DNA of 64,000 bases from assembly GCA_003152075.1 (NCBI GenBank), contig PLZG01000064.1, forward strand, positions 64,031 through 128,030, read 5' to 3'. This stretch comes from a candidate division FCPU426 bacterium. GTDB taxonomy: Bacteria > Oederibacteriota > Muellerivitia > Muellerivitales > Muellerivitaceae. Numbering within the stretch: position 1 is the first letter of the stretch; the number at the start of each line of letters is the position of its first letter. Under the pieces are notes generated by a model. The model was not told the DNA's origin, made no database searches, and saw nothing but the letters and a program-made list of their open reading frames with translations. This document shows, piece after piece, positions 1 to 64,000 of the stretch. The translations under genes were made by a program, and so were the position numbers.

Positions 1-252
1 CCAAAGTGTTGAATGTTGGCCTGGACCCTTTGTTTCATTGTTTTGTGATCTTTTAATCTATCTTGGTCATAAGGTTTTGGGGGTCGAATTCATTATTTGA
101 CTTAATATAACCGACAATATTTTGTTGTTTTTACGTCCAACGTTTAAGTTCCAAAAATCTTTCATGCTCAAAACAAAATTGATCTAAACTATGTTTCGTT
201 TTAGTGGGTTTTAATTCGTTCCAAATAATTACATTTTAAGGATTGGTTTGTT
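1..252. other. AT-rich upstream region of the ParB-like/methylase pair
   Basis: This stretch is AT-rich and has no convincing ORF. A weak promoter-like arrangement (TTGACT at 97-102, a TATTTT-like hexamer near 119-124) lies before the first gene, and AAGGA at 238-242 is its likely ribosome binding site. It shares low GC with the next two genes, so the acquired block probably begins outside the window. The promoter is inference from consensus only. Confidence 0.3.
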
Positions 253-1644
253 ATGGCGACAATTTCTAAACCACATTATGAAAAATGGCCAAAAGAAAAA
301 ATGAATGTTGTCGATTTGTTTCTTGATTCGGAAAATATTCGGCTTGAAAACACAAATTCATTTTCTCAGGAAGCGCTAATAAATGATCTCTTTTTGAATG
401 AAAATGCATTTCAGGTTTTGGAAAGCATTGCCATAAATGGGTTTTTCCCTGATGAACTTCCTGTCGTTATTAAAGAGAATAAAAAAATTATTGTTATTGA
501 TGGAAATAGAAGAATTTCTTCCCTGAAAGTTTTGATGCGTCCAGAAATTGTTCCGACAAAGACGGAAAGAATTAAAAATCTTTTGAAAACTTATGGGTCC
601 TCGCCTCGACAGGTTGAGGTTGTAATTGCGCCTGATCGGAACGAAGTTCAGCGTCTTCTGGCGAGCAAACATACCCAAAACACGAAGAGGCCATGGCGAC
701 CACTTAGACAAGCCTATTTTTACAAGGCACAACTTGAAGGTGGGAGAACTGTAAAAGATTTAGTGGCCGACTTTCCAAATGTGGAAATTTCGAAATTTTT
801 AAAACTTATCAACGTTCATAGAATTGCAAAATCGATTAAATATGACACGCCAGAAATGGAAGAAATAGTTCTTCGTGAACGTTCTTTTCCTGCCACTACA
901 ATCGAAAGGTTGTATAACTCAACTCCTATAAGGAAGTTTCTTGGGTTTGAATTTTCTAAAGATGGTGAATTAAAAATTGAAATCGAACGAGATGAATTTG
1001 AAAAAGGGTTCAAAAAAATCATAGTGGATGCAGTTGAAAAAAATATTGATTCCAGAACTCTAAATACTGAAGAAAAAATAAAAGATTATTTAGGAAAGTT
1101 TTCAAAATCAGAAACTCCTAATAAGGCCAAAAGCGGAAAAGTAATAACTAGTAAAAGCTTTACTGAGATTCAGCCGCCGACGACCAAGCGGTCAAATAAA
1201 TTGGCACCAAAAGATATTGAATACAGTTTAAGAGCCCCGGGTGTTCGTAGAATGCTCCGCGAACTACAGAAAATCACTTATCGACAACTGCCGAATGCCT
1301 CACATGATCTCTTGAGAAGTTTTCTGGAATGTGCTCTTAAAGCATATTTTGAGCACAAAAAAGCACCTGTTAAACCGTCGGCTGGAAAAAAATATGTTTT
1401 TTTACATGATGTTTTAAATGCGTTTAGTAATGAAATGCACGCGGAGAACAACAAACGACTTTATCAAGTGGCAAGAAGAGTTTTATCTAATAATAAAATG
1501 TCGTCATATTCCGCGGAATTTTTTGATGCGACAAACCATAACCCGGATGTTTTTGCGCTGCCTCAGGATGTTGAGGATGCATGGGACATGTTGGAGCCAT
1601 TAATCCGACATGTTGTCAACCCACCTAAGGACAAGAATGTTTAA
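253..1644 (+). CDS. ParB/sulfiredoxin-like domain protein
   Basis: A 463-residue protein whose N-terminal part (about residues 18-150) looks like a ParB/Srx fold, with the motif DGNRR at 83-87 in the place where ParB-type proteins bind or hydrolyse nucleotide. The middle is Lys/Glu-rich. The C-terminal part (about 325-460) looks helical and I do not recognise it. The stop codon overlaps the start of the adenine methylase gene, so the two are probably co-expressed. ParB-like proteins beside DNA methylases are common on phages, plasmids and defence islands. A chromosome-partitioning ParB is unlikely: no ParA neighbour and no obvious HTH centre. Codon use and base composition are AT-rich, unlike the rest of the window, which suggests transfer. 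AAGGA lies ten bases before the ATG. Confidence 0.7.
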   Translation: MATISKPHYEKWPKEKMNVVDLFLDSENIRLENTNSFSQEALINDLFLNENAFQVLESIAINGFFPDELPVVIKENKKIIVIDGNRRISSLKVLMRPEIVPTKTERIKNLLKTYGSSPRQVEVVIAPDRNEVQRLLASKHTQNTKRPWRPLRQAYFYKAQLEGGRTVKDLVADFPNVEISKFLKLINVHRIAKSIKYDTPEMEEIVLRERSFPATTIERLYNSTPIRKFLGFEFSKDGELKIEIERDEFEKGFKKIIVDAVEKNIDSRTLNTEEKIKDYLGKFSKSETPNKAKSGKVITSKSFTEIQPPTTKRSNKLAPKDIEYSLRAPGVRRMLRELQKITYRQLPNASHDLLRSFLECALKAYFEHKKAPVKPSAGKKYVFLHDVLNAFSNEMHAENNKRLYQVARRVLSNNKMSSYSAEFFDATNHNPDVFALPQDVEDAWDMLEPLIRHVVNPPKDKNV

Positions 1645-2497
1645 AATAGCTTATAAACGTGATCAGAAATATCATTTCAGCCCACTTAGGTATCCGGGTG
1701 GGAAAACATGCTTATTTCCGTTTCTAGGAAATGTGATTAAAGAAAATAAACTTGAAAGTGTTACGTATGTCGAACCATTCGCGGGCGGTGCCGGAGCTGC
1801 GTTGGCGTTATTGTATTTAGAGAAAGTTGATCGAATTGTAATTAACGATTTTGATAAAGCGATATATTCATTTTGGAAATCAGCTATTTTTGATTCTGAA
1901 AGGTTTATAAAGAAAATATTTAATGTTCCGGTTAATGTAAATGAGTGGAGAAAACAAAAAGCAATTAATATCAATGATGTTTCGAGCTGTTTTGATTTGG
2001 GTTTTTCAACTTTTTATTTAAATAGAACGAATATATCGGGTGTGTTGGATGCAAGGCCGATCGGCGGCCTGAATCAAAAGGGGAAGTGGAAAATCGATGC
2101 GCGGTTCAATAAAGTAACCTTGGCAGAAAGAGTTCGGCAGCTTTCTGAATATAAAAATAGAATTACAGTTTTAAATGAAGATGGTCTTAAATTAATTGAT
2201 GATTACCTAAATAGGAAAAATGTATTCATGTATTTGGATCCTCCGTATTTTGATAAAGGCGCGACTCTATATTTAAATCATTATCAAGTTGATGATCATG
2301 AAGCGCTTGCAAAAAAGCTCAATGAAAACCCTGAATCTTTTTGGGTCTTAACTTATGACGATAAACCGGAAATTAAATCGCTTTATTTAAAGAGGAGAAC
2401 TGTTGATTTTTCTTTGGCTTACAATGTTCGTGAAGCGCGCAAGGGAAAAGAAATAATGATAATGTCGGATATTCTTTCGATCAAAAAGCACGGTTGA
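1637..2497 (+). CDS. D12-class DNA N6-adenine methyltransferase (Dam family)
   Basis: This is a 286-residue SAM-dependent enzyme predicted to methylate adenine N6 in DNA. Visible motifs, in order, are RYPGGKT near the N-terminus (motif X region), EPFAGGAG (SAM-binding motif I) and LDPPY (catalytic motif IV), the order expected in D12/Dam-type enzymes. I chose the ATG at 1637 over an in-frame ATG at 1610 because AAGGA at 1626-1630 is correctly spaced and the protein then begins just before the conserved N-terminal motif. It overlaps the end of the ParB-like gene by eight bases. The gene is AT-rich like its partner. No restriction endonuclease is visible downstream, so it is either an orphan methylase or part of a module that extends upstream of the window. 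Target site unknown. Confidence 0.88.
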   Translation: MFKIAYKRDQKYHFSPLRYPGGKTCLFPFLGNVIKENKLESVTYVEPFAGGAGAALALLYLEKVDRIVINDFDKAIYSFWKSAIFDSERFIKKIFNVPVNVNEWRKQKAININDVSSCFDLGFSTFYLNRTNISGVLDARPIGGLNQKGKWKIDARFNKVTLAERVRQLSEYKNRITVLNEDGLKLIDDYLNRKNVFMYLDPPYFDKGATLYLNHYQVDDHEALAKKLNENPESFWVLTYDDKPEIKSLYLKRRTVDFSLAYNVREARKGKEIMIMSDILSIKKHG

Positions 2498-2648
2498 GTA
2501 CAAAGGGGCCCGATATTTGGAATAACCTTTAGCCTTCAAGAGCCTTATATGACCCCAAAGCTGCCCAATAGCTATCCGCCTAAGGCCTTTACCCCCCCTG
2601 TAAAAAAACTTTTAACCTAAGAACTCTGGAAATTCTAAAAACTTTCCT

Positions 2649-2957
2649 TAAGTTAAAGTACCTCCTCATCGAAAAGGAATTTCCATGCCCGACTTCTCGG
2701 TTTTTGACCTGGTTCCCATCACCCAAGGTTCCACCCCTGAAATAGCCCTTCACCACGCCCTCGAGCTGGCCCAAAAGGCCGAAGCCTGGGGTTACAAACG
2801 CTATTGGGTGGCGGAACACCACAACATGCCCGGCATCGCCAGCGCCGCCACCTCGGTCGTCATCGGCTACATCGCCGGGGGAACCAAGACCATCCGGGTG
2901 GGCGCGGGGAACTGTCCTTTCGGCCCTGTTCCTTTAAAAGCCGAAGCCTCAGCTTAG
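2649..2957 (+). pseudogene. Truncated 5' copy of LLM oxidoreductase gene (copy 1)
   Basis: Bases 2649-2908 match 6369-6628 at a constant offset of 3720, with only scattered, mostly third-position changes. The match includes the leader, the AAAAGGAA ribosome binding site and the first 75 or so codons. The copy starts at ATG 2685. After 2908 homology stops abruptly and the frame runs through unrelated sequence to TAG at 2955-2957, overlapping the 3' end of the minus-strand gene. A functional flavin enzyme cannot be made from it. It looks like a duplication remnant cut at the junction with the next gene. Confidence 0.85.
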
Positions 2958-4247
2958 TTCGCTGCTGTAGGAGGTATAACCATGGGCGGATACCGACAAA
3001 TAAGGATACTCCAGTTTTGTTTCCTCATGCCCGTTTTTGGGGTTGCGATAAATGACCACGGTGATCTTTTCAAGCTTCAAGCTGGCCGTTAATTTTCCGT
3101 GGGCGTCGGTTTTTCCCGCTTGGTAGACCACGCCGATGGTTTGGTAATTGCGGATGGAAACAACCGCGTTCGCCACCGGGCTTCCCGACGCGGCGTTTTT
3201 CACCGTGAAGTAATAAAACACGCTGGAGTTGAATTGGGGAGCGGGGCTGTAGGACACGGACAGGCTGGTGGGGGAAGGCGGGGGCGGCGTGGGAATGGGG
3301 GGGATGGGTTGGGTTGCCGTGCCGATCAGGTCTGAAATGACCAAGGTGGGTGTCACCCCGGTGGTGGAGGAAGTGAAAGCCAAGGCCGAGATGGTGGCGG
3401 TGGCGGTCATCTGCAACCCGACAGGGGCCAAGCCGGTGGGGACGGCGGATTGGATGGCGCTGTTAAAGCTCGATTCCAGGGCCTGTTGCAGGTTCTGGCC
3501 GTTGGGCAGGGTCAGTTGGCTCACCAGGTTGGGGGCGATCAGGGCGGAAACGAAATTGGGAATGCCCGTGGCAATCAAGGTCGCGCCCCCCAGGCTCACG
3601 CTTAAAATGCGGTTGGGGTCGGTGGCGTCGTGGGAAGGCCCCGCCGTAAAGGGAACGGTCAGGGTGAAGTTGTGGTTGACCGTGACAAACCAGAATTGGG
3701 TGACGGTCAGAACCCCCGTCACCGTGAGGACCAAGCCCGCGCCGGGATTGGAAAGGGCCACGCCGGTGATGGTGCCGGTGTTGGGGTTGAGGGCGGCGAA
3801 ACTCAGGTAATTCAACCAAGAGGCGGGGATGGGAAAGGAACCGGAAAAACTTCCCGCAGCTCCGGCGTTGATGGTGGCAAAGGTGGTGGTCGTGGCGCTC
3901 ACCGGCAGTGTCACCACGTTCAGGTTTCGAGCCACGAGCGCGGGCGATATGGCCGGAAGCGTGATGGGTCCAGACCGGAAAAGATCCCCTGTGATAGTCG
4001 CGGGCGAAGGCGGGGGCACTGCGGTAATAGGCGGGACGGCCGGTGGCGCCGCGTCGACCAAAAGGGTGGTGGTACCGGTTGGGTTGGTGGGAAGGGCGGG
4101 GAAGACCAGGGTTGCGGCAGCGCTGGGGGTATTTACGATGGGCGCCCCGCCCGCCAGGGACGCGTTGAGCGCTGGCGCGATGACGCCCGACGCCAAAAAT
4201 AATCCACCTAGATTGTCGTTGATCGCAACGTTGATGGTATAAGCCAT
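2949..4247 (-). CDS. Ala/Thr/Pro-rich protein with C-terminal carboxypeptidase-regulatory-like domain
   Basis: A 432-residue protein I do not recognise as a whole. Residues 1-310 are rich in Ala, Thr, Val, Pro and small residues, like a beta-rich secreted or filament protein, yet the N-terminus has no signal peptide or lipobox. A Pro-rich linker follows (about 312-328). The C-terminal 100 residues resemble a CarboxypepD_reg or bacterial Ig-like domain, with a GKTDAHGKLTA-type turn. The ATG at 4247 is preceded by a GAGAAAG purine run. The gene lies tail-to-tail against the truncated LLM copy and is bracketed by two LLM 5' fragments, so it may have arrived with that rearrangement. A structural or surface role is inference. 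Confidence 0.6.
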   Translation of the reverse strand: MAYTINVAINDNLGGLFLASGVIAPALNASLAGGAPIVNTPSAAATLVFPALPTNPTGTTTLLVDAAPPAVPPITAVPPPSPATITGDLFRSGPITLPAISPALVARNLNVVTLPVSATTTTFATINAGAAGSFSGSFPIPASWLNYLSFAALNPNTGTITGVALSNPGAGLVLTVTGVLTVTQFWFVTVNHNFTLTVPFTAGPSHDATDPNRILSVSLGGATLIATGIPNFVSALIAPNLVSQLTLPNGQNLQQALESSFNSAIQSAVPTGLAPVGLQMTATATISALAFTSSTTGVTPTLVISDLIGTATQPIPPIPTPPPPSPTSLSVSYSPAPQFNSSVFYYFTVKNAASGSPVANAVVSIRNYQTIGVVYQAGKTDAHGKLTASLKLEKITVVIYRNPKNGHEETKLEYPYLSVSAHGYTSYSSELS

Positions 4248-4555
4248 GGTTCTTTCTCTCCCGTGTTTAATGGACCGACGGATTCTCCCGCATCATAGGC
4301 GTTCGTCTCGACGGCGACCTCAAAAAATTCAGTTTAGTTGCTTGGTTCAAAGCCTTTGTCGAAAAACTGTAAATTATATGTAAATCCACATCAATGGAAA
4401 AAAAGTTTGGCCTATGGATTATTGTTTGACCCAAACTAGACCGCTTGCCTGACTAAAAAACGCCTAATGATTGGCTGGTTGAGACCTCCCGATTTATCCC
4501 GTCGATATCGAATCCGTCCTAGCCCTCTTGCCGTAACTGTTCCCCGGCACCCAGG
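4248..4555. other. Intergenic region upstream of the 4247 minus-strand gene
   Basis: No ORF with a plausible start or composition was found. The half nearest 4300-4430 is AT-rich and would hold the minus-strand promoter of the neighbouring gene; I see no clear consensus boxes. The far end runs into the second LLM fragment. Confidence 0.3.
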
Positions 4556-4680
4556 CCCCCCGCATTGCTTTTGTCTTCTCCCCGCTTTAAATTGAACTGC
4601 CTCTTCATCGAAAAGGAATTTCAATTCCCGACTTCTCGGTTTTTGACCTGGTTCCCATCACCCACGGATCCACCCCCGAA
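4556..4680 (+). pseudogene. Second, degraded 5' fragment of LLM oxidoreductase gene (copy 2)
   Basis: About 125 bases match the leader and first 18 codons of the intact gene (6341-6464). The GAAAAGGAATTT binding-site region is intact but the start codon has become ATT, so the fragment cannot initiate there. Homology reaches further upstream than in copy 1, including a TTGCTTTTG-type stretch. It ends exactly where a strong terminator begins. The copy is more diverged than copy 1, so it is probably older. Confidence 0.8.
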
Positions 4681-4682
4681 TA

Positions 4683-4717
4683 AAAAAAGGGCCGTGCCTT
4701 AGGCACGGCCCTTTTTT
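4683..4717. terminator. Rho-independent, probably bidirectional terminator
   Basis: The stem AAAAGGGCCGTGCC pairs with its perfect reverse complement across a short TTA loop. A-tracts and T-tracts lie on the two sides, so it can work on both strands. It sits just past the stop codon of the minus-strand NHL-type lipoprotein gene, which it most likely serves. Confidence 0.9.
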
Positions 4718-4742
4718 GTTGCCGCCTGACCGGTCCGCTTCC

Positions 4743-5969
4743 TTAGTAGGGCGCGTATTCGACGATATCACTGTTGTACAGGGTGTCGGCCACGTAAACG
4801 TAGCCCGAGCTGTCCACCGCGATGGAGGTAGGCTGCTCGATATGTCCGGCCCCGGAACAGCAGGGCCCGAAGGTGCATTGCAGGCTCATGGCATTGGTGT
4901 ACTTGTAGGCCAGGTTCCCCGAGATGTAGTTGAGCAGGATGAAGATATTGCCCGAGGGATCAACCGCGCACCCGTTGGAGGAAGCGGGCAAGGTGGTGGT
5001 GATGGTTTGGTTGGTGCCGTCGGTATTGCTGCTGATGAAGGTGACGGGGCCGCCGAAGGAGCACACCGCCAGGATCTTGACGTTGACAGGGTCATAGGCC
5101 AAGCTCAGGGCCCGCTTGTAGACACCGGCGCCCCAATTGGTGACAGGGTTGCCCAGGTAGTCGAACTTGTAGATGGTGTAGTTGGAGGAGTCGGCCACGT
5201 AGTAGTTACCCGCCGCATCCACCGCTAGGGGTCCGGGGGCGCTGGAGGGGGTATAGGCGTAGGTCACGGCCGAGCCTCCGCCCGGGTTGCCGGCGGCGGC
5301 GGTGAAGCGCTGGATAAAGCAAGCCGAGCTCCCGGTGGTCACGGAGGTATAGAAATTTTGGTTGTAGCTGCTCCAGGCCATGCCTGCGGGGGTGCCGCCG
5401 ATGGAAAAATTGGTCACGGAGAAGCTTCCCGTGTCGGTCCCCGTGAGGTAGTAGATGGAGTTGGAGCCGCCGGCCATGATGGTCACGGACCCCGCCGCGT
5501 CGGTCAGGGCGATCGGCCCCACGTTGTACACGGGATGGGCCACCGTCTGCTGGAAAGGATAAACGGCGGTAAAGGTGATGGTGGGGGTATTGGTGATGGT
5601 GACGGTGGGACTGTTGGTGGCGGTGTTGGATATGGTTGGGGTAGGGCTGTCGGTGGCGGTATTGGAAATGGTCGGGGTGGGACTGTTGGTGGGGGTGGAA
5701 GTAGGGGTTGAGGTTTCGGTGATGGTCGGGCTGTTCGTCGCGGTATAGCTGGAGGTGACGGTAGGGGAGTTGGTAGGAGTGTTCGTGGGGCTGTTGGTGG
5801 GGGTGATGGTGGGAGTGTCACTGGTGGTGGAAGTGTGGGTGGCGGTGAAGGTGTTGGTGGGCGCCGAGGGGCTGGAGGGGTTTTTGGAACTACCGCAAGA
5901 GGGAAGTAGTAGGGCGGCCAAACCGCAAAGCAGGATTGAGCAGAGCGCCAACAGGTTCTTAAAAGTCAT
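4743..5969 (-). CDS. Lipoprotein with Thr/Pro spacer and NHL-type beta-propeller
   Basis: A 408-residue exported lipoprotein. Residues 1-25 form a signal peptide ending in a lipobox (LPSC). Residues 35-135 are a Thr/Ser/Pro/Asn spacer built from repeats such as TNSPT and TPTIS, likely an extended, perhaps glycosylated stalk. The rest carries propeller-like blades with the NHL signature pattern ([28 protein letters not shown]). Cysteines occur near the C-terminus (a CC pair). The domain order, stalk then propeller, recurs in other lipoproteins of this window. NHL propellers usually bind protein or carbohydrate, so surface binding is a reasonable inference. The substrate is unknown. A terminator lies directly downstream. 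Confidence 0.8.
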
Positions 5970-6076
5970 TTCAAGGCTCCTTATGAGGGTTTGATGGGGG
6001 GCGTGGAATATCGTGGGAATTATATACAGCCTTTTCCTTTCAAAAAATAAAATAAATTCTGACCATCCTTTTCGCG

Positions 6077-6280
6077 ATGATCCATCAGGGGGGCTCTAAG
6101 GAAGGCGCGATCTTGGGCGTTCTCCTTGGCCTATTCATGGTTTTCGCGTTTGTGTTGCACAACTACGTGAACCTGAGGATCGGGTTGAAACTAGCCCTGG
6201 GACAGTCGGCGGCTTACTTCATCCTGTGGACGATCGTGGGAATCGTAATCGGTTTTATTGACAAACCCCTCGCGCTATAA
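6077..6280 (+). CDS. Small two-helix membrane protein
   Basis: A 67-residue ORF with two hydrophobic segments (about 11-29 and 41-60) joined by a short basic loop. The length and hydrophobic pattern fit an AtpZ/AtpI-like or DUF-type small membrane protein, but I do not recognise a specific family. The ribosome binding site is weak. It lies alone between the minus-strand lipoprotein and the LLM gene, in the same direction as the latter. Confidence 0.45.
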
Positions 6281-6404
6281 GGGTGAATATATCCTTAGCT
6301 CTTAAAAGGGGTCATCGGGTTGATCTTGGTTGAAAACTTCCCCCGTTGCTTTTGCCCTCTCCCCACCCTAAGTTAAAGTGCCTCTTCATCGAAAAGGAAT
6401 TTCC

Positions 6405-7385
<981 letters not shown>

Positions 7386-7497
7386 TCTGAGGTTTCACGC
7401 CCCACGCTTTCGGAGGTGGAATTCCCCAGTGACATGGTGGAATTCGCCGGTGAAGAAGGCGAATTCCCTGGTGACATGGGTCAATGGACCCATTGGC

Positions 7498-7598
7498 ATC
7501 TGGCTTCGCCATCATCCTACGCCAAGGCTTCTCCCGACGCTCTTCGAGCTTTGGGAGGCAGGTCGGAGGACAGGCGGCTACGCCAGACAAGTGGGCCG
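7498..7598. repeat. Dispersed palindromic repeat, copy A1
   Basis: About 100 bases, starting CTGGCTTCGCCATC and ending GCCAGACAAGTGGGCC, recur as a direct repeat at 7958-8055. A shorter relative lies at 15931-15992. The core (TACGCCAAGGCTTC, then GGAGGACAGGCGG) would read YAKAS...SEDR in one frame. This resembles palindromic elements seen inserted in genes and intergenic regions of candidate-phylum genomes. A related sequence is inside the GH3 gene at 45143. Confidence 0.75.
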
Positions 7599-7730
7599 AT
7601 TTGGCCCGGCGGCATGGCCGGGGTTTCCTGTCGGAATGGCGGGTTCACCTGCCGGAAAAACCGGGTTCACCGGCGGCATGGGCCGGTTTTCCCGGTGAAG
7701 GTTGGGGATTCCCCGGTAGACGGTGCCGAC

Positions 7731-7945
7731 TTTCCCGGTAGACGACTGGCATTCCCCGGTAGACGGGGTCGGGTTTCCCGGTAGACGACCAGCATTCCTT
7801 GGTAGACGGGGTCGGGTTTCCCGGTAGACGACCGGCATTCCCCGGTAGACGGGATCGGGTTTCCCGGTAGACGACCGGCATTCCCCGGTAGACGGGATCG
7901 GGTTTCCCGGTAGACGACCGGTATTCCTCGGTAGACGGGGCCGGG
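7731..7945. repeat. 43-bp tandem repeat array
   Basis: The motif GTAGACGAC starts at 7738, 7781, 7824, 7867 and 7910, exactly 43 bases apart. Each unit contains two related halves of about 21-22 bases, both carrying CCCGGTAGACG. More diverged half-units extend to the left, to about 7420 (CCGGTGAAG, CCCTGGTGACATG variants). Because 43 is not a multiple of three, all three frames stay open, which creates several overlapping spurious ORFs. There are no unique spacers, so it is not a CRISPR. Confidence 0.9.
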
Positions 7946-7957
7946 ATGCCCGGTGAC

Positions 7958-8055
7958 ATCTGGCTTTGTCATCCACCTACGCCAAGGCTTCCCCCTACAC
8001 TGAAGTTTCGGGGGACGAGCCGGAGGACAGGCGGCAACGCCAGACAAGTGGGCCG
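7958..8055. repeat. Dispersed palindromic repeat, copy A2
   Basis: Direct repeat of 7498-7598, with a divergent middle but well-conserved ends (CTACGCCAAGGCTTC and CGCCAGACAAGTGGGCC). It lies immediately after the tandem array, so the array is bracketed by two same-orientation copies. Both copies are preceded by a GTGACAT-type half-unit. Confidence 0.75.
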
Positions 8056-8202
8056 GACCGCCTACCGAGATGGACCGGTTGGGTCGCCCGGGGCCCTTTA
8101 TTTCATTACCAACGCCGAATAGATTTCCAATCGGGGGAGGGTCACCTTCACCCATTCCTTAGCCCCGATCTATTCTTCCAATGTCCAGGGGGTATCCGTG
8201 TA

Positions 8203-8350
8203 ATTTACACGCCCACACACGATTTGGCTGATTTTTGGGCCCCTTCCCCTGACCGCTATTCTTCCAATACACACCCATTACAATCATCTGGAGACCATTT
8301 ACAATAATTTTAAGTCCATTTACAATAATTGGAAGTAGGTTTACAAACCG
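8203..8350. promoter_or_regulatory. Iterated operator-like repeats upstream of the HTH-GHKL gene
   Basis: Direct repeats in register, about 21 bases apart, start at 8275 (CCATTACAATCATC), 8295 (CCATTTACAATAATT) and 8316 (CCATTTACAATAATT), followed by a partial GGTTTACAAACC palindrome near 8338. A second palindrome, GTGTAATTTACAC, lies near 8207. A 21-base spacing is two helical turns, as expected for proteins lining one DNA face. The downstream gene begins with a winged-helix-like domain, so autoregulation is plausible. The rest of 8056-8274 holds nothing else I can identify. Confidence 0.55.
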
Positions 8351-8380
8351 GATGAGGGAATAGCCACGAATCGCAATGAA

Positions 8381-9628
8381 ATGCTCAAAAAGAGCGAGGA
8401 AATACGTCAATTTATTTTGGCACAAGTCGCTCAAAACCCGAGCGGCTTAACCAATCTCATCGTTCAAAAATTCGGAATTTCCCGCCAGGCCGCCGCCCGC
8501 TACTTACAGGAAATGACTCATTATGGAGAGCTCATTGCCGAAGGCGCCACCAAAGACCGGATTTACAAACCGGGCTTATTGCGAAAAATCGAAAGAAATT
8601 ACGTCCTCAACGGATCGCTGGAAGAGTCTGAAATTTGGTCGAAAGATTTTATGGCTTTGTGTGGGGGGTTAAAAGAAAACATTACCCGCATTTGCGAATA
8701 CGGGTTTACGGAAATGGTGAATAACGCGATCGACCATTCCAACGGAAAAAATTTAATTCTTACGATGCAGCGAAACACCCAGACGATTTTGATGACGATA
8801 GTTGACGATGGAGTCGGAATTTTTAGAAAAATCAAAGAGGACTATCACCTTTCGGATGAACGCCAAGCGATTTTGGAACTGTCGAAAGGGAAGTTGACAT
8901 CCGACCCTGAAAAGCACTCGGGGCAGGGCATTTTCTTTACCTCCAGGGCTTTTGAGGAATTTTATATCCATTCCCACGACTTTGGCTTTGGCCGTCAGCC
9001 GGGGGAAGAGAAGCATCGTATTTTGGATGGCATGCCCATTCAGGCGGGTACGGCGGTTCATATGCAGATCCACCTCGATTCCGAAAAGAAATTGAAAGAT
9101 GTCTTTGATGACTACGCCAATCCAAAGGATGACAATTATTCGTTCGATAAAACGGTAGTCCCGGTCCGATTGATTCAATACGAAGGCGAATCGTTGCTTT
9201 CCCGCTCCCAGGCGAAACGACTTCTGTCGCGGGTTGAAAACTTCAGGACCGTCCTTTTGGATTTTGAAGGCATCCAAAGCGTGGGACCGGCTTTCGCGGA
9301 TGAAATTTTTCGTGTGTATAAGATTGGGCATCCGCAAGTAGAACTTTTGCCAATCAACGCGTCCGAGGAAATATTAAAAACCATACAGCACGCGAAAAGT
9401 AATGTGCTGGAAGGGGCTTTTCAACAGGTTGCAAACGTTGAAAGGTTGATTGAGAAAGGGTTGGTGGAGCCTGTGAGTGGTATTGACGGGGCGGTTCTTC
9501 CCGAAGGCGCCCTGGCGGGCATTTCTTACAGGATTGCGAAAAGGGATTTGGCGTCCGTATTGGAAATCCTTCCTCATCTTTCCGAGGCGGACCAAAAAAA
9601 GATTAAAAACGTTTATGAAATAGGATGA
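8381..9628 (+). CDS. Winged-helix / GHKL ATPase / DUF4325 (STAS-like) regulator
   Basis: A 415-residue protein with three parts. Residues 1-70 are a winged-helix-like DNA-binding region (FGISRQAAARYLQEM). Residues 95-235 are a GHKL ATPase, with an N-box (EMVNNAIDHS), a DDGVGIF G1 box and a SGQGIFF G2 box. Residues 265-335 match DUF4325, a STAS-like domain (LLDFEGIQSVGPAFADE). There is no phosphoacceptor histidine domain, so it is not a classical histidine kinase. The order resembles a fused RsbW-like kinase and STAS antagonist, which suggests a partner-switch device attached to a DNA-binding head. Operator-like repeats lie just upstream. About 70 C-terminal residues are unassigned. The start at 8381 has only a weak ribosome binding site. 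Confidence 0.8.
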   Translation: MLKKSEEIRQFILAQVAQNPSGLTNLIVQKFGISRQAAARYLQEMTHYGELIAEGATKDRIYKPGLLRKIERNYVLNGSLEESEIWSKDFMALCGGLKENITRICEYGFTEMVNNAIDHSNGKNLILTMQRNTQTILMTIVDDGVGIFRKIKEDYHLSDERQAILELSKGKLTSDPEKHSGQGIFFTSRAFEEFYIHSHDFGFGRQPGEEKHRILDGMPIQAGTAVHMQIHLDSEKKLKDVFDDYANPKDDNYSFDKTVVPVRLIQYEGESLLSRSQAKRLLSRVENFRTVLLDFEGIQSVGPAFADEIFRVYKIGHPQVELLPINASEEILKTIQHAKSNVLEGAFQQVANVERLIEKGLVEPVSGIDGAVLPEGALAGISYRIAKRDLASVLEILPHLSEADQKKIKNVYEIG

Positions 9629-9985
9629 TCGCAACAAAGAGGCACCAATTCCTTGTTACTGTTTCCATTCCTATGGGAATGGAAGCGACCAAATCACATG
9701 CTTCGCCCGGTAGGCTCGGCATAGGACGGGCATCATAAACGCCCTTCGTGGAATTGGCACACCCAAGGCATGCGCCTCAGCGCCAGACCTTTTAAATTTG
9801 GGCCTGGCACACTCAAACCTTGTGCCTCGGCTTGATGCCTCGACACAGAGGCTGAGGTTTCGGCACAGGGGCCCCCTTATTCCTTGCCTGGATACTTGCA
9901 ATTTCAAACCAACCGGGTTGGAATGTCCTGAAATGGTGGGCCAAATTGAATATCGGGAACAAACCCCCCAACAAAAGGAGCCGCT
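9629..9985. repeat. Repeat-rich intergenic region with element C1 (9805-9851)
   Basis: It contains a perfect hairpin TTCCATTCC/GGAATGGAA at about 9665-9686 and several GC-rich stretches such as GGCACAC-CAAA and GCCTCGGCTTGA. The segment around 9805-9851 recurs at about 18498-18542 (GGCACACCCAAAGCT ... CTCGGCTTGAGGCCTCG). There is no credible gene. The end holds AAAGGAG, the binding site of the aldo/keto reductase gene. Confidence 0.55.
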
Positions 9986-10951
9986 ATGCCGCTGAAAAAC
10001 AGGATCTTGGGCAAAACGAACATTACCGTGGCCGAAATGGGCCTGGGGTTATGGGCCGTCCAGGGCTCCGAATGGGGCAAGGCCGACGACAAGGAAAGCC
10101 TGGAGGCCATCGAGAAGGCGCTCGGGATGGGCGCCAATTTTTTCGACACTTCCGACGTTTATGGGGACGGGCACAGCGAAGAACTGCTGGGACAAGCCAT
10201 GAAGGGCTGGCGCGGGAAATTCGTGGTTTCCACCAAGATCGGCTGGAGGGGCTTTACCGACGGCCACAGCGGTTACACCACCGTCGACAAGCTCATCGCG
10301 GGGATCGAATCCAACCTGAAACGCCTGCAGACCGACTACCTGGACATCCTTTTCAGCCACATCAACTTCCACGAATCCACCATGCCCGTCTTCGTGGAGG
10401 GCTTCGCCAAGCTGCAAAAACAGGGCAAGCTGAAGGGTTACGGGGTCAGCACCAGCGATTTCGAGTACCTCAAGAAATTCAACGCCGACGGCGGTTGTTC
10501 GGTGGTGCAGATCGATTACAGCATCCTCAACCGCACCCCCGAGGCCGACATACTGCCCTACTGCGCCGAGGAAAAGATCGGCCTGGTCATCCGGGGCCCC
10601 CTGGCCATGGGCCTTTTGGCGGGCAAGTTCACGAAGGATTCGAAGTTTGAGCAGGGGGATTTCAGGCGCAACTGGATCGAAAAGCCCGACCAGAACAAGG
10701 TATTCCTGGAAGACCTGGCGAAGGTGGAAAAATTGAAGGCGGTGGCGGGGGGGAAGAGCCTAGCCCAGCTGGCGCTTCAGTTTACCCTAGCCCACCCGGC
10801 AGTATCGGTGGTCATTCCGGGCGCGAAAAACCCCAAACAGGTGGAAGCCAACGTTTCCGCCGGGCTCTTGCCGCCTTTAAGCCCCGCCGAGCTTAAAGAG
10901 CTGGACTCCATCACCCCGCCCAACGGGGGCCGGAAGATTTGGCCGGCTTAG
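9986..10951 (+). CDS. Aldo/keto reductase
   Basis: A 321-residue NADPH-dependent TIM-barrel reductase for aldehydes or ketones. The catalytic tetrad is visible: Asp54 and Tyr59 (FFDTSDVYG), Lys84 (VSTKIG) and His125 (ILFSHIN). The C-terminal coenzyme motif VVIPGAKNPKQVEAN, which binds the phosphate of NADPH, is present. Length and motifs fit the YajO/Tas-like branch of the superfamily. AAAGGAG lies eight bases before the ATG. It is monocistronic, with repeat-rich regions on both sides. Substrate unknown; a role in carbonyl detoxification is general family inference. Confidence 0.93.
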   Translation: MPLKNRILGKTNITVAEMGLGLWAVQGSEWGKADDKESLEAIEKALGMGANFFDTSDVYGDGHSEELLGQAMKGWRGKFVVSTKIGWRGFTDGHSGYTTVDKLIAGIESNLKRLQTDYLDILFSHINFHESTMPVFVEGFAKLQKQGKLKGYGVSTSDFEYLKKFNADGGCSVVQIDYSILNRTPEADILPYCAEEKIGLVIRGPLAMGLLAGKFTKDSKFEQGDFRRNWIEKPDQNKVFLEDLAKVEKLKAVAGGKSLAQLALQFTLAHPAVSVVIPGAKNPKQVEANVSAGLLPPLSPAELKELDSITPPNGGRKIWPA

Positions 10952-11436
10952 TAACGAACAAAGGGGTTCCTGAAGTAGACCCACTTTGCGCGGAACCCAA
11001 GGGGGTCGTTCTGGAGATTATCCAGAATGAGGGGACCACTCTTGAAAATTTCAAGAATCTATCCCCACTCTACCCGTTCAATTCTTCCAATGTGGTTTCG
11101 GCGCAATTTATTGGCAGAATAGCCATCCAAAGGGCACCAATTCCTTTTTCCGCTTGGAATTGGTACAACCAAACCGTGGGCCTCGGCTTGTGGCCTTGGC
11201 CCAGGTGCTTACGAAAAATAAGGATTTCCTTCAAAAACGGTTTTGCTAGCCAGTTGGCGACCTTCGAGCTGGACTTAGCCTTGCGGCACGGGCGTGAATT
11301 ATCCGAGTTGGTGGATTGGGCTTTGGCTGGCAACGACCCCGGAATGTTTTATGTGGATTCCGATCAAATGGCTTGAAACCGCTTGCCCATTGAGAGATAG
11401 ACTTCCACGGAACCATCTTTACCTGACCCAGGCCCG
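10952..11436. other. Intergenic region with hairpins
   Basis: An ORF covering 10939-11376 exists, but it overlaps the end of the reductase and has no family resemblance, so I leave it out. A perfect inverted repeat ACCAATTCC (11136-11144) / GGAATTGGT (11156-11164) is present. GCCTCGGCTTGTGGCCTTGG nearby resembles element C. The region may also hold remnants of a lost gene. Confidence 0.4.
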
Positions 11437-12585
11437 CTAGGGAAATAAGCTCCAATAAATCGCCGTGTTTACACCGGTAGAAGGTCCGGTTATTCCATAA
11501 ACCATTCCTCCCCCCTTTGAAAAACCAACCGCGTTGAAGTAATTCGAGCCCGTATTAAAGGTAACGGATTTAGAGAGGGTATGGGACGCGACGGAATAAA
11601 CCACAAGTCCGGGGTGGAAGGCGGTCAGGAAATATTGACTGTCGGAAGTAAAATCCCCCGATTGATTGTTGGGAAGGTAGCCGTTCCAGGAGCCCAGCAG
11701 GGTATTTAAGTTGGATGCGGGCAAATCACTTATCGGAGGGGAAGACCGTTGGACGGCCAAGTGGTTTCCGTCGGGAGAAACGCTCATCTGGTAAGAATAA
11801 CTCACGGGAAAAGTGACCGACTGGCTCAGGCTAAGGGCGTAAGTTGAGGAATTAAACCCGAAACTTTGAATCACCGGGGGGCTCACCATATCGTCATCGA
11901 TATAGAGTATTTGATGGCCTGGATCATAGTTCAAATAAGAGGCGGTCAGGGAATAGGTGGTCAGGGCCGCTCCAGCTACCCCGTCCACTAGCGCGACATT
12001 AAAGTTGGATATGCGCACGAATGCCTGCCCGCTATTTCCCACGATGATGTATTCCACGTAATTACTGAAGCTGATGGTGGCAATGGCGCCATTGGATATA
12101 TTGACCCGGGCCAAGCTGTTCGTGCCGGCCAGTCCAACGTAAAGCAGGGAGTTCGCGTAGTCATAAGCCATGGTGCCGGGTGGGTTGGAAAGTTGGAAGG
12201 TTTGGCTGACACTTTGGGAAAGCACGTTAAAAAGGACGATCTGGTCGGTGGTCGTGTTTCCTAATAGTACCCAACCATTGCAAAGCGGGACGAATCCCCC
12301 GCTGGCATAAGGCAGGTTGAGGTATCCGGAAGGTGGAAAACTGGCCGTGCTATCCGTTCCGCCGCAGTTATAGGGACCGATGACCAATGGAGTAATCGTT
12401 CCTGTCGGCGTGAAAGTGGCTGTCACAGTGAACGTTTTGGTGGGTGGTGAAGTGTTGGTCGGTGTAAATGTATTGGTTATTGTGGGTGTTGGTACCGGGC
12501 TTTTGGGAGTAATGACGATAGGATTACAGGAAAGCATTAGGAATGTTCCCAATGAGATAAAGAAAAATAAAAAGATATATTTCAT
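11437..12585 (-). CDS. Lipoprotein with short Thr/Pro spacer and propeller-like domain
   Basis: A 382-residue exported lipoprotein. The signal peptide ends in LMLSCN, and the mature protein begins CNPIVITPK. A short Thr/Pro spacer (about 28-65) precedes a domain with repeats such as PPGTMAYDYANSLLYVGLAG and MSVSPDGNHLAV, typical of YncE/WD40-like propellers. It is a clear paralogue of the product of 14087-15304: same mature N-terminus, VPLCNGWVL and GGGLVYG motifs. The two genes point outward from a TPR/beta-barrel gene between them. Function unknown; cell-surface binding is likely. Confidence 0.78.
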   Translation of the reverse strand: MKYIFLFFFISLGTFLMLSCNPIVITPKSPVPTPTITNTFTPTNTSPPTKTFTVTATFTPTGTITPLVIGPYNCGGTDSTASFPPSGYLNLPYASGGFVPLCNGWVLLGNTTTDQIVLFNVLSQSVSQTFQLSNPPGTMAYDYANSLLYVGLAGTNSLARVNISNGAIATISFSNYVEYIIVGNSGQAFVRISNFNVALVDGVAGAALTTYSLTASYLNYDPGHQILYIDDDMVSPPVIQSFGFNSSTYALSLSQSVTFPVSYSYQMSVSPDGNHLAVQRSSPPISDLPASNLNTLLGSWNGYLPNNQSGDFTSDSQYFLTAFHPGLVVYSVASHTLSKSVTFNTGSNYFNAVGFSKGGGMVYGITGPSTGVNTAIYWSLFP

Positions 12586-12823
12586 TTTGACCTGGCGATG
12601 ACCTGGTTATTCTTCGTCCGGTAACAAACGTATTAAATTAAAAAGAGTGATCCTGGATATATTAACACGGCCAAGAATAATCCGATGGCTGCTATTGGGT
12701 TACCTGGCCGCAAGATTCAAAAGATCATGTTTTTCCGACGCAATAATCCACAAATTTTCTTGTTCCGATCAAGCTCAGCCGTCAGAATAACCCCGAATTA
12801 ATTTTGCCGCATTAAGGCTAATT

Positions 12824-14035
12824 ATGTTTAGGCGCTTCCTTTGGATGATGGTTTTGGGGTTTTTTCTATTGTCGGGAAACGTTGTAAAAGCCCAAACGGA
12901 TAATTCCAGTGATTTTCAAAAGGGCTTAACCGCCTACGACCTGGGTGACTTTCAACAGGCCCTTTTGTATTTCAATAAGGCTATCGCTAATAATCCGAAT
13001 TCCTGGCAGGCTTACCTAGTGGAAGGCTACTGTTATTTCCACCTGGGCCAGGACATCCAGATGAAACTGGCCCTTTTTGAAAGCTTGCGCCTTCACCCGG
13101 ACAATCCGGAATTGAAGACTTTCATGAGCAATCTTCCGGGGAAGGGAAGTAGTTCTACCAACGCACAGGTCCAATCCCCTCCCGCTGTACCTACCCTTGC
13201 CAGCCCAACCCCGGAGACCGCCAAGGCCAAGAAAATAAAGTTGGGGGATGAGGATATAGAAGCGGCCCCTTCCAAGACTCCAACTACGGGCGCCGACTTA
13301 ACGAATGCCAATCTTAGGGAAAAATGGGGTTCTTCTTCCTGGCTGAAAATAACGGGTGGATTGGGTTATGGGGCCTTGGGGGACTTGGCCAATGCGGCTA
13401 ATGTTTGGAACCAGGAAATCGCCCAAGCAAGGGCTCAGGGAACCGCCTCCTTTTCCAACGTTGGTTACCGGTTTGTTTTGGAGGGTGGGATACCCTTGGA
13501 TAAGACGAATTCGTGGAGTGTCCAGGCGGATTTTGAAACAGGCCATAACTTTGAAGCTTCTTTAGTTTATTCTTCCCCCGTCACCCAAAATATCAGCCCA
13601 CAGCTTTTGGCTTTCGGCATGAATTATTATCACTACTTCCCCTACGAATCCGGCCGGTTTTTCCTAATGGGAGGAGTCTTCTTTGGGGAGGCGCTGGTTA
13701 ATTTTTATTCCGACGATCCCATTGAAACCGATTCAGGGGTTTTGACCGGAAACAGTTTTGGGTTTAATTTGGGGTTTGGAAATGAATTGAAAATTTCCCC
13801 TTCAACCGGTTTTGAAATTTCAGGCCGGTTTCGATATTTAACTATTTCCCAAGTCCGGAATAATTACCTTGTAACTTCCTACAGCAACACTGGACAGGTT
13901 GTACTGGCCGCGGACGCGAACGGGAATTTGGGACTGGCGGATACTCGATCGATTGGGCAAGGCGGCTTGAGATATGCCACTGTTGATTTCACCGGGTTCA
14001 ACTTGAATTGCGGGTTTGTTTTTCATTTGTTTTAG
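12824..14035 (+). CDS. TPR plus outer-membrane beta-barrel protein
   Basis: A 403-residue protein with a cleavable signal peptide (about 1-24). TPR-like repeats at about 30-105 (GLTAYDLGDFQQALLYFNKAI) are followed by a Pro/Thr/Ala linker. From about 170 to the end, alternating hydrophobic and aromatic strands form a probable beta-barrel, finishing in FVFHLF with a terminal Phe, the usual outer-membrane insertion signal. It lies between two divergent paralogous lipoprotein genes, so it may help anchor or export them. That link rests on gene order alone. Confidence 0.7.
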   Translation: MFRRFLWMMVLGFFLLSGNVVKAQTDNSSDFQKGLTAYDLGDFQQALLYFNKAIANNPNSWQAYLVEGYCYFHLGQDIQMKLALFESLRLHPDNPELKTFMSNLPGKGSSSTNAQVQSPPAVPTLASPTPETAKAKKIKLGDEDIEAAPSKTPTTGADLTNANLREKWGSSSWLKITGGLGYGALGDLANAANVWNQEIAQARAQGTASFSNVGYRFVLEGGIPLDKTNSWSVQADFETGHNFEASLVYSSPVTQNISPQLLAFGMNYYHYFPYESGRFFLMGGVFFGEALVNFYSDDPIETDSGVLTGNSFGFNLGFGNELKISPSTGFEISGRFRYLTISQVRNNYLVTSYSNTGQVVLAADANGNLGLADTRSIGQGGLRYATVDFTGFNLNCGFVFHLF

Positions 14036-14086
14036 GCGCTCTTTTTGGGGCTTGAGGATGATTGGTTTTTCGGGAGTGCGTATTAG

Positions 14087-15304
14087 ATGAGAAGAATAAA
14101 AATTTATTTAATTTTGATGTTGATGGGATTCTTGGCTTTTGCATGCAATCCTGTGGTCATCACTCCTAAAATCTCCCAGTCCTTCGTGGCTACCGGGACG
14201 GCCACGATAACCCGGGTTTTTACCCAAACCTACACCCCGACCTGGACACCCACCGGTTCCTATACCTACACCCCGACCCTTTCGCCGACGCCAACTTTCA
14301 CTTTTACTCTCACCCCCACCTTTACCCCTGCTTTCACCTTTACCGCCACTTTCACACCGCCCCCAATGGACGGGGGCTGCACCCAAGACAATTTAACCGG
14401 CATAGGATCCAGCGGAACCTACGGGGTTGGTTACCCGACGAGTATCGTGCCCTTGTGCAACGGCTGGGTCTTGGCCGCGGAGAGTAACCGGGTGCAGGCG
14501 TTCAACGTGGTTTATCAGACCCTAGGGGCCAGTTATCCCCTGAGCTCCCCGCCTGGCGATATGGCCTATGACCCGAGCACCCAAACCCTTTGGGTCATCC
14601 TGGCCAACCTGCCAACCGTCGCCAAGATTAATGTGGGAACCGGGGTGATTTCCTATGTTACGCTGACCGGGGATGGGGCTCATTTGGCGGCGGCGGCCAA
14701 TGGTTGCGCCTTTGTTTCGCTTCAAGCCAGCACTTATGTCGTCGTCAACTACATCAATGGGACCGGGTCGGTGGCCGGAAGCGTTACTATTTCGGACATT
14801 TTTGTGAACGCCTTTATCGCGTGCAATTCCGCGGGGACGACGCTTTATGCGGGGCCCCAGGCCCTGGTAGGGGGCTACACCGGCGAATATTCCTTCAATA
14901 CCACGACCTTCGCCCTGGGCCTAATCGCCCTGGTGGACGGCTATTCGCAGAATGGGCAGGAAATGGAACTTTCGTCCGATGGAAACCACCTGGCTTATCC
15001 GAACGGAGGAGGGAATGGTCCCGGCTATTCGATTTATGATTTGATGGGCTCAAATATCAACAGCAATTACGGCGCCTGGGTGACGGGACCCTATCCCACC
15101 TCGGCGGGTTTTTCCCCCGATTCCGCTAATTTCGTGGCCACCAACGGGACGGACCTGCAGGTTTTCAGCGTCGCGACCCATGCGGTGAGCAAGCCCACCT
15201 GGACGGGGGTGGGGAATTTGAAAGTGACGCGCTTTTCGCTGGGTGGGGGGTTGGTCTATGGTTTGCAAACGCCCGGCACGATTTTTTGGGAAACCTTTCC
15301 TTAA
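14087..15304 (+). CDS. Lipoprotein with long Thr/Pro spacer and propeller-like domain
   Basis: A 405-residue lipoprotein. The signal peptide ends LAFAC, and the mature end CNPVVITPK is almost the same as in the 11437-12585 product. Residues 30-95 are a Thr/Pro/Phe spacer (TFTFTLTPT), longer than in the paralogue. The remaining region has propeller-like repeats (PPGDMAYDPSTQTLWVILA, MELSSDGNHLAYP). GGAG at about 14074 may be the ribosome binding site. It follows the TPR/barrel gene by about 50 bases in the same direction, so the two are probably co-transcribed. The difference in spacer length between paralogues fits repeat expansion. Confidence 0.78.
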   Translation: MRRIKIYLILMLMGFLAFACNPVVITPKISQSFVATGTATITRVFTQTYTPTWTPTGSYTYTPTLSPTPTFTFTLTPTFTPAFTFTATFTPPPMDGGCTQDNLTGIGSSGTYGVGYPTSIVPLCNGWVLAAESNRVQAFNVVYQTLGASYPLSSPPGDMAYDPSTQTLWVILANLPTVAKINVGTGVISYVTLTGDGAHLAAAANGCAFVSLQASTYVVVNYINGTGSVAGSVTISDIFVNAFIACNSAGTTLYAGPQALVGGYTGEYSFNTTTFALGLIALVDGYSQNGQEMELSSDGNHLAYPNGGGNGPGYSIYDLMGSNINSNYGAWVTGPYPTSAGFSPDSANFVATNGTDLQVFSVATHAVSKPTWTGVGNLKVTRFSLGGGLVYGLQTPGTIFWETFP

Positions 15305-15473
15305 ATATTTTCCCACCAAATGGAGTCAGTGGTTCGACTCCTTTGGGATGGCCGTCGAAGTTGCCGGGTGTAAACTAGTGTCCTAGGACGTTCACCCTTC
15401 CACCAAGGTGGCCCATTCGACTCCCTTCGGTCGCTCAGGGTTCGCCCCTGGAGAAATTAGGAGAAAGCTAAAT

Positions 15474-15908
15474 ATGAATTATTCCAAATTCACGATCCTA
15501 TTCGCGGATGACGAGCCCTCGATCCGGCGGATCTATGAAAAGTCCTTTGCCCGGGAAGGCTTCAAGGTCATCCTTTGCGAGAACGCGGGCCAAGTGCTGG
15601 AAAAGTTGGGGCAACAGAAAGTGGACCTGATGGTCCTGGACCTACAGATGCCAGGGATGGACGAGATGGACCTTTTCAAGATCCTCCGGGAAAAGTACCC
15701 CGCTATCCCGGCCTTGGTGGTGTCCGGGGTATATTCAGGTTTGGTGGATAATTTCGCCGCGGAGGGTTACGACATGATCACCTTCTTTAACAAGCCCGCG
15801 CCCTTAATCGAATTGAAGCAGAGCATCTTCAAACTGCTTAAAATTGAGGCCCTTGGCGCCTTCATTGGCGTCGATAAGGAAGTGGATAATCCTCACAAGG
15901 ATTCGTAA
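15474..15908 (+). CDS. Single-domain response regulator (CheY-like receiver)
   Basis: A 144-residue protein of one receiver domain, with the acidic pair Asp12/Asp13, phosphoacceptor Asp56 (LDLQMPG), Ser84 and Lys107 all in place. There is no output domain, so it acts by protein contact. The last 25 residues are an unassigned tail. I chose ATG 15474, which has AGGAGA just before it, over an upstream in-frame ATG at 15408 that would add residues encoded by a GC-rich hairpin repeat. No cognate kinase is adjacent. Confidence 0.88.
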   Translation: MNYSKFTILFADDEPSIRRIYEKSFAREGFKVILCENAGQVLEKLGQQKVDLMVLDLQMPGMDEMDLFKILREKYPAIPALVVSGVYSGLVDNFAAEGYDMITFFNKPAPLIELKQSIFKLLKIEALGAFIGVDKEVDNPHKDS

Positions 15909-16241
15909 AAGCCGGTTGGATCAAAGAGTCCCCACTGCGCCATCCCCCTGCGCCAAGGCTTCTGGGGACAGGCGGCTTCGTGGGGCAAGCAGGTTGTAGT
16001 TCTCCCGATGGGGAATAACTGACAAGTTTTTAAATATTTGTCGAAAGCCTAAAAACAAACCCTAAAAAACATCCGGCTTCCTAGAAACTTTTCCTAAAAC
16101 CAACAACTATTACCACATATTCGCCGGGCTTTAGAAACGAAAATAAGGCTCTTCATGGCCATGTTCCCTGTTTTCCGGAAAACATCCCTGGCATTTGTTA
16201 TGCATTAAATTTAAAGGGGAGAAAGACCCAAAAGGAGTGCC
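15909..16241. repeat. Intergenic region holding repeat copy A3 (15931-15992)
   Basis: The stretch 15931-15992 (CATCCCCCTGCGCCAAGGCT, then GGGGACAGGCGGCTTCG) is a shortened relative of the direct repeats at 7498 and 7958. The remainder is AT-rich and leads to AAGGAG before the next gene. No ORF seen. Confidence 0.5.
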
Positions 16242-16454
16242 GTGAAAAACAAAGTTCTTAAGCACATCTTGAAGAAGGAAAAGTGGGTGTTGGTGGAAAC
16301 CGTCACTGACTTCGAGAAATTCCTCAAGAGCTTAGACGATAATTGGAAACTCAAGGAGGGCATTGAGCCCCCCAGCTTTACCGATTGGGTCGACCATTAC
16401 TACGAGCACTTGCTGAAGGAACTTGGGCCCTTGAGCGGGCCAATTTTTTCCTGA
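16242..16454 (+). CDS. Small hypothetical protein
   Basis: A 70-residue charged, soluble protein starting at GTG, with AAAAGGAG about five bases upstream. I do not recognise the family. The sequence has a Lys-rich N-terminus, a central ETVTDFEKFLKSL helix and an acidic, Trp-containing C-terminal half. It stands alone between repeat-rich DNA and the convergent HxlR gene. The binding site makes translation credible. Confidence 0.6.
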   Translation: MKNKVLKHILKKEKWVLVETVTDFEKFLKSLDDNWKLKEGIEPPSFTDWVDHYYEHLLKELGPLSGPIFS

Positions 16455-16514
16455 ATCTTTCCCGGACAAGCCGCTCATTCCCCATTCAGTCTTCACTTCA
16501 CCCCTTGTGGATTA

Positions 16515-16946
16515 TTACCCTGACACCTTCTCCTTAGAGCCTTCCAACATCTTGGCGTGCTTGAAACCCCACTTGCCCATCGAGACATAGACTTCCTTTA
16601 AATCAGCCCCTTCATCAGTCAGGCGGTATTCCACCTTGGGCGGAACCTCAGGATAAACCTTGCGGTTCACAATACCGTCCTTTTCCATTTCCCGCAGGGT
16701 CAAGGTGAGCATCCGCTGGGTGACGCCGGGGATCTTTCGTTTCAACTCCCCGAACCGGACCGTTCCGTTCATTCCCAGGTGAAACAAGACCAGCATCTTC
16801 CATTTGCCCCCGATGATATCCAGCACCTTTTCCATCATAAGGTCGCCCTTTTCACGGTCGACGTGTCCCAGGCAGTCCTTGAACTGGGGCAGGGGACCCT
16901 TCCCGGATGGTTTTGAGAACTTAATGCTGACAATTTTCGGTTTCAT
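16515..16946 (-). CDS. HxlR-family transcriptional regulator
   Basis: A 143-residue winged-helix regulator. The family core is clear: IGGKWKMLVLFHL, RFGELKRKIPGVTQRMLT, then the wing PPKVEYRLTDEG. It has a single cysteine, Cys25, just before the core. In the family member YodB, an N-terminal cysteine senses quinones and other electrophiles, so thiol sensing is possible here. It is divergent from a DoxX gene, an arrangement also known for YodB/CatR targets. An inverted repeat in the shared intergenic region could be its operator. Confidence 0.9.
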   Translation of the reverse strand: MKPKIVSIKFSKPSGKGPLPQFKDCLGHVDREKGDLMMEKVLDIIGGKWKMLVLFHLGMNGTVRFGELKRKIPGVTQRMLTLTLREMEKDGIVNRKVYPEVPPKVEYRLTDEGADLKEVYVSMGKWGFKHAKMLEGSKEKVSG

Positions 16947-16954
16947 TTTTGTGC

Positions 16955-17020
16955 CTACCTATCAAATTTGTGTCTACTTTTCTTTTGAACCCCTACGCAC
17001 TACATTCAGCACATAGGTAG
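16955..17020. promoter_or_regulatory. Divergent promoter region with inverted repeat, likely HxlR operator
   Basis: CTACCTAT at 16955-16962 and its exact reverse complement ATAGGTAG at 17013-17020 lie near the two gene starts. Between them is a partial repetition, TTTGTG(C/T)CTAC. The 100-base region separates divergent HxlR and DoxX genes, where such regulators usually bind. Assignment is from position and symmetry only. Confidence 0.5.
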
Positions 17021-17047
17021 TTTAAATCAAGTGTGAGGGAGGAAGTC

Positions 17048-17443
17048 ATGAAAATCGCGATCGTTGTTAGCCGGGCTTTGCTGGGAATTGGTTTCATCAT
17101 TTTTGGGCTCAATATTCTTCACCCCTTTTTGCCGATGCCGGCGCCACCCGCGGGTTCCTTGCCGGCTCAATTCATGGGCGTGATGTATCCAACCCATTGG
17201 ATGGAGCTCGTCGGTGTTTTCCAATTGGTCGGCGGGTTATTAGTGCTGGCCGGCCGTACCGCGCCTTTGGGCCTGGTGTTGCTGGGTCCGGTTCTCGTCA
17301 ACATTTTAGCCTTCCACATTTTGATCATGGGTGGCCAAGGCATTCAACCCGGATTGGTGTTCTCTTTGCTCGAGATCTTTTTGGTCTACGCCTACCGCAA
17401 TCACTTTAGGGCCATTTTTACGACGAACGCTTTGCCGGCTTAA
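17048..17443 (+). CDS. DoxX-family membrane protein
   Basis: A 131-residue protein with four hydrophobic segments, the usual DoxX layout, beginning at ATG 17048 after GAGGAAG. DoxX-like proteins are small inner-membrane proteins, some linked to quinone, thiosulfate or oxidative-stress metabolism. It is transcribed away from HxlR and followed after 62 bases by pirin, so a DoxX-pirin operon under HxlR control is likely. A second DoxX-type gene is at 49274. Confidence 0.82.
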   Translation: MKIAIVVSRALLGIGFIIFGLNILHPFLPMPAPPAGSLPAQFMGVMYPTHWMELVGVFQLVGGLLVLAGRTAPLGLVLLGPVLVNILAFHILIMGGQGIQPGLVFSLLEIFLVYAYRNHFRAIFTTNALPA

Positions 17444-17505
17444 CAGGACTTGGATAAGCCGGGCCTCAATCAAAAAGAGACCGGGAATCTCAAAGGAGGA
17501 TTGTC

Positions 17506-18363
17506 ATGGATCAAAATGAAAAGAAGCTTAAAACCATTATTTCCGGGCGAAAGATCATCGCCCGCACGCGCGGGAACAACCACGGCCCAATCACGCGGAT
17601 CGTCAGTCCGTCCAACCGGATCGCCGAATTGATCAAGCCGTTCGTCTTTCTCGATTACTTCAAGCACGATGGGACGTTCGAAGGCTTTGGCCTGCACCCC
17701 CATTCGGGCATCGCCACGCTGACATATATCATCGAGGGAGCGGTGAACTACATTGACACCTCCGGCAAGACCGGAGTGGTGCCGCCCGGTGGCCTGGAAT
17801 GGATGAAAGCCGGGGGAGGCGCCTGGCATGGCGGCAGGGGCAAGGGAACTGGGCCCAAGAGCGGCTTCCAGTTGTGGATTTCGCTTCCGCCCGGCATTGA
17901 GGAAGAAGCATCGGAGAGCCTCTACGCCTCGCCCGAGGAAGTGAAGGTCCAGGGCAACGTTCGGGTCCTTCTGGGGTCCTACGGCGAAGCCAAGAGCCCC
18001 TTTGAGACGCCGGCCTCGATGAATTATTACCAGGTGCTGCTAAAAAATGGCGAACGCTGGCATTACGAGCCGCCCAAAGGCCATAAGGTCGCCTGGGTCT
18101 ACCCCTATAAGGGATCGCTGAGGGCGGGGGAGATCATCGAGAATGCGGAGCTGGCGGTGTTTGAGTCGTCCGAAACCGCCATCGATATCGAGGCGGTGGG
18201 CGAGACGGCCTTCATGTTCGGCTCCGCGGTGCCGCATGTTTACCCGCTGGTGCTGGGCCGTTATTCGGTCCACACCAACGCGCAAGCGCTGGAGGACAGC
18301 GAAAAGCATATTCTCCAGATCGAGAGGCGCTTGATCGAAGATGGGAAGTTGAGTTTTACTTAA
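17506..18363 (+). CDS. Pirin-family bicupin protein
   Basis: A 285-residue pirin homologue with N- and C-terminal cupin domains. The metal-binding motif is partly present: His64 and His66 (HPHSG) and His108 (AWHGG). The usual glutamate ligand two residues after the last His is Gly110 here. Some pirins act as quercetin 2,3-dioxygenases, but the altered ligand makes activity uncertain. AAAGGAGG lies well placed before the ATG. It follows the DoxX gene and ends at a strong terminator, which closes the likely HxlR-controlled operon. Confidence 0.88.
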   Translation: MDQNEKKLKTIISGRKIIARTRGNNHGPITRIVSPSNRIAELIKPFVFLDYFKHDGTFEGFGLHPHSGIATLTYIIEGAVNYIDTSGKTGVVPPGGLEWMKAGGGAWHGGRGKGTGPKSGFQLWISLPPGIEEEASESLYASPEEVKVQGNVRVLLGSYGEAKSPFETPASMNYYQVLLKNGERWHYEPPKGHKVAWVYPYKGSLRAGEIIENAELAVFESSETAIDIEAVGETAFMFGSAVPHVYPLVLGRYSVHTNAQALEDSEKHILQIERRLIEDGKLSFT

Positions 18364-18376
18364 ATATTTGATAAAT

Positions 18377-18413
18377 AAAAGGCCGGACCGCCTTTAAGCG
18401 GCCCGGCCTTTTT
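18377..18413 (+). terminator. Rho-independent terminator after pirin
   Basis: AAAAGGCCGGACCGC pairs with GCGGCCCGGCCTTTT across a six-base loop, with one mismatch, and is followed by a T-run. It starts 13 bases after the pirin stop codon. Confidence 0.92.
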
Positions 18414-18497
18414 GTTGGTCTCCTTTGTTTTAGTGCGGGAAGAGTGTCCGGAATTGGGCCGGTCCCTTTTTGGCCATCGTAAACTCTGGCCGCGGAT

Positions 18498-18542
18498 CGG
18501 CACACCCAAAGCTCGCCACTCGGCTTGAGGCCTCGTGGCAGG
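18498..18542. repeat. Dispersed repeat, element C2
   Basis: This matches part of the 9805-9851 segment (GGCACAC-CAAA ... CTCGGCTTGA-GCCTCG). It lies between the pirin terminator and the CDGSH gene. It is probably a family of GC-rich hairpin elements; two copies are clear here. Confidence 0.5.
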
Positions 18543-18590
18543 GGGCGGGTCGCCAGGGAAATAAGTCTTCACCAGGAAAGAGGGTGCGTT

Positions 18591-19283
18591 ATGCCAAACG
18601 ACAAAAAAATTACCGTCTCTAAAAACGGGCCATACCTCGTGTCAGGTTCGGTGCCGCTGGCCATTCAAGATATCGGGGTCGACGACAAGGGATTGTCCAT
18701 CCAGTGGGTTAAGGGGAAGGATTTTCCCGCTTCCGAATCATTCGCGTTGTGCCGCTGCGGACACTCGAAAAACAAGCCCTTTTGTGATGGCACCCATAAG
18801 CGGATCGGTTTCGACGGGACGGAAACGGCCAGCCATGAGACGGTCCTGCAGCAGGCGGAAGTGATGGACGGCCCGACCATGCAGTTGGCGGACGCCGAAG
18901 TACTTTGCGCCTACGCGCGCTTTTGCGACCCCAATGGCCGTATCTGGAACCAGGTAGGGCACACGGATAATCCCAGGGTGCGTGGGCATTTCATCAAGCA
19001 GGCGGGCGACTGCCCCTCGGGTCGCTTGCTCGCCATAGATAAGGCTGACGGAAAGGTGGTCGAGCCGGAACTGCCGCAATCCATCTCGGTGGTCGAGGAC
19101 CCGGCGAACGGATGCAGCGGCTCCTTGTGGGCGCGAGGGGGAATCGAGATGACCGGTGCCGACGGTAAAGTTTACGAAGTCCGCAACCGAATGACCCTCT
19201 GCCGTTGTGGAAGGTCCGAGAACAAGCCCTTCTGCAACGGGGCCCATGCCGCCGATCCCAAGTTCAGGGATGGCATTGGATGA
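18591..19283 (+). CDS. Double CDGSH iron-sulfur domain protein
   Basis: A 230-residue protein with two CDGSH-type 2Fe-2S sites. One is near residues 53-68 (CRCGHSKNKPFCDGTH). The other is near the C-terminus (CRCGRSENKPFCNGAH), where the usual Asp is Asn. Each keeps the three cysteines and one histidine that hold the cluster. The middle 110 residues contain extra Cys (CAYARFC, DCPSG) and may bind another cofactor. ATG 18591 is preceded by AAAGAGGG; an upstream in-frame ATG would add an Arg-rich, repeat-derived stretch. The next gene encodes a small 4Fe-4S protein, so the two likely form an electron-transfer pair. Confidence 0.9.
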   Translation: MPNDKKITVSKNGPYLVSGSVPLAIQDIGVDDKGLSIQWVKGKDFPASESFALCRCGHSKNKPFCDGTHKRIGFDGTETASHETVLQQAEVMDGPTMQLADAEVLCAYARFCDPNGRIWNQVGHTDNPRVRGHFIKQAGDCPSGRLLAIDKADGKVVEPELPQSISVVEDPANGCSGSLWARGGIEMTGADGKVYEVRNRMTLCRCGRSENKPFCNGAHAADPKFRDGIG

Positions 19284-19316
19284 TGTAGTTGGAAAAGAAT
19301 ATGAATAGGGGGTATC

Positions 19317-19571
19317 GTGGAATTTAAAAAGAAGATCACCAAGCTCTATTCCAACGGGGAAATTACCGTGGTTTGGCAGCCCCATCTTTGTATCCATTCG
19401 GCCGCCTGCGCCGTGGGCCTGCCCAAGGTGTTCGACCCTGGCCGACGGCCTTGGGTGGATCCCCACGCCGCACCCACGATTGAAATCCGCAATCAGGTGA
19501 TTATGTGCCCATCGGGGGCGCTTACCCTGGACCCGCCGCCCAAACTGGAAGTTTTAAAGCCCAAGGATTAG
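19317..19571 (+). CDS. Fer4_19-type divergent 4Fe-4S mono-cluster protein
   Basis: An 84-residue protein starting at GTG. The pattern HLCIHSAACAVGLPKVFD near residues 23-40, followed by VIMCPSGAL near 62-70, matches small divergent ferredoxins. Only three cysteines are evident, so a cluster may need another ligand. It lies 33 bases after the CDGSH gene on the same strand; the two domain types often occur together or fused, which supports joint function. Confidence 0.82.
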   Translation: MEFKKKITKLYSNGEITVVWQPHLCIHSAACAVGLPKVFDPGRRPWVDPHAAPTIEIRNQVIMCPSGALTLDPPPKLEVLKPKD

Positions 19572-19599
19572 TGATTGGATGGCCGGTTATCTAATTAAC

Positions 19600-20517
19600 C
19601 TATTGCTCTTTGGGCCGGGCGTTTTGAAGCCACATATTTTCCTGCTCGGTCAAGCGCGCGGGGTACAGGGAGAAATCGATGTGTTTATCCCCGCCGCCCA
19701 CATTCAACCCGCTTATTTTATTGTCCTCTTGGTATTCGTAATATCGGCCCAGTCGCTGCTGCTCGGACAAGGTCGATGAGTCGTCCAACCAAAAGCCTTC
19801 CCTGAAATATTCATTTTTGAATTGGACCTCCCAGGCCTCAGTACCAGAGAGCTGGGGCACGGATATCTGGTAGAGGCCTTGGGCGTCGGTGGTAGTGGTC
19901 ACCGCGACCCCGTTGTTCGAGAAAACGAAGGTGACAGCGCCGATGGGCGTCAAGTGGAGGCAATCCACGACCTTCCCGTGGAGCGCCCAGGGCGGGCCCG
20001 TGATGGTCATGGGAATGGCGGTCGGCGTGGGTGTGGTGGCCCAAGGGGTTTCGGTCGGGTAGACCGTCTCAAGGGGGTTAACTGGGCGCGGGAGGCCATA
20101 TCCTGTTTTTTCAGCCGGCTTCGAGGTGGTGAAAACGTAAACACCAAGACCCAGGAGCAGGATCCCTGATATCCAGGCGAATTTCTTGACGGAGAAATCG
20201 ATATATTGCCGTTCGAGCAGGGGCGAGGACTTGCTAGCCGGCGCGGCCTGTTCCGGGCTTGGCGGCGTGGGTGGGGTATCCGGTTTGGGGACGGGGTTCT
20301 CGGCAGAAGTCACTTTCGGGGGATCCAGGAGGGCATCCAGGGGAACCACGGCTTTTGGTGGGGGCGAGGATTCCTGGGGAGCAGCGGATTCCGGTTGAGC
20401 CGCGGCTTCCGGGGCAGGGGCAGGGTGGCGTTCCCTCCACTTGGCGAATATTAAACCGCAGGCCTCGCAGGCTTCGGCCGATTCCGGTTGTTCAAAACCG
20501 CAATTGGGACATTTCAT
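19600..20517 (-). CDS. Zn-ribbon, single-TM protein with carboxypeptidase-regulatory-like domain
   Basis: A 305-residue protein. Residues 1-22 form a zinc ribbon (CPNCGF ... CEACG). A Pro/Ala/Glu-rich linker runs to about 105. One TM helix is at about 114-132. After a Thr/Pro-rich stretch, the C-terminal part (about 178-300) resembles a CarboxypepD_reg beta-sandwich (ALHGKVVDCLHLTPIGAV ... TDAQGLYQIS). The likely topology has the Zn-ribbon in the cytoplasm and the sandwich outside. Function unknown. It converges with the ferredoxin gene. Confidence 0.75.
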   Translation of the reverse strand: MKCPNCGFEQPESAEACEACGLIFAKWRERHPAPAPEAAAQPESAAPQESSPPPKAVVPLDALLDPPKVTSAENPVPKPDTPPTPPSPEQAAPASKSSPLLERQYIDFSVKKFAWISGILLLGLGVYVFTTSKPAEKTGYGLPRPVNPLETVYPTETPWATTPTPTAIPMTITGPPWALHGKVVDCLHLTPIGAVTFVFSNNGVAVTTTTDAQGLYQISVPQLSGTEAWEVQFKNEYFREGFWLDDSSTLSEQQRLGRYYEYQEDNKISGLNVGGGDKHIDFSLYPARLTEQENMWLQNARPKEQ

Positions 20518-20703
20518 ATGGGTATTATAAAACGGATTTTTTCTGTGGAAAGAGAAAGAAATCGAACCGCGAAAAAAATTCCTAACGAAAAGGGGCCGGG
20601 TGTCCGCAAAATCGGGGGAAGTCCAACCCGACGCTTTTCATTATCTCTTTAAAACCAGGTCTCAGTTTCTCAAAGATAAAGTTTTGGGGGACAAAACGGC
20701 CGA

Positions 20704-21153
20704 TTAGAGGACTCGCTTTTTTTTGTTCTTCGCCGCCCGTTCCAAATAGGCATTTCGGATTTTATGCGCCCGCGTTGGGTTCTTCATCAGGATGGTGTCG
20801 AATTCCGCTTTCTTGAGGACCAGCATTTCAGAGACTTCTTCGGAAGTGATGGTTGCGTTGCGGGGCTGTTCCGCGAGCAGGGCCATTTCCCCGAAAAACT
20901 CTCCCTTTCCCAGGTTCCCCATCCGGATTGTTTTGGAACCCTTTCGCATCTTCACCGATACCCGGCCCGACAGGATCACGTAAAAGGAATCCCAGGAGTC
21001 GCCCTGCCGGATGATCTCGAACCCTTTCTGGGTGCGAATCATTCGCATGTGGATAAGCAAATCGTCCATCTCGGGAGCGGTGAGGTCCTGGAAAAGGTCG
21101 CTGCCGCGCAGGGTGGAAAGAAGGGAGGAGAGGGGTATATCCGAGGCGGCCAT
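20704..21153 (-). CDS. Cyclic nucleotide-binding domain protein
   Basis: A 149-residue protein that is essentially one CNB domain. GEFFGEMALLAEQPRNATITS is the phosphate-binding cassette, with the conserved Gly-Glu and Arg that contact the cyclic nucleotide. There is no DNA-binding domain, so it is not a Crp-type regulator but a free sensor or adaptor subunit. Two class III cyclases at 26855 and 55462 could supply the ligand. The C-terminal end is very basic (KNKKKRVL). Confidence 0.87.
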   Translation of the reverse strand: MAASDIPLSSLLSTLRGSDLFQDLTAPEMDDLLIHMRMIRTQKGFEIIRQGDSWDSFYVILSGRVSVKMRKGSKTIRMGNLGKGEFFGEMALLAEQPRNATITSEEVSEMLVLKKAEFDTILMKNPTRAHKIRNAYLERAAKNKKKRVL

Positions 21154-21308
21154 GGTTTTCTCCTTGGATGATTTCCCCGGGCTTTGGGACAGACCCAGAA
21201 ACAGGTTCTTATATTACTTCACTACATCCCTAATATTTCGAAAGTTATTAAAAAATTACCCGCCAGTAAGCACTTGTTATCGTCCGCCGGAAATCATAAC
21301 CTGAAACC

Positions 21309-21944
21309 ATGGAAGCCAAGAAAAAACTCAAAATCGATGTCTATACCGATGTCATTTGCCCCTGGTGTTGGCTGGGGAAGCGGCGTTTGGAAAAAGCTTT
21401 GGAAGCCGTGCCCGAGGTGGAGGCGGAACTCCACTATTTGCCTTACGAGCTAAGACCTGATACGCCCGAAGAGGGCATTGACCGGGTGAAGCACCTGAAA
21501 GCCAAGTATGGCGCCGGGGTCGAGACCATGGACGCCCGGATCTCAGGTTTAGGCAAGGAAGTGGGCCTGGACTACCACTTTGAAAAGGCCTCGAAGATTC
21601 CCAACACCTTCAAGGCCCACCGGGTCATCTGGTTCGCGGGGACCCAGGGTTTTCAAAAGCCCGTGACTGAGGCGCTCCATGAGGCTTATTTCAGGGATGG
21701 GAAAGATATCGGGGACAACAAGGTTTTGGCGGAAGTCGCGGGAGGGGCCGGGATGGACAAGGAGAAAGTCGAAAATTTTTTGAATAGCGACAAAGGGACC
21801 GAGGAAGTCCGGGAGTTAGAAGAGAAATCCTACAACCTGGGCATTTCGGGCGTGCCCTTCTTTGTCTTCGATGAAAAAACCGCCCTATCAGGTGCTCATC
21901 CGGTGGAAGGCTTCGTTTCTATCCTCAAGGAACTTTCCGTTTAA
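21309..21944 (+). CDS. DsbA/FrnE-family oxidoreductase
   Basis: A 211-residue thioredoxin-fold protein. The active-site motif CPWC is at residues 17-20, and the cis-Pro region GISGVPFFVF is near 178-187, both as in FrnE-like 2-hydroxychromene-isomerase/DsbA-type proteins. No signal peptide is present, so it acts in the cytoplasm. FrnE relatives are thiol-disulfide isomerases linked to oxidative stress or to polyketide synthesis. A short, partly matching fragment of this gene lies at 22898-22937. It is not part of an obvious operon. Confidence 0.88.
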   Translation: MEAKKKLKIDVYTDVICPWCWLGKRRLEKALEAVPEVEAELHYLPYELRPDTPEEGIDRVKHLKAKYGAGVETMDARISGLGKEVGLDYHFEKASKIPNTFKAHRVIWFAGTQGFQKPVTEALHEAYFRDGKDIGDNKVLAEVAGGAGMDKEKVENFLNSDKGTEEVRELEEKSYNLGISGVPFFVFDEKTALSGAHPVEGFVSILKELSV

Positions 21945-22097
21945 AAAAGAAGCCGGTTTCGATTCCCCTCGGGTTGCCACCAAAGCCATTCCTGAAAATA
22001 TTTCCCTTAAATTTTTGAGATGCCCATCGGTTGGCCTAGAATGTATTCTCTCTAGGACGTGTTTCTGTCCGGAAAAAATCAATATCAAGGAGAGGTT

Positions 22098-22868
22098 ATG
22101 GCCCTTGTCTTATGTCCCAAATGCAAAGCTGAGATTTCCAGTTTAAGTCTGGCCTGCCTCTCCTGCGGCGCGCCACAATCCACCGCCCCCAAGGCTATGA
22201 CCTTATGCCCCAAGTGCAATGCCGAAATTTCCAGCTTAAGTCTGGCCTGTCCCGCTTGTGGCGCGTCCTTAGCTGGCATTTCAAGGGGTTCTTACCCTAA
22301 CGTTCCAACCGGTCCGGCCCGGCCCTTTTTCGATAACTTCTGGGGCATGTTGACCGCGCCGCAGACGACCTTCGAGGAAATCCTGGCAAGTCCGAGGACC
22401 CAGGGTATCTGGGTTATGTTGTTCCTATCCGCCTTTTTCGACTGTCTGGGGGACGTGATAAAAAAAGGCGAATTCTGGTATTTGCTGGTGTTCCCGTTGG
22501 TGGCGCTGATCAGTTATCCGGTGTTTTTGCTCCTGGCTTGGATTTTTTCCTTCACGGGTAAATGGATGGGCGGGGAAGGTGACCTCTGGGAACTATTTGA
22601 CGGCCTCATTTGGGCCTCAGCGCCAAGTTTGGCGGCCGAGATATTCGAAATCATCCGCAACCTGAACTATTCGGGCCTTTGGCGGTTTGGCTGGGGAGCG
22701 CTGGAGCTCATTGCCGGCGTTTGGAGCTTTATTGTTTTACTTCTTGTCCTGGCCAGGGTCCACCGGTTTTCAGTGGGGTTCGCTTTTTTGAACATGATCC
22801 TCGTTTTGGTCGTCACGTTGGTGCCGTTGGCGGGGCTCTACATGCTGATTCGAATGGTCGTGGGCTGA
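22098..22868 (+). CDS. Double zinc-ribbon, Yip1-domain membrane protein
   Basis: A 256-residue protein. Two near-identical zinc ribbons at residues 5-24 and about 35-55 (CPKC-AEISSLSLAC--CG) show an internal duplication. The rest has five or so hydrophobic segments resembling the Yip1 family of membrane proteins. I chose ATG 22098, with AAGGAGAGG just before it, over an in-frame ATG at 22059. Its role is unknown. The ribbons likely sit in the cytoplasm. Confidence 0.8.
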   Translation: MALVLCPKCKAEISSLSLACLSCGAPQSTAPKAMTLCPKCNAEISSLSLACPACGASLAGISRGSYPNVPTGPARPFFDNFWGMLTAPQTTFEEILASPRTQGIWVMLFLSAFFDCLGDVIKKGEFWYLLVFPLVALISYPVFLLLAWIFSFTGKWMGGEGDLWELFDGLIWASAPSLAAEIFEIIRNLNYSGLWRFGWGALELIAGVWSFIVLLLVLARVHRFSVGFAFLNMILVLVVTLVPLAGLYMLIRMVVG

Positions 22869-22897
22869 GACGGTTTAACCCCCATTCATTTTCAAAA

Positions 22898-22937
22898 GCC
22901 GGGGCGGGGCTGGACAAAGAGAAGGTTAAAAATTTCT
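22898..22937 (+). pseudogene. Possible short remnant of a FrnE-like gene
   Basis: In one frame this reads GAGLDKEKVKNF, compared with GAGMDKEKVENF in the intact FrnE gene (nucleotides 21741-21782). The match is about 40 bases long with several changes. It lies in non-coding DNA after the Yip1 gene. It may be a decayed duplicate; the match is too short to exclude chance. Confidence 0.3.
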
Positions 22938-23000
22938 CGATAGAAACATCGAAGCTTCCCCACAGGGGTTTAATTAATAGTAAATGGGGACCGCGGAACG

Positions 23001-23047
23001 AAAAAAGGCCGATTCGGCTTCTTAAAGAAGCTGGATCAGCCTTTTTT
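23001..23047 (-). terminator. Terminator of the small minus-strand gene
   Basis: AAAAAAGGCCGATTCGGCTTC pairs with GAAGCTGGATCAGCCTTTTTT through a short loop, with G-U pairs allowed. T-runs on either strand permit use in both directions. It starts 16 bases beyond the stop codon of the 59-residue ORF, which strengthens the case for that gene. Confidence 0.85.
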
Positions 23048-23062
23048 TATTTCTGAAGCAGA

Positions 23063-23242
23063 TCAGGCCTTGAGGTCGATCTTTTTGCCTGTTTCCGCCG
23101 GAGCGGGAACCGATTCTTGGCCAAGGTTAGCGATCGTCTTGGTTTCTTGGGCGGCTGCGGCAATAGGCTTGCTCAAGATGGCCGAAGAATCTTTGGGCGT
23201 TAATTGTGGCGGCAGATTGTTTACTGTTTCCATGGATGACAT
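23063..23242 (-). CDS. Small YjfB-like protein (putative motility protein family)
   Basis: A 59-codon ORF. It starts MSSMETVNNLPPQ and ends ETGKKIDLKA. The size, the absence of cysteine, a central Ala/Gln/Lys helix and the terminal G-x-x-IDLKA pattern recall YjfB-type putative motility proteins, which end in a similar N-I-D-I/L-K motif. A strong terminator follows it. No clear ribosome binding site precedes the ATG; the second Met at 23233 is an alternative start. No flagellar genes are in view. The family link is a cautious reading of a short sequence. Confidence 0.6.
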   Translation of the reverse strand: MSSMETVNNLPPQLTPKDSSAILSKPIAAAAQETKTIANLGQESVPAPAETGKKIDLKA

Positions 23243-23410
23243 AACGGCATTCTAGCAAGAAACTTGAGTAAAACTTAAGCAAACGGGCCAAAAGAAGACC
23301 CTTTTTGTTGTGGGTAACGTAAAATGCCCTTAATACTGAACTTATACCCCCAGGAACCCTTCGAGAGCCTCAGGGGCTGCGCCGTGCCAATCAAATCAAA
23401 GGAAGATTAA

Positions 23411-24574
23411 ATGCCCGTGATTAAAGTCCTCCGCAACATTCTCATTGGGCTAGCCTTTCTCTCCGCCGTTGGGCGGGTTTGCGCCAGTGACGATGAGATA
23501 CCTCCTCCGCCGGCCGTGGCCCCGTTGGTTGAGCCTACCGACACCCCCGTTCCTTTTCACTATGAGATTCCCCAGAAACTACAAGATGGCTGGCCCGTGG
23601 GGGACCTCCGAAAAGAAAAAGCCGATTTTCAAAAAATTAACCATGAGATGGAGCTTCTTGTTGGGAACCCTGGGGCCCTCATGCATAGCGTGCTTGTGTT
23701 CCGGCACGGCAGGCTTATTTTGGAAAAATACTTCAACGGTTATACCGCCGCCTCCCACCAATCCCTTTATTCCTGCACCAAGTCGGTCTTTTCCACCGTT
23801 TACGGGATCGCGCAGGACCAGGGCCTTTTAAGCTTGGACCAAAAACTTTACGACCTATATCCCGACCGACGCTCGAAAGCCGGTTGGGACTCCAAGAAAG
23901 ACGCCATCACCATCGCCAATCTTCTCGACATGACTTCGGGGCTGGATTGTGACGACGCAGGTGCTTGGGAGACCATCTGCGCGGCGCAGATGGAACACTC
24001 GGCGGACTGGCTTGGGTTTTGTTTTGCCCTGCCCATGGCTCATTCGGTGGGGGCTACCTGGGTATATAACGGATGCTGCCTCACGCTGGTCTCTAATCTG
24101 ATCGCTCAAAAAAGCGGCGTGAGCTTCCCTGATTTCGCGAAAAAAAACCTATTGGGACCCTTGGGGATCGAGGATAGTTGGGTGACTGGGCCTGGGGGCT
24201 TGAACCGGGTGGATTACGGCCTTTCCTGGACGGCCCGGGACATGGGCAAACTGGGACAGTTATATTTGAACCATGGGATGTGGAAAGGGAAGAGGATTAT
24301 TTCCGAGGAATGGATCAAGGACGCCACCACCACCCAGGCGCCGCCGGGCCAAGCTTTCGGAGGTAATTACGGATACCTATGGTACGTCATGAACTTGTCC
24401 TGGCAGGGAAAGCCGGTTCGCGTTTTCAAGGCCTCGGGCTACCAGGGCCAAGACATCTTCGTCTCCCCGGACATGGACCTGGTCTGCGTCATGACGGCCG
24501 CGGGCCCGGACAACCGCATCTACGGGTTGGAAACGGACCTCTTCCTAAAAGGTATCGTGGGTTCTTTTTATTGA
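23411..24574 (+). CDS. Exported serine hydrolase, beta-lactamase class C-like
   Basis: A 387-residue protein with a signal peptide (about 1-25). The catalytic S-x-x-K motif is at Ser121-Lys124 (SCTKS), and a Tyr-x-Asn equivalent, VYNG, is near 218-221. The rest follows the EstB/AmpC-like fold (NLLDMTSGL, ARDMGKLGQLYL, GYLWY). Members are peptidases, esterases or carboxypeptidases rather than true beta-lactamases. It likely acts in the periplasm. Monocistronic. Substrate unknown. Confidence 0.88.
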   Translation: MPVIKVLRNILIGLAFLSAVGRVCASDDEIPPPPAVAPLVEPTDTPVPFHYEIPQKLQDGWPVGDLRKEKADFQKINHEMELLVGNPGALMHSVLVFRHGRLILEKYFNGYTAASHQSLYSCTKSVFSTVYGIAQDQGLLSLDQKLYDLYPDRRSKAGWDSKKDAITIANLLDMTSGLDCDDAGAWETICAAQMEHSADWLGFCFALPMAHSVGATWVYNGCCLTLVSNLIAQKSGVSFPDFAKKNLLGPLGIEDSWVTGPGGLNRVDYGLSWTARDMGKLGQLYLNHGMWKGKRIISEEWIKDATTTQAPPGQAFGGNYGYLWYVMNLSWQGKPVRVFKASGYQGQDIFVSPDMDLVCVMTAAGPDNRIYGLETDLFLKGIVGSFY

Positions 24575-24647
24575 GAAGGCCTCCGGTTTGGCTCCTCAAT
24601 TGGTAAAATATTTTGGTACTTTGCACTTGGCAAACCTAACCGAATAA

Positions 24648-24740
24648 ACCCTCGCCCCTTGCGGGAGAGGGTAGGGTGAGGGGATCGGTGGCAGGCAAAA
24701 CCACCCTCATCCCATCCTTCTCCCGTCAAGGGAGAAGGTG
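24648..24740. repeat. Inverted-repeat intergenic element (D)
   Basis: The left part CCCTCGCCCCTTGCGGGAGAG and the right part CTTCTCCCGTCAAGGGAGAAGG form local hairpins. The flanking GGGTGAGGGG and CCACCCTCATCCC can also pair. Similar CCCTC-rich palindromes are widespread in bacterial intergenic regions. No coding content. Confidence 0.7.
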
Positions 24741-24835
24741 AAAAATCGAACAACTAGCTTGCGTTAACCCTGGGTTTGCTAAGGGCATAGGTTAAAAATA
24801 TTTTTTTAATTCCCGTAGCTCTTGAGGAGAAAAAC

Positions 24836-25345
24836 TTGCCCGAAATCAAGAAAGCCTATGTCACCATCATGGTCGCGGACCTGGACAAGTCGATCGAGTT
24901 TTACAACGGTATCCTTGGCCTCTATGAGGATCTTCGTTTTGGGGATAACTGGGCGGAGTTAACCACCAAGGGCATCACTATTGGCCTGCATCCCCAAAAG
25001 ACGGGGGCACCCCCCGAACTTGCGGCAAAGATGGGTTGGGGCGCCCTCTCGGAGAACTCTCCGCCCCATCCGGGGGCCCAGCCCAACAGTGGTGCCTCCG
25101 CTAGCTCCGGCACCCTGGCTGGGCACAACCAAAGCCCGCCCCTCGGCGTGAGGACCGAGGGGCAGGTGGCTCCCTCCCATTCCCACAACGTAACCATCGG
25201 TTTTGAGGTGCAGGATATCCGTAAAACCGCCAAGGAATTGGAAGCCAAGGGCGTGAAGTTCCATTTCCAGGAGAACGAGGTGAACATCCTGGCTTTCTTC
25301 AAGGACCCAGACGGCACTCCCCTCTACCTGACGCAGGTCCGCTAA
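24836..25345 (+). CDS. Glyoxalase/VOC-family protein with in-frame insertion
   Basis: A 169-residue vicinal-oxygen-chelate protein. The first part (AYVTIMVADLDKSIEFYNGILGLYED) and last part (VTIGFEVQDIRKTAKELEAKG ... FFKDPDGTPLYL) match one VOC domain of normal size. They are separated by about 45-50 residues (around 62-112) rich in Pro, Ser, Gly and His that no VOC protein needs. The extra DNA (about 25015-25180) is GC-rich with perfect hairpins, for example CCCCTCGG (25139-25146) / CCGAGGGG (25155-25162). It is therefore likely a repeat element inserted in frame. The start is TTG, with GAGGAGA upstream. Activity after the insertion is uncertain. Confidence 0.8.
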   Translation: MPEIKKAYVTIMVADLDKSIEFYNGILGLYEDLRFGDNWAELTTKGITIGLHPQKTGAPPELAAKMGWGALSENSPPHPGAQPNSGASASSGTLAGHNQSPPLGVRTEGQVAPSHSHNVTIGFEVQDIRKTAKELEAKGVKFHFQENEVNILAFFKDPDGTPLYLTQVR

Positions 25346-25380
25346 GAGTGAATTGACCTTTTGATCTTCGGAGGATTTGG

Positions 25381-26790
25381 ATGACCCTATTCCTTAAATT
25401 TCTATTCTTCGCCGGGTGCCTGGGCGCCCTGGCGGCCGCATTTGTGGTCGGCTATATTTTTATTTTCGAAACCGGGGGAGGGAATTGGATCGGCGGCTTG
25501 GCCGTTGCGGCCATGCTGGCGATAGGGGGCGGGACCCTAGTGGCTTTTTATCTTCTCGGCTTGGCCGGAGCCTTAGGCTTACGGGTCCGCCAAGAGCCCC
25601 TCTATATACATTGGTTCGGTCGTTTCTCCGCCGGGCTTTTAGTCTTGGCTTTTGCCGTTCTTATCGGTCGCGCGATCAAGGAAGGCTTAAAAGATTACGG
25701 GGCCCGACGGGACCGGGAGGCCTGGGATAAGGCGGGAGCCTTGGTGGATTCAATCCTGTCTGACCCAGCCAAGCTTCAGGATTACGCCACGCGCCAGGGC
25801 TTGGATGCACCCCTTCCCGGCAACTCCCAAACTACCCCTTTGGAGGGGGCTGTGCAAAAGGGATACAAGGACCTGGTGGGAAAATTCCTGTCTCAGGGAG
25901 CTAAAGTTACCGATAACGCCTTAACCGCCGCCGTCCAACAGGGGAGTGCCGAAATGCTTTCGCTTCTCCTAAGCCACGCGAAAATAACGGACGATAGCGC
26001 CACGATTAGTTCCCGTGAAGGCTCCAGCGCCTCCATCACTTTCATGACTAATTTCAAAGGCCCTACCCTTTCGGGCTCATCGGCGCTCCAGGCGGCCTAT
26101 GACCTGGGGAATGAGGATATCCTTCGCGTCCTGGTTTCGGCGGGGGTTCAAACTAATTTGCTGGCGACACAGCTGACAGGTTACGGAAAGTTTCTTTGTT
26201 TCTTTCCCGGGGACGTGGATGGGAAGGCTCTGCTTCAAAAGTGGGCGGACAAGGATTCCAATCCCGCCATCATCCTGAGCAACCTGGAAACGGCAAGGAG
26301 CCAAGCGGGAAGCATCCCGCCTACTGAGGATAAGCTTGCCGCCGATACCCTCAATTTTTCCCTTCAATATGACCAGATCTATGCCGATCCGAAAGTTCGG
26401 TTCAAGGAACTCAAGATTGAACCCTGGATGAAGGGGGTACCCTCCTACGGCTGGAACAACTCGCCCCTGGTCCGGCGGATCAATCGGGCCATCCTGGAAG
26501 CCCTTTATCCCGGAGCCATACCGTCCCCCACGAAGGGAAAGGGTTTTTCCATGTACCGCCTGCTGGTGAAGAACGTTCGGAACAAAGAAGGGGAAGGCGG
26601 CAAGCGGTTATTACGGACAGCCGTTTCGGACCGGGACGTGGATCTGGTGGAGTTTCTTTTGGGGGAGGGCTTTACCCTTCAAAACATCGCCGATGAATTA
26701 CATTCATCCTCTTTCCTCGATGTTCCTGATGACCGCCGTATGAAAAGTTATTTGTTGGGTAAGGGAATGCGGCTCAAAGGTGGCTCTTAA
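25381..26790 (+). CDS. Membrane-anchored ankyrin-repeat-like protein
   Basis: A 469-residue protein. Three hydrophobic segments occupy residues 5-100. After a charged region come ankyrin-like helices (TPLEGAVQKGYKDLVGKFLSQGA, NALTAAVQQGSAEMLSLLL, SALQAAYDLGNEDILRVLVSAG), with further possible repeats near the C-terminus (AVSDRDVDLVEFLLGEG). The ankyrin part probably faces the cytoplasm and mediates protein contacts. GGAGG lies before the ATG. It is followed after 64 bases by the adenylate cyclase fusion on the same strand. Partner unknown. Confidence 0.7.
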   Translation: MTLFLKFLFFAGCLGALAAAFVVGYIFIFETGGGNWIGGLAVAAMLAIGGGTLVAFYLLGLAGALGLRVRQEPLYIHWFGRFSAGLLVLAFAVLIGRAIKEGLKDYGARRDREAWDKAGALVDSILSDPAKLQDYATRQGLDAPLPGNSQTTPLEGAVQKGYKDLVGKFLSQGAKVTDNALTAAVQQGSAEMLSLLLSHAKITDDSATISSREGSSASITFMTNFKGPTLSGSSALQAAYDLGNEDILRVLVSAGVQTNLLATQLTGYGKFLCFFPGDVDGKALLQKWADKDSNPAIILSNLETARSQAGSIPPTEDKLAADTLNFSLQYDQIYADPKVRFKELKIEPWMKGVPSYGWNNSPLVRRINRAILEALYPGAIPSPTKGKGFSMYRLLVKNVRNKEGEGGKRLLRTAVSDRDVDLVEFLLGEGFTLQNIADELHSSSFLDVPDDRRMKSYLLGKGMRLKGGS

Positions 26791-26854
26791 GGTATTTCCG
26801 GGCTTGGCATAAAAGTGTAATATGGTGGCATATAACCCTTGTTTCAGGAAATAA

Positions 26855-29587
26855 ATGCCCGAACCCCAGGAAGAACCAATCCTTAAGCCCGGCGACCAGC
26901 GTAAGCTGGCCGCGGTGATGTTCACCGACATCGTGGGCTACAGCCGCATGATGCACCAGGATGAGGCCGGAACCATGAGGTTCCTCGCCCTGCACAATGT
27001 CCTCTTGGAGGACCAGGTCAAGATTTTCGGCGGCCGGGTCATCAAGACCATCGGCGATTCCCTCATGGTGGATTTCGGGTCCGTCGTAGACGCGGTGAAT
27101 TGCGCGGTGGCCATCCAGACCCGCTTCCACGAGCGCAATAAGGGCCTGAAGCCCGCCGAACATCGCTTCATCCGCATCGGCATCCACCTGGGCGACGTGG
27201 TGGTCACGGAAGGCGACATTTTCGGCGAGGGCGTGAATATCGCCGCTCGCCTAGAACCCTTAAGCCCCTACGGCGGCATCTGCGTCTCCCGGGAAGTGGT
27301 GGCCCACTTGAAGGGCCTTAAGAATATCAGGGTCATCCGCAAGGGTCTGCAATCCCTCAAGAACATCTCCCAACCCGTGGAAACCTTCCAACTCTGGGCG
27401 CCGGGCATGGACCCAACGGCGGGCAAGCGCATCCAGTGGATCCGTTATAAGGGTCGCCTCTGGGCCCTGGCCCTGTTGGCGGCGGTGCTGGTGCTGATGC
27501 TGGGCGCCCTGCCGCGGTGGATCGAGTGGCGCGACTTACGCGGATGGCAAACCTGGATGAGCGAGGACTTCAGCAACTGGCAGGGTTTTTCCCAGCGCTG
27601 GCAAACCGAGGCCCTGTCCCTGGGGGAAGCGGGGCTGGAAGGCGGCTGGCTGAGCCTCAAGAAGCCCCTGCCTATCCAAGCCTTCCGGATCAAGATCGCC
27701 TACCGCGTTAAGGCCGGTACCCCCGCGGACTTGACCCTGGCCGCCCTGACGAAGGGTGAGGAAGGGAACGGGCTTTTTTACCGCCACAGCGCCGACCCCC
27801 GGCTTCGCTGGGTGAAGGACCAGGTGGATAACCGGCTCGAAGGCGGGGTGAAGGACGAGGCCCTGCGGGCGAGGGAGAAACTCGAGGGCGGGGAGAGGCA
27901 TTGGCTCATGCTCACCTACGACAACGGCCGTCTGAGTGCCCAAAGCGGGGATAACCGATGGTGGAAAAGCGTGTTCCCGGGCGGCCCTACGCTGGAAACC
28001 TGGATAGGCCAGGCGCCCGCGGCTGGTTTTTTCCGCTTCGGCGTGAAGGGCCGGGGCGTTTGGCTGGACCTGGTGCAGATTTATTTCAAGAAGGCGGCCG
28101 TCGAGAACGACGTGCGCACCCGCGCGGAAGCCTCCGCCCTCAACGGCCATACGGATAGCGCCCTGGAGCTTTTCGACGAACTCTTCAAGCTTAGCGTGGA
28201 TCCCCCGGAGCAGTGTGAGTTCCTCTACCGGCAGGCCCTGGTCCACCGATCCATTGGCGAGGCCAAGGAGGCGGTCAACCTCTACCAACGCATCCTCGGC
28301 AGCTATCCGGAGAACCCCTATAGCGCTTACTCGCGCCTGGACCTGGGGCTGATGGAAATGGAGGCGGCCCACAAGGCCCGCAAGAAAAAGGACCGCCAGC
28401 GCCACGCCGGGCTGGCCCGGGGTTATTTCGTTGGGCTCCTTAAGCGGCAAAAGAACCATCCGGAGGCCACGCGGGCCGCCTACCTAATGGCGGCCAACGC
28501 GCTGGAACAGAACAACCGGGATCAAGCCGTGCAAGACGCCCTTCCCATCCTGCAGTCTGGCAGTCCCTATGCCGAGCCGGCACTGGATATATTGCTGAAA
28601 GCCCTCAAGGGCCCGGGCCAAAAGGCCGATCCGGATTGGCCGGGCAAGGGCCTGTCCGACTTGGAACCATTGTTTAAGAAGGACAAGTTGAAGGGGCCCC
28701 TGCGCGAGAAGGCGGCGGAAGCCATGGCGGAAGCCTTGCGCCGTTTGGGTAAGACTGCGGACCTGGAGGCGCTGGTCGCCCAGGCTTGCCAACCCCGCGC
28801 CTACAGCTTGGCGGGCCGGGAAGCGGTGGTTGCGCAATGGATCGCCGCTGAGCAAGCCGGCCTGCCCGAGGCTGAATCGCTGGCCCTGGCCGACCGGCTG
28901 GAAGAAAAGGGGGAGGCCGGGCTGGCCTTTGACCGCGCCTACCTCCGCGACGTCGGGTCGCGGTTGACGGACCGTGTCCAAACGTCCTTGTGGAAGGCTG
29001 TCCGGTTGGAAACGAAAGAAGGAAGCCCGAAGGATCCCCGCCGCCGCGAGTTCATGGATTGGGCCCTGGGAGATTTCAAGATCATGGGCGGTGGGGAAGG
29101 CGCTACGGTGGTTCCCCGTGAGGATGGGGGTGTGATGCTGGTTTTCCGTTCCGGGAAAGAGACCGAACAGCACTTGGTGATCGGGCCGGGCGTGGGGCCT
29201 TTTTCAGTGGAGGGGAGCACGGATTCGCCGGGGAATGCCGTGGATGTGCGCATCTACCGGCGGCTTTCCTTCAAGGCGCGGATGACCAAGGGGAAGCACT
29301 TCAGCCTATGCCTGGCCGAACTGAGCGCGAAGGACCCCGCCATTCGTTACTCAAGTGGGCCCCAGGGCTCCGACGGCGAGCAGTACGAGGTGGGTTCCTG
29401 GACCGGCACGGGAGAATGGCAGCACCTCCAGATCAGCCTGAGGGCCGCCAAGCCCGACCTGGACTGGGGCAACCAGGAAGGTGACCTGCGGGTGGACCTG
29501 GGGGCTTTGGGAGCCGTGGTGCTGGTGGTGCCCTCTGGCCAGGGCTCAGGGGAATTGGAGTTTAAGGATTTGGTGTTTGAGAGGTAG
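26855..29587 (+). CDS. Class III adenylate cyclase fused to TM, TPR-like and C-terminal beta-sandwich-like regions
   Basis: A 910-residue protein. Residues 15-185 are a class III nucleotide cyclase: FTDIVGYSR carries the first metal Asp, KTIGDSLMVDF the substrate Lys and second metal Asp, and GEGVNIAARLE the conserved Asn/Arg, so the site looks complete. One TM helix follows at about 203-222. Residues 230-420 are an unassigned domain. Helical TPR-like repeats lie from about 425 to 690. The last 170 residues resemble a carbohydrate-binding-like beta-sandwich. The cyclase domain comes first, so the large C-terminal part lies outside the membrane and may sense an external ligand. The product is probably cAMP; a CNB-domain protein is encoded at 20704. 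Confidence 0.85.
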   Translation: MPEPQEEPILKPGDQRKLAAVMFTDIVGYSRMMHQDEAGTMRFLALHNVLLEDQVKIFGGRVIKTIGDSLMVDFGSVVDAVNCAVAIQTRFHERNKGLKPAEHRFIRIGIHLGDVVVTEGDIFGEGVNIAARLEPLSPYGGICVSREVVAHLKGLKNIRVIRKGLQSLKNISQPVETFQLWAPGMDPTAGKRIQWIRYKGRLWALALLAAVLVLMLGALPRWIEWRDLRGWQTWMSEDFSNWQGFSQRWQTEALSLGEAGLEGGWLSLKKPLPIQAFRIKIAYRVKAGTPADLTLAALTKGEEGNGLFYRHSADPRLRWVKDQVDNRLEGGVKDEALRAREKLEGGERHWLMLTYDNGRLSAQSGDNRWWKSVFPGGPTLETWIGQAPAAGFFRFGVKGRGVWLDLVQIYFKKAAVENDVRTRAEASALNGHTDSALELFDELFKLSVDPPEQCEFLYRQALVHRSIGEAKEAVNLYQRILGSYPENPYSAYSRLDLGLMEMEAAHKARKKKDRQRHAGLARGYFVGLLKRQKNHPEATRAAYLMAANALEQNNRDQAVQDALPILQSGSPYAEPALDILLKALKGPGQKADPDWPGKGLSDLEPLFKKDKLKGPLREKAAEAMAEALRRLGKTADLEALVAQACQPRAYSLAGREAVVAQWIAAEQAGLPEAESLALADRLEEKGEAGLAFDRAYLRDVGSRLTDRVQTSLWKAVRLETKEGSPKDPRRREFMDWALGDFKIMGGGEGATVVPREDGGVMLVFRSGKETEQHLVIGPGVGPFSVEGSTDSPGNAVDVRIYRRLSFKARMTKGKHFSLCLAELSAKDPAIRYSSGPQGSDGEQYEVGSWTGTGEWQHLQISLRAAKPDLDWGNQEGDLRVDLGALGAVVLVVPSGQGSGELEFKDLVFER

Positions 29588-29710
29588 CCTGGAAAATTTT
29601 GTGGTGGCCTATTTGTTTTAATCTCCTTTTCTATCATTCGCTTTCCCCATGAAATGATTTTCAACCCACAAAAAAATTGTTTATCACCTTTGCCTATATA
29701 ATTGGCTGGT

Positions 29711-32127
29711 ATGAAAAACAAAAGACTTCTTATCCTCATCGGTTGCCTAGGATTGCTCCTTCTATACCTCTCCTACGAGGTGTTCGATTCCTGGCTTAAA
29801 AAGGCATTTCCCCCCGCCATCATCAAGTCCCCTCTTCGAACCCGCGATAACATTGAAAATCTTTTGATTGCCGTGGCTCCCTTGAACACCCCAAAACTTT
29901 TCTCAAACGATGGCGTGAGGATGCAGGAAAAAATCGCTTTGCACATGGAAAAGGATCTGGGCTTGAGGGCTCTTCGACTTTCCATGCCTGTTTCCATGGG
30001 ACCCCGGGTGAGCCAGACCTCAAAACGGGTTTTGAAAATGCCGAAAAAATATTGGCGGATTCCGGAGCCGATTTGCTCATTTGGGGAAACCAAGACGAAA
30101 GGGGGGACGGGAAGGAGTGGAATATCTATGTTTCGGCATCCGTCAAAGCCCGGTGCTTGGCCCGGGAAGAGGGTTATTCCATCAATGAGACCTCCAAATT
30201 GGATAAGGTCGTTGATGTCGATATTCTCGAGGTACTGGATTGGGTAACCGCTTCCTGGCGGGGGTTGATTAGTAAAAGTCAAGGCATGTATATCGCCAAG
30301 ACCCTGCAACCGATGGTTCTTAAAATGGACACAGTCTTGGGGTTGGTAGCTGAAAAACGACTTAGCTCGAATGCCCTTCTCGAGGTTAAAAGCAACCTTG
30401 CCTTTTTCCTAAGCGAGTATGGCCAGCAAATGAAAGACGTGACCGCTCTGCAAAACGCCATCCGTCTCGCCAAGGATGTGCTGGCCAACAGCACTGTTGA
30501 TCCTGAAACCAAAATTCCTATGGGGGACATGGAGACAGAAAGCATTCTGGCACACTGTCTTTTTACCTTGGGAACTATGGAAACAAATCCTGATAATCTT
30601 GAAGAAGCTGCGAAAGTTTACCAAACGGCTCTTGGAAAGATTAACCGTAAATATGACCCCGGAAATTGGGCCGTCCTTCAAACGGGTTTAGGGGCTTCTC
30701 TTGCCGAAATGGGCCAAAAACAGAATGACTCGGAAAAAATTCAAAGATCTTTAAAAGCATTCGAAGAAGCCTTGAAAGAAACATCCCAATTGGGACAACC
30801 ACACCAGTGGGTCTGGGTTCAAACCGGATTGGGTGCATGTTATTAATTCCTGGGCGCACGGGAAACTAATACAACAAATTTGAAAAAAGCAATTCCACAT
30901 TACCTATCAGCTTTACCGAAGAATGCTGAAGTCCTAGCTCCAGATGACGCGGCCGGTTCCGAAACCAACATTGGAGGGATTTATTTTACCTTAGGGGAAC
31001 GAGAAAAAAGCGCGAAGGATATGCGTGAGTCCATTCTGTACTCCAATCGGGCGGTAAATCTTTTCCAAAAAATGGGAAATAATTACGGCCTCGGTTTTGC
31101 CTTGGCAAATCTGGGAAAAGCCCAATTGCGGTTGGCTCACTACACTGAGGATGACCAGCTTTTACACCAAAGCCGAGAAAGCTTGAAAAAATCCCAAGAA
31201 CTTGTTCCTCAATCCCAAGACGCGGAGCTTTGGGCCAAAAATGAGCTTTATTTGGGACTTTGCCAGGAATTTTTGGGGGCGAAAACCTTTGATGCTCCAA
31301 CCCTTCAAGAGGCCTCGGATATTTACAAACGATTGAGGTCACTTTACGACCGGAATACTCGGAAACCTATGTGGGAAGAATTATGTAATTTTCAAGCCGA
31401 GGTGGAAATCCTTTTGGGTAATTTGGACTGTGATTCTAAACGGGAAGACTTGGTTTTGAAAATGTTGGGGGATATTCGATCCGAGAATGGCTTCCAAAAA
31501 GACGAAATTCGCGCTGAAGAATTAGATGAGTCTCTTGGAAAGGCCCTGAATCACAAAGGGGTAAAGGAAAAAGATTCAAAATCCATGCGCGACGGTGTTT
31601 CATTGTTAGAAGAGGCCCTTACCATTGCGAACCAAGGGAATATTGAGTCGTTAAAATGTTCCTGTTTGAGCGAACTCCTTTTGGCCTATTCGAACCTTCT
31701 CCAATTGGTTCCGGATGCCTCTTTGGCTGCCCGGGCCAAAGATTACCTGGAAACTTTTAAGAAGGGTTGCGCATCCTCTCCGGTGCCGATGAATGAGGCG
31801 AGCCACGAGATCAACATGGCCAAACTGGAAAGATCTCTCGGGACTTTTGAAAAAGATAAAAGCTGGTTGTTAAAAGCAAGGCCCCAAGCGGCTTCGGCTT
31901 TTAAAATATACCAAGCCCATCATTATGTATTCTTCGCCGCCACAGCTCGATTAGAGTTGGGAAATGAGGATTATCTGTTAGGTCAAATGACGGGGGATAG
32001 TACGGCCTACCAAAGGGCCTTCGAAGAATTTAAAGCTTCGGAAAAGACCTTCAAGACTTATGGGGTTTGCTGGGAAAAAGATTTAAAAGATAAAATAAGA
32101 AAATCCAAGGATTTTTCGAAGAAGTAA
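29711..32127 (+). pseudogene. Broken gene for a membrane-anchored TPR protein
   Basis: The N-terminal part (from ATG 29711) has a TM helix (LLILIGCLGLLLLYLSYEV). Around 29995-30010 the coding frame shifts: the first frame reads to SMPVSM, and the meaningful continuation TPGEPDLKTGFENAEKI is in another frame. That frame then runs to an in-frame TAA at 30844-30846, directly after GLGACY. Past the stop the same frame continues without loss of sense (FLGARETNTTNLKKAI) to 32127. The body is TPR-like helical repeats (EEAAKVYQTALGK, KSMRDGVSLLEEALTIA). Two separate lesions point to a pseudogene. Sequencing errors are an alternative. Confidence 0.75.
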
Positions 32128-32146
32128 GAGAATCCATTCCTTCTAT

Positions 32147-32443
32147 TTAAACTGGGACTTTCACCCGTTCTCTTGAGGTTCTCTTCTTTTGAAGGGGTGT
32201 TTGAGCGTGAATGATTGGCCGTGGGTTAGGCCTCAAAACTTCCGGCTTTGGCTCGTCTTCAGGGGCCCGATTCTTCCATAAGTACCAATACATCCAGGCA
32301 TTCAACCCCACCAGGGCAAAAAGAGAAAAAAAGACCCAGGCGTTTTCGTAATGGGCTTGATCAGGACCCGGCATCTCGTCGGAAGCGCTGACAAAACCCG
32401 CCAGGGCCCAAAAACAAATCACCTCAGAAAATAATTTCTCCAT
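32147..32443 (-). CDS. Small membrane protein with signal-like N-terminus
   Basis: A 98-residue protein. Residues 1-20 look like a signal sequence or first helix, and a second hydrophobic helix at about 37-57 contains several Trp/Tyr (LNAWMYWYLW). The tail is Pro/Arg/Lys-rich and probably cytoplasmic. I do not recognise the family. It is convergent with the broken TPR gene. Confidence 0.55.
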   Translation of the reverse strand: MEKLFSEVICFWALAGFVSASDEMPGPDQAHYENAWVFFSLFALVGLNAWMYWYLWKNRAPEDEPKPEVLRPNPRPIIHAQTPLQKKRTSRERVKVPV

Positions 32444-32577
32444 GTCCGCCCTCCCCGATGTGTATGACAGGTTTTAATTATGGGGAAGCAACTGGAGAAA
32501 ATGGAAGGCCATCTTGGTTAAATCCCTGGGAAAATTTATTCAGATAAAATTGATTTCCGTTCGGAAAGGTCTGCCCA

Positions 32578-33471
32578 TTACTTATTTTCCAAATATACCA
32601 AATGCTTCCCGATTTCGGGCGAAGCCACAAAATCCAGGCCGAATTCCTTCTTGATCAGGCTCATGTCAAACAACATGGGTTCGGCGTCCCAGCCCTTGTC
32701 TTCAACAACAATCTTGCTTTTAGAGCCCATCAGCTCAATGGCTTTGTGAGCCACCGCCTCCCAGGTCACGAACTCATTGGAGAGGCCGAAAAAAATCCTT
32801 CGGTTCATATCGCTTTTTAACACGGCGGTATACAACTTCGCCAGGTCGCCCGCCCAGATGAACTGCGTGCCATCGTGTTTGGTGACGGTGATAGGCTCAT
32901 TCTTTTTCGTCGCCGCCACGATCTGGTTGAAACGCTGGTCGGGCTGGGTGACTCCATCTATAAAAGCGGGATTACCGAAGGTATAACCGGGACGGATGAT
33001 GTTGCAACGGATCTTCGCTTTGGCCGCGAAGCCCAGCAGGTAGGCCTCCGAAGAGGCCTTGGTGGCCCCGTAAAGGTCCATCGGCCTTAAATCGATGCTT
33101 TCGTCCATGCGGGGGCGGAATTCCCCCACGGCCGCCGTGGAGGAGGTATAGAGAAACTGTTTCACGCCGGCCTTCTCCGCCGCTTCCATCAAGAACACCG
33201 TGACCGCAGTGTCCCTTTCCAGCATAGTGGTGGACGTCTCCCCCCAACCCAGGGCAATGTGCACACAGGCGTCACAACCCTTCAAGGCCTTCTCCATGAT
33301 GGTTTGATCGTAAATCGTTCCCTCGATCACAAAGACGCCCGGAGTCTTTTTCAAAGAGGGAATCTTCGAGGGGTTGCGGATTAAAAGATGAAGCTCATGG
33401 CCCTGGGCCAAAAGCTCCTTGACCACCCAATGCCCGATAAAGCCGCTGCCGCCGGTTAAGAATATTTTCAT
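32578..33471 (-). CDS. NAD-dependent epimerase/dehydratase (extended SDR)
   Basis: A 297-residue Rossmann protein. TGGSGFIG at residues 6-13 is the nucleotide-binding glycine motif. The YGATK motif near 134-138 gives the catalytic Tyr-Lys, and TSSTAAVG upstream supplies the Ser/Thr. It resembles dihydroflavonol-4-reductase-like or NAD-dependent sugar epimerase proteins. Substrate unknown. It stands next to GH30 on the same strand, about 43 bases downstream of it, but no operon link is proven. Confidence 0.88.
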   Translation of the reverse strand: MKIFLTGGSGFIGHWVVKELLAQGHELHLLIRNPSKIPSLKKTPGVFVIEGTIYDQTIMEKALKGCDACVHIALGWGETSTTMLERDTAVTVFLMEAAEKAGVKQFLYTSSTAAVGEFRPRMDESIDLRPMDLYGATKASSEAYLLGFAAKAKIRCNIIRPGYTFGNPAFIDGVTQPDQRFNQIVAATKKNEPITVTKHDGTQFIWAGDLAKLYTAVLKSDMNRRIFFGLSNEFVTWEAVAHKAIELMGSKSKIVVEDKGWDAEPMLFDMSLIKKEFGLDFVASPEIGKHLVYLENK

Positions 33472-33513
33472 CGCGCGAGTCCCGCCTTTTTAGATTTTTA
33501 TCGTAAAGTCCTG

Positions 33514-36447
33514 TTATCGAAGCACTAACAATTTGCCGATCCATCGGCCTGAAGGCAAGTCCACCACCAGGTAATAGATCCCATTCGCCAGGGGGCTTCC
33601 GTCCTTGTCGACAAGGTTGATGGGAACATCCTGTACTCCGGACGAGGGGAAATATAGGGCCTGCGAGCCAATTTTTCTCAAGGCAGTGGTGAAAAGGCGG
33701 ATGGAAACATTTCCGGCGGGATTGACCAGTTTGAAACGCAGGGTGGTGGCGTCTCCCTTGGCCGGGTTGGGGAACAGGACGGGAGAACCAAAAGATTGTG
33801 TGAAAGTGGCAAGGGATGTAGGTGTGAAGGACGGTGTAACAGTTGGTGTGAAAGTGTAAATGTTCGAAGGTGTGAATGTTGGGGTAAAAGAAGGGGAGGG
33901 GATGGCCGTCCTTGTTGGGCTATTGGTAGCGCTGGAAGTGGCCGAGAACGTAAAAGACGGAGTAAAAGTTGGGGTGCTCAAAAATGTGAAAGTAGGTGTT
34001 TGGGTTTGGGAAGGTGTCGAGGTAAATGAAGGTGTGTTCGAAAAGGTAAAGGTTTGGGTTGGTGTCGGGGAGGGGGATAGGGTGCCGGTGAAGGACAAAG
34101 TTGGTGTAGGCGTCACCGCTGGGGTTCGGGTGGCTGTTGAAGTGGGGGAGGCGGTCGCGGTGGGTGTTAATGTCGGGGAGTTCGTGGGAGAAGGCGAAGG
34201 CGTCACCGTGGGTGTTCGGGTGGTTGTTGCGGTAGGGGAGGCTGTAGGGGTGGCGGTGGGAGAGGAAGTGGGTGTGTGGGAGGGCGTCGTGGTGGGCGTA
34301 GTCGTGGGTGTGCGCGTGGGAGTCCCTGTGGCCGTCGCGCTTGGCGTCATCGAAGCCGTTCGGGTGGAAGAGGGAGTGGGGGTGAGCGTTGAGGAACCAG
34401 TTAGAGTGGGAGTAGGTGTGACAGTAGCGACACAAGCCACTCCCGTGTGAAGGACCATGTTATCCATATAAAAACGTCCCACTTGGGGAACGCTGGTTTG
34501 AAGCACAAAGATAATGGAAGTGAGGGCATCGGTGGGACCGATTGCCGGAACGTTGGTATCCAGGTTCCAGTTCAAGGGGAAGGTCACCCGGTTCCAGCCG
34601 GTCTGCAAGCCGAATGGGGAAATGGAAATTTCCCGGTAGCCTTTCGCGGGCGCGTTGCCGTAAAGATAAACGGTATTCCACCCGCCGTTCCAAGGCGGGG
34701 CGGTCGGATCGACGTAGATATCCAAGGTCAGGCTGTTGTAACCGGTCCAGACGTTCGGAGTGAAACCGGCCAGGTTGGCCACTTGGTCGTCCCAGGAGGT
34801 GGGGCTGGGAGCGGGGGGATTGGTGATAGTTACCGCCAAGCAGTAGGTTCCTTGGGATGGGTAGGCTGTACTCAAGGCCCGGGTGGCGTTCGTCCCGCTC
34901 CAGGTTCCGTTTTCGGTGAGGGTCTCAAAGCCGTTAAAAAGCTTGGGGCAGTCGGGGCTGGGCGTGTCGGTGGGAACTGGCGTGGGTGTCACCACCGTAG
35001 TGTCGTAACCGTTCAGGGTGAGAATGCTTTGGGGCGGGATGATAAAGGAAGCGGCTTGGCTGGAAACAGGGACATCGGCTTGCCGCACGAAGCTTTCGCT
35101 TGTGGAAGAACGGTAAGCCCCGAAGGACGCCACATTGGGAACCGAGGGAAGGGCCAGGCTAACCGTGGCGGGCTGGGTGTCCTGATTTACCAGGACCACC
35201 GTGAGGGTCTTGTTGGCGTCATGGACCCAGGCGGTCGCGTTGCAGGAAACGGCGTCGGGAGAAGCATCCACCCGGACGGCTCCAGGCCGGATGAAACGAG
35301 AGAATTGTTTATAGGCGCAGTACTTGGGCTGTTGGGCGGGGGGAACCAGGGCGCCGGGGTTTTGCCCGGTAAGGGAGAAAGTATCGGCCGAGTCACCCCC
35401 GCTCGTGATCTGCCAGTAAAACCAGGTGCTGTCGTTGCCGAAGGCCAAGTCCTCGTTCATGCGGTAGCCCATGAAGAGGGCGCCGTCCTGGTTGCCCCCG
35501 GAGTTCACATCCAGCCAACTGGGCGCGTCCCCCGATGTTTCGGTCATCCAGGACTCCTTGCCGAACGGCTGGATTTGGGACCAGTAACTGGTCAGCCAGG
35601 AACGCTGGGGGGCCAGGGGGTCGATCCCGTTGCTGGAGTAGGAATGGATATTGAAGATATTTAGGAAGGGAGCCACCGCGCCGTCACTTTGCACGGCGTT
35701 GATGAAACCCATCTGGTTGGTGGTGAAGAATCCCCCGTCCGGGCCGACGCTTTCCGGGCCCATCACCTTGGTGGTGATACCCTGGGCCGCGAAGGTCTGG
35801 CCCACTAGGGTCACCACGTCGTGGAATTCCTGGTCGGTGTATTGGCAGGAATTATAAGGCTCATTGAACATCAGCTCGTTTTGCACGCTGACGCCGTAAA
35901 TGGGGATGCCGTAGGCCTGCTGGAAGCCCGCGCAGAAGGCCGCCAGGTAATAGGCGTATTGCTGGTAATTGGCCGGAGTGTCGATGAGGTGGTTGGTGGT
36001 ACTGCTTCCGTTTCCGGCGTCGGTGGTGTCGTTGTTGGCCTTCATATAGGCCGGTGGGCTCCAGGGGGTGGCGTAGAGGCGGAAAGAATCAAGTTTGCGG
36101 GTGTTCAAGGCCTGGGCGAAGGTGGCTTCATTGGCGATGAAGGCGGCGTTGAAGTTCAACAGGGCGATATTGGCGGCCAAGTTCGAAGTGAAGGTCACGG
36201 GGTTGGGGGCGAGGCTTGGGTCCACCACGACCCGCAGGAATGAACCGCCCATGTCCTTGGTATAGAGGTCCTGAAGCCAAGCCTGGTTGTAGGGGGCCGC
36301 GCCGCCATCCACGCAGGTCCCGAAGCCTTCAGCCGTCTGGTATCTCAGTGAGGCATTCACGGTAATACTTAGGCTCGCGGACCAAACGGACCCGGTTAAA
36401 AGCCAAGCCAGGGCGACTATTGAAAAAAGGAAGAAGAGTTTCTTCAC
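33514..36447 (-). CDS. GH30-family glycoside hydrolase with CBM-like domain, Thr/Pro spacer and C-terminal sorting-like domain
   Basis: A 977-residue secreted enzyme. I chose GTG 36447 because GTGAGGACC lies before it and the product begins with a clean signal peptide (about 1-23); an in-frame ATG at 36594 would add a non-hydrophobic leader. The catalytic part (about 25-490) fits GH30: VQNELMF holds the acid/base Glu and WMTETSG the nucleophile Glu. Residues about 510-680 look like a carbohydrate-binding jelly roll. A Thr/Pro/Ser spacer of some 200 residues follows. The last 85 residues (VLFPNPAKGDATTLRF ... GIYYLVV) resemble C-terminal sorting domains of the T9SS/FlgD-Ig type. Likely substrate is a xylan or similar glycan. 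Confidence 0.85.
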   Translation of the reverse strand: MKKLFFLFSIVALAWLLTGSVWSASLSITVNASLRYQTAEGFGTCVDGGAAPYNQAWLQDLYTKDMGGSFLRVVVDPSLAPNPVTFTSNLAANIALLNFNAAFIANEATFAQALNTRKLDSFRLYATPWSPPAYMKANNDTTDAGNGSSTTNHLIDTPANYQQYAYYLAAFCAGFQQAYGIPIYGVSVQNELMFNEPYNSCQYTDQEFHDVVTLVGQTFAAQGITTKVMGPESVGPDGGFFTTNQMGFINAVQSDGAVAPFLNIFNIHSYSSNGIDPLAPQRSWLTSYWSQIQPFGKESWMTETSGDAPSWLDVNSGGNQDGALFMGYRMNEDLAFGNDSTWFYWQITSGGDSADTFSLTGQNPGALVPPAQQPKYCAYKQFSRFIRPGAVRVDASPDAVSCNATAWVHDANKTLTVVLVNQDTQPATVSLALPSVPNVASFGAYRSSTSESFVRQADVPVSSQAASFIIPPQSILTLNGYDTTVVTPTPVPTDTPSPDCPKLFNGFETLTENGTWSGTNATRALSTAYPSQGTYCLAVTITNPPAPSPTSWDDQVANLAGFTPNVWTGYNSLTLDIYVDPTAPPWNGGWNTVYLYGNAPAKGYREISISPFGLQTGWNRVTFPLNWNLDTNVPAIGPTDALTSIIFVLQTSVPQVGRFYMDNMVLHTGVACVATVTPTPTLTGSSTLTPTPSSTRTASMTPSATATGTPTRTPTTTPTTTPSHTPTSSPTATPTASPTATTTRTPTVTPSPSPTNSPTLTPTATASPTSTATRTPAVTPTPTLSFTGTLSPSPTPTQTFTFSNTPSFTSTPSQTQTPTFTFLSTPTFTPSFTFSATSSATNSPTRTAIPSPSFTPTFTPSNIYTFTPTVTPSFTPTSLATFTQSFGSPVLFPNPAKGDATTLRFKLVNPAGNVSIRLFTTALRKIGSQALYFPSSGVQDVPINLVDKDGSPLANGIYYLVVDLPSGRWIGKLLVLR

Positions 36448-36721
36448 GGGGTCCTCACGACTGAATTTTTCCAATGGATTAGTGGTTAACGTTATACATC
36501 TGAGACGTTGGTTTGAGAGATTTACCCAAGTATAAATCCAGGGAGCCTTATCCGTGACTTCCAGAGGGGGACTTTGGGGATGTTCGTTTTCCAAGGCCCG
36601 CGTACAAAGTCAAAACAAAGGAACCGGATTTTCTTCTTTCTCTAAACCGATTATCCCCCATAGTAATAAAAGCCGTTCGCGGTTATAAGATTACAATTCA
36701 ATTTATTTACCTGGAGTCGTC

Positions 36722-37795
36722 ATGAACCTTTTTTCCCCTTTCAAGCTTGGCCCGATGGAAATGCCAAACCGCATGGTGATGTCGGCCCTCACCCGATGCC
36801 GGGCGGTGGAAGGAAATGTGCCAGGCCCGTTGGCCGTGACCTATTACACCCAAAGGGCCTCGGCGGGACTTATCCTCACTGAAGCCACACAGGTGACCCC
36901 CATGGGGCAGGGTTACCCCAATACCCCGGGCATCCACTCGCCCGAACAGGTCAAGGGCTGGATCAAGGTCACCGACGCGGTTCACCAGGCCGGGGGAAGG
37001 ATTTTTCTTCAGCTCTGGCACGTAGGCCGGGTATCTCTCCCTGATTTTCACGGCGGGGAACTGCCGGTGGCCCCTTCGGCCCTTCCCGTGGAAGGGGAGC
37101 TTTTCAACCTGCAGGGTCAAAAAAAGAAACTCGTGACGCCTCGGGCCCTGGAGCTTTCAGAAATTCCCCAGGTGGTCCAGCAGTTCAAGACCGGCGCGGA
37201 AAACGCCATGGCGGCCGGTTTTGACGGGGTGGAGATTCACGGCGCCAACGGCTACCTTTTGGATCAATTCACCAAGGACGGCTCGAACCATCGCACTGAC
37301 GCCTACGGGGGCAGTCTGGAGAATCGCCTGCGCTTTCCGCTGGAAGTGGCCGATGCGGTGGCGGAAGTCTGGGGACCGGAAAGGGTAGGCTACCGAATCG
37401 CGCCTTACTTCACCCACTATTCCATTTCCGACTCGAACCCTGTGGAAACATTTACGTGTCTGGCCCAGGAACTGAGTCGCCGCAAACTGGTTTACCTGGA
37501 CTTGATTGAAGGGGTTTCAGGGCCGAGAGTTCCACCGCCCGGATCTATCTTATTGACGTCCCTTTTGCGCAAGGAATTCAAGCAAGCCCTTATGGTCAAC
37601 GGTGGCTATACCGCTCAATCCGGAAACGAAATTCTTGAGAAGGGTGGGGCGGACCTTGTTTGTTATGGGACCCTATTCCTCGCCAACCCAGACCTACCGG
37701 AAAGGTTTCGGAAAAACGCCCCTTTGAACGCCCCGGACCCGGCTACTTATTACTCCCGGGGCGAAAAGGGCTATACGGACTACCCGAAAATGTGA
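36722..37795 (+). CDS. Old yellow enzyme-family alkene reductase (NemA-like)
   Basis: A 357-residue FMN-dependent TIM-barrel enzyme that reduces activated C=C bonds (enones, maleimides) or nitro groups with NAD(P)H. The active-site His and Asn are in EIHGANGYLLDQF, and the FMN-binding regions LQLWHVGR and NGGYT are present. Length is normal for the family. GGAG lies before the ATG. It stands divergent from GH30 and monocistronic. NemA-like enzymes typically detoxify electrophiles. Confidence 0.93.
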   Translation: MNLFSPFKLGPMEMPNRMVMSALTRCRAVEGNVPGPLAVTYYTQRASAGLILTEATQVTPMGQGYPNTPGIHSPEQVKGWIKVTDAVHQAGGRIFLQLWHVGRVSLPDFHGGELPVAPSALPVEGELFNLQGQKKKLVTPRALELSEIPQVVQQFKTGAENAMAAGFDGVEIHGANGYLLDQFTKDGSNHRTDAYGGSLENRLRFPLEVADAVAEVWGPERVGYRIAPYFTHYSISDSNPVETFTCLAQELSRRKLVYLDLIEGVSGPRVPPPGSILLTSLLRKEFKQALMVNGGYTAQSGNEILEKGGADLVCYGTLFLANPDLPERFRKNAPLNAPDPATYYSRGEKGYTDYPKM

Positions 37796-37876
37796 AATTT
37801 TTAAATTTTGGGAAGATTTAGGGAGATATGCGGGCCGTTTATTCTCTTGGTAAAAGAGACCCAAAGGAGCCCCGAA

Positions 37877-37930
37877 ATGATAAGAATCGGAAGGAGTAAT
37901 ACATTTTTAAAAATCTTAGGCCGGGATTAA
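37877..37930 (+). other. Very short ORF with good ribosome binding site
   Basis: A 17-codon ORF (MIRIGRSNTFLKILGRD) begins at ATG 37877 after AAAGGAG. It ends where the convergent pirin-like gene ends. It could be a leader peptide without a target, or the stump of a gene truncated by rearrangement. Low certainty. Confidence 0.25.
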
Positions 37931-38685
37931 ACTCGTGAAAGAACCGATTCTTTTTTCAACTCTTTAACGGCTTCAATAACAACTGTCTCGGGAACGTCAA
38001 AAAGGAGAATTTCGCTTGGGGTTTGGGCCGTAAAAGTAATAGATCTTTCCCCGGAAAAACCGGCGCCGTCCCCTGTTTGAAATTCAACATTGTTCATCAG
38101 AATATTACCCTTTACCAAATGAAGCCATACGCTTCGGCCGTATTTGACCGGGTGGCTAATATGATTCCCTTGATTAATGATTGATGAATACATTTGAACG
38201 TCCCGCTTTATAGGCAGGGAATAATCCCTCCCGTCGGATGAGGCGATAAGCCTTAAAATTCCATGACGATCAGCGTGGGTAAATAATTGTTTCCGTCCTT
38301 TGGGCTCTAATACGCCCGAATCGGGGGTGAAGCCGCTTTGGAAGATATGGGTATCTCCGGATATTATGGCATCGAACTCATACTGTAAATCGCCCGGAGT
38401 CACGTTGATTTGGTGGAAATCCCCTGATTCCAGAAGATCACTTCCGCCAAAGGGGCCGTGATAAACCACCACCCCTTGTTGGACATAGCTTACGATAATC
38501 ATGTGATTAGGCGGATGTAATAGGAGAGCTTTGTCACGGGAAAGGATTTCCTCGTTTAATATTTGGAGCGAGCCGAATCCGTTTTTGAGGAGATCGGCCT
38601 TATTTTCCCTGTCGAAGGTCATCCAAGTATTTTGATGATTGTCCTCGATGTGCCTGCGATCTTTCGATCTTCGAACAATAATCAT
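37927..38685 (-). CDS. Pirin-like bicupin protein (YhaK type)
   Basis: A 252-residue protein of two cupin-like halves. The N-terminal half reads HPPNHMIIVSYVQQGVVVYHG, with no HPHSG metal motif, so it resembles YhaK-like pirins that bind no metal. The C-terminal half has QTGDGAGFSGE, typical of pirin C-terminal domains. Base composition is somewhat more AT-rich than its neighbours. It is a second pirin-family member in this window but belongs to a different branch from that at 17506. Function unknown; E. coli YhaK is linked to redox or chlorine stress. Confidence 0.78.
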   Translation of the reverse strand: MIIVRRSKDRRHIEDNHQNTWMTFDRENKADLLKNGFGSLQILNEEILSRDKALLLHPPNHMIIVSYVQQGVVVYHGPFGGSDLLESGDFHQINVTPGDLQYEFDAIISGDTHIFQSGFTPDSGVLEPKGRKQLFTHADRHGILRLIASSDGRDYSLPIKRDVQMYSSIINQGNHISHPVKYGRSVWLHLVKGNILMNNVEFQTGDGAGFSGERSITFTAQTPSEILLFDVPETVVIEAVKELKKESVLSRV

Positions 38686-39023
38686 TTTTTAGTTCCCTTG
38701 ATTTTTTCTTTTGATGAAACCTGACATGGAATCGTTTGAGGCAAATGGCGGAAAAAAAATTTGTTTCGAGTTCCCGTGGAAATTTTTCGAGGCCGAGGGC
38801 AAGAAAACCATTTGATGACTTAAATTATACTCCTTGATTAAAATTAGCTTTAGGTATTTGAGGCCTTTTAATTTATTTTGGATTTCTTGTGGGAAAATTC
38901 TCAAAATGAGAGCGATCAAAATGGGTAATGGAACGAATGGGCTGTCGGTTCGACTCGCTTAACTCGGAAATCGACCAATAATTGACACTTTGAAGTGGCT
39001 GGTGAATTTGAACTGAGGTAAAA
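38686..39023. other. AT-rich intergenic region
   Basis: Contains the divergent starts of the pirin-like and esterase genes. A 76-codon minus-strand ORF (38689-38919) lacks a binding site and a family. No repeat or RNA gene was recognised. GAGG just before 39024 serves the esterase. Confidence 0.35.
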
Positions 39024-40574
39024 ATGAAACTTTTGAAAAGTACAGTTTTCCTGCTCATGGTCATGCTAGCCGAACCCTTAATGGCATACGACCAGGTTCA
39101 AACCGATAAAGGTATGGTTGAAGGTAAGAGAAGCGCAGACTCCAAGATCCATATCTTCTTGGGCATTCCTTACGCCGCGCCGCCGGTGGGTGAACTGCGG
39201 TGGAAGGCTCCACAACCAGCCCCTAGCTGGAAGGGGATTAAGAAAGCCACCCAGTTTGGACACCGCCCCATGCAGGGACACATTTGGGACGACATGATTT
39301 TCTATGACCCCGGCCCCAGCGAGGACTGTTTAACTTTGAACGTCTGGACACCTGCGGTCAATCCCAAAGAAAAACTGCCGGTCATGGTGTGGGTTTATGG
39401 CGGGGGGTTCATCGCCGGGGGTACATCCGAAAAACGCCAGGAGGGGGAAAACCTGGCCCGCAAGGGAGTGGTAGTGGTCACTTTCAACTACCGCCTGGGC
39501 GTCTTTGGCTTTCTCGCGCATCCGGAGCTGGGGAAGGAATCGGGCAGGGGAGCCTCAGGCAACTATGGATTAATGGATCAGGTGGCGGCCTTGCAATGGG
39601 TGCGAAAGAACATCGCGGTTTTTGGGGGCGATCCCAATAACGTGACCATCTTCGGGGAATCGGCGGGGTCTTTCTCCGTTTCCGCTCTTATGGCCATGCC
39701 CTGGGCCCAAGGCTTGTTTCAGCGCGTCATCGGTGAGAGCGGCGCATTATTCGGAGCTAAACGGGCACCGAAGCCGGTGGAACAGGCCGAGGAGGAGGGG
39801 GTACAGTTCGCTAAGTCTGTGGGTGCGAAATCCCTAAAGGATCTGCGAGCCATGTCGGCAGAGGAACTTTTGAATGCCGCTTGGAAAGGGGATCAGTTCC
39901 GTTTCGGGGCGGTTGACGACGGGTTTTACCTGCCAGGTGTGGAGGACATCTATGCAGTCGGGCAGCAAAGCCTTGTTCCTCTCCTGGCCGGTTGGAACGC
40001 CGATGAGGGGGGATACCGGTGGGTTTTAAAGGATGGGCTGACAACCCAAGAAAACTACGTCAAACTGGCAGGCGAGCAATTCGGTGATAAAGCTGACGAT
40101 TTCCTAAAGCTCTACCCGGCACAAACGGCGGATGAGATCAAGCGGGCTGCGGGGGATTTGGCGGGAGACCAATTCATCGCCTATTCCACCTGGAAGTGGA
40201 TTGAGGCACATTCCGCCACGGCTAAGAAACCCGTCTACCGTTACGAGTTCGACCAAGCCCCTCCAACGAACGGCCAAGAGGAGTCGCGGGGTGTTTATCA
40301 CTCAGCTGAAATCGAGTTTGTCTTTGGGGCCCTGGCGTCAAAGAAGCTACCTTGGCGCCCGGAAGATTGGAAAGTATCTGACCTGATGATGAACTACTGG
40401 AGCAATTTCGCGAAGAAGGGTGATCCTAATGGTCCGGGCCTGCCAAAATGGCCTTTGTATAAAGCGGGGAGCCATTACCAGGTGATGCATCTCAGCGCTG
40501 ACCCCAAAGCCTTGCCGGACATGCACCGGAAGCGGTATCAATTCCTTGAGAAGATGGATTCTAAGAAACACTAA
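39024..40574 (+). CDS. Type B carboxylesterase (para-nitrobenzyl esterase-like)
   Basis: A 516-residue alpha/beta hydrolase with signal peptide (1-21). The nucleophile elbow GESAG has Ser213, the oxyanion GGGF is at about 126-129, the catalytic Glu lies in WNADEGGY, and the His in GVYHSAE. These are the hallmarks of the COesterase family. It is likely periplasmic. Twenty bases separate it from the sugar-binding lipoprotein gene, so they form an operon. In this carbohydrate-active context it may remove acyl groups from plant polysaccharide, but that is inference. Confidence 0.92.
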   Translation: MKLLKSTVFLLMVMLAEPLMAYDQVQTDKGMVEGKRSADSKIHIFLGIPYAAPPVGELRWKAPQPAPSWKGIKKATQFGHRPMQGHIWDDMIFYDPGPSEDCLTLNVWTPAVNPKEKLPVMVWVYGGGFIAGGTSEKRQEGENLARKGVVVVTFNYRLGVFGFLAHPELGKESGRGASGNYGLMDQVAALQWVRKNIAVFGGDPNNVTIFGESAGSFSVSALMAMPWAQGLFQRVIGESGALFGAKRAPKPVEQAEEEGVQFAKSVGAKSLKDLRAMSAEELLNAAWKGDQFRFGAVDDGFYLPGVEDIYAVGQQSLVPLLAGWNADEGGYRWVLKDGLTTQENYVKLAGEQFGDKADDFLKLYPAQTADEIKRAAGDLAGDQFIAYSTWKWIEAHSATAKKPVYRYEFDQAPPTNGQEESRGVYHSAEIEFVFGALASKKLPWRPEDWKVSDLMMNYWSNFAKKGDPNGPGLPKWPLYKAGSHYQVMHLSADPKALPDMHRKRYQFLEKMDSKKH

Positions 40575-40594
40575 CAAAACGGCAAGGTGATCAG

Positions 40595-41914
40595 GTGCTA
40601 CGAAAGACAGGAAGTCTACTGGCGCTTTGGGGAATGATGGTCCTGCTGGGTGGGGCCGGATGCAGGGGCCCCGAATCCAAGCCCATCGTATTGCGCTGGG
40701 CCACTTGGGGGGACGTTTCCGGCACCAATATTCTCCAAGCGGCCGTGGATGGGTTCAAAAAGGCCCACCCCGGAGTGGAAGTCCAGCTGGATCGCATCCC
40801 CTTCGGCGAATATATCAGCAAACTATTGGTTCAATATTCGGCAGGAATGGCCCCCGACGTGGTGGCGGTTAATTGCGATATGCTGCCCGCTTTCGCGTCC
40901 AAGGGCATCCTGGCCGACCTCAAGCCCTACGTGGACAAAGACCCCTCCGTCCAATTGACCGATTATTTTCCCGAGGCCGTCGAACACTACACTGTCCACG
41001 GGGTTTTAACCGCCATCCCCAGCGACATTTCCCCCATTTGCGTTATTTATTACAACAAGAAAAAATTCGACGAGGCCGGTGTGCCTTACCCCAAGAACGA
41101 TTGGGACCAGGACCAGTTCCTGAAGACCGCGCGGGAACTGACGAAGAAGGACCCCAAGGGAAAGATCAGCCAATTCGGCTTCGTGGATGAATGGCCCATC
41201 TGGGATGCCTGGGTTTACACCTTTAACGGACAGATGGTGGACAACGAACAAAAACCCTCCCGTTGTACCCTGGACAGCCCAGAAGCCATCGCCGGGGTCC
41301 AGTTCCGGGCCGACTTGATTAACCGTTACAAGGTGATGCCGGGCCCGGCCTATATCACGGCTATGGGTGGTCTGGGGAACTCCCAGCTTTTCATCAATGG
41401 GACCGTGGCCATGTATCACAGCGGCATCTGGCAGTCACCCGCCTTCCGCCAGATCAGGGATTTTGACTGGGACGTGGTGGAGTTTCCCAAAGGGCCCCAG
41501 GGCCATCGGGGTTTTCCCATGGACGCGGCGGGATACGGAGTCTTGAAAGGTAGTCCCCATCCCGAACTGGCTTACGAGCTGGTAAAGTACCTGACAGGGG
41601 AAACCGCGGAAAAATACATCGGAGCCACGGGGTTGATCCAGCCCGCCATCCTGAAGGTGGCCCAATCGAAAGTGTTCCTGGACGGTCAAAAACCTCTCTC
41701 CAAGGGTTTCTTGCCCGGATCGGTCAAATATGGCCATTACCGGTCCTTTGACCCCGACGTGATGGAGTGGACGAACCTGGTAGGATCCGAGTTGGACCGG
41801 GTTTGGAACGGGACCGAGACGGCCGCCCAGGCGCTGAAGAAGGCTGTTCGGGAAGTGAATGGAAAGTTCTTTAGTCGGTCTGAAGGTGCAGGGTCTAATC
41901 AAAAAGTGCCGTGA
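40595..41914 (+). CDS. Extracellular sugar-binding lipoprotein of an ABC transporter
   Basis: A 439-residue solute-binding protein (family 1). The lipobox GGAGC places Cys23 at the mature N-terminus. Features such as GVEVQLDRIPFGEY, APDVVAVN, ISPICVIYYNKKKFDEAG and PMDAAGYGVLKGSP match sugar-binding proteins. The start is GTG with AAGG upstream. No permease or ATPase genes follow, so it is an orphan component working with a transporter encoded elsewhere. It is co-transcribed with the esterase. Confidence 0.9.
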   Translation: MLRKTGSLLALWGMMVLLGGAGCRGPESKPIVLRWATWGDVSGTNILQAAVDGFKKAHPGVEVQLDRIPFGEYISKLLVQYSAGMAPDVVAVNCDMLPAFASKGILADLKPYVDKDPSVQLTDYFPEAVEHYTVHGVLTAIPSDISPICVIYYNKKKFDEAGVPYPKNDWDQDQFLKTARELTKKDPKGKISQFGFVDEWPIWDAWVYTFNGQMVDNEQKPSRCTLDSPEAIAGVQFRADLINRYKVMPGPAYITAMGGLGNSQLFINGTVAMYHSGIWQSPAFRQIRDFDWDVVEFPKGPQGHRGFPMDAAGYGVLKGSPHPELAYELVKYLTGETAEKYIGATGLIQPAILKVAQSKVFLDGQKPLSKGFLPGSVKYGHYRSFDPDVMEWTNLVGSELDRVWNGTETAAQALKKAVREVNGKFFSRSEGAGSNQKVP

Positions 41915-41922
41915 TGTTAGTT

Positions 41923-41948
41923 GTCCACGACGGGAACCCGTCGTGGAC
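41923..41948. repeat. Perfect hairpin flanking the 41974 gene (left)
   Basis: GTCCACGACGGG pairs exactly with CCCGTCGTGGAC across a two-base loop. A near copy lies at 42751-42776. There is no long T-run, so it is not a typical terminator. The pair brackets an AT-rich gene. Confidence 0.85.
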
Positions 41949-41973
41949 AGCATATTTAGAAAGGCGTAAAAAG

Positions 41974-42721
41974 ATGAATCCTATATTCAAAATAACTACT
42001 CTTTCTTTAATCTTTTTTAGCCCCTAATTTTGGTATTTGCAAAACCGTTATATATCCTGGGCCTAAGCAACATGACCAAGAAAAATACATCACTCTCCAT
42101 GTGAAAAATAACGTCCTGTTATTTCATGTGGAAAAATTCCAACCGATCAATAACCGGGGTGTAAAAGACGAAGATTTAAGCGCTTATGGCTACCCCTCAC
42201 CCGATAAGAACCATTTTGTTTTAATGGTGAAGGGCCCTGGTCACGGCGATTTCTCTGTTTCGTGGGATATCTGGCTTTACGGGCTTAGTGATAAACAAAC
42301 GACAAAAATAACAGAGGATCTTCCGACAAGAAATATCTACGTGGAATGGCTTAACAATAAAATTTATTATTTTTTTTACGGAGATCAGGCTGGGGACTAT
42401 ACGGAATGGTGCGATATCAAAAATCCTAATAAATTTTTTGGTTACGCCGATGTTTTGGCGATTGACTTGAGTGATGGTTTGTATCTTTGTTTGGACGAAG
42501 ATGAAAAATTTTTTATTTACTTGAGGGTTGGCAAATTATTTTCCGATGAAAGTTACGCCAAAAAAATTGGTATAAAAAGCGAAAAAGAAGTGGACGGTAC
42601 ACGCTATCCCGCCACTGAAAACGTTAATAAAATCGACTTTCTTTCGGGTGGAGTGAAAGTTAATTACGTCAGCGAATCGGGAAAGAATAAAGATGTTTTT
42701 GTTGAATATCCCAAAAAATAA
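41974..42721 (+). pseudogene. Exported protein of unknown function, frameshifted in a T-run
   Basis: ATG 41974 begins a signal peptide (MNPIFKITTLSLIFF) that is cut by TAA a few codons later. If one T is removed from the six-T run at 42013-42018, the frame continues as LAPNFGICKTVIYPGPKQ and joins the long open frame to 42721, giving about 248 residues. The body (LMVKGPGHGDFSVSWDIWLYGL, IYYFFYGDQAGDYTEW) may be beta-propeller-like; I do not recognise it. A downstream GTG at 42101 would allow only a signal-less product. The gene is AT-rich and lies between two copies of one hairpin. Slipped-strand variation, a real mutation, or an assembly error are all possible. Confidence 0.65.
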
Positions 42722-42750
42722 ATAAACGAAGAAAAAAAGTCGTGAGGGTT

Positions 42751-42776
42751 GTCCACGACGGGGTCCCGTAGTGGAC
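42751..42776. repeat. Hairpin flanking the 41974 gene (right)
   Basis: GTCCACGACGGG and CCCGTAGTGGAC pair with one mismatch around a two-base loop. This is the same element as at 41923-41948. Confidence 0.85.
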
Positions 42777-42854
42777 AAGGGAGAAGTGGATTGAAGGCAT
42801 TTTAAAAAATAGAGAGTGGGTCTGATGCATTTGGGTCTGCGAAGGAGTCGGGAA

Positions 42855-45401
42855 TTGAATAATATCCAAAAGTTGACCCTGGCATTTTTGCTTCTTTTGC
42901 CATGGGGGCCAAACCCACTGCGGGCCGGACAGGCCGCAGACGCGAATATTAAAAAGCGGGCCGAAGCGATCCTGAAGAAAATGACCCTGGAAGAAAAAAT
43001 TGACTACATTGGCGGAACGGAAACCTTTTATATCCGTGCCATTCCCCGGTTGGGACTGCCGAAGATTCGGATGTCCGACGGGCCCATCGGGGTGCGCTGT
43101 TATGGCCCTTCCACGGCTTACGCGGCGGGCATCGCCCTGGCCGCCTCCTGGGATGAGGATTTGGCCAAGCGCGTGGGGGAAATGATTGGCCGTGACGCCC
43201 GGACGAGGGGCGTGCATATCATGCTGGGGCCTGGCGTCAATATCTACCGGGCTCCCATGAATGGCCGCAATTTCGAGTACTTTGGCGAGGACCCCTTCTT
43301 GGCCTCCCGCATGGCGGTGAACTATATCGAAGGCGTCCAAAGCCTGGGTGTTTGCGCCACCGTCAAGCACTACATGGGCAACAACTCGGAGTTTGACCGG
43401 CACCACACCAGCTCGGATATGGATGAACGCACCATGCGGGAAATCTATCTGCCGGTTTTCGAAGCCGCCGTCAAGGAAGCCCACGTGGGCGCCATTATGG
43501 ATTCCTATAACCTCATCAATGGAGTGCACGCCACCCAGAATGACCTCCTGAACAATCAGATCGCCAAGAAGGAATGGGGCTTCGACGGGGTGATCATGTC
43601 GGACTGGGACGCCACCTACAACGCCGTGGCCGCCGCCAACGGCGGGCTAGATCTGGAAATGCCCTCGGCCAAATTCATGAATCGCGCGAACCTGCTTCCG
43701 GCCATCAAGGATGGGAGGGTCACCCTGGCAACCTTGGATGACAAGGTACGCCGCATCCTCCGCACGGCCATCCGGTTCGGATGGCTGGACCGGGACCAAA
43801 CCGATCTGTCCTGGCCGCTTTACCCGAACGAAGGGAGGAAGCTGGCGCTCCAATCGGCCGAATCCAGCGTGGTGCTTTTAAAGAATGAAGGGTCATTCCT
43901 TCCGCTTTCCCTGGACAAGGTAAAGACCCTGGCGGTAATCGGGCCGGATGCCTACCCTGCCCAGCCAGTGGGCGGCGGAAGCGCCAGGGTGCAGCCTTTC
44001 ACCTCGGTCAGTTACCTGCAGGGCTTAAGCGACCTTCTTTCCGGAGCCGCGACTGTCATTTACAAAAGAGGGACGATGCCCCTGACCGAAACCTTTGGGT
44101 CCACGGTTTATGTTACCGACCCCAAAGGCGGGACGCCGGGGCTGAAGGGCGAATATTTCAACAATACGGACTTTAGTGGAACAGCCACTTTCACCCGCGT
44201 GGATGCCCATATCGGCTTCAACTGGGACAGCCCTAATGGATGGCCGGGGGGAAATTCCCACGACTATTCGGCCCGTTGGACCGGCTGTTTTATCCCGCCT
44301 AAAAGCGGGGAATACAGGTTCGCGGCCCAGGATTACGGCCTGGATGAATACCGCCTGTTCGTCAATGGGAAAAAGCTGATGGACCGGAAGGGCCAGGCCC
44401 AGCCGCTGACGGTGAAAGAACTGAAACTTCAGGCGGGAAAGGCCTATGCCATTCGCCTGGAATATATTCATCGGGACCACCATTCGTGGCTGGGCCTGGG
44501 AATAACGCCGTCGGACCAGATAATTGACCCGGAAGCCTTGGCGCTGGCCAAGCGCGCCGACGTCGTGGTGGTCTGCGCGGGGTTTGACCCTTCCAATGAA
44601 ACCGAGGGTTCGGATCGGACGTTTGAATTGCCCTATGGTCAGGATGAGTTGATTCAGGCCCTTCACGCCATCAACCCGAACACGGTTGTAGTGGTGACTT
44701 CGGGCGGGGCGGTGGATATGACGAAATGGGTGGAGAAGGTCCCGGCCATTTTGGAAGCCTGGTACCCGGGCCAGGAAGGGGGAAAGGCCTTGGCGGAAAT
44801 CCTTTTTGGGAAGGTCAATCCCTCGGGGAAACTTCCCGCTTCCTTTGACCGGCGGTGGGAAGATAACGCGGCACATGACAACTATTATCCGGACGCCCAA
44901 AACCATATCCGCTATTCGGAAGGTCTGTTCACGGGCTACCGGCATTATGACCAGGCCAAGGCGAAGCCCCTTTTCCCTTTTGGATATGGATTGTCCTATA
45001 CGATGTTCAAGTATAGAGGCCTTACCGTGGCACCGGAATCCATTGAGGGGGATGGCCCGGTCACAGTTTCTTTTGACGTGACCAACACAGGCGAACGGGA
45101 AGGCGCGGAAACAGCCGAAGTGTACGTGGGAAAAGGGCAGGGTTCTTCCTTCGCTAAAGCTTCGGGAGACAGGTCGGTGCCGAGGCCTGTCAAGGAATTG
45201 AAGGGGTTCGTGAAGGTGAATTTAAAGCCTGGTGAAACCAAACGGGTGGAGATTATCCTGAACCGGCGGTCTTTTTCCAATTTTGATGAAAAAATCAAAC
45301 AATGGAAAGCGGATCCTGGGGAGTTTGAAATCCTGGTTGGGCCATCTTCCGCGCGGATTGAACTAAAGGGGAAGGTGAAGGTATCCTCCCTCAAAGATTA
45401 G
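42855..45401 (+). CDS. GH3 beta-glucosidase/xylosidase with PA14 domain
   Basis: An 848-residue exported enzyme. TTG 42855 has AAGGAG eight bases before it and gives a clean signal peptide; GTG 42816 or ATG 42825 are alternatives. The N-terminal barrel has VKHYMGN and the nucleophile in IMSDWDA. The alpha/beta sandwich follows (SSVVLLKNEGSFLPL), interrupted by a PA14 domain (GLKGEYFNNTDFSG ... SGEYRFAAQDYG). The end is a fibronectin-III-like domain. GH3/PA14 enzymes release terminal sugars from beta-glucans or xylans. A short in-frame insertion lies in the last domain at 45143. Confidence 0.92.
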   Translation: MNNIQKLTLAFLLLLPWGPNPLRAGQAADANIKKRAEAILKKMTLEEKIDYIGGTETFYIRAIPRLGLPKIRMSDGPIGVRCYGPSTAYAAGIALAASWDEDLAKRVGEMIGRDARTRGVHIMLGPGVNIYRAPMNGRNFEYFGEDPFLASRMAVNYIEGVQSLGVCATVKHYMGNNSEFDRHHTSSDMDERTMREIYLPVFEAAVKEAHVGAIMDSYNLINGVHATQNDLLNNQIAKKEWGFDGVIMSDWDATYNAVAAANGGLDLEMPSAKFMNRANLLPAIKDGRVTLATLDDKVRRILRTAIRFGWLDRDQTDLSWPLYPNEGRKLALQSAESSVVLLKNEGSFLPLSLDKVKTLAVIGPDAYPAQPVGGGSARVQPFTSVSYLQGLSDLLSGAATVIYKRGTMPLTETFGSTVYVTDPKGGTPGLKGEYFNNTDFSGTATFTRVDAHIGFNWDSPNGWPGGNSHDYSARWTGCFIPPKSGEYRFAAQDYGLDEYRLFVNGKKLMDRKGQAQPLTVKELKLQAGKAYAIRLEYIHRDHHSWLGLGITPSDQIIDPEALALAKRADVVVVCAGFDPSNETEGSDRTFELPYGQDELIQALHAINPNTVVVVTSGGAVDMTKWVEKVPAILEAWYPGQEGGKALAEILFGKVNPSGKLPASFDRRWEDNAAHDNYYPDAQNHIRYSEGLFTGYRHYDQAKAKPLFPFGYGLSYTMFKYRGLTVAPESIEGDGPVTVSFDVTNTGEREGAETAEVYVGKGQGSSFAKASGDRSVPRPVKELKGFVKVNLKPGETKRVEIILNRRSFSNFDEKIKQWKADPGEFEILVGPSSARIELKGKVKVSSLKD
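45143..45176. repeat. Palindromic element inserted in frame in the GH3 gene
   Basis: The bases encode SSFAKASGDRS in the fibronectin-III-like domain, a place where relatives need only a short loop. CGCTAAAGCTTCGGGAGACA matches the core of repeat A (GCCAAGGCTTC ... GGAGGACAGG). Similar FAKAS-type insertions are known from proteins of candidate-phylum bacteria. Confidence 0.6.
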
Positions 45402-45419
45402 ATCCATTTAAAATGACAT

Positions 45420-45547
45420 GGGATGTGGCTCCCCACGGGGCAAAGCACGTGGCACCGCCGAAGTCCAGGCTTCGCCTGCCCAGCCTTTGGCTGGGACGCC
45501 TCTTTTCCCCGGGAATAGCCCGGGGATTGCGATGCGCGACTTTCAAA
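45420..45547 (+). repeat. Multi-hairpin repeat, element B (copy 1)
   Basis: About 130 bases, beginning GATGTGGCTCCCCACGG and ending GGGGATTGCGATGCG then CTTTCAAA. It holds several stem-loops (CCCAGCC-TTGG-CTGGG, CCCCGGGAATAGCCCGGGG). Its reverse complement is at 50316-50440. It begins 19 bases after the GH3 stop codon and may also help end that transcript. Confidence 0.88.
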
Positions 45548-45617
45548 ATCTTTGTCCAAAGCGAGAACGCTTAGTGGGAAATGTAATTTTTGAAAATAAG
45601 TAGGGGGGAGAAAACCG

Positions 45618-46166
45618 ATGACCAAGCCTCTAACTCACCGTGAAACCACCCACCGGCTGGCCCGAAGGGCCTTGTTCAGTTTTGTTTTCACATTTCTGAT
45701 CGCGCGGATAGATGTTTTCCTGATTATGTCGGGACGTATCCCTAATGGGTACTTATTCCTGGGCGCGACCCATGTTCATCACCTGAATTACGGTATTTTC
45801 CTGCTTTCGGCGTTGGCGGGGTTCAGTATTTTCCGACGGCCCACCGGACGAACGGCGGAAATCGTTGCGCTTCTTTATGGATTCGCGATGGCGCTCACAT
45901 TCGATGAGTTTGGAATGTGGCTGCACTTGGGGGGAAGCTACTGGCAGAGGGTAAGCATTGACGCGGTCATCGTCGTGGCGGCTTTGATCGGGTTGTTGGC
46001 CTTTGGCCGAACCATCAAGCGTTTTGAGTCACAACACCTCTGGGCTTTTTTGGCCCTGGCCCTGGCGTTGGGTTTGTTTGGGTACGCTTTGTTCTCGACC
46101 GGGGACAAAATCGGTGATTGGGCTGGCCCCAAACTTCAGGAATTGGAAGCCTCTTCCTCGCCCTAA
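45618..46166 (+). CDS. Integral membrane protein of unknown function
   Basis: A 182-residue protein with about five hydrophobic helices. The segments GATHVHHLNYGIFLL and FDEFGMWLHLGGSYW carry conserved-looking His, Asp and Glu residues in or near the membrane, as seen in a family of uncharacterised integral membrane proteins, perhaps metal-binding. GGGGAGAAAA lies before the ATG. It follows repeat B and stands alone. Confidence 0.7.
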   Translation: MTKPLTHRETTHRLARRALFSFVFTFLIARIDVFLIMSGRIPNGYLFLGATHVHHLNYGIFLLSALAGFSIFRRPTGRTAEIVALLYGFAMALTFDEFGMWLHLGGSYWQRVSIDAVIVVAALIGLLAFGRTIKRFESQHLWAFLALALALGLFGYALFSTGDKIGDWAGPKLQELEASSSP

Positions 46167-46191
46167 AAAGATCGAGGTGACCGGCGTTTAT

Positions 46192-46452
46192 TTAAACCGG
46201 CTGGATGACGACCGCTTTGGGCTTGATCTTGCGGTTCTTCGCACGGCCCTTCTTGACCAGGGCGGGTTCATTTTGATTGGCGGCCAACTTTAAAGGGTTC
46301 TCGAAAAGGAAAAATTTCTTGGCGGGCCCTTCCTCGGTGCTAAAGATAATGTAAGCGAAGCGGTTATCGGTCTTGCAAATGATTCCCGAGCCCCATTCTT
46401 TCCGGGCGGGTAATTCGACGATCTTACCTAAATCCTTCAGGCTGATTTCCAT
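46192..46452 (-). CDS. Small protein, DUF3553-like
   Basis: An 86-residue protein. The segment KEWGSGIICKTDNRFAYIIF followed by KKFFLFENPLKL resembles DUF3553 (a W-G-x-G turn in a small beta-barrel), a fold also found at the C-terminus of some helicases. The tail is basic (KKGRAKNRKIKPK), so nucleic-acid binding is possible. Convergent with the membrane protein gene. The family call is tentative. Confidence 0.55.
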   Translation of the reverse strand: MEISLKDLGKIVELPARKEWGSGIICKTDNRFAYIIFSTEEGPAKKFFLFENPLKLAANQNEPALVKKGRAKNRKIKPKAVVIQPV

Positions 46453-46653
46453 GATCTAACATCCTTTCGATTTCGGCTTTCATTATTTAATTGAATATCA
46501 AGCATACTCCCACATGGGCTTTTTTGCTCGGTAATAGGTAAGGGAAAAAAATAGGGGCGACCAAATTGACTGATTTAAAGGTTTTTGTTCCTGTTTCGAT
46601 TGAATGGGAAATGTGGATTTAAAAGGTTTGGGAAGCGGTCTTTGAGGAAATAA

Positions 46654-46683
46654 AAAACCCGGAATCATTTGATTCCGGGTTTT
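46654..46683 (-). terminator. Rho-independent terminator
   Basis: AAAACCCGGAATC pairs perfectly with GATTCCGGGTTTT across ATTT. It is 38 bases beyond the stop of the minus-strand rhodanese gene, which it terminates. Confidence 0.92.
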
Positions 46684-46720
46684 AAATAGTTAATAACTCA
46701 ACCTAATGGGTGGAAAAACT

Positions 46721-47344
46721 TTACGGGTTGACGCAACCCTCTGCCTTGGACACCACCGAGCGTAATGGGCGAACCATGGGCCGGCCCGTGTTGAGGTCAC
46801 GGATGGCCTCGTAACGGGGAACGGAAGGGTCAATGGAAACTGACCAAGCGTCAATGCCCCCGGTCATGGATTTGGCGTTAGTGAAGCCGTGCCCGGCGAA
46901 ATAGGCGGCCGCATCCATGCTACGGTTCCCATGCTGGCAGTAGAACACCATGGCCGTATCCTTGGGCCATTGCATGATCTGATAGGAAAGCTCCTCGGTG
47001 ATCAATTCGGCGCCAGGAATTTTGGCCGTTTCCCATTCCATGGGAGTTCTTACATCGATCAGGCGGGGAGGGGCGGGGCTTTTCATGGAAGCGGCGACAT
47101 CCGCGGGGCTTACCTTGATTCGTTGGTCGATCTGCTCAGCTTCCTCAATGAAATTCAAGACTTCGTTGATATCGGTGATGTTGTGCTTGGCGGCAACTGT
47201 CTCAAGAATGTCGGTAGGTTCATAACCACAGCTATGGCAACCCCCGATATGGTATTTGCGGAAGAGGGCTCGTTGGGCGCTGGGATAATTGTCCAGAACC
47301 TCTTGCATGGTGCTGTTTCCCGTGATTTTCAGGCTAGTCGACAT
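46721..47344 (-). CDS. DUF1858/ScdA-like N-terminus fused to rhodanese domain
   Basis: A 207-residue protein. Residues 1-70 look like a DUF1858/ScdA_N-type helical domain with Cys36 and Cys39 (GCHSCG), which in relatives may bind a cluster or sense redox state. Residues 78-180 are a rhodanese: LIDVRTPMEWE, then the active loop CQHGNRS with Cys136. It can thus accept and pass on sulfane sulfur. I chose ATG 47344, with AAGGAG before it, over ATG 47359. Two other sulfur or Zn-ribbon genes follow on the opposite strand. It ends with a terminator. Confidence 0.87.
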   Translation of the reverse strand: MSTSLKITGNSTMQEVLDNYPSAQRALFRKYHIGGCHSCGYEPTDILETVAAKHNITDINEVLNFIEEAEQIDQRIKVSPADVAASMKSPAPPRLIDVRTPMEWETAKIPGAELITEELSYQIMQWPKDTAMVFYCQHGNRSMDAAAYFAGHGFTNAKSMTGGIDAWSVSIDPSVPRYEAIRDLNTGRPMVRPLRSVVSKAEGCVNP

Positions 47345-47614
47345 GCGTTGCTCCTTCAAAAAAATCTAGGATTCCCAAGACCACCCTGGACTGGTTAACA
47401 CAAGGCGTTGGATGACCTAAACATTACGCTGTTCCGCCGGTAATGGCAAGGGGTCAACCCTCGGGTTGATGAACCCCTGCGATTTATCCCTTTTCTAAGC
47501 TTATTAGGCCTATAGTCGCCACAGACCTATTCGACAAGAGCCCCTTCGATTCAGCCGGGTTTCCTCTCCCATTGGTTAATAAACAGCCTGTAAGTCCCGA
47601 AAGGATGTCCCGCC

Positions 47615-47971
47615 ATGAGAATTGAAAAGGAAACAATGATTGAAAATATGAATAAGGACCATGTGGTCGTTCTTAACGTACTTTCCAAAAACGACTTTAA
47701 AAAGCTTCATATCAAGGGTTCGGAAAACTATCCCTTGACTGAGGATACGGTGGAGTTTTGCAAAGAAGTCGTGGGGAAATACGGGAAGGGGAAGACCTTT
47801 ATCGTATACGGTGACCGTTTTGGGCTCTTAGAAAGTTATTTTGCCGCAAAGGCCCTGGAAGATCACGGCCAAAAGGTCATGAACTACTCGGCTGGCCTTC
47901 AGGAATGGTACCGGGCAGGGCTTCCGGTGGAAGGCACCGAATCGATTGCCAAGACGGCGGTAAAGGCGTGA
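47615..47971 (+). CDS. Rhodanese-like protein lacking the catalytic cysteine
   Basis: A 118-residue protein with rhodanese-fold features (VVVLNVLSKNDFKKLHIKGSENYPL ... SAGLQEWYRAGLPVEG is the usual start and end). The active loop reads VYGDRFGLLE, with Gly/Asp where Cys should be, so sulfur transfer is not expected. It may bind or regulate instead. Its stop overlaps the next start (GTGA), so it is translationally coupled to the Zn-ribbon gene. Divergent from the 46721 gene. Confidence 0.8.
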   Translation: MRIEKETMIENMNKDHVVVLNVLSKNDFKKLHIKGSENYPLTEDTVEFCKEVVGKYGKGKTFIVYGDRFGLLESYFAAKALEDHGQKVMNYSAGLQEWYRAGLPVEGTESIAKTAVKA

Positions 47972-48249
47972 AGTTTTCCAAGGCGGTTTGCCAAAGCTGC
48001 GCCTCCCCCATTCTTCGGGACTACGATAAGGGAACCGAAAAGGGCGGGGGGCACTCGGAGGCCTACTGTCGGCGTTGCTACCAGGTGGGATCTTTTACAG
48101 ACATCAAGATGACCGCCAGGGAGATGCATGATAGGGTCCTGGTTAAAATGACCGAGTTGAAATTCCCGCGATACCTGGCCAAACTGATGGCCCAAAATGT
48201 GTATGTCCTTAAACGTTGGGAAGCCGAAAAATCTCTCGCGGTGGTTTAA
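47968..48249 (+). CDS. Zinc-ribbon protein (zf-ribbon_2 type)
   Basis: A 93-residue protein starting at GTG inside the previous stop codon. CQSCASPI ... GTEKGGGHSEAYCRRCY gives four cysteines in the spacing of the putative zinc-ribbon family PF12674, and the following FTDIKMTAREMHDRV helix fits. The C-terminal half is basic. Members are uncharacterised. Coupled to the inactive rhodanese-like gene and followed by a terminator. Confidence 0.82.
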   Translation: MKFSKAVCQSCASPILRDYDKGTEKGGGHSEAYCRRCYQVGSFTDIKMTAREMHDRVLVKMTELKFPRYLAKLMAQNVYVLKRWEAEKSLAVV

Positions 48250-48280
48250 AAAAAAGCCTGGCGTTGCCGCACAGGCTTTG
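48249..48280 (+). terminator. Terminator after Zn-ribbon gene
   Basis: AAAGCCTG pairs with CAGGCTTT around a GC-rich loop. It lies directly at the stop codon of the Zn-ribbon gene. It could also serve the small minus-strand ORF on its other side. Confidence 0.75.
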
Positions 48281-48321
48281 GTTCATTAACAACCACAAAA
48301 AAGCGCATTCGAGTTGCTGAA

Positions 48322-48366
48322 CTAGCGCTTCTTTTTCTTAGCAGCTTTCTTCACTTTCTTAGCCAT
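48322..48366 (-). CDS. 14-residue Lys-rich peptide ORF
   Basis: ATG 48366 begins MAKKVKKAAKKKKR and then TAG. AAGGAGGT lies at 48372-48379 on the minus strand, six bases before the start, which is close to the ideal ribosome binding site and much stronger than those of most genes here. Ten of the 14 residues are Lys or Arg. The peptide could bind RNA, DNA or acidic surfaces, like the Lys/Ala tails of histone-like proteins, or it may be the remnant of such a tail. No similar ORF was seen elsewhere in the window. Confidence 0.5.
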   Translation of the reverse strand: MAKKVKKAAKKKKR

Positions 48367-48690
48367 GGTTTACCTCCTTCAAAGCTGAACATGCGTTCAT
48401 CGTATCACGGGCCATCCCTTGAAATTTTTATATCTTGTCCCCGGATTTATGGAATTGCGAATTTGGTTGCATTCCTGGAAAAAGAAGAGAACAAAAAAAC
48501 AGGTGGCAGAATCCCGTGTGACGATAGGAAATTTTCAATATTTTAAAATTTATTCTTGCTACGCTTCGTGTCCTTGCCCTTACTTGCCGATAGCCAGGGT
48601 CAAGGGCTACGCCGCTTTCCGCGCAGCTTAATCAAGAAGGGGCGTGTGGTTTGCGCGGTTCGAGATTAGGGTTTTGTTTTGTCCCTAAAC
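48367..48690. other. Intergenic region
   Basis: A 70-codon plus-strand ORF at 48419 has no clear binding site. Its end (ARVKGYAAFRAA) recalls the end of the 50536 product (AAVKGYVAARKT), so it might be a decayed relative. I do not list it as a gene. Nothing else seen. Confidence 0.3.
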
Positions 48691-48726
48691 AAAAAAAGCC
48701 CCTGAAGCTTTCGCTCCAGGGGCTTT
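48691..48726 (-). terminator. Terminator of cold-shock gene
   Basis: AAAGCCCCTG (48695-48704) pairs with CAGGGGCTTT (48717-48726), with an A-run that becomes the U-tract on the minus strand. It is 20 bases beyond the cold-shock gene. Confidence 0.92.
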
Positions 48727-48745
48727 GGGTTACGAAAAGATCTTG

Positions 48746-48946
48746 TTAGATCTTGACGACTTTCTCGGCCTTGAGGCCTTTGTCCCCGCGGGCGACCTCG
48801 AATTCAACGCGGTCCCCCTCGTTCAACGATTTGTATCCCTCGCCTTGGATGGCCGAATGGTGCACAAATACATCCTCACCACCGTCCTGGGAGATAAAAC
48901 CAAAACCCTTCTCGTTCTTAAACCACTTCACAGTTCCTTGAGCCAT
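48746..48946 (-). CDS. Cold-shock protein (CspA family)
   Basis: A 66-residue single cold-shock domain. The RNA-binding motifs KGFGFI (RNP1) and VFVHH (RNP2) are present, and the start [14 protein letters not shown] is typical. It acts as a cytoplasmic nucleic-acid chaperone. It has its own terminator and an AT-rich upstream region that would give a long 5' leader, as often seen in this family. Confidence 0.97.
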
Positions 48947-49273
48947 TTGCGTAAAACCTCATCTTTATTCTATAAATTTACTTCCCCTTCTCGGCCTTTG
49001 GGAGCGCCGGAAGAGAGTCTTAGATTACAGTATTTTGGGGAAAAAGGTGGAAAATCGGCGCTTATTGCTGTTTCTACGTGAAAGGCAGGGTTAAAAAGCC
49101 ATAAACGCGGGGTTTTAAAGGTGAAAGTCTCCGGAAAAAATTCGGCGGCCAATTGGGGGGTGAAGAAAAATTTTAGGATTAATCGCGGCTTCAAGTGAAA
49201 AAGCTTACAGTCTTGAATCGGCCAGTGAAGACGGATATGGTTTGGGACTTGGATTAAGAAAAGGAGAGGGCAT
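48947..49273. other. Intergenic region between cold-shock and DoxX genes
   Basis: Holds the likely promoter and 5' leader of the cold-shock gene on the minus strand and AAAGGAG before the DoxX gene on the plus strand. No other ORF or repeat stands out. Confidence 0.35.
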
Positions 49274-49663
49274 ATGAAGTTTTTGGCCAAATACTCGGAA
49301 GAAGCCTATTCATTATTGCGGATCATGGCGGGGTTCATGCTTACGATGCACGGTATGCAGAAGTTATTGGGTGTCTTTGCCGATAAGCAACCAACGGTGG
49401 GGTCCCAGAGTTGGTTTGGGGGCATGATTGAGCTTATCGGGGGGCTTTTCATCCTCTTCGGCTTTCAGACTCGCTGGGCGGCCTTTATCGCCAGTGGCAT
49501 GCTGGCGGACGCTTATTTCCAGTTCCATTGGAAATTCCAGTTCGACTCTAATTTCTTTCCCCTCGTGAACCATGGTGAACTCGCGGTCCTCTATTGCCTC
49601 GTGTTTCTCTTCATCGCCACCAAGGGCGGGGGGAAATGGTCGGCGGATGGGGTTAAAGGATGA
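49274..49663 (+). CDS. DoxX-family membrane protein
   Basis: A 129-residue protein with the family pattern LLRIMAGFMLTMHGMQKLLG at the start and GGMIELIGGLFILFGF in the second helix, four helices in all. AAAGGAGAGGG lies before the ATG. Its stop overlaps the start of the next gene (ATGA), so the two are translationally coupled. It is from a different branch than the 17048 protein. Confidence 0.9.
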   Translation: MKFLAKYSEEAYSLLRIMAGFMLTMHGMQKLLGVFADKQPTVGSQSWFGGMIELIGGLFILFGFQTRWAAFIASGMLADAYFQFHWKFQFDSNFFPLVNHGELAVLYCLVFLFIATKGGGKWSADGVKG

Positions 49664-50319
49664 AAGTTATCCTGTTTGGCGCCACCGGGATGGTGGGTCA
49701 GGGGGTCCTCCGGGAATGCCTGGCTGATGCGGTCGTCACACAGGTTTTGGTTATTGGCCGTAGCACGACAGGGGAAGTAAACGAGAAATTACGCGAGATC
49801 ATCCACAAGAACTTTGAGGATTTCTCTCCCCTGGAAAACCAACTTTCGGGCTATGACGCCTGTTTCTTTTGCTTGGGGGTCTCCTCGGCGGGCATGAAAG
49901 AACAAGACTACCGGCACATCACCTATGACTTCACTTTGGCGGCGGCAAAGACGCTGGCGAAACTGAATCCACAAATGACCTTCATTTATGTAACGGGCGC
50001 GGGAACTGACAGCAACGAAAAGGTGAGAATGATGTGGGCCAGGGTGAAGGGGGCTACCGAAAACGCCCTTTTAAGCCTGCCCTTCAAGGCGGCCTACATG
50101 TTCAGGCCCGGAGTCATACAACCCTTGGATGGAATTGTCCCGAAGAACAAGTGGCTTAGGATATTGTTGGTGTTTTTGGGCCCTCTTTTCCCACTCATGA
50201 AGTGGCTTTTTCCCCGCCATATCACGACCACCCGGCTGATAGGCCAAGCGATGATTAAGGCGGCGCGGGAGAGCTATTCTAAAAAGCTGGTCGAGAGCTG
50301 GGATATTAACCAGCTTTGA
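49660..50319 (+). CDS. NAD(P)-binding SDR-like (NmrA/HTATIP2-like) protein
   Basis: A 219-residue Rossmann protein. GATGMVGQGVL near the N-terminus is the dinucleotide-binding motif, and FFCLGVSSAGMKEQDYRHITYDFT resembles atypical SDRs close to HTATIP2/NmrA-like proteins. Catalytic Tyr-Lys is not obvious, so it may act as a redox sensor. Overlaps the DoxX gene by four bases. Its stop codon lies at the edge of repeat element B. Confidence 0.85.
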   Translation: MKVILFGATGMVGQGVLRECLADAVVTQVLVIGRSTTGEVNEKLREIIHKNFEDFSPLENQLSGYDACFFCLGVSSAGMKEQDYRHITYDFTLAAAKTLAKLNPQMTFIYVTGAGTDSNEKVRMMWARVKGATENALLSLPFKAAYMFRPGVIQPLDGIVPKNKWLRILLVFLGPLFPLMKWLFPRHITTTRLIGQAMIKAARESYSKKLVESWDINQL

Positions 50320-50440
50320 AAGCCGCCGCATCGCAATCCCCGGGCTATGCCCGGGGAACAGAGGCGTCCCAGCCGAAGGCTGGGTCCCCGAAGGGGAGAT
50401 TTCCGCTCCCCATGGGCTTTGCCCGTGGGGAGCCACATTC
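50316..50440 (-). repeat. Multi-hairpin repeat, element B (copy 2, inverted)
   Basis: This is the reverse complement of the element at 45420-45547. Shared parts include GGCTCCCCACGG, CCCAGCC-GGCTGGGACGCCTCT and CCCGGGNATAGCCCGGGGATTGCGATGCG, with the same edge CTTTCAAA. Several hairpins are perfect (CCCAGCCGAAGGCTGGG, CCCCGGGCTATGCCCGGGG). Confidence 0.88.
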
Positions 50441-50535
50441 TTCAATTGATTCATTGTTTCCCCGGGGACCGGTTTATAATGTACCGAAATAGACAAGCTG
50501 TTGCTATCCAGCGAATGTAATGGGAGCTAAGAATT

Positions 50536-50829
50536 ATGAATTACAGGGAATATCGGAATACGGTGCAGGACGCCATCGAAGGCAGGGCCAAGTGCCTCGC
50601 GGTCTATCAAGGTACCCAGCCGATCAAATTTTCCATGGATGGAAAAGTGCTTTTTAATGGAAAAGTTGAAGTTTTCCAGCTTAAGGACCATCCCCAGGCC
50701 AAACTGGCTTTCGGCTGGGGTTTCGAGAACGACAAGAAAAAATGGGAATATATTACCGTGTTGGGAGTCCCCCCTTTGGATACACCCCTGGCGGCCGTGA
50801 AGGGTTACGTCGCGGCCCGCAAAACATAA
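50536..50829 (+). CDS. Hypothetical 97-residue protein
   Basis: A soluble protein with alternating strands (AKCLAVYQGTQPIKFSMDGKVLF) and a Pro-rich segment before a short helix. I do not recognise the family. GGGAGC lies about ten bases before the ATG. It is followed by the convergent helicase gene. No Cys pairs, signal or TM. Confidence 0.6.
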   Translation: MNYREYRNTVQDAIEGRAKCLAVYQGTQPIKFSMDGKVLFNGKVEVFQLKDHPQAKLAFGWGFENDKKKWEYITVLGVPPLDTPLAAVKGYVAARKT

Positions 50830-50861
50830 TCAAAAAAAGTTCAATTTAAATTTTATATTTT

Positions 50862-53345
50862 TTAAACCGGGTTCTCGGGCCACTTATGTCTCGGGTATTT
50901 GCGCATGAACTCCCTACGAACTTGCGGATAGTGGTTTTTCCAAAACCCCGCTAAGTCACTGGTGACCTGGACAGCCCTTTTTTTGCCGGGGGATAGCAGA
51001 TGTAGAACAACCGGCACCTCGCCCCCGGCCACAGTTGGGCCCTTATTCATCCCATAAAAATCCTGCAGGCGGGATTCCGCCCAGGGTGGTTTGCCCGGAT
51101 CGTAATGTACCGTAATTCTCCTCCCCCCGGGCAAGAGAATGCTGTTGGGAGCGAGGCGCTCCAGGAGGGCTTGGTCTTTCGGCTCGAGCTTGGACCTTAA
51201 GCCCGCTACTAGCCCCGCGGCTTTTAAATCCTCCAGACTTCGGCAACCCTGACATAACTCCTTCAAGGTTTCTTGAATCGTCTCCTCGGAAAATTCTCCA
51301 AAAGCTTTACTTCGTTCGGCTACGAACTTGACCCGGTTCAGGAAGGTTTCAAATTCCTCGGGATCGCAATAGGCTTGTGTTCCAGCGGAGAGGGCTTCTT
51401 TCAAAAGCAGGGTTTGGGCTTCAGGACCAAAGTCCTTGGGGGCCAAAGACTTTTCCTCCAACACCAATTGGCCGTATTTCAAACGCTGAAATCCCTCCAC
51501 CCGCCCGGCCTTGTCATTCCATTGGAAGTTTTGTTCCTCAGATAATTCATTTGGAAAGAAATCCAAGAGCCAGTCCACCTCAATGGGGCACATGGAACGA
51601 ACCTTGACCTGGGTTTTTCCTCCGAAAGTCGCTTCTTGCGCCTCGACCACCACGAAGTACTCGTGCTCCCGTGTTAGCGCGCTGTCATTGGCCAGGACAG
51701 TACCACCGGTGGAAAGTAGGAGCTCCCGCACACGCCCGGATTTGTCGCGGGCCTCCGACCCCTCACTGACCCGGACCCTGCCTACCCGGTCGGGAAAGGC
51801 GGTTAAGAGGGCTTTGGCCAATAGTTCTGAACTGTGGGTTTTGTAGGAACGTGATTCATCACGCCCGGGCGCCATGAATGTCGCCCCTACATTTTTTAAC
51901 AACCCCTCCAGCTGTTCCTCAAGTCTTTTGGATTCGTAACCAGGACGGAACTTCGCCAATTCCTCCAATAAGTCCTCGGAACCAGCCTTTTCCTCGTTGA
52001 TCAATACCGCCAGCCGACAGGCCTCACTAATGGAATTGGAATCCTTTGGGGCTAATTCCTCCACTTCTATCAAAAACTTGGCGAGGCGGGGAACAACCGG
52101 AAATCGAGCCATCCGCTTTCCTATAGAAGTAAGGAGCCCAGCCTTGTCGAGAGCGCCCAGCCGGGTCAGCAAAGTCTGGGCCGCTTCCAAAGAGCCTGGA
52201 GGAGGTTTTAGGAACCAGGGGAATGTGCCCAAGTTTTCCACGCCCAGGCACTTCAAGTCCAGAATGCTCTTGGTGAGGTCCGCCCTTAAGAGTTCGGGCA
52301 AGTCAAAAGCCGCCCGGTGTTCGAAGTCGAACTTGGTGTAAAGGCGAAGGCAGAAACCTTCTTGGAGTCGTCCGGCCCGGCCGGTTCTTTGGGCCGCCGA
52401 GGCTTGGCTGCCTGAGAGTGTAACCAGGCTTTCCAGGCCTGACCAAGGGGAGACACGGGCTTGCCGGGTAAGTCCCGAATCAATAACCGCCGTTACTCCC
52501 GGTACGGTGAGGGAGGTTTCGGCCACATTGGTGGCCAGGATAACCTTGCGGCCCTCGGTAGGGCTTAACACCCTTTGTTGTTCTTCCACTGGTAAGTCCC
52601 CATAGAGGGCGTGAACCTCAATGGATTCACCTTGAAGGCTGTTTTGAGAGCGTTTTATTTCCGCCAGACCAGGCAAGAAAACCAAGGTGGTCCCCTTGAG
52701 TCCTTTAGCCCCTAACTGCCGGACAGCTGATTTAACTTTTAGGCTGAGGTCGGGCTGTTCGGGGAAGGGAAAATATTCCACGCTGACGGGAAAAACCCGC
52801 CCCGAGCTTTTAAAGACGGGACAGTTGGAAAGGTAGCTGGAAAGGGCTTCGGCATCCAGGGTGGCGCTCATCACCAGGATTCTCAAGTCCGGCCTGTTGC
52901 CCAGCTGAAGCCGTCGTAGGAAAGCCAGCCCCAACTCTAAGGCGAGGCTACGCTCGTGAAACTCGTCCAGGATGACCGCCGCTACCCGGGAAAGCTGGGG
53001 ATCTGCTTGAGCCAGGGGCAATAACATACCATCGGTCATAAAACGCAGGCGGGTTTCGGGTCCCAAGCGCTTTTCGAACCGGAACTGGTACCCGACGCTT
53101 TTTCCCGGCTCCTCATCCAATTCCTGAGCAACCCGTAGGGCCGCCAACTTGGCGGCAAGACGCCGAGGCTGGAGAACCCAAATCTCTTTTCCTTTCGCGA
53201 AAGTTGACGATAAGAGGGAGGGAGGCACCCGGGTGGTTTTACCCGCTCCTGGCTCAGCTACCACTACGGCGGCATTGTGTTTTTCCAAAGCTTGGAGGAT
53301 TTCGGGGAGAAGGTGATCGATCGGTAGGGGGGAGGTTGGATTCAT
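50862..53345 (-). CDS. hrpB: ATP-dependent RNA helicase HrpB
   Basis: An 827-residue DExH-box helicase. GAGKTT at 33-38 is Walker A, and LDEFHERS is the DExH motif II. ATNVAETSLTVPGV and QRTGRAGR are motifs V and VI. The C-terminal half carries HA2/ratchet-like and HrpB-specific regions (GRRITVHYDPGKPPWAESRLQDFYG). Length is typical for HrpB. It unwinds RNA with ATP. Monocistronic. Confidence 0.93.
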   Translation of the reverse strand: MNPTSPLPIDHLLPEILQALEKHNAAVVVAEPGAGKTTRVPPSLLSSTFAKGKEIWVLQPRRLAAKLAALRVAQELDEEPGKSVGYQFRFEKRLGPETRLRFMTDGMLLPLAQADPQLSRVAAVILDEFHERSLALELGLAFLRRLQLGNRPDLRILVMSATLDAEALSSYLSNCPVFKSSGRVFPVSVEYFPFPEQPDLSLKVKSAVRQLGAKGLKGTTLVFLPGLAEIKRSQNSLQGESIEVHALYGDLPVEEQQRVLSPTEGRKVILATNVAETSLTVPGVTAVIDSGLTRQARVSPWSGLESLVTLSGSQASAAQRTGRAGRLQEGFCLRLYTKFDFEHRAAFDLPELLRADLTKSILDLKCLGVENLGTFPWFLKPPPGSLEAAQTLLTRLGALDKAGLLTSIGKRMARFPVVPRLAKFLIEVEELAPKDSNSISEACRLAVLINEEKAGSEDLLEELAKFRPGYESKRLEEQLEGLLKNVGATFMAPGRDESRSYKTHSSELLAKALLTAFPDRVGRVRVSEGSEARDKSGRVRELLLSTGGTVLANDSALTREHEYFVVVEAQEATFGGKTQVKVRSMCPIEVDWLLDFFPNELSEEQNFQWNDKAGRVEGFQRLKYGQLVLEEKSLAPKDFGPEAQTLLLKEALSAGTQAYCDPEEFETFLNRVKFVAERSKAFGEFSEETIQETLKELCQGCRSLEDLKAAGLVAGLRSKLEPKDQALLERLAPNSILLPGGRRITVHYDPGKPPWAESRLQDFYGMNKGPTVAGGEVPVVLHLLSPGKKRAVQVTSDLAGFWKNHYPQVRREFMRKYPRHKWPENPV

Positions 53346-53632
53346 GGTCGGTTATTTTATCCTTTTTTTCGCCCCATATACTTTTATCGGCCCTTATTGT
53401 CCTGGCTGGCCAAGCTTATGTTTTGCCTCGGGGGGTTTTACCGGTTGATTCTTTTCATGTGCTTCCTTTTTACCCACTTGATTCTTTTTGACCCTTCTTA
53501 GGGCCACTTTTGCCATGCTTGAAAGCGTTTTTCGCACGGATTTCGTCTAAAACCCCTTGGCACATTTCCTGCGATTAGTACCCATCACTAGCGGGGAACA
53601 GGGAAAAGATTCCCGCGCTCAGGGGGAAAGAT

Positions 53633-54604
53633 ATGAAATCCAGCATGGTTAAAATGTTCCGGACCGCTTTGGGAATCACGGCTTTCTTATTCGTGGGCTG
53701 CTCCCAAAAGAACGGAAGTCCTGTTTCCCCCATCCCAGGCGGGGCGAGTTATTCCGCGCCGACCACCTTGGGTTACCTGACCCAGTGGGGATCGGTTGGA
53801 GCACAGACCGGCCAATTTGATGGAGATTGGGGGGTGGCCGTTGATGCCGCCGGCAATGTCTACGTGGCAGACGGACTGAACAACCGAATCCAAAAATTCA
53901 AGGCTTCCGGTGAATACATGACTTCTTGGGGAGGGCCTGGCGCCGGGAATGGGGCATTGAACAATCCCACGGGCGTGGCGTTGGACCCCTCCGGAAATGT
54001 TTTTGTGACCGATTCGGGCCGTAACCGCATTGAGGAATTCACCGCCTCAGGAAGCTACCTGGCGCAATGGGACGGGGGAACCCTTGGCGGATTTCTCGTC
54101 GCCATCGCGGTGGACGCCTCAGACAACGTTTACGTCTCGGATTTTTCCAACCACGTCATCAAAAAATTCAACGTTCCGGGAGGCCCGGCCACCCAGTGGG
54201 GGACCAAGGGCGCGCAGAACGGCCAGCTGACTTATCCAGTTGGCGTTGCGGTGGACGGGAGGGGTAACTTGTTTGTGGCGGACGCCGGAAACAACCGTAT
54301 TCAGGAATTCACCGGCGAAGGAGATTACCTGACCCAATGGGGCGGAACTGGCAACTTGAACGGCCAATTCAACTGGCCTTACGGGGTGGCCACCGACTCC
54401 ACGGGGCATGTTTTCGTGGTCGATGAGGATAACAACCGTGTCCAGAAGTTCGATGGATCGGGAGCCTATATGACCCAATGGGCAGGGGACTGGAAAGCAT
54501 CAGACCAATTCGACATGCCGGCGGGCATCGCCGTAGCCTCTTCGGGTGATGTCTACGTGACGGATACGGGAAACAATCGCATCCTGGTGTTACAACCTAA
54601 ATAA
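53633..54604 (+). CDS. NHL-repeat lipoprotein
   Basis: A 323-residue lipoprotein. The lipobox ending in FVGC places the Cys at about 23. Six NHL repeats follow with regular units such as GVAVDAAGNVYVADGLNNRI and GVAVDGRGNLFVADAGNNRI, enough for a closed six-bladed propeller. Unlike other lipoproteins in this window, the spacer is very short. It probably binds a ligand at the surface. Monocistronic. Confidence 0.87.
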   Translation: MKSSMVKMFRTALGITAFLFVGCSQKNGSPVSPIPGGASYSAPTTLGYLTQWGSVGAQTGQFDGDWGVAVDAAGNVYVADGLNNRIQKFKASGEYMTSWGGPGAGNGALNNPTGVALDPSGNVFVTDSGRNRIEEFTASGSYLAQWDGGTLGGFLVAIAVDASDNVYVSDFSNHVIKKFNVPGGPATQWGTKGAQNGQLTYPVGVAVDGRGNLFVADAGNNRIQEFTGEGDYLTQWGGTGNLNGQFNWPYGVATDSTGHVFVVDEDNNRVQKFDGSGAYMTQWAGDWKASDQFDMPAGIAVASSGDVYVTDTGNNRILVLQPK

Positions 54605-54754
54605 CCTACTGGCGGCGGGACTCCCAGCCGCCAAAGTCTTTCCTTCTGCTTAAAATCGATAGGCCTTAAAATTTTCACCCCTGAAACATTCCTTCGAGGA
54701 TATGAGTATTACTATAATGTCTTTTCAATTCTCCCTGGGAAAGGCCTTGTTAAA

Positions 54755-55465
54755 ATGCGTAATCGGTTTTGGTTGATATGTTTGATGACAGTCACCACCG
54801 GAATAGGTTTGGCGCGCGCGGAGGGACAAAAGTCCAAGTCCGGAGGAATCCTTACCGGACACCTGAAAGTCACCGCCCCCTATCGGAAAGCTCCTCCCCC
54901 CAGCTTGGCCTCCGGTGAAAAAGATGAATATGGTTACGGCCATAAATCCTATGGGACCCAAACCCACACCCTGCCGGAGCAAGTCGTCATTTATCTCAAA
55001 AAAGTAAAAGGAAGATTCAGCCCCCCCACGAAGCATGTCCCACTGGACCAAAAATACCTCCAGTTTACCCATCGTGTACTTCCCGTTCTCAGGGGAACAA
55101 CGGTGGATTTCACGAACCACGACCCGGTTTACCACAATGTCTTCACCAATTCCCAATCCAACAAATTCGATTTGGGGCGTAAACGGAACGGCGAAACGGT
55201 GTCGGTGAAAATGACGAAATCGGAAGTGCCGGTAAAGGTTTATTGCGAAATCCACGCGGCGATGAAGGCCTACGTCCTCGTCCTCGACAATCCTTTCTTC
55301 ACGACGGTTGGACCCGACCAAACTTTTGAGATCAAGGGAATACCCCCGGGGACCTACACCATGGTGGCCTGGCATGATTTCTGGGCGCCTGTCGAGCAAA
55401 AGGTGAGGATCAAAAAGGGAAAAACCACGCAAGCGGACGTTACCATGGACAAGGTGCAAGAGTGA
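54755..55465 (+). CDS. Exported cupredoxin-like (methylamine utilization-type) protein
   Basis: A 236-residue protein with signal peptide (1-22). The core (about 105-180) is a cupredoxin with a complete type-1 copper set: His127 (VYHNVF), Cys164, His167 and Met170 (VYCEIHAAM). The N-terminal and C-terminal parts are beta-rich; the C-terminal PPGTYTMVAWHDFWAP resembles a carboxypeptidase-regulatory-like turn. It likely binds copper and carries electrons in the periplasm. Its last codon overlaps the GTG start of the cyclase, which implies coupled translation and a shared role. Confidence 0.85.
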   Translation: MRNRFWLICLMTVTTGIGLARAEGQKSKSGGILTGHLKVTAPYRKAPPPSLASGEKDEYGYGHKSYGTQTHTLPEQVVIYLKKVKGRFSPPTKHVPLDQKYLQFTHRVLPVLRGTTVDFTNHDPVYHNVFTNSQSNKFDLGRKRNGETVSVKMTKSEVPVKVYCEIHAAMKAYVLVLDNPFFTTVGPDQTFEIKGIPPGTYTMVAWHDFWAPVEQKVRIKKGKTTQADVTMDKVQE

Positions 55466-57303
55466 GCCAGCCCCTACGCCCCCGGTTCCGATTAAGGGAC
55501 AAACTGCTTTTCGCCGTTACCCTTCTCGTGGTGGTTTTGATCTCGACGGTCCTTTACATACTTAACGAGCGCCTGCAATCTGAAAACTTGAACGCCTTGA
55601 GCGCTGACCTGAACCGGACCTTTTCTGTTTTCGCCAGTTTTGTCAACCAAGAGACGGAGAATTTGAAGGACAAGGCTATCTTCATGTCGGGCCTGCCGCG
55701 CCTTACCGCCGCCCTGGACGTGCGTAAGCCCAAGTTTTCCGCCATGTCGGCCACCGTCAGTGAATTGTGCCTGGACCTGGGTGATTCGGTGAAGACGCCA
55801 CCCCTTTTCATCGTGACAGACAAGGCCGGGAAAGTTCTTTTTGATTCCCATCACCCGCCAGAGGAGATCCTGGCTTTGAGGGCGGGAAGGGAGCCCGATC
55901 CGAATAGAAAATCAAGCGGGGAGCCGGTCCTGGCCGACGGCTGGCCTAACGTTAGGGCCGCCCTCAAGGGAAATCCAAGCCAAGGTGGATTTCTCTATAA
56001 AGATGTTCCGGTCTCCGGCAAGGAACAAGTGACTGCCTATCAAGCGGTGACCTATCCCATTCAAAACCGCAGGGGCGGGGATGTGTTGGGTGTCCTTATC
56101 CTGGGTGTGGCGCTGGACAAACCGCTGGCCGAGAATATGAAGAAAATGACGGACAGTGAAATCGTCTTTTTCATCAACAAGCAGGTTTTCGCCTCCACCT
56201 GGCCCGAAGACAAGTATCAGTCTTTGGCTACAAAGCTTTCGCCCATGATTCCCTCCGCGGAAATGTGGAAGGACAACCTCACCTCTCCTTCCGTGCAGGT
56301 ATCCCTCAATGAGGAAATGTACCAAGGCCGTTTCGCCCCTTTCAAGGACACCCAAAATCAGTTACTGGGGAATTACGCCATCCTCCGGTCCGAGGATAAG
56401 GCCTTGGCCGTCCAGAAAAACCTCCAGCAAACCATCATCATCATCGGGATTTTAGGCGTTGTCGTCGCCTTTGGAATGGCCCTTTTCATCGCCGGCCGCA
56501 TCACCGAGCCATTGAACAGCCTGGTTTTTGGCGTGCAGGAAATCGCCAAGGGAAACTTGACGATCCAGGTGCCGGTGAAGACCCATGACGAGCTGGGGGT
56601 CCTGGCCCAATCCTTCAATGAAATGACCCAGGGTTTGAAGGAAAAAGAACGTGTGACCAACATCCTGGGGAAATATATTTCACCCGAGGTGGCCAAGAAA
56701 GTGCTGGCGGATAGGGATGGGCTGGCGCTCAAGGGTGAGCGGCGGGAATGCGTCGTGATGTTCACCGATATCCGTGGTTTCACCGCCATGAGCGAGAACG
56801 AGCCGCCGGAGAAGATCGTGGCGGACTTGAACGAGTATTTCACCCTCATGGTGGATGTGGTCATTAAGTACGAAGGGACCCTGGATAAATTTATCGGGGA
56901 CGCCATCATGGCCGTCTGGGGAGCGCCAGTGCCCTTTGAGGACAAGGATTTAAGGGCGGTAAAGGCCGCCCTTGAAATGCAGGATGTGCTGGCGAAATTC
57001 AACCTGGTCCGCCAAGTGAAAAAGCTCACTCCCGTTACCATGGGAATCGGCATCAACACGGGTGTGGTAGTTTCGGGCAACTTAGGATCGGATAAGCGCA
57101 CCGATTACACGGTTATCGGCGAGGAAGTGAACCTGGCTTCCCGGATTTGCGCTAAGGCCGCGCCGGGGCAGACCCTGATATCAGATTTTACATACCGAAA
57201 GTTAAAAGGGCAGGTGGTGGTGAAGGTCCTGGAACCTGTTTCCCTTAAGGGCTTCACCGAACCCGTCAAGGTTTACGAGGTCACCGGTTTGACGGGTAAT
57301 TGA
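55462..57303 (+). CDS. Membrane adenylate/guanylate cyclase with Cache-like sensor and HAMP
   Basis: A 613-residue receptor cyclase. TM1 is at about 15-34. A periplasmic sensor of about 280 residues looks like a Cache domain (TPPLFIVTDKAGKVLFDSH). TM2 is at about 320-342, then HAMP to about 394. The catalytic domain follows (about 415-600): FTDIRGFT and KFIGDAIMAVWG supply metal Asp residues and Lys, RTDYTVIGEEVNLASRI the substrate-specifying Asp plus Asn and Arg, consistent with cAMP production. It starts at GTG inside the cupredoxin stop. The periplasmic sensor could respond to the cupredoxin or its redox state, which is inference. Confidence 0.9.
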   Translation: MSQPLRPRFRLRDKLLFAVTLLVVVLISTVLYILNERLQSENLNALSADLNRTFSVFASFVNQETENLKDKAIFMSGLPRLTAALDVRKPKFSAMSATVSELCLDLGDSVKTPPLFIVTDKAGKVLFDSHHPPEEILALRAGREPDPNRKSSGEPVLADGWPNVRAALKGNPSQGGFLYKDVPVSGKEQVTAYQAVTYPIQNRRGGDVLGVLILGVALDKPLAENMKKMTDSEIVFFINKQVFASTWPEDKYQSLATKLSPMIPSAEMWKDNLTSPSVQVSLNEEMYQGRFAPFKDTQNQLLGNYAILRSEDKALAVQKNLQQTIIIIGILGVVVAFGMALFIAGRITEPLNSLVFGVQEIAKGNLTIQVPVKTHDELGVLAQSFNEMTQGLKEKERVTNILGKYISPEVAKKVLADRDGLALKGERRECVVMFTDIRGFTAMSENEPPEKIVADLNEYFTLMVDVVIKYEGTLDKFIGDAIMAVWGAPVPFEDKDLRAVKAALEMQDVLAKFNLVRQVKKLTPVTMGIGINTGVVVSGNLGSDKRTDYTVIGEEVNLASRICAKAAPGQTLISDFTYRKLKGQVVVKVLEPVSLKGFTEPVKVYEVTGLTGN

Positions 57304-57321
57304 AAAATTGAGGAGGAAGTC

Positions 57322-57714
57322 ATGAAGAAACTTAGGTTTTTGTTAGGCGTTTTCGCGCTGGCCATGTTGGCGTGTCCTGCTATCGCGGATGAAATGAATG
57401 AAAAGCACGCCAAGATCACGGAAAAGTCGGATAGCAAAGCCATGAAATGCGAAGTGATCGACGTGGCTTGTTATATCGCCAAGGGGGCTAAGGGTGAGGG
57501 GCACCAAGGCTGCGCGGCCAAATGTATCGGGGAAGGCGGGGAGTTGGCCTTACTTAATGACGGCAATCTTTACATTCCCGTGGATAAAAACTTCCATTCC
57601 GCCCGCCGGCTGTTTGTCACCAAGGGTGGGGAGATGGTGAACGTGAGTGGCAAAAAAGTTGAGAAAAGCGGCCTCAGGTTCATCGTCGTCGACGGGGCGG
57701 AAAAAAAGAAGTAG
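57322..57714 (+). CDS. Exported small Cys-containing protein
   Basis: A 130-residue protein with signal peptide (about 1-22). Cys43, Cys50, Cys64 and Cys68 together with His61 (DVACYIAKGAKGEGHQGCAAKC) form a compact cluster resembling an uncharacterised family of exported proteins that begin E-V-x-D-x-A-C-Y. Copper or iron-sulfur binding is plausible. GAGGAGG lies before the ATG, 18 bases after the cyclase. Third gene of the operon; a terminator follows. Confidence 0.82.
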   Translation: MKKLRFLLGVFALAMLACPAIADEMNEKHAKITEKSDSKAMKCEVIDVACYIAKGAKGEGHQGCAAKCIGEGGELALLNDGNLYIPVDKNFHSARRLFVTKGGEMVNVSGKKVEKSGLRFIVVDGAEKKK

Positions 57715-57747
57715 AACTAAGGTAGTTCATGGCTTGAAAATAAACTT

Positions 57748-57780
57748 TAAAGGCCCTGGAAAATTTCCTAGGGCCTTTAT
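57748..57780 (+). terminator. Terminator of the cupredoxin-cyclase operon
   Basis: TAAAGGCCCTGGA pairs with TCCTAGGGCCTTTA, one mismatch, with a T-run following. It closes the 54755-57714 operon. Confidence 0.9.
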
Positions 57781-57798
57781 TTTTGGATGGATTAGGAA

Positions 57799-58086
57799 AT
57801 GAAAACTGGGCACCTTGAATTTGCCGAAACGGATGTGGAACAAAAAGAAGAACTGGGTAATCCCTGGCAGGTTGTGCTCTTCAACGATGAGGTCCATAGT
57901 ATTGACGAAGTTGTCTTACAAATACAAAAAGCCACAGGCTATTCCTTGGAGAGGGCCGTGGATATCACTTTGCGCGTCCACAACAACGGCAAGGCGGTGG
58001 TTTACATCGGTTCCAAAGCGGATTGCGAGAAGGTGGCAGGTGTGTTGAATCAAATAAAGCTTATCGTCCAGGTGGAAAAAACCTGA
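57799..58086 (+). CDS. ClpS-like adaptor protein
   Basis: A 95-residue protein. WQVVLFNDEVHSIDEVVLQIQ matches the ClpS N-end-rule adaptor start (V-x-L-x-N-D-x-x-x-T/S), and ITLRVHNNGKAVVYIGSK gives the following V-H-x-x-G-K-A. It would deliver substrates to a ClpA/C protease. No clpA/C is adjacent. The N-terminal 20 residues are acidic. It is its own unit after the operon terminator. Confidence 0.87.
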   Translation: MKTGHLEFAETDVEQKEELGNPWQVVLFNDEVHSIDEVVLQIQKATGYSLERAVDITLRVHNNGKAVVYIGSKADCEKVAGVLNQIKLIVQVEKT

Positions 58087-58330
58087 CACCGAATAATCCC
58101 TCCCGAAAATCCCAAGTTTAACGTCAGGTTTCACTCGAGCCGACTAAAGCCTTTTTATTAATTTCCGACGAAAACATAAAGCAATGCCAAGGTTAAAGGT
58201 GTAAAATTAACTCGTCGCCCTCCATCAAGAATCCAGGCTTGCCTGCCATGGGATCTTTCGTTCACAAACCTTCTAAAAAATAAAATAAAAATATTCCTTT
58301 TGATGGTTGCTTTAAGAAAGGAGCTAATCC

Positions 58331-59413
58331 GTGATTGATTCCGCGCACGATAAAAACTTACAACCCTTCCACCCAAAGTCGTCAGGGGCCCATGAATCCC
58401 TGTCGAAGGACGCATATTTTTTCCATAAAAAAGGCGACACTCTTTTTGTTTCCGGCCGGTTCGAGGAGGCCAAAGGCGCCTACCGGAAAAGTTTGGAGGC
58501 TTATCAAAAGGCGGGAGATTCCCAAGGCGCGGGGCTTACCCTTACCCGCCTGGGACGGGTTTTGGAAATCCTTGGCGAGTATGGTGAAGCCCGCCAAGCC
58601 TATCAGGAAAGCCTAAGGATTTTTCAAGGTTCCAGCGACCTTCAAGGAATAGCCCGGAGCAAGGCCCACCTGGGGAACGTGTGTTGGGCCACGGGCGATT
58701 ACCAGGAAGCTTCCAATTTTTTACAGGAGGCCCTTTCCTTTTATCATATAGGGGAGGATTTGGCCGGGGAAGCCTGGGTCCATGACTTGATGGGCAACCT
58801 GAGGCTGGCTATGCGTGAGGACGAGGCGGCCGAAAGGCATTATCTTTCCTCTTATACCCTGGTCGAGAAACAAGGGGAGCGGTTACAAGTTGAGGCCTGG
58901 AACCATTTTCACCTGGGGGCGGTGGCCTTGTTTCGGGGCCAAAAGGATGGGGCCAAGGAACGTTTTTCAGAGGCGCTCCAGTGTTTCGTGCGGCTGAACG
59001 ACGACCTGGGGCAAGTGGCGACCCTCATTCATTTGGGTGAGATCGCTTGTTCTGGAAAAAACCTCGCTGAAGCGGAACAGCATCTTCAAAAAGCCCTCCG
59101 GTTGGTCCTCCCCACCCATTGCAAACCCCTTTTGGCGGACGCCTTGACCGGTGTGGCCCAACTGCTAAAGGATAAAAAAGAAGAGAAGAAGGCGATCAGC
59201 CTCCTCATGGTGGCCCTTTCCCATCCTACTTGCCGGCAACAAACCAAAGACCGCATGGTGACGCTGATTTTACATCTGGAGTCCAACTTGTCCCGGCATG
59301 AGGTTGAGGGTGGATTCAAGTGGGCTAAGGCCGTGAGCCTGGAGGAAATGGCTTCCGCCTGGGTATCCGCGGGTTCGCCGAAACCTAAGGCCAAGAACAA
59401 AAAACAGAAATAA
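58331..59413 (+). CDS. TPR-repeat protein
   Basis: A 360-residue protein with about seven TPR units from residue 30 on (AYFFHKKGDTLFVSGRFEEAKGAYRKSLEAY, RSKAHLGNVCWATGDYQEA, TLIHLGEIACSGKNLAEAE). The end is Lys-rich. No signal or TM, so it is likely a cytoplasmic scaffold. Start GTG with AAAGGAG upstream. Partners unknown. Confidence 0.82.
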   Translation: MIDSAHDKNLQPFHPKSSGAHESLSKDAYFFHKKGDTLFVSGRFEEAKGAYRKSLEAYQKAGDSQGAGLTLTRLGRVLEILGEYGEARQAYQESLRIFQGSSDLQGIARSKAHLGNVCWATGDYQEASNFLQEALSFYHIGEDLAGEAWVHDLMGNLRLAMREDEAAERHYLSSYTLVEKQGERLQVEAWNHFHLGAVALFRGQKDGAKERFSEALQCFVRLNDDLGQVATLIHLGEIACSGKNLAEAEQHLQKALRLVLPTHCKPLLADALTGVAQLLKDKKEEKKAISLLMVALSHPTCRQQTKDRMVTLILHLESNLSRHEVEGGFKWAKAVSLEEMASAWVSAGSPKPKAKNKKQK

Positions 59414-59516
59414 AATAATAACGCCTCATCAGCGAAAAAGATGGGAACCGACCGGTTCAGCCTTGTAAACTGTGGGGGCTGTTTCGTAGTCCCATCCTGT
59501 TTTCGGAGGCTTTTTC

Positions 59517-61298
59517 ATGTTGAAAACCCTTTCCGCCTGCCTGGCTTTCCTTTGCGTCTCATTCCTCTTCGCTCAAACGCCCCCGGGAGGGAAGTCCCTT
59601 TTCCCCAAACCCGGCATTGACATGTTGCCCGTGGGAAAACAGGGGGACAAGGGTCAATCGGAAAAAATAAAAGTAGAGGGACAGTCCTTTAAGGAAGCCC
59701 TCCGCTTATCCACCTATCAGGCTACCGCCAATAAATGGGACGTTCAGGTGGACGCGCCCGTTTCCATCGCTACTCAAAGCGGGGAAGTCATCCTGGCGGA
59801 ATTTTGGATTAGGGCCGTCCAGACCAAGGGTGAGACGGGGGAAGCCAAAAGCGAGTTTGTGTTTGAGCGGGTGGGCGACCCTTGGACCAAGGCCGTTGAG
59901 TACGGTATTTCGGTCGGGCCCCAATGGAAGCACTTCTCCATACCTTTTGCCGCTGTGGAAAACTTGGAACCGGGGAAATCCCACGTCTCCTTCCGGATGG
60001 GCTATGGACCCCAAGCTTACGACTTGGCCGATTTTAATCTGACGACTTATGGCGACAAAAAAAAGGTTTCCGACCTTCCCCAAACAAAGGCGGGATACGA
60101 CGGTATGGAAGCGGACGCCCCCTGGCGCAAGGAAGCCCAGGACCGCATCGAGAAAATCCGCAAGGGCGACCTGACCATTTCCGTGACCGACGGCAAGGGT
60201 AATCCGGTTTCTGATTCAAAAGTGTCCGTCAAAATGAAGCGGCAGGCTTTCGGGTTCGGTACGGCGGTAGTGGCCCAGAACCTGGTAAAACCGGGCGGCG
60301 AAAATGACCGCTACCAAAAAGAAGTTGAGAGACTCTTTAACCGTGTTGTTTTCGAGAATGATTTGAAATGGGGCCCCTGGGAAGAGGGCGCCTCGAACAC
60401 CGGTTATTGGCGCCGGGAGTATGTGGATGGCGCTGTGAAATGGTTACAAGAAAGACATTTTGACATCCGGGGTCACAATATGGTTTGGGGTACCTGGCGC
60501 TATCTTCCACCGGAGATAAAGAAATTAGAAAATGACAAGCCTGCCCTGGAAGCCGCCATTGAAAAACGTATCGCCGACGTGGGAGGCGCAATGAAGGGGA
60601 AGGTCGTGGATTGGGACGTGGTCAATGAGTCGGTTCCGGAACACGCCTTGACCGATATTTTCGGCAAACAGCAGATGGTGACTTGGTATAAGTGCGCCAA
60701 GAAGGCCGATCCCAAGGCCAGGTTGTGTTTGAACGACTATCCCAGCCCCGACACAGCGGGCCATTTGGACGGTTTTGAGAAAGATCTCAAGTTTTTGCTC
60801 GAAAATCACGCTCCGCTGGAAGGGATCGGTTTACAGGGGCATGTGGGGAGCGCTCCCTGGTCGATTCCTGCCCTTCTCCAAGTTTTGGATCGTTTCGGGG
60901 CCCTTGGCCTTCCGATTGAGATTACCGAGTTTGATACCGACATCAAGGATGAGGCCCTGGATGCCCAATTCTTTAAGGACTTTTTGACCGCGGTTTTCAG
61001 CCATCCTTCCACCAGCGCGTTTTTGATGTGGGGATTCTGGGACGGCGCCCATTGGCACCATAAGGCCCCGATCTTTAATCAAGATTGGACCGAAAAGCTT
61101 TCGGGCAAGGCCTATGAGGACCTGGTGCTCCATGATTGGTGGACCAACGCCGAGGGAACCACGGGAAGCGATGGGACTTATACGACGAGGGGATTCGCGG
61201 GGGATTACGAAATCACCGTGTCCGCCGATGGAAAAACCAAGACCCTTCCAGCCAAATTAACGAAGGACGGGCTTAAACTATCGGTTGTCTTGAAATAG
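59517..61298 (+). CDS. GH10 endo-1,4-beta-xylanase
   Basis: A 593-residue secreted enzyme with signal peptide (1-19). Residues about 35-180 form a beta-sandwich, likely carbohydrate-binding, and about 215-245 resemble a small Ig-like strand set (VTDGKGNPVSDSKVSVKMK). The GH10 barrel spans about 245-530: NMVWGTWR, then WDVVNESVPEH with the acid/base Glu, and IEITEFDTDI with the nucleophile Glu. FLMWGFWDG is also typical. CGGAGG lies before the ATG. It would cut xylan outside the cell and works with the GH30 and GH3 enzymes encoded at 33514 and 42855. Confidence 0.93.
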   Translation: MLKTLSACLAFLCVSFLFAQTPPGGKSLFPKPGIDMLPVGKQGDKGQSEKIKVEGQSFKEALRLSTYQATANKWDVQVDAPVSIATQSGEVILAEFWIRAVQTKGETGEAKSEFVFERVGDPWTKAVEYGISVGPQWKHFSIPFAAVENLEPGKSHVSFRMGYGPQAYDLADFNLTTYGDKKKVSDLPQTKAGYDGMEADAPWRKEAQDRIEKIRKGDLTISVTDGKGNPVSDSKVSVKMKRQAFGFGTAVVAQNLVKPGGENDRYQKEVERLFNRVVFENDLKWGPWEEGASNTGYWRREYVDGAVKWLQERHFDIRGHNMVWGTWRYLPPEIKKLENDKPALEAAIEKRIADVGGAMKGKVVDWDVVNESVPEHALTDIFGKQQMVTWYKCAKKADPKARLCLNDYPSPDTAGHLDGFEKDLKFLLENHAPLEGIGLQGHVGSAPWSIPALLQVLDRFGALGLPIEITEFDTDIKDEALDAQFFKDFLTAVFSHPSTSAFLMWGFWDGAHWHHKAPIFNQDWTEKLSGKAYEDLVLHDWWTNAEGTTGSDGTYTTRGFAGDYEITVSADGKTKTLPAKLTKDGLKLSVVLK

Positions 61299-61420
61299 CG
61301 GTTTTTTTACTGAGCTTTTAAAGCAGGTTACTCGACTTTGGTAAATTCCAAGCAGTTGGTTTAACCCCACTTTCGGAGGGGATTTATATATTTAAGTCCC
61401 TTTTACACACACTTTTAAAT

Positions 61421-61518
61421 AATCCCCCACTTTGAAAAAGGGGGGACAGGGGGGATTTAGCCTTTCGGTGAAAGACGCCCACCTAAATCCCCCTCGATCC
61501 CCCTTTTTCAAAGTGGGA
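61421..61518. repeat. Long inverted repeat (MITE-like palindrome)
   Basis: The left arm (from 61421: ATCCCCCACTTTGAAAAAGG ... GGGGGGATTTA) and right arm (TAAATCCCCCTCGATC ... CTTTTTCAAAGTGGGA) pair over about 35 bases across a 23-base loop. The AAATCCCCC/CTTTTTCAAAG type is seen in many unrelated bacteria. No coding sequence. It lies between the xylanase and DUF2225 genes. Confidence 0.88.
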
Positions 61519-61634
61519 AGGTAGTTGTTCCGTGCCTCTTTTGCCTTTTTAATGGAAGAAGCAAGTTCATTTTTGTGTTGTAAACCATCATTCGCCAAAG
61601 TCGAACAGGTTATTTTTTTATCGGAGGCCGGGGA

Positions 61635-62342
61635 ATGAGCACTCCCTTTTGGAACAAAAAACTGAAATGTCCCTTTTGCAATGCGGAATTTGAGACCACC
61701 CGTATGCGTTCCAACGTCATCCGAATCAAGGAAAAGATGACCGACTTTGGGAATATTTACGAGGGCGAGAACCCTTATTTTTATTCCATCACGGTTTGCC
61801 CGAACTGCACCTTCGCGGCCCGCAACGAGGATTTTCAAACCGTAAAGCCACAGTATGAGCCTAAGGTTTTGGAAACCACCAAGGCCATCGTAAAATCGGG
61901 GAAGAAAAAGCCCGATATATTCGGTTTGGGACAAAGTACCCCCCCAGTAGCCGCCAAGCGACATGAGTTGGCTATCGCTTTCATGAAAATCCGAAAATAC
62001 TCGGACCTGGGGGTCCAGGCGGGCCTCTTAATGCACTTGGTATGGATATACCGGTTGATGCAAGACAGGGAAAAGGAGAAGGCCGCCATGGCCGACGCCG
62101 CCAAAGCCTATCAGGTTTATCACGAAAAGGGCGGAGAATTGCCCGAAAACCTGGGTGAGCCGGGTGTCCTATACTTGATCGGCGACCTTCACCGCCGCCT
62201 GGGAGAGTACAAGGAAGCCCGACGATTTTACGAGCGGGCCCTGGCGACAAAAGAGATCAAAAGTTTCCCACGTATCGCCGAGATGACCCGGGACATGATG
62301 CACATCGCCAAGGAAATGATGGAAAAGGAAGAAGGGGTATAA
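61635..62342 (+). CDS. DUF2225-family protein
   Basis: A 235-residue protein. The N-terminal CPFCNAEFETTRMRS and later CPNCTFAA give a Zn-binding site, and the rest is TPR-like helices (GVLYLIGDLHRRLGEYKEARRFYERAL), as is normal for DUF2225. Function unknown; in other bacteria such genes sit near signalling genes. GGAGGCCGGGG precedes the ATG. Confidence 0.88.
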   Translation: MSTPFWNKKLKCPFCNAEFETTRMRSNVIRIKEKMTDFGNIYEGENPYFYSITVCPNCTFAARNEDFQTVKPQYEPKVLETTKAIVKSGKKKPDIFGLGQSTPPVAAKRHELAIAFMKIRKYSDLGVQAGLLMHLVWIYRLMQDREKEKAAMADAAKAYQVYHEKGGELPENLGEPGVLYLIGDLHRRLGEYKEARRFYERALATKEIKSFPRIAEMTRDMMHIAKEMMEKEEGV

Positions 62343-62423
62343 ATATCCCCTGTGCATTTGCGGGACAAGCGAACCGCAAGAAATTATCCTACGAAATTAT
62401 TAAAAGGTGGAAAGTTAAAAACT

Positions 62424-63068
62424 TTGATTAAAATCATCCCTGTTTTATTGATCCAATATTTATTTTTCTTGCCTATTACAAAAGTTGCAATCGCCGACAA
62501 TGTGGATAAATCATGGCCCACTTGTTTAACAAGATTTGAGCTTGGGCTGATGGGTGGTCTTGCTTTCAATAGTGGTTTAGTTTCTGCTAACTTTTCCAAT
62601 GGAGATCCTAAGTATGACATTGGATTTGGTGGAAATATTCGCGGTATTTTTCCACTGAATGAAACATTTGGATTAGGTGCCACTTTGGGTCTTCACTTGA
62701 TGACCGAAAGGTATTTTTTTAATGGCCTGATCAGTGAGCCGGGCTCATTTGAACAAAAACGCATCTTTTTTTTAGGAACTTTGAAAATAAACCTTTGGGA
62801 TCCTAGGATTTTTCATCCCTACCTTTTGGGTGGAATAGGACCTTCTTGGATAAGCGATTTTGGATATTACTATAGCGACATAATGCTTCAAGCGGGTGTT
62901 GGTCTTGAGATTCCTTCCGGGGAAAATTTTGGTTTTTTTGTGGAGGGAAAAATTAATTGCGCCTTTGGTTTGGATTTAAGGTTTCCCGGCTCTGAAAGCG
63001 CCGGGGGTTCGAGTGGCAATTATTTCCTTTATGTTCCAGTAGACGCGGGAATCGTATTTAAACCGTAG
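62424..63068 (+). CDS. Outer-membrane beta-barrel protein
   Basis: About 214 residues from TTG 62424 (alternative GTG 62352). A signal peptide (LIKIIPVLLIQYLFFLP) leads into strands rich in Gly and aromatics (GLMGGLAFNSGLVS, GFGGNIRGIFPLNETFGLGATLGLHLM, PYLLGGIGPSWI), typical of OmpW/OMP_b-brl-like barrels. The gene is AT-rich compared with its neighbours. AAAGGTGG lies about 14 bases before the chosen start. Function unknown. Confidence 0.65.
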   Translation: MIKIIPVLLIQYLFFLPITKVAIADNVDKSWPTCLTRFELGLMGGLAFNSGLVSANFSNGDPKYDIGFGGNIRGIFPLNETFGLGATLGLHLMTERYFFNGLISEPGSFEQKRIFFLGTLKINLWDPRIFHPYLLGGIGPSWISDFGYYYSDIMLQAGVGLEIPSGENFGFFVEGKINCAFGLDLRFPGSESAGGSSGNYFLYVPVDAGIVFKP

Positions 63069-63175
63069 ATAGATGCTTTTGGGGGGAACACTCGCATAAG
63101 GCCTGGTATTTAAATTTTGGGAAAGAAACGAACTTAATTTGATCAAAAAAACTTATTTTGATTTGAGATAACGCC

Positions 63176-64000
63176 ATGCTCGATCCAATCCAAGTCCAAG
63201 CGGCCTCGGTAGCCATCCGCGAATTGCGGGTCGCCCTTTCCAACTTTATTCTTTATGGCTCGGGGAACAATACGGCCCTACTTTCCATGCAGAGGTTTTT
63301 GGGGGCGCTGGAGGGCCTTTTTGAGAATCTACCCTCGATCACGCTGGGAGAATCGGAGGGCCGATTGGTGGTGGAAGGGTCCCCCTTGGACGAACGGGCC
63401 ACCGGGTCCACCAACATGCTTAAGGATCTTTTCCTCACCCACAAGATTCACACCCTTACCTTCCTGAAAGGTTTGGAAACGGAGGAAATCAAAACCCTGT
63501 TTTCACTGATTAAGCCCAGGGCCTTGACGACCGGATTGTCCCTTTCCCAAGCCCTCGTCCAACAATCGGTCACTCATATCCGTACCAATGAAAAAGTTTT
63601 CGTCGCCCTCAACGAGGGGGAAGTGGTGGTCTCGTCCGGTGAGGCCCCCAAAATCCCCGAGGGGCAAAACCTGCAGGAAGCCCTGGAGGCCCTTCAATAT
63701 TTCCTTCAAATTTTCGCCAAGGTAAAACCGGACGTGGATAAAGAGGAAGTGGCCCGTCAGCTTCGGGACCATATGGGAGAATGGATGGCCTCCGCGGGAG
63801 CCCCGCAAGCCGTTGGAAAACCTCCCTCAGACGCCCGGGCCTGGGAAGAGGTTTGGGGCGGGTTTCAAGCGCTGAAAGACAATCTTTCCAACCCTCAAAA
63901 ACCCAACCAACTACAGGACACGAAATTGAGTATGGAAGAACTTTTAAGGAAACTGGTTCTATTAGGGGAAAGCCAGGGTGTAAAGCTGGAAGGAAAGGGA
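63176..64000 (+). CDS. N-terminal part of a HEAT-repeat-like protein (cut by window end)
   Basis: An open frame from ATG 63176 to the window end: 275 codons, no stop. The first part (RELRVALSNFILYGSGNNTALLSMQRFLGALEGLF) and the region DERATGSTNMLKDLFLTHKI resemble the N-terminal domain that precedes HEAT repeats or signalling domains in delta-proteobacteria-like proteins (which read LYPPGHP where this has LYGSGN). The rest here is helical (EALEALQYFLQIFAKV). Complete size and C-terminal domains are unknown. Confidence 0.7.
   Translation, partial: MLDPIQVQAASVAIRELRVALSNFILYGSGNNTALLSMQRFLGALEGLFENLPSITLGESEGRLVVEGSPLDERATGSTNMLKDLFLTHKIHTLTFLKGLETEEIKTLFSLIKPRALTTGLSLSQALVQQSVTHIRTNEKVFVALNEGEVVVSSGEAPKIPEGQNLQEALEALQYFLQIFAKVKPDVDKEEVARQLRDHMGEWMASAGAPQAVGKPPSDARAWEEVWGGFQALKDNLSNPQKPNQLQDTKLSMEELLRKLVLLGESQGVKLEGKG

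Follow-up and report, generated by a model that had tools for sequence, protein, structure and literature searches.

A type-1 cupredoxin gene coupled to a dCache receptor adenylate cyclase gene in a candidate division FCPU426 bacterium, and recurrence of the pair with different predicted outputs in other phyla

The known roles of cupredoxins are those of electron carrier and enzyme domain, and their type-1 copper sites are built for electron transfer, not for storage. In Rhodobacter, the periplasmic copper-binding protein PrrC/Sco is thought to tell the membrane sensor PrrB about the respiratory state. Another periplasmic protein that acts with a membrane receptor is LuxP of Vibrio, which is soluble and has as its partner LuxQ, a receptor with a double Cache periplasmic part. 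Receptor class III adenylate cyclases with a Cache-HAMP-cyclase architecture, their cyclase domain resembling those of CyaB, CyaC and CyaB1, are likewise described. A census of Cache domains reports histidine kinases, MCPs, GGDEF proteins and, rarely, adenylate cyclases and Ser/Thr kinases as outputs of dCache_3 (four adenylate cyclases and one Ser/Thr kinase), and leaves cupredoxins unmentioned (PMC4822843). Our search of the openly licensed PMC literature found no paper in which a cupredoxin and a Cache receptor are described as partners.

The locus described here lies in a stretch of 64,000 nucleotides from a candidate division FCPU426 bacterium, referred to as the window. ORF and domain analysis placed the genes for a cupredoxin and a receptor cyclase at 54755-57303, with a gene for a Cys-rich protein and a terminator downstream (Table 1). 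A previous sequence-only reading had described these as one operon, and all of its elements were found again: the three ORFs, the first of them encoding an exported protein with a complete type-1 copper site, the GTG start of the cyclase gene that overlaps the cupredoxin stop, the small exported third protein with its signal peptide, and the hairpin with its T run. The gene upstream of the unit, across a gap of 150 bp, encodes an exported protein with six NHL repeats (53633-54604). Right after the terminator follows a ClpS-like protein (57799-58086), apparently as a separate unit.

Table 1. Positions of the features of the cupredoxin-cyclase locus, numbered from the first letter of the window
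Feature	Position	Strand	Remark
Cupredoxin, 236 aa: signal peptide, type-1 copper domain, C-terminal carboxypeptidase-regulatory-like beta-sandwich	54755..55465	+	
Codons of copper ligands His127, Cys164, His167, Met170	55133..55264	+	
GTGA overlap, cyclase start over cupredoxin stop (4 nt; translational coupling)	55462..55465	+	
Receptor adenylate cyclase (predicted), 613 aa: TM - dCache - TM - HAMP - class III cyclase	55462..57303	+	
Periplasmic dCache sensor domain, about residues 35-318	55564..56415	+	
HAMP domain, residues 342-393	56485..56640	+	
Class III cyclase domain, residues 428-606	56743..57279	+	
Small exported Cys-rich protein, 130 aa	57322..57714	+	co-directional, 18 nt downstream
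Intrinsic-terminator-like hairpin: 12 pairs, then T run	57748..57779	+	

The first protein has the hallmarks of a type-1 (blue) cupredoxin. Pfam Copper-bind was matched above its cut-off at residues 98-176 (E 1.4e-4), and the C-terminal sandwich matched CarboxypepD_reg/fn3_3. The ligand set His127, Cys164, His167 and Met170 has the spacing C-x2-H-x2-M, which we take to be that of amicyanin. In its AlphaFold model (pLDDT 85), the protein has structural matches to amicyanin, NirK and plastocyanin, the one to amicyanin with E 1e-6 and a TM score by target of about 0.7. Fold and ligands thus agree in assigning the protein to the type-1 class, and copper binding is predicted. All four ligands are kept in the sensor-linked homologs for which data exist, the one exception being a genome of the same order (G023, see below). 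Three of them, Cys164, His167 and Met170, were absent from the search patterns and are invariant in the complete homologs other than that of G023.

The second protein was predicted to be a Cache-HAMP-cyclase, and the Pfam matches bear this out, with dCache_3, HAMP and Guanylate_cyc all above their cut-offs. The dCache domain is located between two transmembrane helices, and its AlphaFold2 model matches McpB, DctB and LuxQ. In an alignment of the cyclase domain we found the metal-binding aspartates (D436, D480), the transition-state residues (N557, R561) and, at the positions that from general knowledge of CyaB1/CyaC we presume to specify adenine, K476 and T550. The closest solved cyclases are 6fht, 2w01 and 3r5g. 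By these sequence features, the protein is a putative class III adenylate cyclase. A cAMP pathway in this genome is plausible, because the active site of the cyclase is intact and the genome contains 18 matches to cNMP-binding domains.

The sensor domain itself offers little to hold a metal. No column of the dCache alignment of homologs contained more than 30% His, Cys or Met, and a metal or redox signal would therefore need the cupredoxin as its holder. For the same reason, we rejected the dCache receptor as a metal binder in its own right. A copper two-component sensor of the CusS/CopS type was also considered and discarded, as the cztS_silS_copS match in the HAMP region was weak (28.6 bits versus a cut-off of 292.55) and the sensor has no conserved His, Met or Cys.

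The cupredoxin-cyclase pair is conserved in the FCPU426 family. It is present in six family relatives (65-80% identity), where the genes mostly overlap by 4 nt or leave a short gap. The two genes are adjacent in every relative with a near complete genome, and their adjacency is therefore not due to chance. This conservation backs the earlier view of cupredoxin and receptor cyclase as a single unit. More distant versions of the pair were found in two further genomes of the phylum (G002 and G023). The records of four close relatives (L058-L060, L062) name candidate division FCPU426. A fifth, L061, is named Proteobacteria in its record (Centralia_MAG_561), but its cupredoxin and cyclase are about 73-76% identical to those of the window and it belongs to the same family as the FCPU426 genomes; its label is probably wrong. 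One relative has a second cupredoxin copy behind the cyclase gene (L035, G027:C89, 2063-5302; 4-nt overlap, then 1-nt gap), which is a local duplication. M16 peptidases beside the pair in FCPU426 relatives (G027) were set aside as not common to the unit across phyla.

In G023, the pair is degenerate, with both ORFs still open (L040, G023:C11, 8343-10821). In the cupredoxin, the ligand Cys and the first His are gone; the cyclase carries D480F, N557Q and R561F. Such joint erosion would fit a function shared by both halves; it is a single case, in a locus that could be decaying.

The third gene is not a conserved part of the unit, as opposed to what the sequence-only reading had proposed. The mature part of its product contains four Cys and one His, with H-x2-C-x3-C among them. 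No Pfam family was matched, the family being without a Pfam model, and comparison with solved structures found nothing meaningful. Orthologs exist in all six pair-carrying family relatives, in five of them elsewhere in the genome (G025, G027, G028, G029, G030). The gene adjoins the pair only in the window genome (G000) and in G024, i.e. in two of the seven pair-carrying family genomes, and on opposite sides, as it is located upstream of the pair in G024. We therefore rejected the Cys-rich protein as a component. A gene order unique to this contig would have refuted the earlier proposal; in this check the pair of cupredoxin and receptor held up strongly. The three-gene set as such is almost unique to this genome.

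Paralogs of the Cys-rich protein in its own genome point to copper. They are encoded with a multicopper oxidase and with a CusCBA-like RND/P-type ATPase cluster, so that the protein belongs to a copper-associated family. Both paralogs (L044, G000:C64, 1089-1613; L045, G000:C110, 8529-9044) have a C-terminal tail resembling metal-binding sequences, and their clusters hold the multicopper oxidase, YHS proteins, RND efflux and P-type ATPase genes. These copper and heavy-metal clusters, together with the exported type-1 site, could suggest that the cupredoxin buffers or chaperones copper in the periplasm, and that its gene shares no more than its expression with that of a stress-sensing receptor. 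We consider this improbable, as the Cys-rich gene has no conserved place next to the pair, copper efflux genes were not seen adjoining the pair in the relatives examined, and type-1 sites suit electron transfer better than storage.

Pairing of the cupredoxin with a dCache receptor extends far beyond FCPU426. The cupredoxin alone served as the query against 84,980 species genomes, and 77 loci in about ten phyla were obtained (Acidobacteria, Eisenbacteria, Myxococcota, Balneolales and other Bacteroidetes, KSB1, Gemmatimonadetes, Latescibacterota, Coatesbacteria, and others). With ORFs called and checked by tblastn, 74 loci were readable downstream. A dCache(-HAMP) receptor, adjacent or one gene away, was found downstream of the cupredoxin in 67 of them. 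The remaining seven comprise three loci with a beta-barrel next to the cupredoxin (L069, L078, L082) and four without a sensor (L086, L100, L115, L134). Spacing is tight, with at most 20 nt in 47 of the 61 directly adjacent pairs and a 4-nt overlap in 21 of the 61.

The receptors differ in their outputs. Among the 67, we counted 27 adenylate cyclases, 23 histidine kinases (9 of these followed by an NtrC-type response regulator), 9 Ser/Thr kinases and 8 HD-GYP proteins. Plasmids of Caballeronia and Novosphingobium encode a cupredoxin, automatically named "methylamine utilization protein," followed by a dCache_3-HAMP-GGDEF-EAL protein. The plasmid cluster (L136, 3524-7833; also L137 and L138) contains in addition genes for DUF3034 and a group 1 truncated haemoglobin, which points to a possible connection with NO/O2 or haem redox. 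Judged by gene content, the constant unit is cupredoxin plus dCache, and the cyclase is one exchangeable output. The earlier proposal of a system that reports through cAMP therefore stands only in part: a cAMP output is supported by the intact catalytic residues and the cNMP-binding-domain matches, but the system is not cAMP-based in essence, since in related pairs a histidine kinase, a Ser/Thr kinase, HD-GYP or GGDEF-EAL takes the place of the cyclase.

The association also holds in the reverse direction. A cupredoxin profile and a sensor profile were run independently on 99 genomes around a Balneolaceae genome. All full-length sensors (22/22, E below 1e-57) were located directly downstream of a cupredoxin match; the other sensor matches were partial and weak (E 1e-18 to 1e-22). 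Conversely, a sensor was found downstream in 25 of 26 loci with a cupredoxin above 200 bits and was mostly missing next to lower-scoring relatives, a cut-off that partly selects sensor-linked cupredoxins, as the profile was built mainly from such members; the neighbor gene itself played no part in the search. Chance neighborhood or an annotation artefact, for which one could cite the near uniqueness of the three-gene set as such, is already contradicted by how consistently the cupredoxin and receptor genes occur together in different phyla (67/74 forward, 22/22 reverse), and its probability is negligible.

More distant cupredoxins of the same family have no sensor, and some are encoded beside cytochrome oxidase or SCO genes. 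Electron transfer is therefore plausible as the original role of the family. The sequences indicate that, within a cupredoxin family that resembles electron carriers, one subfamily is linked to dCache receptors.

Cupredoxin and dCache domain appear to share much of their history. We counted at least 8 changes of output type on the cupredoxin tree and at least 7 on the dCache tree, both being quick trees with several weak forks. Cupredoxin and dCache distances are correlated (Spearman 0.48, and 0.25 among pairs with different outputs), and permutations within output types never reached the observed correlations (0/999). As the distances correlate beyond these permutations while the outputs change, cupredoxin and dCache seem largely to have travelled together while outputs were swapped, although organismal history may share in the correlation.

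Outside FCPU426, an outer membrane beta-barrel of 350-410 aa, encoded upstream or downstream of the pair, is the usual third partner (in Balneolales, Bacteroidetes, Eisenbacteria and Acidobacteria). Profile comparisons relate the barrels from most positions to each other (97-99.8% probability for most pairs, lower for comparisons involving the HD-GYP group), in a setting where barrel profile scores run high in general. This recurrent barrel family has no Pfam model (L092, 9360-10532; L124, 9213-10448; L068, 5526-6752; and similar). In four acidobacterial loci (L069, L078, L082, L188), cupredoxin and barrel occur with a receptor neither between them nor adjacent. The barrel gene is absent from the FCPU426 operons, and the Cys-rich protein, third in the window locus, is not such a barrel.

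The main rival explanation starts from such neighbors. The cupredoxin, elsewhere together with the barrel, could be an envelope electron carrier or part of a machine for nutrient or metal uptake, whose use the dCache receptor would control by sensing an unrelated small ligand. The two genes would then be linked as a regulon, and not as co-receptor and receptor. Distant homologs beside cytochrome oxidase or SCO genes would fit, as would the barrel as a frequent and sometimes sole neighbor, the truncated haemoglobin alongside the GGDEF-EAL version, and the binding of small ligands by most dCache domains (PMC4822843 and general knowledge). However, a second-messenger, Ser/Thr kinase or HD-GYP output has no action on the operon that encodes it, and yet the pairing in these loci is as tight as in the histidine kinase/NtrC loci. 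Moreover, the cupredoxin accompanies every full-length sensor, while the barrel is variable, and the short, often overlapping gene spacing suggests stoichiometric co-production. On balance, we regard this explanation as rather unlikely.

We lean slightly towards a two-protein envelope sensor, in which the cupredoxin serves as a dedicated, obligate periplasmic co-receptor of the dCache domain. The partnership of the two genes is well supported. We infer copper or redox as the signal, physical contact, copper binding and the direction of regulation; metal or redox sensing through the cupredoxin, as first proposed, is still a reasonable assumption. At the sequence level, the co-receptor is supported by the anatomy of the two proteins, the reciprocity of their association, the exchange of outputs, the conservation of the copper ligands and the intact cyclase site. 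The sensor-less distant cupredoxins, the barrel-only loci and the G023 pair without a copper site count against it. According to the co-receptor model, periplasmic copper or an electron carrier would set the copper occupancy or redox state of the cupredoxin, which would alter its engagement with the dCache domain. The change would pass through the second transmembrane helix and the HAMP domain to the class III cyclase, and cAMP would act on CRP-like proteins. The input pair would be the same in other phyla but would drive kinases or c-di-GMP enzymes there, usually beside an outer membrane beta-barrel. The broader proposal is that type-1 cupredoxins acting as redox- or copper-gated co-receptors form a widespread, undescribed envelope module that usually includes the barrel and has exchangeable outputs (cAMP, phosphorelay, Ser/Thr kinase, c-di-GMP); here we judge the case to be evenly balanced.

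Recurrence of the pair in many phyla suggests an undescribed route by which copper or redox state is reported from the envelope to the cell interior. If this is true, blue copper would be a signaling cofactor and a cupredoxin the input half of a receptor, and in many phyla the cAMP, c-di-GMP and kinase networks would have a direct link to the redox or copper state of the envelope. The model offers a specific candidate input for a group of dCache receptors that lacks a known ligand, and a function for proteins that are now named "methylamine utilization protein" or "carboxypeptidase regulatory-like domain protein." As there are five output types, one hypothesis is testable in whichever system is easiest.

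Among described systems, LuxP-LuxQ is similar in its layout. The model of the window sensor matches LuxQ, a dCache receptor whose complex with soluble periplasmic LuxP has been solved, and the pairing of full-length sensors with a soluble periplasmic partner has a counterpart here at the level of genes. Unlike in Vibrio, the partner is a type-1 cupredoxin and not a sugar-binding-type protein, and the outputs include cyclase, Ser/Thr kinase, HD-GYP and GGDEF-EAL. The LuxP fold being different, we rejected membership in the LuxP/LuxQ type and consider the pair as a possible functional analogue only. PrrC/Sco-PrrB differs in that Sco has a thioredoxin fold, PrrB lacks a dCache domain, and there is a single output type. 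Receptor class III adenylate cyclases with a cyclase domain like that of CyaB, CyaC and CyaB1 share the catalytic residues, but not the constant cupredoxin partner. Amicyanin, plastocyanin and NirK share the cupredoxin fold and the four ligands, whereas the protein described here has an extra C-terminal beta-sandwich, and its gene is linked to receptors, not to methylamine dehydrogenase or respiration. The plasmid pair of Caballeronia and Novosphingobium has the same order of cupredoxin and dCache_3-HAMP receptor, but a GGDEF-EAL output, DUF3034 and truncated haemoglobin alongside, and automatic names only. Every domain of the pair is of a known kind; their combination and its spread appear to be new.
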